A DNA stretch of 39,467 nt. Origin: Chloroflexia bacterium (GTDB lineage Bacteria > Chloroflexota > Chloroflexia > Thermomicrobiales > CFX8). Location of the stretch: NCBI GenBank assembly GCA_030431755.1, contig JAUIIK010000038.1, positions 1-39,467 of the forward strand. The letters are read 5' to 3'. A program made the translations under genes and the position numbers. This document shows, one piece after another, positions 1 through 39,467 of this stretch. The first letter of the stretch is position 1, and each line of letters opens with the position of its first letter. The notes beneath the pieces are model-generated. The model did no database searches and was not told the origin of the DNA. It saw nothing but the letters and a program-made list of their open reading frames with translations.

Positions 1-1192
1 GTTTGGCGAGGCTGGCCTGGACGGCGCTCTGGATAATGCGTTTGGCTTCGGCCCGGCCCAGGTGCGGAGCGAGCGCGAGGTTGAGCGCCTCGGCCAGCAT
101 CAGCCCGTTCGATGCGTCGAGGTTGGCCCGCATCCGCTCAACATCGACGACGATGTTCTCGCTGACGAAGAGCGCGTTTTTGAGGGTGCTGGCGGTCAGC
201 TCGAACATGCGGGGTAGCGTCAGCCATTCGATCTGCCAGGTGCCCGCGCCGCGCTCGTGCTCCTGGAGCATGGCCTGGTGCATCGTCGCGCCGAGGTTGG
301 CGTTGGCGCGAGCGGCGGCGATGATCGCTTCGCTGACGACCGGATTGCTCTTTTGGGGCATCGTGCTGGAGCCGCCGCGCGCCGGGTCATCGCTCTCGCG
401 GACCTCGCCAACCTCGGTCTGGGCCAGCAGGATGATGTCGCCAGCCATCTTCGCCAGGCTGCCGCTGACCATCGAGAGCCAACCGGCCAGCTCGACGAGC
501 GTGTCGCGCTGGGTGTGCCAGGGCGCGGCCTGCACGCCGAGGTTCAGCCTGCCGGCGAGTCCTGCCAGCGTCTCAATGCCCCGGTCGCCGAGCGAGGCCA
601 GCGTCCCGACCGCGCCGCCGAACTGGACGACCAGTAGGCGCGGTTTCAGCTCCTCGAGGCGCTCGTGGTGGCGGACCAGTGGCGCGAGCCAACCGGCGGC
701 CTTCAGGCCAAATGTCGTCGGCAGCGCTTGCTGTGACTTCGTCCGGCCAGCCATGACCGTCGAGCGGTGCTGATCCGCCAGGCCGGCGAGGTTGGCGATG
801 ATCTGAGCGAGCTCGTCTTCCATATGAGCGAGCCCGTCGCGGACCTGGAGGACGAGCGCGGTGTCCATGATGTCCTGCGTTGTCGCGCCCCAGTGGACAT
901 AGCTCGCGGCCTCGCCGCCAACGGCGGCGCGGAGCTCGTCAATCATGCCAGTCGTAGGGATGCCGGCTAGCTCCATGCTCCGCTGCAATGGGCCAGGCTC
1001 GATCTTCAGCGCAGCAGTAGTTGTGGCGATGCGTTCGGCGGCAGCGGCGGGGATGATCCCAAGCTCGCCCTGGGTCTGAGCCAGCGCGACCTCGACATGG
1101 ACCATCTCCGCGACGAATTGCTCGTCGGAGAAGATACGGGCGATCTCGGGGTCGCTGTAGACCGCGCCGAGGATGCGGGAGCTGCCGATCAT
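1..1192 (-). CDS. pcaB: 3-carboxy-cis,cis-muconate cycloisomerase (C-terminus beyond window)
   Basis: Cytoplasmic enzyme of the protocatechuate branch of the beta-ketoadipate pathway, converting 3-carboxy-cis,cis-muconate to gamma-carboxymuconolactone. The visible product begins MIGSSRILGAVYSD and runs about 397 residues before the window edge, against roughly 450 for the family. It belongs to the fumarase/aspartase/adenylosuccinate lyase superfamily. The superfamily signature GGSSTMPQKSNPV is present at about residues 271-283, as is an HWGATTQD segment typical of this group. The start ATG (1192-1190) overlaps the pcaG stop in an ATGA arrangement, so the two are translationally coupled. Bacterial-type PcaB is favoured over adenylosuccinate lyase because the gene directly follows pcaHG. 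The missing C-terminus is due only to the window boundary. Confidence 0.93.
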   Translation of the reverse strand, partial: MIGSSRILGAVYSDPEIARIFSDEQFVAEMVHVEVALAQTQGELGIIPAAAAERIATTTAALKIEPGPLQRSMELAGIPTTGMIDELRAAVGGEAASYVHWGATTQDIMDTALVLQVRDGLAHMEDELAQIIANLAGLADQHRSTVMAGRTKSQQALPTTFGLKAAGWLAPLVRHHERLEELKPRLLVVQFGGAVGTLASLGDRGIETLAGLAGRLNLGVQAAPWHTQRDTLVELAGWLSMVSGSLAKMAGDIILLAQTEVGEVRESDDPARGGSSTMPQKSNPVVSEAIIAAARANANLGATMHQAMLQEHERGAGTWQIEWLTLPRMFELTASTLKNALFVSENIVVDVERMRANLDASNGLMLAEALNLALAPHLGRAEAKRIIQSAVQASLAK

Positions 1193-1788
1193 GGGTCGAA
1201 GAAGACCGTCTCGTCCTGGCCCTGGAGCTTCACATCGAGCACATAGACCGGCCCCTCGCTCGATTCGCGGCGCTCCAGCAGCAAGGTGTGCTGCCGCTCA
1301 GGCTCGACGATGTTGAGGATCGTGTCGGCGGCGTTTGCCTCCTCCTCGTCCGAGAAGTAGAAGCGTGTGTAGGCGTGAGTCAGCATCCCGCGCGCAAAGA
1401 CCCGCACGCTGATGTGCGGCGCCTGGAAGCGACGGCTGTCGAAGGGCACCGGGCCGGGCTTGACCGTCCGGAAGCTGAACTGGCCGTCGGAGACGGTGTC
1501 GGAGCGCCCGAAGCCGCGGAATTCCGGGTCGGCGTTCTCGTGGTGCGGGTCGTCCGGGTGGTTGTAGAAGCCGTTGGCGTCGGCCTGCCAGATCTCGACC
1601 AGCGCGTCGGGCACGGCCTCGCCCTCGCCATCGAGCACCCGGCCGCGAATGACGATCCGCTCGCCCTTGACGGCGTCGTTGACCAGATTGTTCTCGTCGC
1701 CGCGGTCGACCAGCCCGAAGTGGAAGAAAGGTCCGACCGTCTGGCTGGCGGTCTGTGGGAGTCTCGAATTACTCATCGTCGTCCGCAT
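1189..1788 (-). CDS. pcaG: protocatechuate 3,4-dioxygenase alpha subunit
   Basis: Alpha chain of the intradiol ring-cleaving dioxygenase that opens protocatechuate to 3-carboxy-cis,cis-muconate. It shows the intradiol fold: an N-terminal SQTVGPFFHFGL segment, the beta-sandwich core PDALVEIWQADANG, and PHISVRVFARG, which aligns with the region holding the iron histidines in the beta chain. As expected for an alpha subunit, the His-x-His iron pair is absent here (PHISV). Length (199 aa) is normal. An alternative ATG lies four codons in (1776); neither has a strong ribosome-binding site, consistent with coupling to pcaH, whose 3' end overlaps this gene by 8-20 bases. Confidence 0.95.
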   Translation of the reverse strand: MRTTMSNSRLPQTASQTVGPFFHFGLVDRGDENNLVNDAVKGERIVIRGRVLDGEGEAVPDALVEIWQADANGFYNHPDDPHHENADPEFRGFGRSDTVSDGQFSFRTVKPGPVPFDSRRFQAPHISVRVFARGMLTHAYTRFYFSDEEEANAADTILNIVEPERQHTLLLERRESSEGPVYVLDVKLQGQDETVFFDP

Positions 1789-2503
1789 CTGGATCTTCGA
1801 ATGGCGTCATCCTGCTTCCATTTAGCACGATATCGAAGCGATAGCCGAGCGCCCATTCCGGCTCGGTTACATCGTGGGCGTAGTCGGCGACCAGCCGGGC
1901 CCTGCCGCGCTCGTCCGGCACCCCCTGGAGGACCGGGTCGAGCGGCAGCAGCGGGTCGCCCGGGAAATACATCTGCGTCACCAGCCGGGAAATGAAGGCG
2001 CGGCCAAAGACTGAGAAGTGGATATGCGCCGGACGCCAGGCGTTCTCGTGATTGCGCCAGGGATACGCCCCCGGCCGGATCGTGACGAAGCGATACTCGC
2101 CGGCGCGGTTGGTCAGCACCCGGCCCGCGCCGGTGAAGTTCGGGTCGAGCGGCGCGTCGTGCTGGTCGACCAGGTGGCGGTAGCGTCCCGCGGCGTTCGC
2201 CTGCCAGACCTCGACCAGCGCGTTCGGGACCGGCCTGCCGACCTCATCGACGATACGACCGGTAACGATGATGCGCTCGCCGATGGGCGGTCCATCGCTG
2301 ACGGCGTTGCGGGTCAGATCATGGTCGAGCGGCTGGATCTCGTCATGACCGTAGACCGGCCCGGTCATCTCGGAGAGTGTCTGCGGCAGCGGCACCAGCG
2401 GCTTCTGCGGCGAGCGCAGGAGCGTAGACTCGTAGGCTGCGTGCAGGTAGGGCGGGTGAATCGACCAATCAAGGGACGATAGCCGCCTGGAGAGCGCGCT
2501 CAT
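1769..2503 (-). CDS. pcaH: protocatechuate 3,4-dioxygenase beta subunit
   Basis: Catalytic beta chain carrying the non-heme Fe(III). All four iron ligands are visible: Tyr108 (GRY), Tyr147 (GAYPW), His160 and His162 (PAHIH). Subtracting the 300 offset used for the Pseudomonas putida beta chain (Tyr408, Tyr447, His460, His462) gives the same numbers, so spacing is fully conserved. Length (244 aa) is standard. It lies between pcaC and pcaG and overlaps pcaG. The 261-base gap separating it from pcaC holds a degenerate inverted repeat rather than an evident promoter. Together with pcaG it forms the alpha-beta protomer of the enzyme. Confidence 0.96.
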   Translation of the reverse strand: MSALSRRLSSLDWSIHPPYLHAAYESTLLRSPQKPLVPLPQTLSEMTGPVYGHDEIQPLDHDLTRNAVSDGPPIGERIIVTGRIVDEVGRPVPNALVEVWQANAAGRYRHLVDQHDAPLDPNFTGAGRVLTNRAGEYRFVTIRPGAYPWRNHENAWRPAHIHFSVFGRAFISRLVTQMYFPGDPLLPLDPVLQGVPDERGRARLVADYAHDVTEPEWALGYRFDIVLNGSRMTPFEDPDADDDE

Positions 2504-2764
2504 GGGCGGGGCTCCATTTCAGGGCGTGTGCGGATTGTTGCAAGAGCCTGCCGGGCCAGACCGCCCGTGGCTGTCATCCTGAGCGGAGGCTTTGCGAAGT
2601 CGAAGGATCTGCGAACGAAGCTGACGCTCGTCGTCGAGGCGAGCGTGGCGCTGGCTGAGTACTTCCATGTAAGCCAGCGACCGCCAGGTATATCCTTCAG
2701 TTGCGCCAAGCCTTCACTCGGGATGACAAACGAGGAGAATTGCGCTTGCCATTGATCTATCTGG
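2504..2764. repeat. interspersed inverted repeat between pcaC and pcaH
   Basis: The pcaH-pcaC gap has no convincing gene. It carries two imperfect inverted arms of a common intergenic repeat type: 2572-2610, beginning TGTCATCCTGAGCGGAGGC, and 2691-2728, ending CTCGGGATGACA. The complement of the right arm matches the left at roughly three quarters of positions by eye, including TGTCATCC, GAGGCTT/GAAGGCTT and GAAGGAT blocks. A cleaner relative with perfect 41-base arms lies at 26817-27013. No transposase is present. Confidence 0.6.
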
Positions 2765-3157
2765 TTAGACATCATCCAGGTCCACCCCCATCTCAGCATA
2801 GACGCTTTTGGCAATGGCGAAGGCGCTGTTGGCGGCCGGGACTCCGGCATAGACGGCGACCTGGTGGAACACCTCAGCGATCTGGGCCGGGCTGACGCCG
2901 GTATTCGCCGTTGCCCGCAGGTGGAGTGCCAGCTCATGCTCGCGGCCGAGCGCGGCCAGAATGGCGATCGTCAGCATGTGCCGTGTTTGCCGGTCGAGCC
3001 CGTCGCTGGTCCAGACTCCGCCCCAGGCCATCTCGGTGATGTAGCGCTGGAACCCGGCGTCGAAGGCGCTCTGGTTAGCCAGCGATCGGTCGACATGGGC
3101 ATCGCCGAGCACCTCGCGGCGCACCTTCATACCTGCTTCATAACGGTCATTGCTCAT
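2765..3157 (-). CDS. pcaC: 4-carboxymuconolactone decarboxylase
   Basis: Converts gamma-carboxymuconolactone to beta-ketoadipate enol-lactone, the step after PcaB. The 130-residue protein has the family length and the small all-helical CMD/AhpD fold. It shows the conserved WGGVWTSDGLDRQTRHMLTIA stretch (about residues 45-65), EHELALH at 73-79 and the ATANTGVSPAQIAEV segment that defines true PcaC proteins. It is stand-alone, not fused to an enol-lactone hydrolase (PcaD) as in some actinobacteria; no pcaD is seen in the window. It lies between pobA and pcaH on the same strand, with repeat elements in both flanking gaps. Confidence 0.94.
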   Translation of the reverse strand: MSNDRYEAGMKVRREVLGDAHVDRSLANQSAFDAGFQRYITEMAWGGVWTSDGLDRQTRHMLTIAILAALGREHELALHLRATANTGVSPAQIAEVFHQVAVYAGVPAANSAFAIAKSVYAEMGVDLDDV

Positions 3158-3210
3158 CTATTTACGTACCCAATTCCCCGACCAGAGGCCGCTCTACCGT
3201 GAAAATTGTG

Positions 3211-3278
3211 GGGATGAGGCTCGTCCCCATCCGTGGATTTGTCGGTTCCGTCCGCCGGATGGGGACGAGCCCCATCCC
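3211..3278. repeat. palindromic repeat, copy A
   Basis: Inverted arms 3211-3233 and 3256-3278 match at 22 of 23 positions. Each arm is itself a small hairpin, GGATGGGG-ACGAG-CCCCATCC. It lies between pobA and pcaC, so a shared transcript would contain it. Three related copies occur at 27028-27101, 29064-29138 and 36229-36304. Confidence 0.8.
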
Positions 3279-3307
3279 TACGTGGGTGTTCGCGACTGGG
3301 TTCCCAG

Positions 3308-4492
3308 TTACGCGAACGTCGCATCGAATGGTAGCCCAACATAGTTCTCCGCCATCGATGTCTGCGCGGCCTCCGAACGTGACAGGTAATCGAGTTCGGC
3401 GACCTGGAGCCGGTGGCTGAAGGGATCATCGTCGAAGCGGTGCATCAGTATCGTGTACCACCAGGAAAAACGGATCGCGGCCCAGACGCGGCGCAGGCAC
3501 GTGTCGGAGTAACGGTCGAGCAGATCGCCCTGGTCATCATTAATGTGCGCTGCCAACGCTGTCGCCAGATAGTAGGCGTCGGAGACTGCCAGGTTGAGCC
3601 CCTTCGCGCCGGTCGGTGGGACGATGTGCGCTGCATCGCCGGCCAGAAACAGGTTGCCAAAGCGCAGCGGCTCGGCCACGAAGCTGCGGAGCGGGGCGAT
3701 GCTCATCTCCAGCCGCGGGCCGGTCGTGACATTGTCGGCGGCCTGCTCCGGCAAGCGGCGGCGGAGCTCGTCCCAGAAGGCGTCGTCGCTCCAGTTGTCG
3801 ACGTTGTCGTCAAGCGCGCACTGGATGTAGTAGCGACTGCGGGTGGGCGAGCGCATGCTGCAGAGGGCGAAACCGCGTTCGTGATTGGCATAGATCAACT
3901 CGTCGTCGACCGGCGGGACATCGGCCAGGATCCCGAGCCAGCCGAAGGGGTAGACGCGCTCGAATGTCGTGATGCGCTCCTCCGGCACGCTCTGGAGCGC
4001 GACGCCATGCGAGCCGTCGCAGCCGGCGACGAAATCGCAGCCGAGCTCTTTGCGCTGCCCGGCTTCCTCGTAGGTGATGCGTGGATGGCTAGTATCGAAA
4101 TCCTCGACGGCGAGCGCCGGGGCGCTGAACTTGATCTCGCCGCCGGCCGCAAGCCGTGACTCGATCAGATCGCGGGTCATCTCGGTCTGACCATAAACCA
4201 TGACGGCCTTGCCGGTGCGAGCCTGGAAGTCGATGCGTTCCAGGCGGTTTGCAAAGGCCATGTTGACGCCGTCGTGGACCAGCCCCTCGCGGTCCATTCT
4301 TTCTCCGACGCCGGACTCCCGTAGCAGATCGACCGTGCCCTGTTCGAGAATGCCGGCCCGGATGCGCGCTTCGACGTAGTCGCGCGTCTGCCGCTCCAGG
4401 ATCACGCTTTCGATGCCCTGGCGGCTCAGGAGGTGGGACAGCATCAGCCCGGCTGGACCGCAACCGATGATGCCGACCTGGGTGCGTTGCAA
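3308..4492 (-). CDS. pobA: 4-hydroxybenzoate 3-monooxygenase
   Basis: FAD-dependent aromatic hydroxylase that makes protocatechuate from 4-hydroxybenzoate, feeding the adjacent pca genes. Length (394 aa) equals that of the Pseudomonas fluorescens enzyme. Visible motifs: the Rossmann GCGPAG (10-15), RIRAGILEQG after the first strand pair, the CDGSHG motif (158-163, NAD(P)H/FAD linking), and GDAAHIVPPTGAKG (285-298). Substrate-site residues known from P. fluorescens are kept: Tyr201, Ser212, Arg214, Arg220, Tyr222, Pro293 and the C-terminal Tyr (here 384) in ENYVGLP. First gene of the apparent pob-pca unit; no pobR or pcaR regulator is adjacent. The ERQTRDYVEARIR segment resembles the region that tunes NADPH/NADH choice, which I do not call. 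Confidence 0.97.
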   Translation of the reverse strand: MQRTQVGIIGCGPAGLMLSHLLSRQGIESVILERQTRDYVEARIRAGILEQGTVDLLRESGVGERMDREGLVHDGVNMAFANRLERIDFQARTGKAVMVYGQTEMTRDLIESRLAAGGEIKFSAPALAVEDFDTSHPRITYEEAGQRKELGCDFVAGCDGSHGVALQSVPEERITTFERVYPFGWLGILADVPPVDDELIYANHERGFALCSMRSPTRSRYYIQCALDDNVDNWSDDAFWDELRRRLPEQAADNVTTGPRLEMSIAPLRSFVAEPLRFGNLFLAGDAAHIVPPTGAKGLNLAVSDAYYLATALAAHINDDQGDLLDRYSDTCLRRVWAAIRFSWWYTILMHRFDDDPFSHRLQVAELDYLSRSEAAQTSMAENYVGLPFDATFA

Positions 4493-4863
4493 GGTGATGG
4501 CGACTCCCGCTAGCGAACAAACAGCGCAATGCTCCAGCGTAACACGCGCCGGGCGCTGGCGAGCGCGCCGGGGGCCGGACAGCGAGAACCGCCGGCAGTG
4601 GAGCTACCGGCGGTCTCTGGGAGGGGGAGGGTGTATTTGAGCGGCAGGAGCGGAGGGGATTCTCCGGCCGCCCGTGGTGTTTGCTGTGCGATCCGAACGC
4701 GCCGGGCGGTTGCCGTGCGATGGTGCCGGGGGCCGATGTGTGGCGGTTGCCCGGCGGCGTCTGTTCGGATCATGAATACAGCATATGCGCTTGCGGAGAG
4801 CCGCACATCGGGAGAGTTACGTATTTACCGGCTGCGCCGATCTGGTGCGCTACGCATGCCCCG
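4493..4863. other. intergenic region with terminator-like hairpin
   Basis: The 371 bases between the 5' end of pobA and the 3' end of the lamin-tail protein hold no convincing gene. The pob promoter should lie near 4493-4560, but no clear -35/-10 pair stands out. The main structure is the hairpin listed at 4588-4614. Confidence 0.5.
4588..4614. terminator. GC-rich hairpin downstream of the lamin-tail gene
   Basis: A perfect 8-bp stem, ACCGCCGG (4588-4595) with CCGGCGGT (4607-4614), encloses an 11-base loop. It lies about 250 bases past the stop of the minus-strand lamin-tail gene and upstream of pobA, and could end transcription before the pob-pca genes. There is no long T run, so intrinsic termination is only a possibility. 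Confidence 0.4.
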
Positions 4864-6087
4864 TCAGTAGGCGTACTCATTGACGACGACGCCGAAGGGG
4901 TTGATCAGCCGGGCAACGTCGCCGCTGTTGTTCCAGACTGCCGAGCAGCGGCCCCAGTAGAGGTCCGTCTCGCTATTCGGCCCGTCGCAGATATGGACGC
5001 GGACGCTCGCGCCAAACCAGAGCACAAATGAGGGCGGGAAGTCGTAGCCGTTGCCGGCGGCGTCCTCGATGCGCCAGCCGGCCATCGAGATCGGCTCGGT
5101 GTCGAAGTTGCGGATCTCGACCCACTCGCCCTCGTCCTCGCCGAAGTCGATCGGATCGGCCAGGACGCCGACGACGCGCAGATCGCCGTCCTCGCGGAAG
5201 GGCTGGATATCCAGCTCGAAGCCGAGAATCTCATAGCGCCAGGTGTAGTAGTGCTGGCCGATGTTGCCGGCCTCGACCTCGAAGCCGGCCGGGTTGCCGG
5301 GCGTGTAGGTCAGGCAGCGGCGCTGGAAGCACTGGGTCAGGACATCGCGCGGTTCGCCGGCCACGCGCACCGTCGCCCAGTACGCCTCAGAGATCGGGAA
5401 GCCGGTCGCGAAGAAGGGATCGGGGAAGAGCTGCGCCTCGAACTGCTCGTCGGTCGTCTGAACGAGGCCGCTGGAGTTCATGAAGGCCCAGAATGGCTCG
5501 GCGACACGGTGGTTGGTTTCGACGACGTAGTAGGTCGCGAAGATGCCCTGGGCGGCTAGCGCCGGATCGTCGGTCAACGTGCCGTCGCGGCTGATGCGGG
5601 TGATGAGCGGGTCTTCAGGGAAGCCGAGCGGCGGCGAACCGGCGCGCTGGAAGGAGCCGTAGGTCGGACCATTCGGATCGTCCGCGTCGCCGGCGACGTT
5701 GATCTCGGCCGGCGCGAAGGCGTCGAACGCGTTGTCGCCCATTTGCATCTGGCCGGTGATGAGTTCGGTGGCGAGCAGGCCGTTGGTGACGTACCAGATC
5801 GAGCTGGGGTCGTCGGCCGGGTAGGTGATCTCCATGCGGGTCTTGTCATAATACTGAACGGTTCGGAAGAGGCCCGGCGCATCGGCGTAGGGCTCGTTGA
5901 GCGCGCCGGTGAAGGCGCTTGGCCCCCACATCCAGGTGCGGCTGACCTGTTGCCCGGCGACGGGACCGTCGGTATAGCGCCAAGTGCGCTCGAAGTAGCT
6001 GTTGGCGGACGGCGCGGCGAGCGCGGGCAGTGCGCTCAATGCAAACAGCATGACCAGCGTTCCAACGGCAACGGTTCTACGCTTCAC
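4864..6087 (-). CDS. secreted lamin-tail-domain protein
   Basis: Predicted exported protein of unknown function. I chose the GTG at 6087 because TGAGGAGC lies just upstream and it starts directly into a signal peptide: VKRRTVAVGT, a hydrophobic stretch and an ALPALAAPS cleavage region. An upstream in-frame ATG (6192) would add 35 residues before that signal. The mature body (about residues 30-295) is rich in Trp, Tyr and acidic residues and is not a family I can name. The last ~105 residues (GDLRVVGVLADPIDFGEDEGEWVEIRNFDTEPISMAGWRIED...) match a lamin-tail (LTD) Ig-like domain, common in exported proteins of Chloroflexota, ending in VVNEYAY. Divergent from the carbonic anhydrase gene, with about 210 bases between. 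Confidence 0.8.
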   Translation of the reverse strand: MKRRTVAVGTLVMLFALSALPALAAPSANSYFERTWRYTDGPVAGQQVSRTWMWGPSAFTGALNEPYADAPGLFRTVQYYDKTRMEITYPADDPSSIWYVTNGLLATELITGQMQMGDNAFDAFAPAEINVAGDADDPNGPTYGSFQRAGSPPLGFPEDPLITRISRDGTLTDDPALAAQGIFATYYVVETNHRVAEPFWAFMNSSGLVQTTDEQFEAQLFPDPFFATGFPISEAYWATVRVAGEPRDVLTQCFQRRCLTYTPGNPAGFEVEAGNIGQHYYTWRYEILGFELDIQPFREDGDLRVVGVLADPIDFGEDEGEWVEIRNFDTEPISMAGWRIEDAAGNGYDFPPSFVLWFGASVRVHICDGPNSETDLYWGRCSAVWNNSGDVARLINPFGVVVNEYAY

Positions 6088-6298
6088 AGATAGCTCCTCA
6101 TCGGTACGGGCAGTTCCCGGCATTATAGGCGCTTTGTCCCGGTTCCCGGCGGGCCTCCGCAGCCGAGATACATACCCAGGGCCGACCGCCACTGTGCCGT
6201 CGGTACCTTCGGACCTTATAGCAAAACATGTCTATCAATACACTCCAGAGAGAGTTGGACCTTACGGGATGTAACCCTGATTGAAGAGGGCTTTTGCT

Positions 6299-7816
6299 AT
6301 GTCATTGATCCGTGTTGGGGCATTGACGCTTGCGTTGATGCTGGTTGGATCGCTGCTCGCTGCCTGTGGCGACGACGCGTCGTCCTCGGCGCCGAATACA
6401 GCCACGTCGGCTTCCGGCAACGAGTCGACCGAGGAGCTCTTCATTCCCACTGAGCCTGAGGAAGAAGAGGAAGAGATCCACTGGGGTTATGAGGGCGCCA
6501 TCGGTCCTGAGAACTGGGCCTCGCTCTCGACGGACTTCGAAGTGTGTGAAGCCGGCGTCGAGCAGTCGCCGATCGATATCAACTTTGCCGACGCTCGTGA
6601 AGACATTCCGGACCCGGTGCTGAACTGGGAGCTGGGCGACCTCCAGATCGTCAACAATGGCCACACCATCCAGGCGAATGTCCGCGAGGGCAGCACGACC
6701 GTACTGAATGGCAAGACCTACAACCTCCTGCAGTTCCACTGGCACAAGCCGTCGGAGCACACCGTTGAAGGCGACCCGTTTGCGATGGAGCTGCACTTCG
6801 TCCACGCCGATGAAGATGGCAGCCTGGCTGTCCTCGGTGTGCTGATCGAAGAGGGCGCCGCGAACCCGCTCTATGACGAGCTCTGGGCTGCTCAACCTGA
6901 AGAAGTCGGCTTTGAGACCGTCAAGGACGTCGACTTCACCGAGCTGCTGCCGGAAGACCTCGCGACCTACACCTACCCCGGTTCGCTGACGACGCCGCCC
7001 TGCTCGGAAGGTGTCGCCTGGAACGTCATCGAGATGCCGGCCACGATGTCGGCCGCCCAGCTCGATGCCTTCCTCTTCGATGGCAATGCCCGCCCGGTCC
7101 AGCCCTTCAACGACCGCGCCGAGGGTGAAGACCACGAAGAGGGCGCGGTCCACTGGGGCTACGAGGGTGCAGAAGGCCCGGAGAACTGGGCTGCCCTCTC
7201 GGCTGATTTCGAAGTCTGCGAAGCCGGCGCTGAGCAGTCGCCGATTGACATCGTCACCGGTTCCGCCGTGGCTGCCGATATCGCCGATCCGGTGCTCAAC
7301 TGGCAGTCCGGCAACCTGGAGATGATCAACAACGGCCACACCATCCAGGCGAACGTCCCGGCTGGTAGCACGACTGTGCTGAACGGCAAGAGCTACAACC
7401 TGATCCAGTTCCACTGGCACAAGCCGTCCGAGAATACGGTTGACGGCGACCCCTTCGCGATGGAGCTGCACTTCGTCCATGCCGATGCGGACGGCAACCT
7501 GGCTGTCCTCGGTGTCCTGATTGACGAAGGCGAAGCGCTGCCGCTCTACGACCAGCTCTGGGATGCCCAGCCGGCGGTTGGCGAGACTGAGATCGTTGAG
7601 GGTGTCGACTTCAGCCAGCTGCTGCCGAGCGACCTGTCGACCTATGTCTTCGCCGGTTCGCTGACGACGCCGCCCTGCTCGGAAGGCGTTGCCTGGAACG
7701 TCCTGGCGACTCCGACCACGATGTCGGCCGAGCAGCTCGATGCCTTCCTCTACGAAGACAACGCCCGCCCGACCCAGCCGGTCAACGACCGTGTCGTCGA
7801 GGTGGACGCTAGCTAA
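6299..7816 (+). CDS. lipoprotein with two tandem alpha-carbonic anhydrase domains
   Basis: Predicted extracytoplasmic lipoprotein hydrating CO2. I start at ATG 6299 because AGAGGG sits 8 bases upstream; a TTG at 6281 is an alternative. A short signal ends in a lipobox (LAAC, Cys23), followed by an acidic/Ser linker. Two complete alpha-CA domains follow, about residues 61-275 and 284-498. Domain 1 has zinc ligands His147, His149 (FHWHKPSE) and His166 (ELHFVH), shuttle-type His122 (NNGHTIQ), the LTTPPCSEG loop, and a Cys83/Cys235 pair. Domain 2 repeats all of these: His372, His374, His391, His347, Cys307/Cys460. Both look catalytically intact. The halves are close even at DNA level, indicating a fairly recent internal duplication. 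Single-domain proteins of about 250 residues are the bacterial norm. Confidence 0.95.
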   Translation: MSLIRVGALTLALMLVGSLLAACGDDASSSAPNTATSASGNESTEELFIPTEPEEEEEEIHWGYEGAIGPENWASLSTDFEVCEAGVEQSPIDINFADAREDIPDPVLNWELGDLQIVNNGHTIQANVREGSTTVLNGKTYNLLQFHWHKPSEHTVEGDPFAMELHFVHADEDGSLAVLGVLIEEGAANPLYDELWAAQPEEVGFETVKDVDFTELLPEDLATYTYPGSLTTPPCSEGVAWNVIEMPATMSAAQLDAFLFDGNARPVQPFNDRAEGEDHEEGAVHWGYEGAEGPENWAALSADFEVCEAGAEQSPIDIVTGSAVAADIADPVLNWQSGNLEMINNGHTIQANVPAGSTTVLNGKSYNLIQFHWHKPSENTVDGDPFAMELHFVHADADGNLAVLGVLIDEGEALPLYDQLWDAQPAVGETEIVEGVDFSQLLPSDLSTYVFAGSLTTPPCSEGVAWNVLATPTTMSAEQLDAFLYEDNARPTQPVNDRVVEVDAS

Positions 7817-8117
7817 ACACCGCTCATCCGAGCGCGCAATGCGCCCCGGCCACGCCCACCAGCGTGGCCGGGGCGTCTGTCGTTCGGCGCAACGCGCCCC
7901 CTGAGTGGATCTCATCAGTTGCGATGTGTGTCTGTTGTGCTCCCAGCGCCGGCACAGGACGCCAGATCAGCGCAACAGGGTGATGTCACTGGAGCATGGC
8001 GAGTCGGATTCTTTGCACCCAGAGTGTGCCCGCTCAGAATGACCCCATGTGGCGTCTTCGCGGGGCAGGCGGCTTCAGGCTCCCTCCCCCGCAATTGGCC
8101 TTGCGCACAAACCTCTG
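7817..8117. other. intergenic region between convergent genes
   Basis: This 301-base gap separates the 3' ends of the carbonic anhydrase and DAO-family genes. After the hairpin at 7842-7875 it holds sequence around 8025-8050 (CGCTCAGAATGACCCC) resembling a decayed arm of the intergenic repeats seen elsewhere (a similar CTCAGAATGACG lies at 29173-29184). I see no supported gene. Confidence 0.45.
7842..7875 (+). terminator. terminator-like hairpin after the carbonic anhydrase gene
   Basis: A perfect GC-rich stem of 14 bp pairs CGCCCCGGCCACGC (7842-7855) with GCGTGGCCGGGGCG (7862-7875) around a 6-base loop, 25 bases past the stop codon. It is followed by TCTGTCGTTC rather than a pure T run. A strong candidate for the 3' end of the carbonic anhydrase transcript. 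Confidence 0.7.
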
Positions 8118-9227
8118 TCAGCCGAAGCGGTCGGGGCGGAAGTTCGCCAGGAGCGGGTCGGCCTCGCCGGTGATGATCTCGTGAGCAACGATTTTTGGCA
8201 ACAGTGCGCCCATCGTGATCGCTGAGTGCGTGACGATCTCTCCGTAGCCTGGGAGTGACGGGAGAAGTCCCGCACTCGTGCGCCCGTCGGCTGGGATCGG
8301 CCGGGTTGCAAGTGTCCAGCGTGACACGCGCGCATCGCTGGCTGCGGGCACGTAGCGCTTGAAGCGCTCGACGAGCTTCCGCGCCCATTCTGAAGGCTCG
8401 TCGCCAGCGGTGATGCCGGCATCGGATTCGTGATGGTGCAGCGCAATCAGGCCGTCGCCGTCGGGCCGCATGTGGAGTGACGGGGCATGCATCACTCTGT
8501 TGATCGTGCCTTCCGGAACGCCGGAGACGCGGGTAACGAAGCCGAGTGTCGGCGCGAGCGGGAGGGTCCGCCCGGCCATCGCTGCCAGCTTGTCCGCCCA
8601 GGGACCGGCGCAGTTCATCACCAGGTCAGCGGCGATGATCTCCCCATTCGCCAGCCGGACGCCGCTGACACGCTCCCCCGACCGCTCTATCCCGACGACC
8701 TCAGCAGCGTAGCGCAGCTCAGCGCCGGCATCGGCGGCACGCTGTGCCATCGCCGCCGCCAACTTGGGGCCGTCGATCCAGCCCTCCGTGCGGAAGTAGG
8801 CTACTTGTTCGACGGTGTCGCCGAAGTTGACGTTCGGTTCAAGCTCTTCTGCTGCCGCCACACCAAGCCACTTGGCAGGGTACTCCCAACGCTGCAGCTC
8901 AGCGACGCGCGCTTCGAGGGCGTCCTCGATCTCGCCCGAATCCATCCACTTCTCGCCCTCGGACCAGACAATGTTGCCGCCCTCGTGGTACCAGGGCGTC
9001 TCGCCCAGCTCCTCGCGCAGCGCGATGTGGGCACCCATGCCGGCTAGATTTAGCCGGTAGTAGTCTGCGGGCCGTTTGGAGTTCGCGTTGTACCAGGAGA
9101 AGCTCGATCCAGTCGTGCCGGTTGCGGGCCGGCCCCGTTCGACCAGCACTGTCTCCTGTCCCTGGCTGGCCAGCCGCCAGGCCAGGCCCGCACCAACGAC
9201 TCCCGCGCCGACAACTACAATTCGCAT
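8118..9227 (-). CDS. FAD-dependent oxidoreductase, DAO (glycine/D-amino acid oxidase) family
   Basis: Flavoenzyme probably oxidising an amine or D-amino/imino acid. The start at ATG 9227 places the nucleotide-binding strand at the very N-terminus (MRIVVVGAGVVGAG, GxGxxG at 7-12), as usual; an upstream in-frame extension to 9365 lacks that logic. It has the dinucleotide Glu (VLVERG), the GTTGSSFSW segment typical of DAO substrate-binding entries, and the C-terminal FAD-closing region RPIPADGRTSAGLLPSLPGYGEIVTHSAITMGALLPKIVAHEI. Length 369 aa fits the family (about 370-420). No partner gene reveals the substrate; glycine oxidase-like and D-amino acid dehydrogenase-like roles are both possible. 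Confidence 0.88.
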   Translation of the reverse strand: MRIVVVGAGVVGAGLAWRLASQGQETVLVERGRPATGTTGSSFSWYNANSKRPADYYRLNLAGMGAHIALREELGETPWYHEGGNIVWSEGEKWMDSGEIEDALEARVAELQRWEYPAKWLGVAAAEELEPNVNFGDTVEQVAYFRTEGWIDGPKLAAAMAQRAADAGAELRYAAEVVGIERSGERVSGVRLANGEIIAADLVMNCAGPWADKLAAMAGRTLPLAPTLGFVTRVSGVPEGTINRVMHAPSLHMRPDGDGLIALHHHESDAGITAGDEPSEWARKLVERFKRYVPAASDARVSRWTLATRPIPADGRTSAGLLPSLPGYGEIVTHSAITMGALLPKIVAHEIITGEADPLLANFRPDRFG

Positions 9228-9572
9228 ATTCTTACCCTGCCTCAGTCCTGTCATGTAATTCGTCAGCGGCATTGTAGGACGTTCGCCAGCGCGGTGAGTG
9301 CAAGCCCCGAGGAATGCCGGTCTGGGTGCGGTCTGACGCCATCGACGGCACTTACCGCGAGTCATTTAATTCGGGCTATTGATTACCGTGGGGCGACCCA
9401 AAACGGCCAGGGCTGCATCCCTCTTGTAGTATCATTGCTCAAGAGCATTGTGCCCACTATCGCTTCCATCGCGCTCGTGGGCTCATGGCGCATGAGCATC
9501 GGCTGTGAGTCCGCGGATGCCTCTGACCCGGGGGCGCCCGGCGAAGCCATGCGCTCCGAACGGAGGCCGGTC
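9228..9572. other. divergent intergenic region
   Basis: The 345 bases between the divergent DAO-family and band-7 genes should hold both promoters, but I cannot assign -35/-10 boxes with confidence. A short palindrome TGCTC-AA-GAGCA (9436-9447) is the only operator-like element. GGAGG at 9562-9566 is the ribosome-binding site of the band-7 gene. The open frame extending upstream of 9573 has no family resemblance. Confidence 0.4.
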
Positions 9573-10556
9573 ATGGCCAGAGTCATTCGTTCAACGTTCC
9601 GACGCGTCTTCATGCTCGGTGGCGGTATAGTCGCCGGCATCCTGGCATTCGTCGGCTTGATCTACGTGCTGTCGCACATCGAGCAGGTTGATGCCGGCGA
9701 GGCGTGTGCCGTCACGCAGTTTGGCGATCTCACCGGGCAGGCGGATCCGGGCTTCCATCTGCGCCAGCCCTTCGAGTCATACCACTGCTATTCATCGCGC
9801 ACTGTCGTCTATGAAGCGTCGGACAACCCGGCGATCTCCGAAGCCGACTTCGTCGAGGGCTGGGTCGATACCCAGACCGCCGACGGCCAGGAAATCAAGG
9901 TGCCCTTCGAAGTGTCGTTCTCGGTTCCCCAGGAGAATGCGCGTGAGGTGTACCGCGAGGTTGCCCAGAACATGGATCAGGTCGTTGTCCGCGTCGTCAG
10001 CTTTCACAGCCGGCCGCTTGTCCGGCAGATCGCCCGCGACTTCACCGCCAGCCAGCTCTACGGCGGCCCGACGTTCTCGTTCGACAATGAGGGCGACATC
10101 GTCAGGGTCGAGGGCGAGGTCGATCAGCTGCCGGAGTTCGAGGTTCGAGTGACCGAGGCGCTTGCGCCGGTCTTCGAGGAGGCTGGGGTCAGGTTGATCG
10201 CGGTGCGTATCTCCAAGCCGGAGTTCCAGGCGGACTACGTCAACGCGATCGAGGAGAAGCAGATCGCCTTCGAGCGCATCCAGACTGAGCGCAACAACGC
10301 GGCCGCCGCGGCGCAGGAAGCGCGCGCCGAAGTCGAACGGGCGAAGGGCCGCGCCGAATCGGTGCGCCAGGAAGCCCAGGCGGAGGCCGACGCCATCGAA
10401 GCCCGTGGCGAGGCGTTACAGCAGTACCCAGAGGTGCTGCAGCTGGAATTCGTCCAGTCGCTCGGCAGCAGCACGATCTACCTGCCATCGGCCAGCGTCG
10501 AGTACTTCCTGCCGCTGCCGGAAGCAGAGACGGTCAGCCCCTACGGCGCGCGGTAG
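9573..10556 (+). CDS. membrane-anchored SPFH/band-7 (prohibitin-like) protein
   Basis: Membrane scaffold-type protein of the SPFH (stomatin/prohibitin/flotillin/HflK) superfamily. ATG 9573 is preceded by a clean GGAGG at 6 bases. One N-terminal transmembrane segment (about residues 12-35, VFMLGGGIVAGILAFVGLIY) anchors it. The band-7 domain follows (about 36-215), with VDAGEACAVTQFGDL, DPGFHLRQPF and the SKPEFQADYVNAIEEKQIAFERI segment where prohibitin-like proteins enter the coiled coil. An Ala/Glu/Arg-rich coiled coil spans about 225-280. The C-terminus YLPSASVEYFLPLPEAE has the form seen in bacterial prohibitin homologues. No NfeD or HflC partner is adjacent, so the specific role is unknown. 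Confidence 0.87.
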   Translation: MARVIRSTFRRVFMLGGGIVAGILAFVGLIYVLSHIEQVDAGEACAVTQFGDLTGQADPGFHLRQPFESYHCYSSRTVVYEASDNPAISEADFVEGWVDTQTADGQEIKVPFEVSFSVPQENAREVYREVAQNMDQVVVRVVSFHSRPLVRQIARDFTASQLYGGPTFSFDNEGDIVRVEGEVDQLPEFEVRVTEALAPVFEEAGVRLIAVRISKPEFQADYVNAIEEKQIAFERIQTERNNAAAAAQEARAEVERAKGRAESVRQEAQAEADAIEARGEALQQYPEVLQLEFVQSLGSSTIYLPSASVEYFLPLPEAETVSPYGAR

Positions 10557-10613
10557 ACTTCACGGTTCGGAAACGGGCCCGCGCCGGGTAGCTGTATCTG
10601 CGTGACGACCAAT

Positions 10614-10654
10614 GTGCGGGTCACCCCGGCCCTCGATCCGGGAGCGGCCCGCAC
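10614..10654 (+). terminator. two-tier hairpin after the band-7 gene
   Basis: Outer stem GTGCGGG (10614-10620) with CCCGCAC (10648-10654), inner stem CCCGG (10625-10629) with CCGGG (10638-10642), then TATTGTCTT. It lies 58 bases past the band-7 stop and just before the kinase start, so it is a plausible terminator or 5' leader structure. Confidence 0.5.
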
Positions 10655-10687
10655 TATTGTCTTCCCGGGGTGATGCAAAGGACAGGT

Positions 10688-11809
10688 ATGGAGAGCTTTA
10701 GCGTGCCAGACACACCGGCTGACCTGGATGTCGCCTGGTTGAACCAGGCGCTTGCGGGGGCCGATGAATTTGCAGGCGTCACGATTACGGACTTTAGCGC
10801 CGAGGTCGTGGGTGAGGACCGGGGCTTTACCGGCGTGGTTGCGGCGATTCAGCTTGAACATGCTAGCGACGCCACGCCGCGTTCGCTGATCGCCAAATTC
10901 CCGCTGGCGGAACGCGGCGTCGCTTCGATCTATCGACAGGCTCAGGGCGCGTCACAGCAACCGTCGCGGCAGATGGTCGAACGGGCGGCGCGGGAGGTCG
11001 AACTCTATCGGGCGACGGGCGGAGCACTGCCCCAGCTGCCGCGCTGCTACTACGCTTATGCCGACGTCGAGACGGCCCAGGCGGTGATGCTGCTCGAAGA
11101 CCTGTCGGGCGGCGAGCCGGGCGACGCGCTGGCCGGTTGTAGCGTCGAGCAGGCGCGCGCGGTGCTCGCGGCGATCCAGCCGCTCCACGCGCGCTGGTGG
11201 CAGGTAGATGAGCTAGCGACGCTCGCTTGGCCTGGCACTTGGGCGTCGTCGAACGAAACCCGCATCGCCGGTTACCGGGAGCGCGTCGAACCGGTCATCG
11301 CTGCCTTCTCCGGGCGGCTGAGCCAGCGCCAGGTTGAGATGCTCCGTTCTCTGGCAACGTGGCTTGAGTCCGGGTTGGATGACCTCGCCGCCGCGCCGGA
11401 GACGCTGATACATGCCGATCTGCACCTGGACAATGTGTTCCTCATGCCGGAGCGGGGCGCGGTGCTGCTCGACTGGCAGAGCCCCAGCCGGGGGCCGGCC
11501 GCGATTGACATCGCCGGGTTCCTCGTCGATTCGCTCAGTGTCGCCGACCGGCGCGACCATGAGATTGATCTGCTAGGCGAGTACCACCGGGCGTTGCAGA
11601 CCGCCGGCGTCGACGGCTATAGCTTCGATGACCTCTTCGACGACTATCTGCGGGCGAATTGCGCCCGGCTAGCAGGTCAGATCGGTTGGCTTTATCGCAC
11701 GATTGACGCGCGGCCCGCCGGACGCGAGGCGGCGCTTGTCGACGCTATCTTCGACCCGGGGCGGACCTTTGCCGTCCTGCTCGACCACGCCGTGCGGCTG
11801 CCGGGCTAA
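10688..11809 (+). CDS. aminoglycoside phosphotransferase/ecdysteroid-kinase-like phosphotransferase
   Basis: Small-molecule kinase of the protein-kinase-like APH/CHK superfamily; substrate unknown. I choose ATG 10688 (AAAGGA just upstream); GTG 10670 and ATG 10673 are in-frame alternatives. Visible elements in order: an N-lobe with GEDRGFTGVVAAIQL (nucleotide-binding hairpin) and RSLIAKFP (probable ATP-contacting Lys); the hinge VMLLEDLS; the catalytic loop LIHADLHLDNVF (Brenner-type HxDxxxxN); and the metal-binding DWQSPSRGPAAIDIAGF in place of a DFG motif. The DWQ-x-GPAxxDIA wording is commoner in ecdysteroid-kinase-like/DUF1679 relatives than in true resistance APHs, so resistance is not implied. 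Length (373 aa) fits. Confidence 0.85.
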   Translation: MESFSVPDTPADLDVAWLNQALAGADEFAGVTITDFSAEVVGEDRGFTGVVAAIQLEHASDATPRSLIAKFPLAERGVASIYRQAQGASQQPSRQMVERAAREVELYRATGGALPQLPRCYYAYADVETAQAVMLLEDLSGGEPGDALAGCSVEQARAVLAAIQPLHARWWQVDELATLAWPGTWASSNETRIAGYRERVEPVIAAFSGRLSQRQVEMLRSLATWLESGLDDLAAAPETLIHADLHLDNVFLMPERGAVLLDWQSPSRGPAAIDIAGFLVDSLSVADRRDHEIDLLGEYHRALQTAGVDGYSFDDLFDDYLRANCARLAGQIGWLYRTIDARPAGREAALVDAIFDPGRTFAVLLDHAVRLPG

Positions 11810-11895
11810 CGGCGGCGCGCTATTTGTGAGTTGACGGAATTTGCCCACTAAGCCGGAGAACTCAACTGTCGCAATATTGTCGTTTCGACTAGCGG

Positions 11896-11942
11896 GAGAA
11901 ATCTCAATGCAGCGCTTCACTGGTGTTCGACTGAGATTTCTC
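11896..11942. repeat. inverted repeat between convergent genes
   Basis: GAGAAATCTCA (11896-11906) and TGAGATTTCTC (11932-11942) form a perfect 11-bp stem with a 25-base loop between the convergent kinase and PAP2 genes. It may act as a bidirectional terminator. The following CCCTGAGCG...CTCGAAATGACA (about 11951-11982) resembles a decayed arm of an intergenic repeat family. The rest of the gap 11810-12049 shows nothing else. Confidence 0.5.
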
Positions 11943-12049
11943 GCGAGCCTGCCCTGAGCGTTGTCGTAGGGCTCGAAATGACAAGCTTGTTGCTTATTGA
12001 GTCATTCGGGAAGTTCAATACCATCGACCAACTCATGTGTCGCAGACCA

Positions 12050-13081
12050 CTAGACCGGTGGCGGGCTGGTGGGTTGGAGTTCGCCGCGCGCGTGGCGGCG
12101 GAGTGTCTGGAAGAGCGGAGCGATGACGGTCAGCCAGCGATCGGCCGTGAAGAAGGCATAGGTCGCCAGGGCGCTGCCGATGACAATGTCGATGACATAA
12201 TGTTCACCGGTATAGACCAGCGAGAAACCCATCGCAATCGAATAGAGGATCCCGCTGATGCGGAGCCAGCCGCCCGCCTGGATGGCGAAGAGCGCCACCA
12301 GGAAGGTGATCGCCTGATGCATCGACGGCATCGCGGCGACCGGGTTGGAATCGCCGACGACGCTGTAGGTGCGGTCGTAGAGGCTCGAATTGATCTCGCG
12401 CCCGACGTTGGCCATGACGCGGTAGGTGTCTGCCTGGGGGGCGGTGTCGGTCGTCAGCCAGGGCGGCGCGGCTGGCGAGATGAAGTAGACCAGCAGGCCG
12501 AGCCCGAGCAGCAGTGTCGTGGCCACCAGGTAGCGCGTGAAGAGCGGCGGATTCTTGCGCCAGATCAGGATCGCGGCGAGGTGTGGCACGAAGAAGTAGG
12601 ACCAGTGCACGAAGGTCGTCGCGTAGTCGTACCAGGCGAGGGAGAGCGGGTCGAAGAGGTGGTTCTGGAGCCAGATCGTCGGGATGTTGCCGAAGAACAT
12701 CCAGCGTTCGATGCGCGTCACGGCGTCGGTGCGGAGCGGCACACGCGTCTCGTCGGCCAGCGCCCGCAGCATCGTAAAGACGAGCCAGGCCGCACCGTAG
12801 GGTAGGAAGGCCGTTGCGTAGGCGCGCAGCCTGGAGATCGGGACGGCGACGATCGTCGCGGCAACTGCCAGGCCCCAGCCGAAGAAGCTCGGGCTCACCA
12901 GCGCCAGCCCGACGATGAGCAGCAGCGCGAAGCCGATGCGCGTGAGGAGCGCCCGCCGGTCGCCGAGGGCTAGCCGGTCGATGAAGCGGTAGATCCACGG
13001 CAATCGTGTGTCGCGGGGCCGGGGTTCGGGGTCTTCTGACTCCGGGCGCGGGGTTTCTGGCCGTTGGGTTGTCTGGTTCAT
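12050..13081 (-). CDS. PAP2/inositol-phosphotransferase-like integral membrane protein
   Basis: Polytopic membrane enzyme of the PAP2 (type 2 phosphatidic acid phosphatase) fold, closest in layout to the AUR1/inositol phosphorylceramide synthase-like branch. After a Pro/Arg-rich cytoplasmic N-terminus (about 1-45) there are about six hydrophobic segments. Active-site motifs: PSMHQA (PSxH) in the middle third and YTGEHYVIDIVIG (xExHYxxD) near the C-terminus, which supply the phosphohistidine chemistry. The first PAP2 motif (KxxxxxxRP) is not obvious, as is usual in this branch. Length 343 aa. Likely role is lipid phosphate hydrolysis or head-group transfer; substrate unknown. It is 17 bases downstream of the [2Fe-2S] ferredoxin gene on the same strand. 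Confidence 0.86.
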   Translation of the reverse strand: MNQTTQRPETPRPESEDPEPRPRDTRLPWIYRFIDRLALGDRRALLTRIGFALLLIVGLALVSPSFFGWGLAVAATIVAVPISRLRAYATAFLPYGAAWLVFTMLRALADETRVPLRTDAVTRIERWMFFGNIPTIWLQNHLFDPLSLAWYDYATTFVHWSYFFVPHLAAILIWRKNPPLFTRYLVATTLLLGLGLLVYFISPAAPPWLTTDTAPQADTYRVMANVGREINSSLYDRTYSVVGDSNPVAAMPSMHQAITFLVALFAIQAGGWLRISGILYSIAMGFSLVYTGEHYVIDIVIGSALATYAFFTADRWLTVIAPLFQTLRRHARGELQPTSPPPV

Positions 13082-13098
13082 GCCGCCTGTGCCGGGCG

Positions 13099-13638
13099 TT
13101 AGTCGCCCGCCGCCACTTCTGCTTCATCGAAGAAGTAGCGGAGCGTTGTCTTCGATGTGATTGAAACCACCTGGCCGTCGCCATCCTCGCTATCACGCAC
13201 GGCGATAAAGCCGCGGCCCTTCTGGCCGGCGATCCATTGCTCGTCGAGATCGTGGCCAGCCACGATCTCGGCGAAGCGCTCGTAGGTCAGCGGTTCGCCG
13301 GCGTCGAGCGCCGCCGCGTAGAGCTTGCGGCGGTTGACTTCGTCTTCGCGATCGGGCGTCAGGATCAGCCGTTCGACCGGCGGCCCGCCTTCGAGGTGGG
13401 CGATGATGTCCTTGATATCCGACACCTGGACGCCGGAGTAGATGATGCCTTCAGGGTAGACGACAATATTCGGGCCCATGTCGCAGACCTCGATCGAGTC
13501 GCAGGTGTTGCACATGATGCGTTCTTCGAGCCCGCGCCGCTTGAGCTCGATGCGCAGGCGTCCGGCGACGGTCGAGCTGCCGAGCTTCATGCAGTGGATT
13601 GCGGTGCAGCAGAGGACGTGACGGTCGGCCCAGAACAT
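13099..13638 (-). CDS. thioredoxin-fold [2Fe-2S] ferredoxin-domain protein
   Basis: Small electron carrier or redox protein. The N-terminal half (about residues 5-95) matches the Shethna/NuoE-type ferredoxin layout: HVLCCTAIHCMKLG (Cys10/11 and Cys16), a helix ending RIELKRRGLEERI, then CNTCDSIEVCDMGPNIVVYPEGIIYSGV (Cys43, Cys46, Cys52), where C-x-xGP-VVYPE-Y is the family hallmark. The remaining ~85 residues (VERLILTPDREDEVNRRKLY...) are an unusual extension I cannot assign. It lies 48 bases downstream of a FixX-like ferredoxin gene on the same strand, suggesting the two iron-sulfur proteins act together. Confidence 0.82.
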   Translation of the reverse strand: MFWADRHVLCCTAIHCMKLGSSTVAGRLRIELKRRGLEERIMCNTCDSIEVCDMGPNIVVYPEGIIYSGVQVSDIKDIIAHLEGGPPVERLILTPDREDEVNRRKLYAAALDAGEPLTYERFAEIVAGHDLDEQWIAGQKGRGFIAVRDSEDGDGQVVSITSKTTLRYFFDEAEVAAGD

Positions 13639-13686
13639 AGGGTGAGGTTTCCAATCTACTGTGGGGCGAACAGGGCGGGATTTGGG

Positions 13687-13998
13687 CTAGCCGAAGCGGT
13701 ACTGGATGCCGTGCCCGCCGGTCGGGTAGGTCCAGCCGACATTCTCGAACTCGTTGCAGACGATGCGGCAGGTGCCACACTCGACGCAGCCTTCATACGA
13801 GAAGAGCACCGTGCCATCTTCCAGCGGCGAGTAGCAGGCGGCGGGGCAGCAGTTGATGCACTGCTGGCGCTCGCATTGCAGGCAGCAGTCGGAGTCGATG
13901 ATCCAAATGTGCGCCCGATTGCGGTCGACATTGTAGGCGTTGAGTGCCAGTTTGCGCTCAAGCCCGGTCCGGTCGCGGATGGTGTCGATGACGACCAC
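13687..13998 (-). CDS. FixX-like 4Fe-4S ferredoxin
   Basis: Ferredoxin resembling FixX, the partner of the electron-transfer-flavoprotein:quinone oxidoreductase FixC. It starts at GTG 13998. It carries a Cys-rich first cluster region (Cys38, 39, 42, 47, 50, 51, 55) and a canonical second motif CVECGTCRIVC (Cys71, 74, 77, 81), followed by the diagnostic tail WTYPTGGHGIQYRFG, nearly the FixX consensus. Length 103 aa is normal. fixA, fixB and fixC are not in the window. Downstream on the same strand come the [2Fe-2S] protein and the PAP2 membrane protein. Role in electron bifurcation or ETF-linked quinone reduction is inferred only from the family. Confidence 0.87.
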   Translation of the reverse strand: MVVIDTIRDRTGLERKLALNAYNVDRNRAHIWIIDSDCCLQCERQQCINCCPAACYSPLEDGTVLFSYEGCVECGTCRIVCNEFENVGWTYPTGGHGIQYRFG

Positions 13999-14090
13999 GG
14001 CTCTGCAAGCCCCTTCCTCACGGCAGCCGCTTCCGGCTGCAACGTAGCGTCTAGTCTACCATCGGCCTATTGGGCATCCGGACCCGTCTG

Positions 14091-14663
14091 CTAGCGCTGG
14101 GCGGCCTGGAGCAGCTCGACGATTTCGGTGAAGCCGCCCTCTTGCGCCCGCTCCAGCGGCGTCTTGTCCTGGAAGTCGGTGACGTCGGTCGGCGCGCCAT
14201 TGTCGAGCAGCCAGCGAGCCATCGCGACGTGGCCACGGGCGGCAGCGATGTTCAACGCGCCGCTCTCCGGGCCAGTAACGTGCGCCCGCTCCGCGCCACT
14301 TGCGAGCAATAGCTCGACCGCATCGAGATTGCCGCCGGCGACGGCGTGGAAGAGCACAGGTATGCCGTGCGCGCCAGCGCCCTGCGCGGCCTCGGGAGCG
14401 TCCGCCAGCAACGCCTGCATCGCCGGCAGATCGCCAAGCATGGCCGCCGCCGGGAGATCGACGACCGCGCCTTGCGCGACGAGGTATTCGGCAATCTCGC
14501 GGTTGCCGACGTGCGCCGCGGCCCCGAGGGGCGATTCGTCGAGCGACGAACGGCTGTTGAGCAGCTCCGGATGCCCGGCGAGCTGTTCGCGCACGCCGGC
14601 GAAGTTGCCGTGGCAGGCGGCGACGAACTGATCGATCTGGTCCTGGGTTAGGCTGGTAGTCAC
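14091..14663 (-). CDS. ankyrin-repeat protein
   Basis: Probable cytoplasmic protein-interaction module. I prefer GTG 14663, which has AGAGGA 8 bases upstream; an upstream ATG at 14705 would add 14 residues and cross into the divergent promoter region. About five ankyrin-type units are visible, for example SPLGAAAHVGNREIAEYLVAQGAVVDLP, PVLFHAVAGGNLDAVELLLASGAE, GALNIAAARGHVAMARWLLDNGAPTD and TPLERAQEGGFTEIVELLQAA. No signal peptide or catalytic domain is visible. It is divergent from the MarR-family regulator gene, which may control it. Confidence 0.85.
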   Translation of the reverse strand: MTTSLTQDQIDQFVAACHGNFAGVREQLAGHPELLNSRSSLDESPLGAAAHVGNREIAEYLVAQGAVVDLPAAAMLGDLPAMQALLADAPEAAQGAGAHGIPVLFHAVAGGNLDAVELLLASGAERAHVTGPESGALNIAAARGHVAMARWLLDNGAPTDVTDFQDKTPLERAQEGGFTEIVELLQAAQR

Positions 14664-14730
14664 TGCGTCATTCCTCTGTGTCTGACGGAGATTGACCGAC
14701 GGCATCTACTCTAGTCCGAGGGTCACCGCC

Positions 14731-15216
14731 ATGTCACGCTCGCCATTTCCGCCAATCCCTTCGGGGATGGAGAACGACAAGCTCCACGACGTCGCCAACC
14801 GCCTCAACTCCAGCACGCTCCACTTCACGCGCTATCTGCGCACCCTCCGGCACAGCGACGATCTAACCATCGACCGGCGCTCACTGCTCTCGATCCTCGT
14901 CTTCGTCGGGCCGCAACGCATGACCGAGATCGCGCGCCGGGAGCTGGTGTCGCTGCCGGCGGCCTCGCGGATGGTCTCGTCGCTGGAGGAGCTTGGGCTG
15001 GTCGAGCGGCAGCGTGACCCGTCGGACGGCCGGGCGGTCGTCGTCTCGGCCACTGAGCGCGGCCGGCAGGTCATGGAACTGACGCGCAGCGAGCGTGTCG
15101 GCGCGCTGGTCGAGCGCTTGCAGCGCCTGTCGGAGGCGGAGCTCGATGTGCTCCACCGCGCCGCCGGGATGCTCAGCGAGATCGCACTGGGCACGGACGA
15201 CGCAGGCGAGGCGTAG
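14731..15216 (+). CDS. MarR-family transcriptional regulator
   Basis: Winged-helix DNA-binding repressor-type protein, 161 aa from ATG 14731 (GAGGG 7 bases upstream). The MarR core is clear: a dimerisation helix (NRLNSSTLHFTRYLRTL), the helix-turn-helix region RMTEIARRELVSLPAASRMVSSLEELGLVERQRDPSDGR, where the RxxDPxDGRaxxV wing is the family signature, and the C-terminal helix (ERLQRLSEAELDVLHRAAGMLSEI). It is divergent from the ankyrin gene (about 70 bases between starts) and convergent with the dehydrogenase gene 5 bases beyond its stop. Ligand and target are unknown; the divergent neighbour is the natural candidate. Confidence 0.92.
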   Translation: MSRSPFPPIPSGMENDKLHDVANRLNSSTLHFTRYLRTLRHSDDLTIDRRSLLSILVFVGPQRMTEIARRELVSLPAASRMVSSLEELGLVERQRDPSDGRAVVVSATERGRQVMELTRSERVGALVERLQRLSEAELDVLHRAAGMLSEIALGTDDAGEA

Positions 15217-15221
15217 CCTGG

Positions 15222-16208
15222 CTACCGGACCGGTCTGTTGACCGCGTGTAGCGGCGCCTCACCCTGGAGCACGCGCAGGATATCCTGACTGGCGCGCCGG
15301 GCGATGGTCGCCAGCGACTCACGCGAGGAGCCGGCCATGTGCGGTGTCAGCACGACGTTGTCCAGCTCGAAGAGTGGGCTGCTGAAGTCGGGCGGCTCGG
15401 ACTCCAGCACATCGAGGGCCGCGCCGGCCAGATGGCCGCTCTGGAGCGCCGCGACGAGGTCGTGCTGGACAACGATCGGGCCGCGCGAGACGTTGACGAA
15501 GTAGCCGCCGGGCCGCATCCGCTCGAAAACTGTGCGGTCGATCAGCCCGCGCGTCTCGTCGTTGAGCGGGACATGCACGCTGAGGATGTCAGCACGCCGC
15601 ACGACCTCAGCGAATTCGACGATTTCGACTCTTGCATCTTCCTCCGGCGCGTCTGACCTCCGGGTGGCGATGACCGTCGCCCCGAAGGTTTGGCAGACAC
15701 GTGCGACGCCGCGGGCGATATTGCCGTAGCCGATGAGCCCGACGGTCCGACTGCCGAGTTCGCTTCCAAGAAAGCGCGAGCCATCCCAATCGTTGCTCGC
15801 GCGCAAGCCCCGGTCTGCGGCAGGAATCCGGCGCAGCATCCCGATCATCAGGCCGATGGTCAGCTCGACGACGCCCGGCGTGTTGCCGCCCGGCACGTTG
15901 GTGACGTAGATGCCATGCTCGGTCGCCGCCGCGACATCGACCTGGTCGACGCCGACGCCGTGCAGCGCCACCACCTTGAGCCGTGGCAAGCGCTCGATGA
16001 TCTCCCGCGACAGCGTTCCGATGCGCACCAGCAAGCCGTCGGCATCCTCCAGCGCCGCGACGACGCGCTCGAGATCCGCGCCTGTCTGTCGCGCCCGTGG
16101 CAGCGAGAACTCGCTGACCGTTGCCGCAGCACCGAGCGCCGCGCGCATGGCCTCGACATCGACGCGATAGAGTGGATCGCTGGTGGCTATGACCCGGGCT
16201 GCCGGCAC
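15222..16208 (-). CDS. D-2-hydroxyacid dehydrogenase (NAD-dependent)
   Basis: Oxidoreductase of the D-isomer-specific 2-hydroxyacid dehydrogenase family (phosphoglycerate, glycerate, hydroxypyruvate and related). GTG start at 16208. Domain order: substrate half (1-100), NAD-binding Rossmann half with GLIGYGNIA (158-166) after RTV, then the returning C-terminal substrate helix. Catalytic triad candidates are Arg242 (NVSRGPIV), Glu271 (DVLESEPP) and His290 (LTPHMAGSS). The 328-residue length lacks an ACT/ASB extension, so a full SerA is unlikely. HGVGVDQVDV and NTPGVVELTIGLM are the usual substrate-loop segments. The exact substrate cannot be called. Confidence 0.9.
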   Translation of the reverse strand: MPAARVIATSDPLYRVDVEAMRAALGAAATVSEFSLPRARQTGADLERVVAALEDADGLLVRIGTLSREIIERLPRLKVVALHGVGVDQVDVAAATEHGIYVTNVPGGNTPGVVELTIGLMIGMLRRIPAADRGLRASNDWDGSRFLGSELGSRTVGLIGYGNIARGVARVCQTFGATVIATRRSDAPEEDARVEIVEFAEVVRRADILSVHVPLNDETRGLIDRTVFERMRPGGYFVNVSRGPIVVQHDLVAALQSGHLAGAALDVLESEPPDFSSPLFELDNVVLTPHMAGSSRESLATIARRASQDILRVLQGEAPLHAVNRPVR

Positions 16209-16346
16209 TTGCGCTCACTTTCATTGCCACTGCGCCTCCTGATCGACGTTGGACCATTCTACCGGCCCGCTCAGCGGCAACCGGTGGAACAGGCTAGAGT
16301 GGTAGGGAACGCATCGAGCGGTCGACACTAACGATTGAGGGAACTC

Positions 16347-16826
16347 ATGTCAAAGCGTGCTACAGCCGGGCTATCCGCGCCGGTGTTGTTGCTGCTCCTC
16401 GCCTTCGGACTCTTCGTCCTGGCGATGCGGATGAAGTATGCGCCAGTGCAGGATCGCCTGCGGCGCTTCACCAGGGATTACGGCAACCCGCGCATGATCG
16501 AGAAAGCGGGCCAGCCCGGCGAGACCCTTGCCATCGTCCGGCATGTCGGCCGCTCCTCCGGCACACCGTACGAATCTCCGGTTGAGACGGCTGAGACGGA
16601 AGATGGCTTCGTGACTGCGTTGCCCTACGGTACCCGTCCCGACTGGTTGCAGAATGTCCTGGCCGCCGGTTCGGCCGTCGTCGTGCGCGATGACGCCGAG
16701 CAAACGGTCACCCATCCGGAGCTCATCTCGGCCGATGAAGGAAACCCCTATTTCCCGACCCAGACACAATTCATCCATCGCCTCTTCGGGGTCAACGACT
16801 TCCTGCGTCTCTATCGGGTCAGCTGA
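16347..16826 (+). CDS. deazaflavin (F420)-dependent nitroreductase-family protein
   Basis: Small split-barrel protein of the Ddn-like nitroreductase/quinone reductase family, which uses reduced coenzyme F420. Start ATG 16347 (GAGGGA 5 bases upstream). An N-terminal hydrophobic segment (about residues 10-28, APVLLLLLAFGLFVLAM) suggests membrane association. The barrel core shows IVRHVGRSSGTPYESPV, the family hallmark (hxGRxSGxxxxxPV), then DGFVTALPYGTRPDWLQNVLAAG. Length 159 aa is typical. F420 use is inferred from the family. Divergent from the dehydrogenase gene. Confidence 0.82.
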   Translation: MSKRATAGLSAPVLLLLLAFGLFVLAMRMKYAPVQDRLRRFTRDYGNPRMIEKAGQPGETLAIVRHVGRSSGTPYESPVETAETEDGFVTALPYGTRPDWLQNVLAAGSAVVVRDDAEQTVTHPELISADEGNPYFPTQTQFIHRLFGVNDFLRLYRVS

Positions 16827-16835
16827 GGGTAGACG

Positions 16836-17393
16836 TCATCGCTGGTTGATGTGCTGGTCCCACCAGTAGCGCAGTGGGTGGTTTTGTGGAGGCACGTAGC
16901 GGCCGCGTTCACGTAGATCAACGAGGGCACGGCGGATCTCTGACTCGCCTGGGTCAGCCGTCATCGCCCAGGTTCTGAGGACTTCGAGCGTTGACGTAAT
17001 TTTGATGCCGTGCGCGGCGGCGATGCGCGAGGCCTTGCGGTCGTCGGTTACGATGTTATGCCCGCGATGCAGCGCAATCGCGAGCGTCATCGATTCACCG
17101 TCGCCAAGATCCGCCGCGAAGCGCACGAATGCATCAAGCTCTTCGTCGTTCGCGGCGTCCTCCACCCGCAGATGTCCGGTGTCGATCAGGCCGTCAAGAA
17201 CGATGGCCTCACGTTCGTTTGCGTCGTCTGCTGTCCCGCCTTTGCGAACGAAGTGAGCTTCCGCGACGACAACATCCACAATGCTGAAGCCATTGCAGGC
17301 AGCGGCCAGCTCCTCGAACCGGCGGCTTGCCGCGAAGTTGATGACCACGCACGCATCCAGTAACAGCGGGCTCAGCGCGTCCGATTCCGGCAC
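16836..17393 (-). CDS. PIN-domain protein, probable toxin-like ribonuclease
   Basis: Predicted metal-dependent RNase of the PIN fold. Acidic residues expected at the active site are visible: Asp13 (LLLDACVVINF), Glu45 (VVAEAHF), Asp98 and Glu100 (LGDGESM), and Asp117/Asp118 (IVTDDRKA). The GTG start shares one base with the stop codon of the upstream XRE-ImmA/IrrE gene (TAGTG), with GGGAG close by, indicating tight co-translation. Length (185 aa) is longer than VapC toxins (about 130); the ~50-residue C-terminal tail (TADPGESEIRRALVDLRERGRYVPP...) is extra. The pairing suggests a toxin-antitoxin or related regulatory unit. Confidence 0.83.
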   Translation of the reverse strand: MPESDALSPLLLDACVVINFAASRRFEELAAACNGFSIVDVVVAEAHFVRKGGTADDANEREAIVLDGLIDTGHLRVEDAANDEELDAFVRFAADLGDGESMTLAIALHRGHNIVTDDRKASRIAAAHGIKITSTLEVLRTWAMTADPGESEIRRALVDLRERGRYVPPQNHPLRYWWDQHINQR

Positions 17394-18637
17394 TAGCTCC
17401 CGGCCACCAGCGAGGTATTGAGGTCGAGCGCCGTCTGTTGCCAGGTGCTGTCCGCTTCGTCCTGATAGATCGTTGTGCCGGCGAAGTACTCCAGCACGGT
17501 CTCACGCGCGCCAACGATGTCGGTTTGCATGATCGCGGCAAACTGGCCCTCGGATAACTGGCCTGATTCATAGGCCCGAATTGCCAGCGTTTCGTATCTC
17601 AGTGGCACGGTGTTGCGTTCGGGCTGTAGTGAGGAGAGGCCCAGGAGCCCGCGTGCTTCACCCGGGCGGAAGCCCTCGGCGGCGAGGCGTTCCCAGGCGC
17701 CGGGCGGAATGAGCCGGAGGGTTTCGAGCCGGTGCATCATGGCCTGGAATGAGACGCGGTAGCGGTGGCTCAGGATGACAACATCCCCGGCGGTTGGCGG
17801 TTCATCACCTTTGGCACGACGTTGTTCGTGAAAGTGCCGGACGATCCCGCTCGTAGGCATCAAGAAATGCTGCGCGAACGCGTCGGCGAAGCGCTCAGAC
17901 GATGGTTTGCGCTCGTATTGGTAATAGATTGCGATTTCGGCTCGGTGGCGCTCCGTGAGGAAGTGCGCGTATTCGTGACATGCGGACCAACGCCGGCGCA
18001 CCTCGGGCTGTTCGCCGTTTACGGCGATGCAACCGCCGAGCGACTGGGTGAACGCAAACAACCCCGCAAGGCGTTTGGTCTTGAACGGCGGCGCAAAGAT
18101 CCGCAAACCGACGTCGAATTCGAGCGTGTCCCACAGGTTGACGATTGGTCCGTCGCCGAGTCGCAAACGGTTGCGCTCGGCCTCCGCGACCTCCTCCGCT
18201 GCCCGATCGATGTCGAGGCCGTGGATGTCGTATTCCTCTGGATACCGGCGCAGGAGCGGCTCATCGGTTAGCGCTTCGAGCTCACGATAGTTCTGGCAGA
18301 GCCGTTCAAAGAGGGCGATGTCATGCCGGAGATCATCGTCTTCGGTCGTGCCCGGCGGCCGCCGCGCGGCTCGGAACTGGACCGCGAAGCTTTCGACGTC
18401 AGTCTCCGCCGAAGGGCGTACGAGGTCGTGAACGGTTCGTCCATAGAGTCTGGCCAATTGCACGATCTCGTTGCTGCGTGCCTGGCGCTGGCCGGCTTCG
18501 ATGGCAGTGAGTGTCGTTCGGGCTACGCCGATAGCATCGGCGGCCTGCTGCTGAGTGAAGCCCGCCGCAGCCCTGAACCGTGCCAGACGTTCCGCGAGCA
18601 GCGTTGGATCGATAGTCACGGGATTTTCTGCCGTCAT
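17393..18637 (-). CDS. XRE HTH + ImmA/IrrE-family metallopeptidase fusion
   Basis: Two-domain regulator-protease. ATG 18637 has GAGGAG at 6 bases. Residues about 10-70 form an XRE/Cro helix-turn-helix (LAERLARFRAAAGFTQQQAADAIGVARTTLTAIEAGQR). Residues about 165-290 form an ImmA/IrrE (DUF955, COG2856) zinc peptidase with HEYAH at 221-225 (HExxH) and the downstream helix ERFADAFAQHFLMP, whose acidic residue usually gives the third ligand. The C-terminal ~130 residues are uncharacterised. Relatives cleave repressors or regulate stress genes (ImmA of ICEBs1, IrrE of Deinococcus). The fused peptidase with a coupled PIN gene resembles antitoxin-protease/toxin pairs. Length 414 aa. Confidence 0.9.
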   Translation of the reverse strand: MTAENPVTIDPTLLAERLARFRAAAGFTQQQAADAIGVARTTLTAIEAGQRQARSNEIVQLARLYGRTVHDLVRPSAETDVESFAVQFRAARRPPGTTEDDDLRHDIALFERLCQNYRELEALTDEPLLRRYPEEYDIHGLDIDRAAEEVAEAERNRLRLGDGPIVNLWDTLEFDVGLRIFAPPFKTKRLAGLFAFTQSLGGCIAVNGEQPEVRRRWSACHEYAHFLTERHRAEIAIYYQYERKPSSERFADAFAQHFLMPTSGIVRHFHEQRRAKGDEPPTAGDVVILSHRYRVSFQAMMHRLETLRLIPPGAWERLAAEGFRPGEARGLLGLSSLQPERNTVPLRYETLAIRAYESGQLSEGQFAAIMQTDIVGARETVLEYFAGTTIYQDEADSTWQQTALDLNTSLVAGS

Positions 18638-18748
18638 GGCGACTCCTCGCCCACTGTCCAGGTGCTGACACAACGGGCATGCAGAAGCGATTATACCTTG
18701 AAAATGTCAGCCTGCCGGGCTCCGGCCGTTGTCGTGAGCGGCTATGGT

Positions 18749-19243
18749 CTACAGCGGTTTGCGGCCCTGGAAGCCGTCGTCGATGTGGTGCCAGTAGAGG
18801 ATGTCGGGCTCTTCGATCAACCAGCAGAGGTAGACCGTGTGACCATCGCGGCTGGAGGGGAAGTCGACGAGACCCATGTCGATGTCTTTGACCAACACAC
18901 CGGCGTCGCCGATGGCGTTGAGGCGCTTGCGGATCTCGCCGAGTTGCCTGTGGATGCGGTCTTCGAGGTTGGCCGCCTCTGCTGCATGCCCGTTGCCGCG
19001 CATCGCTGGCGTCAGCTCGCGCAACTGCCGGCGGAGTCGGTCAAGCGCCTGCTTCTCGGCCTGGAGCTCGCGGACGGCCTCGCGCACCGCGGGCATCATC
19101 TCCCGCGCTTCCTCAAGCGAGAAGAGGCGTGGATCGCCTTGCTGACCGTCGATGGGCGTCCTCCCGCTCCCCGATGCCGCCGGGCTACCTAGAGATCGAT
19201 CGACGCGCCGCTGACCGGGCTGGCGTCGCCGTGCTCGACCCAA
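18749..19243 (-). CDS. DUF2203 family protein (5' end uncertain)
   Basis: Conserved protein of unknown function. It shows the DUF2203 pattern: an N-terminal RLFSLEEAREMMPAVREAVREL helix start, a long charged coiled-coil region (QAEKQALDRLRRQLREL...), and the diagnostic C-terminus GLVDFPSSRDGHTVYLCWLIEEPDILYWHHIDDGFQGRKPL. The outer limit given is a TTG at 19243 that overlaps the upstream deacetylase gene by 55 bases and has no ribosome-binding site. No ATG, GTG or TTG lies between it and the family core. An ATC at 19150, preceded by GGGAGG, would give a 133-residue protein of the usual family size and may be the real start. Confidence 0.8.
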   Translation of the reverse strand: MGRARRRQPGQRRVDRSLGSPAASGSGRTPIDGQQGDPRLFSLEEAREMMPAVREAVRELQAEKQALDRLRRQLRELTPAMRGNGHAAEAANLEDRIHRQLGEIRKRLNAIGDAGVLVKDIDMGLVDFPSSRDGHTVYLCWLIEEPDILYWHHIDDGFQGRKPL

Positions 19244-20028
19244 TAGTCGGCGACTTCTTCACCAGTCGCCCACCAGACGTCAGGGAAGCTGTTGATGTAG
19301 TCGATCAAGCGGCTGAGCATCTGGACGCGGCCCGGCCGGCCAATGATCTGCGGGTGCATCGTCAGGTTGAAGAGCCCGCCGTACTGGTAGATGCCGCGAA
19401 ACTCCTCGGTCCAGATCTTGAAGACATCGTCGGCGGCGTGGATCGGTTTGCTGTTGCGACCGCCGGGCCCATACAGGAAGAAGGGCGCGTCATCGAGCAA
19501 CCAAGAGACCGGCAGCTCAATGATCCCGGTTTCAGCGTGCTGCCAGGGGATGAAATGGCTCATCAGGTTCGACGAGTACTTGAAGCCGTAATCGTTGAGC
19601 AATGTCAGGGTGTTGTCGGAGAACTCCCAGGCCGGTGAACGGTAGCCGGCCGGGTCCTTCCCGGTGAGCTCGCGCAGGGCGTGCAGGCCCTGTTCGAGGA
19701 CTTCCTGCTCCTCGTCCCGGGTGAGTGCGGTCGGCCATTCATGGAGCCAGCCGTGATGCCCAACCTCGTGACCCCACTCGACGACCGGCACGAGCGACTT
19801 GTGGTGGGCTTCCGCCGTCCAGCCGGGGATGAAGAAGGTCGCCTTGAGATCTTTCTGGCGCAGGAGGTTGAGGATCAGCGGGACGGCAACCCTCGGGCCG
19901 TAAGTGCCCTGGGAGAGCATGCCGACCTGGTCCAGCTGGGTGATGTCGCCGCTCAGCCAGAGCGTCTCACCGTCGACATCGAAGGTCAACATCGCGGCGC
20001 ATTGCGCGCCATTCTTCCAGCGTCCCAC
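19189..20028 (-). CDS. polysaccharide deacetylase (NodB domain), PuuE/HpPgdA-like
   Basis: Metal-dependent deacetylase or related amidohydrolase of carbohydrate esterase family 4. The GTG start (20028) follows GGAGGAG. NodB motifs: TFDVDGE (Asp17, Asp19) near the N-terminus, HEVGHHGWLH (His92-x3-His96 metal pair) at 87-96, YRSPAWEFS (Arg/Pro motif), and TMHPQIIGRPGR near the end (catalytic His). No signal peptide is visible, so it acts in the cytoplasm, like the HpPgdA/PuuE-like branch rather than secreted chitin deacetylases. Substrate unknown. It sits 33 bases after the coproheme decarboxylase stop on the same strand. Confidence 0.9.
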   Translation of the reverse strand: MGRWKNGAQCAAMLTFDVDGETLWLSGDITQLDQVGMLSQGTYGPRVAVPLILNLLRQKDLKATFFIPGWTAEAHHKSLVPVVEWGHEVGHHGWLHEWPTALTRDEEQEVLEQGLHALRELTGKDPAGYRSPAWEFSDNTLTLLNDYGFKYSSNLMSHFIPWQHAETGIIELPVSWLLDDAPFFLYGPGGRNSKPIHAADDVFKIWTEEFRGIYQYGGLFNLTMHPQIIGRPGRVQMLSRLIDYINSFPDVWWATGEEVADYWVEHGDASPVSGASIDL

Positions 20029-20061
20029 GTCGGGCTCCTCCCTGTTGCAACTGCCCCGATC

Positions 20062-20748
20062 TTATCCCAGATCGGCCAGCGCGCCCTCGACGTCCTTGAG
20101 CGTTCCCAGGAAGATCGGTGTGTCCACCGTCGTGTAGGGGCGTGACGCCGCGCTGCGGAGGTATTCGACCATCTTAACCATGTCCTCGAGGTCGTCAGTC
20201 TCCAGCGCGACAACGAACTCGTGGTCGGCGATACCGAAAGAGCTCGTGGTGTTCGTCAGGATATCGGGATACTCGCGGCCCATGATCCCATGCTCGGCCA
20301 TCGCCTTGCGGCGCTCCTCGAAGGGCAGCTGGTACCAATCGTGGGACTTGATGAAGGGGTAGACGCTGAGATAGCGCTTCGGCGGTGTCCCGGCGATGAA
20401 GGCCGGAGCATGGTCGGCGGTGTAGCGCGAGCCGAGCGCGATCCCGAGATAGGCGTAGCGGTTTTCGAGGTACTTCCCGAGTTCGGAGCGGTTGATGTCA
20501 ACCGCCAGCTGCTGCATGGCGTCGAGGTCCTTCGTTACCGTCCAGAGGATCAGGTCGGTGTCGTGCCGCAACCCGACGGTTGAGTACGCGCCACGGAGCG
20601 TGACGCCCGCTTGCTCGCTGCCGCAAAGAATCTCGGCAAGCTCGTTACGCGCCGCGTCGCGGTCATTCTGCGAGAGCTTGCGCCAGTCCCGGTCGAGCCC
20701 GTAGACCCAGAAGTTCGAGTAGATGGTGGGGTTCCGCTGTTCTGTCAC
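20062..20748 (-). CDS. chdC: coproheme decarboxylase (HemQ/ChdC)
   Basis: Final enzyme of the coproporphyrin-dependent heme pathway, decarboxylating coproheme III to heme b; member of the chlorite dismutase superfamily. I use GTG 20748, which opens with TEQRNPTIYSNFWVYGLD; an upstream ATG (20799) would add 17 residues. Key residues: Tyr130 (LSVYPFIKS, the catalytic Tyr of ChdC), Lys134, and His153 (AMAEHGIMGREYPDI, proximal ligand). The C-terminal TTSSFGIADHEFVVALETDD and YTTVDTPIFLG are standard. True chlorite dismutases have a distal Arg instead, so heme synthesis is favoured. It lies near the CtaA-CtaB fusion, forming a heme-supply group. Confidence 0.92.
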   Translation of the reverse strand: MTEQRNPTIYSNFWVYGLDRDWRKLSQNDRDAARNELAEILCGSEQAGVTLRGAYSTVGLRHDTDLILWTVTKDLDAMQQLAVDINRSELGKYLENRYAYLGIALGSRYTADHAPAFIAGTPPKRYLSVYPFIKSHDWYQLPFEERRKAMAEHGIMGREYPDILTNTTSSFGIADHEFVVALETDDLEDMVKMVEYLRSAASRPYTTVDTPIFLGTLKDVEGALADLG

Positions 20749-20891
20749 GATTGCCTGTCTTCTCCCTGTATTCCAACCTGCCGGGGCACGTTCGACCATC
20801 CCGGCAAGTATAGCGAGCCGCTGTCATTGGAGCCGTCTGAAAGCGCCAGCCGGGGGTGCCCAGCCCGCTACGCATGTCTGGAACGCTTGCG

Positions 20892-22664
20892 CTAGCTCCC
20901 GACGATGGCGTCGAGGACCATCACCGCCAGCAACAGCGCCAGATAGTAGTTGGAGTACTTGAAGAGCCTCCAGGCCAGCCGGTTGCTGTCTTCGCGATAC
21001 ATCTGGGCCGCGTAGCCGAGGAAGACCGCGCCGAGCACGATCGCCGCCGCCAGGTAGATCCAGCCTAGTGGGCCGACGATCGACAGCAGCAGGGTGATCG
21101 GAATCAGCAGCAGGGCATAGAGGAGGATCGAGCGGCGCGTGTAGCTCTCGCCGTGGCTGACCGGCAGCATCGGAACACCCGCCCGGCGGTAGTCGTTGGC
21201 CTTGAGCAGCGCCAGACTCCAAAAATGTGGCGGCGTCCAGTAGAAGATGATCGCCGCGATCAGCAACGGCGCAACGCTGAGTGAGCCGGTCACGGCCGCC
21301 CAGCCGACGAGTGGCGGGAAGGAACCCGCCGCGCCACCGATGACGATGTTCTGCGGGGTCGCGCGCTTCAGCCAGATCGTGTAGACGATGACGTAGAAGA
21401 GATTGCCGCCGACGGCCAGCAGCGCCGCCAACGGATTTACGAAGGTCGTCAGAACCAGCACCGACGCGACGCTCAGGAGCAGCGCGAAGTTGCGCACCTG
21501 GGCCGGCGTGAGCGACCCGGTCGGGATCGGCCGCTTGCGGGTACGAGCCATCAGCTGGTCGATATCACGGTCGATGTAGCAGTTGAGGGCGCTTGCGCCG
21601 CCGGAGGCCAGCGCGCCGCCGAGCAGGGTCCAGCCGACGAGCGCCCAGCCGGGCCAGCCGGCGGCCGCGACGAGCATCGCGCCGAAGGTCGTCGTCAGCA
21701 GCAGCGTCATGATTGTCGGTTTGGTGACGCGGAAATAGTCGCGCGCGATGAGCTTGTGCTGTCCGGTGTCGACGCTTGCGCCGGTCGCGCCCAGGCCCGC
21801 CTCAAGCGCTCCGGCGTTGGCGTAGATCACGATACCGGTCAGGCAGATGCCGGAGAACATCGCCAGCACCAGCGCCGCCGCGCCCATCTCGGCGGGGTAG
21901 GGTGTCAGGCCGTGCGCCGCCAGAACGCCGAAAGCCGCCAGCAATGCCAGCCCACCGGTCCCGGCTAGTTTCCGGGCTAGCAATGGGGTCCCGGATGAAA
22001 AGCGGACATGCAGCGCCAGCCCGGTCGTTAGGCCGATGGCCAGCAGCAGTGAAGGGAAGATGATGCCGGCTGCCCCGAACGGACTGCCGATGCCGCCGGT
22101 CTCGATCTGCCCGACGAAGGCGGCGGCAACGATCAGGGTCAGCCCAAGCGCCGCGGCAGCGCCGCCGGCCAGCGACACGACGGTTTCCGGCACAGCTGCC
22201 CGTTCGACTGGCGCGAGAAGCAGCGCCGCCGTCAGCAGGCCAATGGTGATCGACAGCGCCAGAGCCAGGTGGATGGCGCTGGCCCAGCCGGGGAAGTCAA
22301 AGGCGACGCCGAGGCCGCCGAGCACCGACTGTGCCAGGACGAGCGTGAAGACACCGGCGGCCAGGCGCACCAGCCAGGTCATCGAGCGCAGGCGCGCGTA
22401 GCTCAACGCGGCCAATCCGCCCGTGGCCAGGATCAGCGCCAGCCCACCGAGCCGGTGGCTGATGTTGAGCATGCTCAAGCCGGTCGACTGGTTGGTGCAG
22501 ATCGGCCAGCCCTCGCAGGCCGAGGTACCGTCCGCCGCCGCTAAGACGGTCCCGAGCGCCAGCAGCATCACCGTGCCGGCAAGCGTCGCAACCGACAGCG
22601 TGCGGGCGCGTTCGAGCGCGACCGACTCGACGGCGTCAATGTGCCTGATAGCTTCGTTTCTCAC
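20892..22664 (-). CDS. ctaB: heme A synthase-like (CtaA) / protoheme IX farnesyltransferase (CtaB) fusion
   Basis: Polytopic membrane protein with two units. Residues about 20-290 resemble CtaA/Cox15: Cys50 and Cys56 (ACEGWPIC), SHRLGG with His70, IHLALAL with His132. The second half of this unit has only scattered His (219, 251) and the final HxxxA position reads AEMGAAA, so the second heme-ligand pair looks degraded; the catalytic Glu three residues before His70 is Asn67. Residues about 303-590 are a complete UbiA-family heme O synthase: NCYIDRDID (361-369), YTIWLKRATPQNIVIGG (428-444) and DYRRAGVPMLP (491-501). CtaB farnesylates heme b to heme O for the cytochrome oxidase. CtaA-CtaB fusions are known in Thermus and some Chloroflexota. 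Confidence 0.9.
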   Translation of the reverse strand: MRNEAIRHIDAVESVALERARTLSVATLAGTVMLLALGTVLAAADGTSACEGWPICTNQSTGLSMLNISHRLGGLALILATGGLAALSYARLRSMTWLVRLAAGVFTLVLAQSVLGGLGVAFDFPGWASAIHLALALSITIGLLTAALLLAPVERAAVPETVVSLAGGAAAALGLTLIVAAAFVGQIETGGIGSPFGAAGIIFPSLLLAIGLTTGLALHVRFSSGTPLLARKLAGTGGLALLAAFGVLAAHGLTPYPAEMGAAALVLAMFSGICLTGIVIYANAGALEAGLGATGASVDTGQHKLIARDYFRVTKPTIMTLLLTTTFGAMLVAAAGWPGWALVGWTLLGGALASGGASALNCYIDRDIDQLMARTRKRPIPTGSLTPAQVRNFALLLSVASVLVLTTFVNPLAALLAVGGNLFYVIVYTIWLKRATPQNIVIGGAAGSFPPLVGWAAVTGSLSVAPLLIAAIIFYWTPPHFWSLALLKANDYRRAGVPMLPVSHGESYTRRSILLYALLLIPITLLLSIVGPLGWIYLAAAIVLGAVFLGYAAQMYREDSNRLAWRLFKYSNYYLALLLAVMVLDAIVGS

Positions 22665-22804
22665 GTTGTTGAACCGCCCCCGGTTGGGTCTCCTAGAAAC
22701 TCCCGGCTGGAATTGTAGTGCGGCGTGCGGCCAGCGTCACGCGGTGGCCGAAAAAACCACCCGAAATGATGTCTCGGAGTCACTGGAAATGGTAAGATTG
22801 ATGA

Positions 22805-22816
22805 GAACATTTGTTC
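22805..22816 (+). promoter_or_regulatory. LexA/DinR-like operator
   Basis: GAAC-ATTT-GTTC is a perfect match to the GAAC-N4-GTTC SOS box known for LexA (DinR) of Firmicutes and actinobacteria. It lies 34 bases before the ATG of the SWIM protein and overlaps the likely promoter region. Binding by this organism's LexA is inference; the local consensus is not known to me. Confidence 0.5.
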
Positions 22817-22850
22817 GCTACAGATAGTCATAAAACGAGGAGATGCTGCC

Positions 22851-23153
22851 ATGCGGCACTTCACCAAACCACTGACCGCGCGGCTCTATGAAGCCCGCGC
22901 CCGAGCCTACGATCGCGGCGTTCGAGTCTACGAAGTCGAACCGCGCCGCTGCTACTGGACGCGCTCGCAGAGCGGTCACGGAATCTACCATGTCACCCGC
23001 TCTGTCGAAGGCTGGGAGTGCGAGTGCGACGGCTACTACTACACCGGCATGTGCAAGCACATCGCCCAGGTCGAGCGCCGCTCCGAACGCGAGGGCTGGC
23101 GTTTCGGCAAGGTCGCCAGCATCATGCGCGAGGAAGCCCTCGCGGCGGCGTAG
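22851..23153 (+). CDS. small stand-alone SWIM zinc-finger protein
   Basis: A 100-residue protein with GAGGAG 10 bases before its ATG. The C-terminal half carries a SWIM motif (CxCx(n)CxH): Cys57, Cys59, Cys68 and His70 in CECDGYYYTGMCKH, preceded by YHVTRSVEGW, the usual strand. The basic, aromatic N-terminal half (RLYEARARAYDRGVRVYEVEPRRCYW) has no family I recognise. SWIM domains bind nucleic acid or partner proteins, often in SNF2 helicases and transposases; here nothing else is attached. The LexA-like box upstream suggests a DNA-damage link. Divergent from the CtaA-CtaB gene; a repeat block separates it from the first M55 gene. Confidence 0.83.
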   Translation: MRHFTKPLTARLYEARARAYDRGVRVYEVEPRRCYWTRSQSGHGIYHVTRSVEGWECECDGYYYTGMCKHIAQVERRSEREGWRFGKVASIMREEALAAA

Positions 23154-23184
23154 GGGCGAGGTTGTAGGTTGTAGTGGGCAGCCG

Positions 23185-23321
23185 CCCTCACCCCCGGCCC
23201 CTCTCCCACTGCTCCGCTGCGCTTCGCGGGGAGAGGGGAGTGAAGCAGAAGCCCATCGCGCCCGACATTATGATCGGTTCCCCTTCTCCCAGGCCTGGGA
23301 GAAGGGGTTAGAGGATGAGGG
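23185..23321. repeat. compound palindromic repeat with a 28-bp perfect palindrome
   Basis: Outer ends CCCTCA (23185-23190) and TGAGGG (23316-23321) enclose two hairpins. The first is CCCCTCTCCC (23198-23207) with GGGAGAGGGG (23229-23238). The second is a perfect 28-base palindrome at 23280-23307 (CCCCTTCTCCCAGG and its complement). This is the CCCTCACCCC...CCTCTCCC type of intergenic repeat found in many bacteria. It sits between the SWIM and M55 genes and holds no gene. Confidence 0.8.
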
Positions 23322-23421
23322 CCGCTTCACCTCTGCTATCCCCTATGACCAATCCCCCATAACCTTCCCCCGTCCCTCTACAATGCTCCATCAAGATCGA
23401 CCGATGGATGGGGTAGTGCCT

Positions 23422-24279
23422 GTGAAGATATTGATTTCGGCTGATATGGAAGGGACCTGCGGGGTCGTCAACTGGGTCCAGGTGATTCCGCCGGAGATCG
23501 CCAGCGGCGGGCGCACCGGCTCGACTGTCGAATATGAACGCGCGCGGCTACGGATGACCCGCGAGGTCAACGCGGCAATCGAGGGCGCCATTGCCGGCGG
23601 GGCGACCGAGGTCATCGTCAATGACTCGCATGACGGCATGCGGAACATCATCGTCGATGAGCTGCACGAGTCTGCCCGCTACATCTCCGGCTTCGACAAG
23701 GACCTGCTCATGGTCCACGGCGTCGACGAAGAGGGTGTCGATGCCGTCTTCTATACCGGCTACCATGCCCGCGCCGGGACTCCGGACGGCCCGCTGGCCC
23801 ACAGCTTCACCGGCTGGGTTCATGACATCAGGGTCGATGGCACCTCGATGGGCGAGTATGGCGTCAACGCGCTGATCGTCGGGCATTTCGGCGTTCCGGT
23901 CGCCCTCGTCACAGGCGACAACCGTGCCGTCGAACAAACTCGCGAGCTATTGGGCGAGCAGATCGTCGGTGTCGCGATCAAGCGCGGCTACTCGGTAACG
24001 GCGGCGTTGAACCAGCACCCCGAACGCAGCCAGGCGCTGATCCGGGCGGGCGCGGAGGAGGCCGCCCGAAAGCTCGGCGACATGCGGCCCTACACGCTGC
24101 CGGAGGACGCGACCGTCGAGATCGACCTCGACCACCAGTCCCGCGTCAGCCAGGTCGAGAAGCTGCCGGGTGTCGAGCGGACCGGCTGGCGCTCCTTCAG
24201 CATCAAGCCGCAAGACGGCGTAGAGCTTGCCCGGTACCTGCGGGCTGCGGTGACCGCGGCCGCGAACCCACCCTCGTAG
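23422..24279 (+). CDS. M55 D-aminopeptidase (DppA-like), paralogue 1
   Basis: Zinc D-aminopeptidase family, related to Bacillus subtilis DppA, which releases N-terminal D-amino acids from peptides. GTG 23422 gives the family N-terminus (KILISADMEG); an ATG at 23404 is an alternative. DppA metal-site residues have visible counterparts: Asp8 and Glu10 (SADMEG), His70 (NDSHDGMRN), His115 (GYHARAG), Glu145 (SMGEYG). The C-terminal EIDLDHQSRV...YLRAA is standard. Length 285 aa is normal. It opens a run of three M55 paralogues and is followed after 9 bases by the AlkD-like gene. No dipeptide transporter is adjacent, unlike the B. subtilis dpp operon. Confidence 0.92.
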   Translation: MKILISADMEGTCGVVNWVQVIPPEIASGGRTGSTVEYERARLRMTREVNAAIEGAIAGGATEVIVNDSHDGMRNIIVDELHESARYISGFDKDLLMVHGVDEEGVDAVFYTGYHARAGTPDGPLAHSFTGWVHDIRVDGTSMGEYGVNALIVGHFGVPVALVTGDNRAVEQTRELLGEQIVGVAIKRGYSVTAALNQHPERSQALIRAGAEEAARKLGDMRPYTLPEDATVEIDLDHQSRVSQVEKLPGVERTGWRSFSIKPQDGVELARYLRAAVTAAANPPS

Positions 24280-24288
24280 CGGGGCGCT

Positions 24289-25026
24289 GTGACACAAGCG
24301 GTAACTGAACAGTTCAACAGAGTGCGGGCGGCGCTCGAAGCCGTCGCCGATCCCGAGATAGCCGAGAAGGACAAGCGCTACCACAAGTACGACGGCTATG
24401 AGGCCTACGGCATCCGTAGCCGACCCTTCAACAAGGTGATCCGCGACCTGCGCGATGGGCTCAGGGCGCTCGATATCGAGGAGCGCCGGAAGCTGGCGAT
24501 GCGGCTGGTTGAGACCGGCATCGAGGAGGAGGCCGGCGTCGCCGTCTGGCTGCTCCGAAACTCGGTCGACGATCTCGGCCCCGATGAGCGCGACTACTTT
24601 GACGCCTTCACCGCCGGGATCCGCAGCTGGTCGACGACCGACGGCTTCGGTACCCAGGTCATCAAACCATTGTTGCAGCGCGAGCCGCAGCCCATGTTGG
24701 AGCTGCTCTGGGGCTGGAACCAGTCGGACGAGCGCTGGAAGCAGCGCGCCAGCGTTGTCGCATTTACCCGGAGCAAGGATGATGCCGGCCAGCTGCTGGA
24801 TGAGACGCTCGAGTTCTGCGAGCAGCTGATCTGGAGCGAGGATGATCTCGTTCGTAAGGGCGTTGGCTGGGCGCTGCGCGACGCGATGCGGGCCGACAAG
24901 GAGCTGGTGCTGCCCTACGTCACCGAACTGCGGCGGCGGGGCGTCTCGTCGGTGATTACGCTCTATGCCCTGCGCGACATCGAAGGCGAAGAACGAGAAC
25001 GCGTGCTGGCGGTCAAGAAACCGTAG
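24289..25026 (+). CDS. AlkD-like DNA alkylation repair/HEAT-like protein
   Basis: HEAT-like-repeat protein of the DNA alkylation repair (AlkC/AlkD) superfamily. GTG start at 24289, 9 bases after the M55 stop. Features typical of AlkD relatives: the N-terminal KRYHKYDGYEAYGIRSRPFNKVIRDL segment (substrate-groove region), then antiparallel helix pairs, WLLRNSVDDLG, the Trp/Arg-rich SDERWKQRASVVAFTRSKD (repair-domain core), and EDDLVRKGVGWALRDAMRADKELVLPYVTEL. Length 245 aa fits. True AlkD excises N3- and N7-alkyl purines with Asp/Trp/Arg groove residues; activity here is inferred. Its place inside a peptidase cluster is unexpected. Confidence 0.85.
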   Translation: MTQAVTEQFNRVRAALEAVADPEIAEKDKRYHKYDGYEAYGIRSRPFNKVIRDLRDGLRALDIEERRKLAMRLVETGIEEEAGVAVWLLRNSVDDLGPDERDYFDAFTAGIRSWSTTDGFGTQVIKPLLQREPQPMLELLWGWNQSDERWKQRASVVAFTRSKDDAGQLLDETLEFCEQLIWSEDDLVRKGVGWALRDAMRADKELVLPYVTELRRRGVSSVITLYALRDIEGEERERVLAVKKP

Positions 25027-25059
25027 CGGCGTGAATTGGGAAGCGGGAGAGCAGGCGCG

Positions 25060-25908
25060 ATGAAGATCGTAATTTCAGCAGACATGGAAGGGACCTGCGG
25101 GGTCTCTTCCTGGGTACACGTAACGCCGCCGGAGAACGCCGGAGCAGGCCAGGCAGCGTCGACCGCCGAGTATGAACGCGCCCGGCTGCGAATGACCCGC
25201 GAGGTCAACGCGGCGATCGAAGGCGCGCTGGCCGGCGGCGCGACTGAGATCATCGTCAACGACGCTCACAACGGCATGCGGAACCTCGTTCCGGAAGAGC
25301 TGCACGAGGCGGCGCAGTTCGTCGCTGGGAGCGATAAACCGCTGGTGATGCTGCAGGGCGTCGAGGAGGAGGGCGTTAGCGCCGCCTTCTATACCGGCTA
25401 CCACGCTCGCGCCGGGACGCCCGACGGACCGCTAGCGCACACCTGGTCGCTCTCGATCAACGATGTCCGAGTCAACGGTGTCTCGATGGGTGAGTACGGC
25501 GTTAACGCCATCGTAGCCGGGCATTTCGGGGTTCCGATCGCCCTCGTCACCGGCGACAACCGCGCCGTCGAACAGACGCGCGAGCTACTCGGCAATCAGG
25601 TCGAAGGGGCCATCGTCAAGCACGGCTACTCAGTCACCTCGGCCGTGCACGTCCAGCCTGAAGAGGCCCGACGGATTATCCGGGACGCGGCCGAACGGGC
25701 AGTCCGCAACATCGCGTCGATGGAGGTTTACCGCTTGCCGGACGAGGCGACGGTCGAGATCGACTTCGATCACCAGACGCGCGCCAGCCACGCCGCCGAG
25801 ATCAGCGGCGTCGAGCTTGTCGCGTCGCGCACGATCAGCTATCAGCCGGAGGACGGGCTCGCCTTCCACCGCTACTTCCGCGCCGTCACCCGCGCCGCGC
25901 AGATGTGA
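25060..25908 (+). CDS. M55 D-aminopeptidase (DppA-like), paralogue 2
   Basis: Second M55 copy. ATG 25060 follows GGGAGAG and gives MKIVISADMEGTCGVSSWV. The metal-site motifs SADMEG, NDAHNGMRN, GYHARAG and SMGEYG are all present. It differs from copy 1 around the substrate loop (LAHTWSLSINDVRVNGVS versus LAHSFTGWVHDIRVDGTS) and in the C-terminal third, so the paralogues may prefer different peptides. 282 aa. It lies 33 bases after the AlkD-like gene and 12 before copy 3, consistent with one transcript. Confidence 0.92.
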   Translation: MKIVISADMEGTCGVSSWVHVTPPENAGAGQAASTAEYERARLRMTREVNAAIEGALAGGATEIIVNDAHNGMRNLVPEELHEAAQFVAGSDKPLVMLQGVEEEGVSAAFYTGYHARAGTPDGPLAHTWSLSINDVRVNGVSMGEYGVNAIVAGHFGVPIALVTGDNRAVEQTRELLGNQVEGAIVKHGYSVTSAVHVQPEEARRIIRDAAERAVRNIASMEVYRLPDEATVEIDFDHQTRASHAAEISGVELVASRTISYQPEDGLAFHRYFRAVTRAAQM

Positions 25909-25920
25909 GGTGACGCTGCC

Positions 25921-26775
25921 ATGAAGGTTTTGATCTCCGCCGATATGGAAGGCGTCGCCGGCGTCTCAAGCTGGGTCCACGTGACAGCCGCCGAAGGCCG
26001 CGCCGCTCGGCCCACCTCCAGCATCGAATACGAGCGCGCCCGCTTGCGGATGACCCGCGAGGTCAACGCCGCCGCCGACGGGGCCTTCGCGGCAGGCGCG
26101 ACTGGGGTTGTCGTGGCCGACGCCCACGGCGGCAAGCGCAACCTGCTGCCCGACGAGCTCGATCCGCGCCTGCGCTACGTCACCGGGACCGACAACGACC
26201 TCGGGATGATGCAGGCGATAGACGAGGAGGGGATCGCGGCCGTCTTCTTCACCGGCTACCACGCAAAGGCCGGGACACCTGGCGGGCCGCTGGCGCACAC
26301 GTCGACCGGCTGGGTCCACGATGTCCGGGTGAACGGCGTTTCGATGGGCGAATATGGGATGAACGCGATCATCGCCGGGCACTTTGGCGTCCCGGTCGCG
26401 CTCGTCACCGGCGATGACCTGGCGGTTGCCCAAACCCAGGCGCTGCTCGGCGAGCGCGTCGTTGGGGCCGTCACGAAGCAGGGCTACTCGCTGAGTTCCG
26501 CCCAGCACATTGCCCCGCAGGCTGCCCGCGACCTGATCCGGGCCGGCGCGATTGAAGCCCTGGGCCGGTTGGACGAGCTTGAGCCCTACGTCATGCCCGA
26601 TGGCGCGACCGTCGAGATCGACCTCGACCATCAAGCGCGTGTTGATAGTTGCGGCTATCTCCCGGGCGTCGAGCGGGCCGGTGACCGGACGCTTGTCATC
26701 CACCCCGCCAACGGTTACGAATTCGGCAAGTTCTGGCGCGCCATCCTCGCAGCCGGCGCCCAGATGGGGATGTGA
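25921..26775 (+). CDS. M55 D-aminopeptidase (DppA-like), paralogue 3
   Basis: Third M55 copy, starting at ATG 25921 with GAGGTGA upstream. Metal-site segments are kept: SADMEG, ADAHGGKRN, GYHAKAG, SMGEYG. It is the most divergent of the three (VHVTAAEGRAARPTSSIEYERARL, FAAGATGVVVADAHGGKRN, DDLAVAQTQALLGERVV). 284 aa. All motifs expected for activity are intact, so it does not look like a decaying copy. It is followed by a 353-base repeat-filled gap before the M81 peptidase gene. Confidence 0.92.
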   Translation: MKVLISADMEGVAGVSSWVHVTAAEGRAARPTSSIEYERARLRMTREVNAAADGAFAAGATGVVVADAHGGKRNLLPDELDPRLRYVTGTDNDLGMMQAIDEEGIAAVFFTGYHAKAGTPGGPLAHTSTGWVHDVRVNGVSMGEYGMNAIIAGHFGVPVALVTGDDLAVAQTQALLGERVVGAVTKQGYSLSSAQHIAPQAARDLIRAGAIEALGRLDELEPYVMPDGATVEIDLDHQARVDSCGYLPGVERAGDRTLVIHPANGYEFGKFWRAILAAGAQMGM

Positions 26776-26816
26776 CAAATCGAGGCTAGTGCTGCACTGC
26801 ACTGGTTTCAACGGCT

Positions 26817-27013
26817 GTCATCCCGACCGGAGGCTCTGCGGAGTGGAGGGATCCCAATCTCAGACCAACAAGAGCACTCGATCTCGTACGCAGCTCTGAT
26901 CAATGCAGCAATGCGGAGTCGAGCACTCTGGATGGGCTTTGTCACCGTTCTTTTTCCTGAGGTGACGCGTCGTTGGGATCCCTCCACTCCGCAGAGCCTC
27001 CGGTCGGGATGAC
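26817..27013. repeat. 197-bp MITE-like element with perfect 41-bp terminal inverted repeats
   Basis: The left arm 26817-26857 (starting GTCATCCCGACCGGAGGC) and right arm 26973-27013 are exact reverse complements over 41 bases. The 115-base interior has no coding potential. No target-site duplication is obvious. A degenerate relative lies at 2572-2728. The perfect arms suggest recent movement or gene conversion. Confidence 0.85.
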
Positions 27014-27027
27014 CGCACGCATTCTTC

Positions 27028-27101
27028 GTAGGGGTGGGGTTCGTCCCCACCCTGCTGTGGGATCGCGTCCGTACGCGGGTGGGGACGAGCCCCACCCCTA
27101 C
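27028..27101. repeat. palindromic repeat, copy B
   Basis: Arms 27028-27052 (GTAGGGGTGGGG...) and 27077-27101 (...CCCCACCCCTAC) match at 24 of 25 positions around a 24-base spacer. Each arm folds on itself as GGTGGGG-ACGAG-CCCCACC. It abuts the 41-bp inverted-repeat element. Confidence 0.85.
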
Positions 27102-27128
27102 ATGTGATGATGAGATCGGAGTAACAAC

Positions 27129-28604
27129 GTGAAACTGTTTATGGCCGGGTGGGCGACGGAGACGAACACCTTCTCGCCGATGCCGACCTTCGATAAGAGC
27201 TTCATCGAGCGGACGCTCGACCAGCTACGCCCGGAGGGTTTCAGCCTCGACGACATCACCGGGGCCGCGCCGCCGGTGATCTGGGACGCAATGGCCCGTG
27301 AGCGCGGTTGGGAGGTCGCCGAGCATCCGGTCTATCGCTTCGCGCAGCCCTCCGGTCTCGTTGTGCGCGCCGCCTACGAACGGCACCGCGATGAGGTTCT
27401 CGCTAGCCTGCGGGCCGCGCAGCCTGTCGATGCCGTCCTGCTGGCGCTCCACGGCGGCAGCGTCGCCGACGGCTACGATGACCCGGAAGGCGACATCATC
27501 ACCCGGGTCCGCGAGATCGTTGGCGACGGCGTGCCCATCGGTGTTGAGCTCGATCCCCACACAAACTTCGGCGAGGCGATGCGGAACGCCGACGTGCTGG
27601 AGTTCTATAAGGAATATCCACACACCGACGTCGCCGAGCGTGCCGTCGATCTGTTCGAGGTTATTGCCGACGCCGCCGAGGGCAAGACGCAGCCGGTGAT
27701 GGGCGTCTATGACTGCCGTATGGTCAGCATCTTTCAGACGCCGATCCAGCCGTTGCGGGGATTCATTGACAGCTACAGCGAGTTGGAAGGGCACGATGGC
27801 GTTCTGACGATCACCGTCTGCCAGGGCTTCCCCTATAGCGATCTCCCGATTGGCGGGGCACGGATGATCGTCGTGACCGACGGCGACCAGGACCAGGCCG
27901 ACCGGCTGGCCGAGGAGCTTGGCAAGGAGCTGATCGAGATCCGTGAGGCGATGCAGCCGGACTACATGAGCATCGACGAAGCGCTCGACGCGGCCCTGGT
28001 CGACGACGTTCGGCCGGTCGTCATCGCTGACTATGCAGACAACGCCGGTGGGGGCGCGCCGAGCGATTCGACCTTCATCCTCGAACGTATGCTCGAGCGC
28101 GGTATCACCAACGCGGCCTTTGGGATGATCTGGGATCCAATCGCCCTTGATGTCGCAAAGGAGGCTGGCGTCGGCGCGAAGCTCAGCCTGCGGATTGGCG
28201 GCAAGATGGGGCAGACCTCGGGCCGGCCGCTCGATCTCGATGTCGAGGTCATCGCCATCGTGCCGGACGCGCGGGCCGTAGATGCCCGGCTGGGCCGGGA
28301 AATCGAGCTGGGAGATCTCGTCGGGCTACGTTGCCAGGGCATTGACATTATCTTGAACAACGACCGGCAGCAAGTATTGAGCACCGATCCCTTCACGCTC
28401 TGCGGCGTTGATCCACGGGAGCGCGCCATCGTCGTCGTGAAGTCCAGCCAGCACTTCTACGCCGCCTACAGCCAGATCTCGTCAAAGATCCTCTATGCCT
28501 ACTCCGATGGCGCGCTCAACCCGATCCTGCGCGAAATCCCCTACGAGCGGCTGCCGAAAGAGCGTTTCTGGCCCTGGAACCCGGACCCCTTCGCGACGGA
28601 GTAG
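27129..28604 (+). CDS. M81-family metallopeptidase (MlrC-like)
   Basis: Zinc peptidase family named for microcystinase C, which cleaves linearised microcystin; most relatives have unknown peptide substrates. GTG start at 27129. Motifs: GWATETNTFSP at residues 7-17 (family form usually HETNTF), LLALHGGSV (105-112), the metal segment ELDPHTNF (Asp142, His144), His165 in KEYPHTDVAERA, and the DNAGGGAPSDSTFILERML segment of the C-terminal domain. Length 491 aa is normal. The His of the usual HETNTF motif is replaced by Thr here. It follows three M55 peptidases and probably acts with them in peptide breakdown. Confidence 0.88.
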   Translation: MKLFMAGWATETNTFSPMPTFDKSFIERTLDQLRPEGFSLDDITGAAPPVIWDAMARERGWEVAEHPVYRFAQPSGLVVRAAYERHRDEVLASLRAAQPVDAVLLALHGGSVADGYDDPEGDIITRVREIVGDGVPIGVELDPHTNFGEAMRNADVLEFYKEYPHTDVAERAVDLFEVIADAAEGKTQPVMGVYDCRMVSIFQTPIQPLRGFIDSYSELEGHDGVLTITVCQGFPYSDLPIGGARMIVVTDGDQDQADRLAEELGKELIEIREAMQPDYMSIDEALDAALVDDVRPVVIADYADNAGGGAPSDSTFILERMLERGITNAAFGMIWDPIALDVAKEAGVGAKLSLRIGGKMGQTSGRPLDLDVEVIAIVPDARAVDARLGREIELGDLVGLRCQGIDIILNNDRQQVLSTDPFTLCGVDPRERAIVVVKSSQHFYAAYSQISSKILYAYSDGALNPILREIPYERLPKERFWPWNPDPFATE

Positions 28605-28723
28605 GGACAGCACCCGATGCCGGATGTGTGCATCTAACAGTGCATTGACTACTGGCCGTGTGGATTGATCCTGGTGAGGACAGCCGTTAGTATAAGGCTA
28701 CGTGCTATCGGAAGGAGGGCGAG

Positions 28724-29023
28724 GTGCTTTCGAAAGCCGACAAGGCTGTCATTAAGACTCAGATCGCAGCATTTGGCTTTGTCAAGCTCGTCGCGTCGGC
28801 ACTGACGCTCTACTACTTCCCATCCTGGCACGCAGTCCTGATCATTGCGGTCCTGAGCTTCCCCTGGTTCGCCGTCGGCGGCTATTACCTTGGCCGCACA
28901 AGTTGGTTCCGCTACCGCTTCTGGAAGCATCGCCACCTCCGTAAGCGCCTGCTGCGCGAGGAATGGTTCCTGGACGAAGACGCCCCGGAAACGGTCTCCG
29001 GCGACCGCCGCCGGAACGGTTAG
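28724..29023 (+). CDS. small two-segment membrane protein, unknown function
   Basis: A 99-residue protein starting at GTG 28724 with an excellent AAGGAGGG a few bases upstream, which strongly supports translation. Two hydrophobic segments (about residues 12-32 and 36-56, with FPSWHAVLIIAVLSFPWFAVGGYYL) are followed by a very basic aromatic stretch (TSWFRYRFWKHRHLRKRLLREEWF) and an acidic tail. I do not recognise a family. Confidence 0.7.
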   Translation: MLSKADKAVIKTQIAAFGFVKLVASALTLYYFPSWHAVLIIAVLSFPWFAVGGYYLGRTSWFRYRFWKHRHLRKRLLREEWFLDEDAPETVSGDRRRNG

Positions 29024-29063
29024 GGCACGCTAACTTTATAGGCAGCAGATGTATGCAACGGGC

Positions 29064-29138
29064 GTAGGGTCGGGGCTCGTCCCCGGCCGCGTCTGGAGAG
29101 AGTCCCGTAAGCCGGCCGGGGACGAGCCCCGACCCTAC
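29064..29138. repeat. palindromic repeat, copy C
   Basis: Arms 29064-29088 (GTAGGGTCGGGGCTCGTCC...) and 29114-29138 are perfect 25-base reverse complements. Bases that differ from copy B (CGGGG/CCCCG instead of TGGGG/CCCCA) change on both sides of the stem, preserving pairing. It lies between the convergent small membrane protein and GNAT genes. Confidence 0.85.
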
Positions 29139-29163
29139 GGGTTCAAGGTGATCCCGCAAAGAC

Positions 29164-29193
29164 GCCACCAGGCTCAGAATGACGCCTGGTGGC
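29164..29193 (-). terminator. hairpin after the GNAT gene
   Basis: GCCACCAGG (29164-29172) pairs perfectly with CCTGGTGGC (29185-29193) around a 12-base loop, about 30 bases past the minus-strand GNAT stop. It is a plausible terminator; the loop CTCAGAATGACG also resembles a repeat remnant. Confidence 0.5.
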
Positions 29194-29224
29194 ATCTCGG
29201 CATAGAACGCGCCTCCGTTGGTTG

Positions 29225-29830
29225 CTACGCGCCGTCCGGTTCGTCGGAGAGCGCGAAGTGGCTGGCCAGGACTGGGCTGTCGAACTCATCGCGCAGCATG
29301 TCGAAGAGCAGCGTGTCCCAGTAGCGCCCGCTGGCCCAGTGGGATTGGCGGGCGCGGCCGAACTGGGTGAAGCCGAGCTTGCGGGTGAGGCCGATTGAGG
29401 CGGTGTTGTAGGCGTAGACCTGAGCTTCGACGCGGTGCAGGCCGAGGGCGGTGAAGGCGTAGTCGAGCGTCAACCGCGCAGCTTCATAGCCATAATCCTT
29501 CCTCCGGCAGTCATGTTCCATGATGTTGTACGCGATCTCGGCCCTGCGCTCGTTACGGTCGATATGGTGGAGGTTGGTCGTGCCGATGGGCCGCATCGTT
29601 GCCAGTTCATAGACCAGGAATTCGTCGATGTCGGGACTGCCGGTGCGGTGGTCGAAGTAGCGCCGTCCGGAGGCCGGTGTCGCGAAGCCCACCGGCCCCT
29701 GCATCATCGTCGCCGCCAGGTCGTTGCCCCAGCGCAGGTGCAGCGTATTGAGCAGGTCCTCCCGCAACGGCCCTAGCCCGACGCGCTCGCCGCGCAGGGT
29801 GAGGACCGGTCCGTCGGCAGCGCCGGTCAT
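29225..29830 (-). CDS. GNAT-family N-acetyltransferase (RimJ/RimL-like)
   Basis: Acetyl-CoA-dependent acetyltransferase; RimJ/RimL proteins acetylate ribosomal protein N-termini, but relatives have many substrates. ATG 29830 overlaps the stop of the upstream phosphatase gene (ATGA). Fold landmarks: LTLRGERVGLGPLREDLLN (N-terminal strand and helix), PIGTTNLHHIDRNERRAEIAYNIMEHDCRRKDYGYEAARLTLDYAF (strands 4-5 and the acetyl-CoA helix; the usual QxxGxG/A loop reads RRKDYGYEA), then LGLHRVEAQVYAYNTASIGLTRKLGFTQFGRAR. Length 201 aa. An open frame continues upstream but is antiparallel overlap with the phosphatase and has no GNAT content. Confidence 0.9.
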   Translation of the reverse strand: MTGAADGPVLTLRGERVGLGPLREDLLNTLHLRWGNDLAATMMQGPVGFATPASGRRYFDHRTGSPDIDEFLVYELATMRPIGTTNLHHIDRNERRAEIAYNIMEHDCRRKDYGYEAARLTLDYAFTALGLHRVEAQVYAYNTASIGLTRKLGFTQFGRARQSHWASGRYWDTLLFDMLRDEFDSPVLASHFALSDEPDGA

Positions 29831-30498
29831 AGCGTCACCAGCTCCTCGCTCAGGTGGTCGATGCGGTTGTGCCAGCGCATCAGGCGGTGGTCGCCGTCGA
29901 ACTCGATCAAGGCGTGGCCAGTGTTGTTCTGAAGGAAGCGCACCCGCTCCGGGTGGATGTCGATGCCGAGCGCCACCTCCATCAGGTTCGAGCCGTAGCC
30001 TCCGTGCGTCACCACGGCGATGTTCGTATCGTGCGGGTAGCGTTCGTCGAGGTAGCTGAGGAAAGCCCGTGCGTTTTCCCGCGAGTGGGCGAGGATCTCG
30101 TCGTGGCGGCGGGTGTCGAGCTGGCCTTGCCACCAGCCGTCCTCCAGGACATCGTCCGGGAACTCGACTTCCGGGATAATCTCGGTCATCTGGGCCCGGC
30201 CCAGGCCCGGTTGGTGGGCCACGACGCCGTCGCGCTCCTCCCAGATGCCGCCCCACTCGTGCAGCCCGGTGAAGACGCGCGTCGAGAGGCCGGTGGCGGC
30301 GGCCAGCGGCGCGGCGGTCTGGAGGGTCCGGCGCATCGGGCTGACATAGAGCAGGTTGATATCGCGAAAGAGGTGGTCGTTGGTCGCCAGGCGCTCAGCC
30401 TGGTTATGGCCGACTGCGGTGATCGTGGGGTCGGCTACCCGCGCGGCGGGGTTGGCATTGTTCGCTGATTGCGCGTGACGAATGATCAGCAGCTTCAT
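29827..30498 (-). CDS. histidine phosphatase family protein
   Basis: Phosphoglycerate-mutase-like phosphatase using a phosphohistidine. ATG 30498, with GGAGAC upstream, opens MKLLIIRHAQSANN (RHxxxxxN, catalytic His). Other core residues: SPMRRTLQTAAP (Arg pocket), LHEWGGIWE (the Glu region) and VVTHGGYGSNLM (second catalytic His). 223 aa. The inserted cap around GWWQGQLDTRRHDE is typical of broad-specificity members. It is coupled to the GNAT gene and divergent from the sugar kinase. Substrate not predictable. Confidence 0.9.
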   Translation of the reverse strand: MKLLIIRHAQSANNANPAARVADPTITAVGHNQAERLATNDHLFRDINLLYVSPMRRTLQTAAPLAAATGLSTRVFTGLHEWGGIWEERDGVVAHQPGLGRAQMTEIIPEVEFPDDVLEDGWWQGQLDTRRHDEILAHSRENARAFLSYLDERYPHDTNIAVVTHGGYGSNLMEVALGIDIHPERVRFLQNNTGHALIEFDGDHRLMRWHNRIDHLSEELVTL

Positions 30499-30645
30499 CC
30501 AGTCTCCATCTCCGGTTTGTAGCGGATGTCGCAAACTATCCTTTGGCATGGCACGTCGACGACGGTCCAACCGTTACGATACACCCGGGACCAGCTAGCG
30601 TCCGCATCCAGCAAACACATGCCGCGAGAAAGGACAGCGCGACCA

Positions 30646-31605
30646 GTGAAGCGCATCGTGACCCTGACACTGAGCCCAACGATCGATGTCAGCAGCCACG
30701 TCGACTATGTGGTGCCTGAGCGTAAGCTACGCTGCGCCGAACCGCTCACCGAGCCGGGCGGCGGCGGGGTGAATGTGGCCAGGGCGTTGAAACGCTTCGG
30801 CGCGGACCCGCTGGCCGTCTTCACCGCCGGCGGCCACACTGGCCAGCGGCTCGTCGAGCTCGTCGAGGAGGAAGGCGTGGCGGTCGAGCCGATCGCCATC
30901 GACGGTCTGACCCGCGAGAATGTCACGATCCGCGAGGACGCCTCGACGCTCCAGTACCGCTTCTGCATGCCGGGGCCGTCGTTGTCGCGGGCGGAATGGG
31001 AGCGGATCGTCGGCGTACTCGAGTCGCTTGACCCGGCGCCGGAGTTCCTGGTTGCCAGTGGGAGCCTGCCTCCGGGCCTACCAGACGATACCTATGCCGA
31101 GATCGCGTGGCTTGCGAATGCGCGCGGCATCAAGATGATTCTGGACACTTCCGGTCCGCCGCTCCAGGCGGCGCTCGACGCGGGCACTTTCATGATTAAA
31201 CCCAACCTCTCCGAGCTCGCCTGGCTCGAAGGCGACGCCTGGATCGAAGACGAAGAACACCTCTGGGATGCCGCGCATGCCGTTGTACGGGAGCATGACT
31301 GCCACGCCATCGTCGTATCGCTCGGGGCGGGCGGCGCGTTGGCGGTGACTGAGGCCGGCGCGCTCCGGATTCCCGCGCCGCCGGTGCGGCCGGAGAGCAA
31401 GGTCGGGGCCGGCGATAGCATGGTTGCCGGCATCGTCTGGGGGTTGGAGCAAGGCTGGACCGCGCTTGAGGCGGCCGCGCTCGGCGTCGCGGCCGGCGCA
31501 GCAGCCGTCATGACGCCCGGCTCCGACCTCTGCCGCCGGGACGACACCGAGCGCCTGCATGCCCAGATGCGCGAGCGCCGCCAGCCCCTCGCGGCGATCT
31601 CGTAG
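30646..31605 (+). CDS. pfkB: PfkB-type phosphofructokinase (Pfk-2-like)
   Basis: Ribokinase-family sugar-phosphate kinase. GTG 30646 begins KRIVTLTLSPTIDVS, aligning with the family start; ATG 30619 is an in-frame alternative. The segment PERKLRCAEPLTEPGGGGVNVARAL is very close to E. coli PfkB (minor 6-phosphofructokinase), favouring fructose-6-phosphate over fructose-1-phosphate or tagatose substrates. C-terminal PfkB signature: VGAGDSMVAGIVWG with the catalytic Asp. MIKPNLSELAWL and VVSLGAGGALAV are standard. 319 aa. Stand-alone gene, divergent from the phosphatase. Confidence 0.9.
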   Translation: MKRIVTLTLSPTIDVSSHVDYVVPERKLRCAEPLTEPGGGGVNVARALKRFGADPLAVFTAGGHTGQRLVELVEEEGVAVEPIAIDGLTRENVTIREDASTLQYRFCMPGPSLSRAEWERIVGVLESLDPAPEFLVASGSLPPGLPDDTYAEIAWLANARGIKMILDTSGPPLQAALDAGTFMIKPNLSELAWLEGDAWIEDEEHLWDAAHAVVREHDCHAIVVSLGAGGALAVTEAGALRIPAPPVRPESKVGAGDSMVAGIVWGLEQGWTALEAAALGVAAGAAAVMTPGSDLCRRDDTERLHAQMRERRQPLAAIS

Positions 31606-31654
31606 CGCGCTATCCGCGCAGCTTGAGAAGCTCGAACCGTCCGATAATCGTTAG

Positions 31655-31687
31655 TTGACAGAATGTCAATGAAATTCCTGCTACAAT
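31655..31687 (+). promoter_or_regulatory. palindromic operator-like element and -10 upstream of the HPRT fusion
   Basis: TTGACA-GAA-TGTCAA (31655-31669) is a perfect 6-bp palindrome with a 3-base centre, followed by TACAAT (31682-31687). TTGACA and TACAAT match sigma-70 boxes, but the 21-base spacing is long. The site may be a regulator-binding palindrome overlapping a promoter. The gene starts at 31760. Confidence 0.45.
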
Positions 31688-31759
31688 GCCTGTAACGCGA
31701 TGGCGAGGCGCACCAAAGGCTCTTGAAAGCCGCGTCCAACGATTCACCAAGGACCTGCC

Positions 31760-32776
31760 ATGGCGAACTTCAAGCCCGAAAATGGGCGCACATCCGAGAA
31801 TCCGCCAACCGGCGATGACTGCCGGAGGCCTTCCTCACCGCTCGAAGCCACCGATGTTCCCGCCCCATTTGTCCACCCCGCCGAAACCGAGTTTGCCGCC
31901 TTCCTCGACTTCTATCGTATCCGCTGGGAATACGAACCGAAGTCCTTTCCGTTGCGCTGGCGCAATGGCCGCATCGCAGAGATGTTCACGCCGGACTTCT
32001 ACCTGCCGGAACAGGATCTCTTCGTCGAGCTGACGACGATGAAGCAGTCGCTCGTCACCCGCAAGCATCGCAAGATCAGGCGCTTCAAGTCGATGTACCC
32101 GAACGTCAACGTCACCCTGGTGCATCGCAAGGCGTTCCACGAGCTGCTCGGGCGCTTCGGCTACGGCTCGATCGACATTAGCTCATTGGCGGTCGAGGAC
32201 ATCGAGCGCATCCTGCTCTCGGCCAGCGAGATCAAGGAGCGGGTAGCCGAGCTTGGCCGGCAGATCTCCGAAGACTATGCCGGGGAATCGCTGGTGCTCG
32301 TCGGATTGCTCAAGGGCATCACCTTCTTCCTGGCCGACCTGGCGCGCGAGATCACTCGCCCGCTGGCTATCGACTACCTCTCGCTGGCGAACCCGAACGT
32401 CGCCCCGGCGGGCATTGAGATCGAACGCACCCTTGACCTCGATATCCGTGGCAAGCATGTGATTCTGGTTGAGGACATCGTCAACACCGGCCTGACGATG
32501 GACTTCATCCTGCGCTCGCTCCAGGTCCACCAGCCAGCCAGCCTGGAGGTCTGCGCGTTGCTCGACAAGGTCGACCGGCGCATGGTCGGGGTCGATGTGA
32601 AGTATGTCGGCTTCGAGATCCCGAACGAGTACGTCGTCGGCTACGGCCTCGACCACCGCGAGCTCTACCGCAACCTGCCGTTCATCTGTGTTCTCAAGCG
32701 CCACGTCTATGAGGAAGCGGACGTGACCTCGTTGAGCGACCTCGTCGCCATCGGCATGGGTGGCGCGGGAGGCTAG
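31760..32776 (+). CDS. hpt: hypoxanthine phosphoribosyltransferase with nuclease-like N-terminal extension
   Basis: Purine salvage enzyme with an unusual added domain. ATG 31760 has AAGGA upstream. Residues about 145-338 are an HPRT: LVLVGLLKGITFFLADLARE, IDYLSLA, the PRPP loop VILVEDIVNTGLT (234-246), ALLDK (Lys270) and GFEIPNEYVVGYGLD. In human HGPRT the loop is EDIIDTG with catalytic Asp137; here that position is Asn242. Residues about 38-130 resemble a PD-(D/E)xK-type fold: ETEFAAFLDFYRIRWEYEP, FTPDFYLPEQDLFVELTTMK with Asp79 and Glu90, then a basic helix KHRKIRRFK. The motif lysine is not in its usual place. Ordinary HPRTs are about 180 residues; this is 338. Confidence 0.88.
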   Translation: MANFKPENGRTSENPPTGDDCRRPSSPLEATDVPAPFVHPAETEFAAFLDFYRIRWEYEPKSFPLRWRNGRIAEMFTPDFYLPEQDLFVELTTMKQSLVTRKHRKIRRFKSMYPNVNVTLVHRKAFHELLGRFGYGSIDISSLAVEDIERILLSASEIKERVAELGRQISEDYAGESLVLVGLLKGITFFLADLAREITRPLAIDYLSLANPNVAPAGIEIERTLDLDIRGKHVILVEDIVNTGLTMDFILRSLQVHQPASLEVCALLDKVDRRMVGVDVKYVGFEIPNEYVVGYGLDHRELYRNLPFICVLKRHVYEEADVTSLSDLVAIGMGGAGG

Positions 32777-33031
32777 CGGGCGACGCTTCCGGCAGGCTCT
32801 GGATCTACCCACATTTCACTCCGGGAATCTCGCGCTCAACAGTTTCGCGATGCGTGTGACTCTATGACGGCTTGCTGCTTGTGAGCGGCGGGATTGGCTA
32901 CAGTACACTCTGCGCGTTCACGTTGGCCGGGTGAGGCGTATTGTGCGGCGTAGTTACAGGCGATTCATCCTCCCGCAAAACTCACCAACCAGCGCCGCCG
33001 GCCATTGGACCTGCAAGGTGGAAACTCGTCG

Positions 33032-33982
33032 ATGAGCGAACAAGTCGAAGAAATCCGATGCCGGCTCTGCGCCACGATGTTCCCGGAGACCGACCGGTTC
33101 TGCCCGAACTGTCGCGAGCCACGTCCCGATGTCCACGAAGATCTCCTGATGGCGTCGCGGCTGACCGGCGTGCGCTACGAGATCCTCCTGCAACGCGCCT
33201 GGGCCGAGGATGGGTTGATCCGGATTCGCCAGCCCGACGCCGCCATCGCCCAGGGGGCGACCGAGCCTATCGAAAATGTCGAGCCCTCGCTCTTCGACCG
33301 GCTGATCGGCCAGCGCGACCGGGCGACGATCGGCTGTCTGGTGCTCTTTGGGATTGTCTTTTTCCTGGTCGTTGGCGCGGCGGTCGTGATCTTCGTCCGG
33401 GACAATCTCAATGATGATGACGACGACGGCCAGGCGGCGCAGCCGACTACCGCGCTAACCGCCACGGCGACTGCCTCGCCAACGCCGGAAGGCGGTCAAG
33501 ACGGGGCCGGTAGCGGTGATGGCACAGCAGCCGAGAACGGTGACGGGAGCGGCTCAGGCGACGAGGCCACGCCCGTGCCGACGCCGGATGTCTTTGTGCT
33601 CATTCTGAATCCGGCGATCCCGGCCACTTTCTCCGATGGCGCGCAGGTGCGCCTGATCGCGACCAACCTCTCGGTCATCAGCCCGGACGGCAGCGCGACG
33701 CCGGAGGCGGGCTTCCGTTTCGTCGCGATCCAGGTCGAGGTCTGCGCCGGGTCCGAGGCGCTGCCGAGCGCGCCTGGCCACTGGCAGCTGGAGCTGCCGG
33801 ACGGCTCGCGCTACCTCCCGGTGACGCCGGTTGCCCTGCCGAACATCGAGTCGGTCACACTGGCGTCGAACGATTGCAACTCGGGTTGGATCACCTTCGA
33901 AGCGCCGATAGCGGCAAATCCCGCCTACGTCCTGATGTCCAACCCATCGCACGAGATCATCCGCTACGGTTGGCCCGAGTAG
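33032..33982 (+). CDS. zinc-ribbon, single-pass membrane protein with extracellular domain
   Basis: Protein of unknown function. ATG 33032 is chosen because AAGGTGG lies upstream and it opens into the zinc ribbon: Cys10-x2-Cys13 and Cys24-x2-Cys27 (CRLC...CPNC). Residues 30-95 are a soluble segment, 99-122 a transmembrane helix (IGCLVLFGIVFFLVVGAAVVIF), and 126-190 a disordered acidic, Thr/Ser/Gly-rich linker of the ATATASPTPEGG type. The C-terminal ~125 residues form a beta-rich domain resembling DUF4352-type Ig-like domains (FRFVAIQVEVCAG...GHWQLELPDGSRYLP...GWITFEAP). 316 aa. The layout puts the ribbon in the cytoplasm and the beta domain outside. Confidence 0.75.
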   Translation: MSEQVEEIRCRLCATMFPETDRFCPNCREPRPDVHEDLLMASRLTGVRYEILLQRAWAEDGLIRIRQPDAAIAQGATEPIENVEPSLFDRLIGQRDRATIGCLVLFGIVFFLVVGAAVVIFVRDNLNDDDDDGQAAQPTTALTATATASPTPEGGQDGAGSGDGTAAENGDGSGSGDEATPVPTPDVFVLILNPAIPATFSDGAQVRLIATNLSVISPDGSATPEAGFRFVAIQVEVCAGSEALPSAPGHWQLELPDGSRYLPVTPVALPNIESVTLASNDCNSGWITFEAPIAANPAYVLMSNPSHEIIRYGWPE

Positions 33983-34025
33983 CCTGCGCGTAGCCGCGCC
34001 ACTGTCAGGGAAGGGCAGTCGAGCC

Positions 34026-34433
34026 ATGAGCGATCAGATCGAGTCCGTTGGCGGGTTCAGCGTGATCCGAGCGGGAGGCGATGGCATCCACTTCGGTGAT
34101 TACCATAACGCTGTGGGAGTCAACGCCCACACTGTCGGCTCGGCCGGCCTGTCGATGGATCTCCAGACGATCCCTCCGGGCGTGGAATCGCCGCCGCACA
34201 TCCACGCCGGCTTCGAGGTCGCGCTCTACATCCTCTCCGGGCGGATCATCCATCGCTGGGGCGCGCGGCTTGAATACGAGGCGGCGGCCGGCCCCGGCGA
34301 CATGCTCTATGTCAGCCCAGATCTACCGCACCAGAGCCTTAACGCCAGCGACAGCGAGCCGGTCGTGTTGGTTGTAGCCCGAACCACCGCCGACGGCGCG
34401 GCCGGCAACGTACCGTACACTCTGCCCGAGTAG
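34026..34433 (+). CDS. cupin-domain protein
   Basis: Small single-cupin protein (135 aa) of unknown substrate. Cupin motif 1 is PPGVESPPHIHAGFEVALYILSGRI (metal His-x-His and Glu) and motif 2 is GPGDMLYVSPDLPHQSLNAS (His). GAGCC precedes the ATG at 34026. It lies 43 bases after the zinc-ribbon gene and about 70 before the radical SAM selenoprotein gene on the same strand, so these may form one transcript. Proteins of this size are often metal-dependent dioxygenases, isomerases or sensors. Confidence 0.85.
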   Translation: MSDQIESVGGFSVIRAGGDGIHFGDYHNAVGVNAHTVGSAGLSMDLQTIPPGVESPPHIHAGFEVALYILSGRIIHRWGARLEYEAAAGPGDMLYVSPDLPHQSLNASDSEPVVLVVARTTADGAAGNVPYTLPE

Positions 34434-34505
34434 CTCGCGCATAGCGCCGGGCGGGCAGATCGACTAGGCTTGGTCTGTCGAGTGTATCGGGAGGCAACAC
34501 CGCGG

Positions 34506-36002
34506 ATGGCGCTGACGAAACAACCGCCCACAATGGCAGTCGAACTGGCTGAGCCCGGCGCGATCCTGCTCGTCTCCTGCTACGAACTGGGCCGTCAGCC
34601 GCTGAATCTGGCCTTCCCGCTGGCCTATCTGCGCGAAGCCGGCTATGCCCCGACGGTCGTCGACACGGCAGTCAACGCCTTGACCAGCGCACAGATCGAG
34701 CAGGCGCGGCTCGTCGCCATTTCGGTGCCGATGCATACCGCCTTGCGGCTTGGCTTGCAAGTCGCCGAACAGGTGCGCTTGCTGAATCCGGATGCCCACA
34801 TCTGCTTCTACGGCCTCTACGCCTGGCTCAATGCCGATTACCTGCTGCGCCAGGCGGCGGACTATGTCATTGGCGGCGAGTTCGAAGCGCCGCTCCTGCG
34901 GCTCATCGAGAGCCTGGAGCAGGGGCAGTCGGGAGCTGTCGACGGCGTCAGCAGCCGCGAGCAGCGTGTCGAGCCGTCGCTGGAGCGGGTCAGCTTCTTC
35001 GCGCCCGACCGCGCCGACTTGCCGGACATGCAGGACTACGCTTGGCTTATTGACGGTGAGCGCAATGTCCCGGCCGGCTATGCCGAGGCGACGCGTGGCT
35101 GCCACCATCTCTGCCGCCACTGCCCGGTTGTCCCGATCTACAACGGCCGCTTCTTTGCCGTGCCGCGCACAGTCGTCATCGACGACATCCGGCGACAGGT
35201 CGAGGGCGGGGCAGGCCACATCACCTTCGGCGACCCCGACGCGCTCAACGGGCCAACCCACCTGCTGCGCATCATGCGGGCGGTCCATGACGAGTATCCC
35301 GAGGTGACCTTCGACATCACCACCCGCATCGAGCACATCATCGAGCATCGCGAGATCTTCCCGGAGCTGGCCGAGCTTGGCTGCATCTTCATCATTTCGG
35401 CGGTCGAGTCCGTCAGCAACCTCGTGCTTGAGAAGATCGACAAGGGGCACACGAAGAGCGACATCGTCGAGGCGCTCGGCATCTGCAACGCCGCCGGTAT
35501 CGCCCTGCGACCGTCGCTCTTGCCATTCACACCCTGGACGACGTTGGCGGACTACATCGAGCTCGTCGAGTTCATCGAGACGCACGACCTGATCGAAAAC
35601 GTCGACCCGGTCCACCTTTCGATCCGCTTGCTGGTGCCGCCCGGCTCGGCCTTGCTCGACCAGCCGGAGACTGCTGACTGGATCGGCCCGCTTGACGAGG
35701 CATCATTTACCTATAGCTGGACGCACGCTGACCCCCGCGTCGACGCGCTCCAGCGAACCGTCGCACAACTCGCTGAAACAGCCGCCGAGCAGGAATGGGA
35801 TGCGTTCACGACCTTCGACGCGATCCGGGCGGCTGCCTATGAGGCTTCAGGCTCAACACCGCCGATTGGCGCGACGCGCCGGAGATCGCGCAAGGCCCCG
35901 CCACGGCTCACCGAATCGTGGTTCTGCTGAGCGGAGCCCACCGCGAGCCAGTTAGGCGCGCAACAGCAACACAGCAGCGGCTTCCCGGTCAGACTCGACT
36001 GA
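34506..36002 (+). CDS. B12-binding/radical SAM selenoprotein with CUAEP tail
   Basis: Radical SAM enzyme of 498 residues if the in-frame TGA at 35928-35930 is read as selenocysteine. ATG 34506 follows GGGAGG (12 bases); GTG 34482 and TTG 34470 are alternatives. Residues about 18-140 resemble a cobalamin-binding-type domain (LLVSCYELGRQPLNLAFPLAYLREAGY, VAISVPMHTAL). The [4Fe-4S] motif is Cys199-x3-Cys203-x2-Cys206 (GCHHLCRHC), followed by GHITFGDPD and DITTRIEH, as in the TIM barrel. The tail reads SWF-Cys474-Sec475-Ala-Glu-Pro, then 20 residues to a TGA at 36000-36002. This matches the tail I recall from NCBI's CUAEP/CCAEP-tail radical SAM family, whose members carry Cys-Sec or Cys-Cys. A conventional reading would end at 35930 and lose the tail. 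Substrate unknown. Confidence 0.88.
35928..35930 (+). other. in-frame TGA read as selenocysteine
   Basis: The codons around this TGA are TGC TGA GCG GAG CCC, giving Cys-Sec-Ala-Glu-Pro. The frame stays open for 20 more codons to a TGA at 36000-36002. The exact match to the CUAEP tail is the main evidence for recoding. Confidence 0.82.
35942..35960 (+). promoter_or_regulatory. candidate bacterial SECIS hairpin
   Basis: CGC (35942-35944) and GCC (35947-35949), with a GA bulge between, pair with GGC (35955-35957) and GCG (35958-35960) around the loop AGTTA (35950-35954). The loop begins 19 bases after the TGA and has G at its second base, which fits the reported bacterial SECIS constraints (loop about 16-37 bases downstream, G among the first two loop bases). 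An outer stem, CTGCTG (35924-35929) with CAGCAG (35972-35977), would close the structure around the TGA. Paired by hand, not by a folding program. Confidence 0.55.
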
Positions 36003-36371
36003 CACAGACTGGCGTTGGACACCGCGTGTCTCTGCGCGTGGATTGCCGTCGGTTGCCCTTGAGATCTCACGATCAACCAGCATGCACCCGGAGCTATCCA
36101 GCACCGCAATTGGCATCCCGCCGTAGTGATTTACGAGCACCTGGGCCGCGCCTCGGGTGAGACCAGACCTGTCGCCCCGGCTTGTTCGGCAGATCAAGCT
36201 GCATTGATCTTGGTTGCTTCGATCTATTCGTAGGGGTGGAGTTCATCTCCACCCGGCTACGGGCTCGAAGACAAGACCGGGTGGAGATGAACTCCACCCC
36301 TACGATGTTGTGCATGGCTTCTTCTGGGGCTGGTGAGGAAGCGTGTCTTGCTCGATTGCGCTTGGACGGGG
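36003..36371. other. intergenic region after the selenoprotein gene
   Basis: These 369 bases lie between convergent genes. Apart from palindromic repeat copy D (36229-36304) I see no supported gene. Short open frames on the minus strand across 35837-36197 have no recognisable content and overlap the selenoprotein tail. Confidence 0.5.
36229..36304. repeat. palindromic repeat, copy D
   Basis: Arms 36229-36256 (CGTAGGGGTGGAGTTCATC...) and 36277-36304 are perfect 28-base reverse complements around a 20-base spacer. Each arm folds as GGGTGGAG-ATGAA-CTCCACCC. Compared with copy B, G-to-A and C-to-T changes occur in all four stem strands, preserving pairing. Confidence 0.87.
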
Positions 36372-37445
36372 TCAGTCGTCCCGGTCGTCGTTGGTGGCGA
36401 TGCGGCTGAGGCGGGTGAGTTGCTGGCGGGTGCCGATGGCGAGCAGTGTGTCGCCGGCGCTGATGAGCGTTGCGGCGGTTGGGTTGGCGATGCGCGTGCC
36501 GTCTGAACGCACGATCGCCAGCAATAGCGTGCCCGTGTCGCGGCCGATCTGGGAGTCGTGGATCGTCTGGCCGACGATGCGCGAACGCGACCCGACGGCG
36601 ATCTCTTCCAGCCAGAATTCGAGCCCGGCCGAATAGATGACCGTGTCGAGGAACTCGATCACCCGGGGCCGGACGACGACCCCGGCCAGGCGGTGGCCGG
36701 CGATGGTGTAGGGCGAGACGACATGCTCCGCGCCGGCGAGCTGGAGCTTGCGCTCGGTCTCCGGCGTCGATGACCGTGAAGCGATGATGATCTCCGGGTT
36801 GAGCACGCGGGCCGAGAGCGTGATGAAGACGTTCTGGGCGTCGTCATCCAGGGCCGAGATGAGCGCGTAGGCGCGGTCGATCCCAGCCGAGGAGAGGACG
36901 AAGTCGTCGGTCGCGTCGCCGTTGATGACGAGGTAGCCCAGCGCCGCCGATTCCGCCACCCGGTCGGGGCTGCTGTCGATCAGGACGAAGGGCACGGCTT
37001 CGGCGTTGAGCTCGCGGGCGACGCTCATGCCGACGCGTCCGAAGCCGCAGATGATAACGTGGCCGGACAACGCCTCGATGGCCGAGCGGATACGTCGCTC
37101 TCTGGCGCGCCCGGTCAGCTCGCTCTCAACGAGCGATGAGGCCAGGCTGGTGACGGTATAGCCGAAGATCGAGATGCCGCCGACAATCAGCAGCGCGGTG
37201 AGAATGCGTCCGGAAAAATCGAGCGGCCGAACTTCGCCGTAGCCGACGGTCGTGATCGAGATGATCGTCATATAGAAGCTGTCGGAGAAGTTCCAGCCTT
37301 CGAGGGCCATATAGCCGATTGTGCCGCCGCAGATGACGAGCAAGCTGGCGATGATTGCCCGCATGAATTGCTGGCGGGCGGTTACGCCAGGGCTGAAGAC
37401 CTGCAATCGAACAGAGTCTCTGCCGGTTCTTCGAGCGAGCATCAT
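36372..37445 (-). CDS. potassium channel protein with RCK (TrkA-N/TrkA-C) domains
   Basis: Two-transmembrane K+ channel subunit with regulatory RCK region, of the MthK/Kch type. ATG 37445 chosen (TTG 37454 and ATG 37442 nearby). First helix about residues 27-48 (FMRAIIASLLVICGGTIGYMAL), pore loop and selectivity filter TTVGYGE (65-71), second helix about 80-106. TrkA-N Rossmann domain: HVIICGFGRVGMSVARELN with GFGRVG at 134-139, then VINGDATDD. TrkA-C domain: the last ~80 residues (IGRDTGTLLLAIVRSDGTRIANPTAATLISAGDTLLAIG). 357 aa. Ligand (NAD(H), ATP or Ca2+) not predictable. Confidence 0.94.
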   Translation of the reverse strand: MMLARRTGRDSVRLQVFSPGVTARQQFMRAIIASLLVICGGTIGYMALEGWNFSDSFYMTIISITTVGYGEVRPLDFSGRILTALLIVGGISIFGYTVTSLASSLVESELTGRARERRIRSAIEALSGHVIICGFGRVGMSVARELNAEAVPFVLIDSSPDRVAESAALGYLVINGDATDDFVLSSAGIDRAYALISALDDDAQNVFITLSARVLNPEIIIASRSSTPETERKLQLAGAEHVVSPYTIAGHRLAGVVVRPRVIEFLDTVIYSAGLEFWLEEIAVGSRSRIVGQTIHDSQIGRDTGTLLLAIVRSDGTRIANPTAATLISAGDTLLAIGTRQQLTRLSRIATNDDRDD

Positions 37446-37555
37446 TAAATGCAATTCCCACCGTTGCGCGGCTGACCGGCTATCTGTGATCGGTGGGGCT
37501 GGAATACGCTCACATGGCTATCTTGCTGCCGGCACCCTGCCCCGTAGTTCTCAGG

Positions 37556-38299
37556 CTATGCGACGACGGCTTCCTCAGTGAAGCTGGCATTGGTGAAGAC
37601 TTCGCTGACATCGTCGAGATCTTCGAGCGCCTCGAAGAGCCGCATGGCCTTGCCGACGCTGCCGGATTCGAGCTCGAGCGGCGTCTGCGGCAGCCGGGTG
37701 ACGTTCATCTCCGAGAAATCGACGCCAGCCTCGCGCATCGCGTTGGCAACGTCGGTCAGGTCGCCCGGTTCGGTTGTCACGACGATCTCGTCCTCGTCCG
37801 TTTCGACATCGCTCGCGCCGGCGTCGATGGCTATCAGGCCGACCTCGTCCGGATCTGCGCCATTGACCGGAATGACGACCTGGCCGACGGTGTCGAATTG
37901 CCAGGCCACCGAGCCTGTCTCGCCGAGCGAGCCGCCGTGGCGAGTGAAGGCATTGCGTACCTCCGCCGCCGTGCGGTTGCGATTGTCGGTCAGGGCGATG
38001 GCGAGCACGGCGACGCCGCCGGGGCCATAGCCCTCGTAGACGACCGTCTCAAACGAGTCGGCGTCGGCGTTCGCGCCGCTGGCCTTGTCGATTGCTCGCT
38101 CGATCGTGTCGTTCGGCATGCCGTCGCGCTTGGCGCGGTCGATCGCCAGCCGCAGGCGGACGTTGGCGTCCGGATCAGGGCCGCCTTCGCGGGTCGCGAC
38201 CTGGATTTCGCGCGAGAGCTTGGAGAAGTTCGCGCCCTTCTTGCTGTCGTTGGCGGCTTTCTTGCGCTTGATTTTGGACCACTTGTTATGACCAGCCAT
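37556..38299 (-). CDS. yebC: YebC/PmpR-family regulator (TACO1-like translation factor)
   Basis: Conserved bacterial protein of the YebC/PmpR/TACO1 family. It starts MAGHNKWSKIKRKKAANDSKKGANFSKLSREIQVA, the near-invariant family N-terminus, and runs 247 aa. Other landmarks: GGPDPDANVRLRLAIDRAKRDGMPNDTIERAI, YEGYGPGGVAVLAIALTDNRNRTAAEVRNAFTRHGGSLGETGSVAWQFD, and MREAGVDFSEMNVTRLPQTPLEL. Early work assigned transcriptional repression; more recent work on the family supports a ribosome-associated role in relieving translational pausing. Often beside ruvC, but not in this window. Confidence 0.96.
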   Translation of the reverse strand: MAGHNKWSKIKRKKAANDSKKGANFSKLSREIQVATREGGPDPDANVRLRLAIDRAKRDGMPNDTIERAIDKASGANADADSFETVVYEGYGPGGVAVLAIALTDNRNRTAAEVRNAFTRHGGSLGETGSVAWQFDTVGQVVIPVNGADPDEVGLIAIDAGASDVETDEDEIVVTTEPGDLTDVANAMREAGVDFSEMNVTRLPQTPLELESGSVGKAMRLFEALEDLDDVSEVFTNASFTEEAVVA

Positions 38300-38539
38300 G
38301 CTGCGTCATCCCTTCAGTGCTGTCGTGCGGTGGCGGCTGCGGAGATTGTCGACTGCGCCGTTTGCCGGACCGCCGGCGTGCGGATCAGGTCGTGCGAACA
38401 CGCAATGCAGCCAGCCTCTATTTTCGCATACCGCCGTGGCCCCGGCCAATCCGGCGGTTTCACAGTGGCGCTCGCCTGGGCTAGACTGGCATATCCATCT
38501 GTACCCGCAGTGATTGGTCTGACAAGGAGAGAACAACCG
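38300..38539. other. divergent intergenic region
   Basis: The 240 bases between the divergent yebC and membrane-protein genes should hold both promoters. AAGGAGAG at 38524-38531 is the ribosome-binding site of the downstream gene. I cannot assign -35/-10 boxes reliably. Confidence 0.4.
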
Positions 38540-39010
38540 ATGGACGACCGCAGTATCACGATCCGTATCGACCCGGCCCAGCTGCTGCTGCCGGGACTGG
38601 CCTTCATCAGCGCCATCTTTCTGGTGATCGCCTCATTCGGCCCCTGGGCGTCGATGATCGGTGTCACCTCAGTGAGCGGCATGGACGACAACGGCGTCCT
38701 GACGCTGCCGCTGGCGATCGTCGCCGGGATCGGCGCAATTGCCTACATCGTGCGGCCCGAAACGCGCATCTGGTTGGCCGGGATCATGCTGGCTGCCTTC
38801 GGCCTGGCGGGCTTCGTGGCCGCGATCGACTGGGTCACGATTGCTGATGAGGGCTACGCCCCGTTGCGCGCCGCTACGGTCGGCTGGGGCGTTCAACTGG
38901 CTGCCGTGAGCGCTGCGCTCGGCGCGCTCTTTTCGTTCGCGGCGCTGATGGATTGGGCGCTAGCGCCGGACTCCGGCCGCGAACGTGCCGAAGCACGGGC
39001 GCGCGCCTAG
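38540..39010 (+). CDS. small multi-pass membrane protein, unknown function
   Basis: A 156-residue protein whose ATG (38540) follows AAGGAGAG. Four hydrophobic segments are apparent: about residues 14-35 (LLLPGLAFISAIFLVIASFG), 53-70 (VLTLPLAIVAGIGAIAYIV), 75-97 (IWLAGIMLAAFGLAGFVAAIDWV) and 111-138. The DDRSITIRIDPAQ N-terminus and the Arg/Glu/Ala-rich C-terminus are likely cytoplasmic. No family recognised. It is followed after 56 bases by the aldolase gene on the same strand. Confidence 0.75.
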   Translation: MDDRSITIRIDPAQLLLPGLAFISAIFLVIASFGPWASMIGVTSVSGMDDNGVLTLPLAIVAGIGAIAYIVRPETRIWLAGIMLAAFGLAGFVAAIDWVTIADEGYAPLRAATVGWGVQLAAVSAALGALFSFAALMDWALAPDSGRERAEARARA

Positions 39011-39066
39011 CGACGCGGCACTCGCAATAGCAGAATTCAGGCACAGCCCGGAAGGGGGCGATTCTC

Positions 39067-39467
39067 ATGCGTACGAATGCAATGAAGGTCAAGCTGGAAG
39101 CCGGTGATCCGGTAGCCGGCGTCATCATCTCGTCGGCTGACGAGCAGCTCGTCGAGGTGCTCGGTCTATCCGGCTTCGACTATGTGATGATCGATTGCGA
39201 GCACGGGCACATGAGCGTGCGCGAGTGCGAAACGCTCGTCCGCGCCGCTGAAGCTGTCGGCATCACGCCAGTCGTCCGCGTGCCGCACAATGCGCCCGAC
39301 GTCATCTTGCGCCACCTCGACACTGGCGCTCAGGGGATCGTCATCCCCCAGGTGAATACGGCTGACGATGCCCGGGCCGCCGTCGATGCTGTCTACTACC
39401 ACCCGCTCGGCCACCGCGGGCTGGCCGGCACGCGCGCCGCAGATTTCGGCCTCTCCAGCTCGCTGGC
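39067..39467 (+). CDS. HpcH/HpaI-family aldolase (C-terminus beyond window)
   Basis: Class II pyruvate-type aldolase of the HpcH/HpaI/citrate lyase beta superfamily. ATG 39067 has GAAGGGGG upstream. The 133 visible residues show AGVIISSADEQLVEVLGLSGFDYVMIDCEHGHMS (Asp/Glu-His near the active site), TPVVRVPHNAPDVILRHLDTGAQGIVIPQVNTADDA and YHPLGHRGLAGTRAADFG, matching 4-hydroxy-2-oxoheptanedioate or 2-keto-3-deoxy-L-rhamnonate aldolases. The metal Glu and Asp of the second half lie outside the window. Substrate undetermined. Confidence 0.9.
   Translation, partial: MRTNAMKVKLEAGDPVAGVIISSADEQLVEVLGLSGFDYVMIDCEHGHMSVRECETLVRAAEAVGITPVVRVPHNAPDVILRHLDTGAQGIVIPQVNTADDARAAVDAVYYHPLGHRGLAGTRAADFGLSSSL

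Follow-up and report, generated by a model that had tools for sequence, protein, structure and literature searches.

The window analysed here, the whole stretch of 39,467 nt from a Chloroflexia bacterium, contains on its forward strand (34506–36002) a gene for a radical SAM protein with a Cys-Sec-Ala-Glu-Pro (CUAEP) tail. The gene starts with ATG at 34506, and GGAGG at 34490–34494, 11 nt 5' of the ATG, was read in the sequence as a likely ribosome-binding site. The codons TGC-TGA-GCG-GAG-CCC at 35925–35939 place an in-frame TGA (35928–35930) directly 3' of the Cys474 codon. After the AEP codons there are 20 sense codons and then the terminal TGA at 36000–36002, and read-through of the first TGA adds 24 residues to give a product of 498 residues including Sec475. 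An earlier note on this DNA, made from the sequence alone, had given the same coordinates and codon counts, which were exact on re-reading. The codons of the radical SAM [4Fe-4S] motif, Cys199-x3-Cys203-x2-Cys206, lie at 35100–35123, and the motif was invariant in 37 relatives. Just downstream of the gene, positions 36228–36305 hold an inverted repeat whose 29-bp arms match perfectly and are separated by a spacer of 20 nt. It recurs in tens of similar copies genome-wide (79 match rows when both strands are counted), which makes it a dispersed palindromic REP/MITE-like element.

A family defined by a CUAEP or CCAEP tail, as named in the earlier note, exists in NCBIfam as NF040546, "CUAEP/CCAEP-tail radical SAM (seleno)protein". 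The protein matched it with 737.6 bits over model positions 1–467 of 468 (cut-off 500) and thus falls in a family that already has a name. The full-length match, the C-U/C-A-E-P tail in its CUAEP form and the Cx3Cx2C motif are shared with the family and nothing sets the protein apart, although its final ~15 residues are unconserved and longer than in most members. That the gene product is an NF040546 selenoprotein can be stated with very high confidence. In a sample of 400 genomes from Chloroflexota, 93 had a match above the NF040546 cut-off, most with one internal TGA and the rest with none. The papers searched gave no function for the family; CUAEP was absent from them, matches to CCAEP were unrelated papers, and an earlier account of the neighbourhood may exist.

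Selenocysteine at the in-frame TGA

A readable tail was available for 71 distinct relatives, of which 50 have Sec and 21 have Cys at position 475. The earlier note had proposed looking for such Cys homologues and had named homologues without AEP codons downstream as the case that would speak against it; AEP followed instead in every readable tail. The tail in the loci read was FC/YC-U-AEP or FC/YC-C-AEP, and TGA was exchanged only with TGC or TGT. The fact that AEP was kept in all readable tails and that TGA alternated only with these two codons indicates that the in-frame TGA is not there by chance. C199, C203, C206, C474 and C/U475 were the sole invariant cysteine positions in an alignment of 37 diverse members, in which A476-E477-P478 were invariant too. 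A tree built without the tail from all 71 distinct forms (50 Sec, 21 Cys) needed ~10 Sec/Cys switches, 8 of them forced by starred branches, and placed the gene under study in an all-Sec clade of 7.

A bacterial SECIS hairpin was located on the forward strand at 35943–35961, with stem GCGAGCC (35943–35949), loop AGTTA (35950–35954) and stem GGCGCGC (35955–35961). Its energy was −8.4 kcal/mol and its loop starts 19 nt past the TGA; by means of this hairpin, 13–31 nt downstream, the UGA at 35928–35930 would be read as Sec. A SECIS-type hairpin lay at a fixed place in 49 distinct Sec genes, with the loop starting 19–20 nt after the UGA and with the G at column 23 (loop) and the closing C-G pair each present in 49/49. 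Stem pairs covaried in the Sec genes, pair 17-31 occurring as GC, CG, GU, UA and AU and pair 20-28 as CG, GC and UA. The paired stem fraction was 0.84 in Sec genes and 0.46 in Cys genes, which lack the hairpin; shuffling partners between sequences gave 0.69 (maximum 0.75). G in loop positions 1–2 was found in 48 of 51 Sec and 10 of 21 Cys genes (p=3e-5). Hairpin energy by itself did not tell Sec from Cys genes (p=0.13) and was rejected as the sole SECIS test, since position, loop G and covariation do the separating. An Rfam scan of the window gave no match.

The genome encodes the whole selenocysteine machinery that the earlier note had suggested looking for. Searches of the genome detected selA (506 bits) and selB (318 bits), and tRNA-Sec with anticodon TCA (78 bits) and SelD (363 bits) were also found. 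The SelD gene (L132:6734–7729, minus strand) has its own in-frame TGA, and its product is a selenoprotein candidate itself, with the motif TAGUASK. Across the 400 sampled genomes selA was present in 322. A rule by which the Cys form would mean a lack of Sec machinery was rejected, as selA occurred in 78 of 80 CUAEP genomes, most Cys-form ones included.

The public record of WP_012643191.1 (L133:9971–11407), the orthologue in Thermomicrobium roseum, adopts termination at the first TGA, with the remainder untranslated. This orthologue is 61.5% identical and carried on a megaplasmid according to the plasmid records. That protein was deposited as ending in SWFC at the Sec codon, with AEP encoded beyond. 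The truncation by gene callers that had been predicted is thus found in this orthologue, and CUAEP proteins are cut short in this way. The AEP kept beyond the TGA, the Cys exchange, the covariation of the SECIS and the complete Sec machinery leave hardly any room for termination at this codon. With a recoded UGA, a SECIS and Cys homologues all in place, TGA 35928–35930 is almost certainly a selenocysteine codon, and, apart from proof by protein chemistry, we regard Sec475 as established.

Structure model and kinship with ArsL

The match to PF04055 (Radical_SAM; 46 bits, cut-off 29.5) and the Cx3Cx2C motif place the protein in the radical SAM superfamily. The earlier note had found that the N-terminal domain layout and this cluster motif fit a group of B12-binding/radical SAM proteins. 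The match of the N-terminal domain to PF02310 (B12-binding) was weak, with 26.4 bits against a cut-off of 32.1, and DxHxxG was absent, so that cobalamin binding is not established. An AlphaFold2 model (pLDDT 91.5, pTM 0.90) showed a Rossmann-like domain and a chain ordered through residue 478 and disordered after 482. The nearest solved folds were AprD4, OxsB and TsrM at 16–18% identity, which do not decide the chemistry. No solved structure was found by single-sequence search.

The second-best family was ArsL (NF040542), with 324.2 bits over residues 20–421, below its cut-off of 450. The two enzymes are homologous over ~400 residues with about 34–38% identity and have the RGCHHxC cluster region in common. 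They also share a vicinal Cys pair at the C-terminus, and an ATP-grasp ligase is present in some ArsL loci. ArsL ends in RCCLKC, whereas the CUAEP enzyme has its CUAEP after an extra segment of ~40 residues, and only the CC pair is common to the two tails. MAFFT placed the near-terminal CC of ArsL on Cys474-Sec475 across this gap of ~40 residues. No ars genes were found next to the CUAEP gene, which is not in an ars operon. New here, as judged by sequence comparison, is that the nearest relatives are the ArsL enzymes and that the terminal Cys-Cys of ArsL aligns with Cys-Sec. ArsL moves the 3-amino-3-carboxypropyl (ACP) group of SAM onto arsenite (PMC8552651; PMC12159101).

Partner genes across genomes

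Neighbourhoods of 73 CUAEP loci were surveyed over ±8 kb, or as far as the contig reached. Of these, 35 contained a protein with the formyltransferase fold, with an ATP-grasp ligase in 26 and YggX (PF04362) in 15; the next-commonest family occurred in 9. All four genes were adjacent in three loci (L087, L099 and L101), and the ligase adjoined CUAEP also in contigs of Nitrospirae, Rokuibacteriota, Calditrichaceae and Latescibacterota. In the source genome a separate contig (G000:C168, ~42.6–45.1 kb) carries the genes for the ligase, YggX and the formyltransferase as a group, and this trio was kept in the three ligase-bearing relatives of the same family and in the neighbouring family. The cupin gene immediately upstream (34026–34433), which the earlier note had hinted at as a partner, was rejected because it was not conserved in other CUAEP neighbourhoods.

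In the sample of 400 genomes the ligase was present in 97 of 99 CUAEP genomes and in 34 of the 301 others (Fisher p=1.4e-60), these sets being compiled by hand from tables with partial CUAEP matches counted as present. Of the 64 genomes with a strong match to the formyltransferase, 62 also had CUAEP (p=7.5e-44). Shared descent inflates both p-values, and more weight attaches to the finding that the four genes have been brought together repeatedly in separate lineages. New here is the module of CUAEP with an L-amino-acid ligase, a formyltransferase and YggX, and the CUAEP enzyme very probably belongs to it. Such partners suggest that the enzyme has a part in making a small molecule. About 34 Chloroflexota genomes have the ligase without CUAEP (loci L197–L201, L206–L211 and L213–L215), so the ligase is not exclusive to the CUAEP enzyme. 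In most of these loci that were read, it adjoins an NfuA-type Fe-S carrier. Both YggX and NfuA serve to maintain Fe-S clusters.

Among solved structures, the partner ligase came closest to the L-amino-acid ligases BL00235 and BacD, which it matches across the ligase domain with 212 and 113 bits, respectively, and it has an LAL_C2 domain. It differs from them by an invariant Cys after RxxGG (115 loci), which sits at a helix start in the predicted model. In the formyltransferase N134, H136 and D172 were invariant, and the Fmt score was 140, below the cut-off of 201.5. An N-H-D triad is typical of folate-dependent formyltransferases.

Proposed chemistry

The ACP transfer of ArsL, the alignment of its Cys-Cys with Cys-Sec and the ligases in ArsL loci lead us to infer an ArsL-like ACP transferase in which Cys-Sec is the ligand of the acceptor. 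A [4Fe-4S] cluster at Cys199, Cys203 and Cys206 would cleave SAM, most likely to an ACP radical, while Cys474-Sec475, as the counterpart of the terminal Cys-Cys of ArsL, would hold a soft metalloid or chalcogen acceptor atom. The product would be an unusual non-protein amino acid, which the partner ATP-grasp ligase may couple to another amino acid and the formyltransferase may then N-formylate, with YggX or NfuA maintaining the Fe-S cluster. We favour this explanation as a whole, though by a narrow measure, and rate ACP transfer by the CUAEP enzyme at slightly below an even chance. AprD4, OxsB and TsrM, the nearest solved folds, have chemistry other than ACP transfer, which counts against it. 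So do the score under the ArsL cut-off, the CUAEP tail in place of RCCLKC, the lack of neighbouring ars genes, the ~40-residue gap crossed in aligning the two CC pairs, the low identity of the ArsL-linked to the CUAEP-linked ligases and the occurrence of the ligase without CUAEP.

The earlier note had suggested a redox or metal-handling role for the Cys-Sec pair. The pair might instead be a mobile redox tail that binds no acceptor atom and either supplies the enzyme with electrons or reduces a disulfide of the substrate. Sec mostly replaces redox-active Cys, thioredoxin reductase has a vicinal Cys-Sec near its C-terminus, and the model shows disorder beyond residue 482, all of which would suit such a tail. 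However, the invariant AEP and a chain ordered through 478 are unlike a free redox tail, and ArsL, which among relatives ending in a CC pair is the closest, handles arsenite; this kinship points rather to a pair that binds a soft acceptor atom onto which the aminocarboxypropyl group is transferred. We consider the redox tail rather unlikely. A further reading makes the protein a radical SAM methyltransferase that depends on cobalamin, or a relative of such an enzyme, in which the tail tunes cobalamin or the substrate. The weak matches to PF02310 and to several B12-binding radical SAM families and a fold resembling OxsB and TsrM would fit this, but PF02310 scored under its curated cut-off without DxHxxG, and the best fold match, AprD4, is a dehydratase, one that lacks cobalamin despite its Rossmann domain. 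A cobalamin-dependent enzyme is on this evidence improbable.

The ligase of the source genome carries an in-frame TGA (G000:C168:44238–44240, minus strand; L131:8239–8241) at residue 295 of its translation, exactly at the invariant Cys. The same position was Cys in all 115 other readable loci, including those of relatives in the same family. A SECIS-like hairpin (−9.7 kcal/mol) has its loop, CGGGAC, 23 nt after the UGA, and homologues with Cys have hairpins that are at least as good. The codons in the gene that are TGA, or differ from it by a single base, number only 11. It is possible that the TGA is a nonsense mutation or an assembly error. Because no other genome has this TGA, relatives of the same family keep Cys, the hairpin does not stand out and so few codons are at or near TGA, the ligase is kept as a lead, a possible second selenoprotein of the pathway. 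Other TGA-bearing ligase matches were examined as candidates and rejected, as they had terminal or fragment stops, none at the invariant Cys.

The kinship with ArsL, the invariant Cys-Cys or Cys-Sec and the set of partners across 400 genomes turn an unknown selenoprotein into a testable four-gene pathway. If the proposed chemistry is true, the enzyme would be a selenocysteine-assisted one that forms a carbon-heteroatom bond. As a tentative and somewhat doubtful extension, the CUAEP core with the ligase, the formyltransferase and YggX or NfuA may form an undescribed pathway, common throughout Chloroflexota and occurring in at least four further phyla, to a formylated peptide with selenium, arsenic or a similar atom; the source genome would use Sec both in the radical SAM tail and at the invariant Cys of the ligase. 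ATP-grasp ligases were also observed beside ArsL (L134, 1735–2958; L135, 1430–2662) on plasmids of Priestia and Alicyclobacillus. ArsL-linked and CUAEP-linked ligases had ~25% identity, and the presence of the former suggests that arsinothricin-type amino acids may become peptides there.
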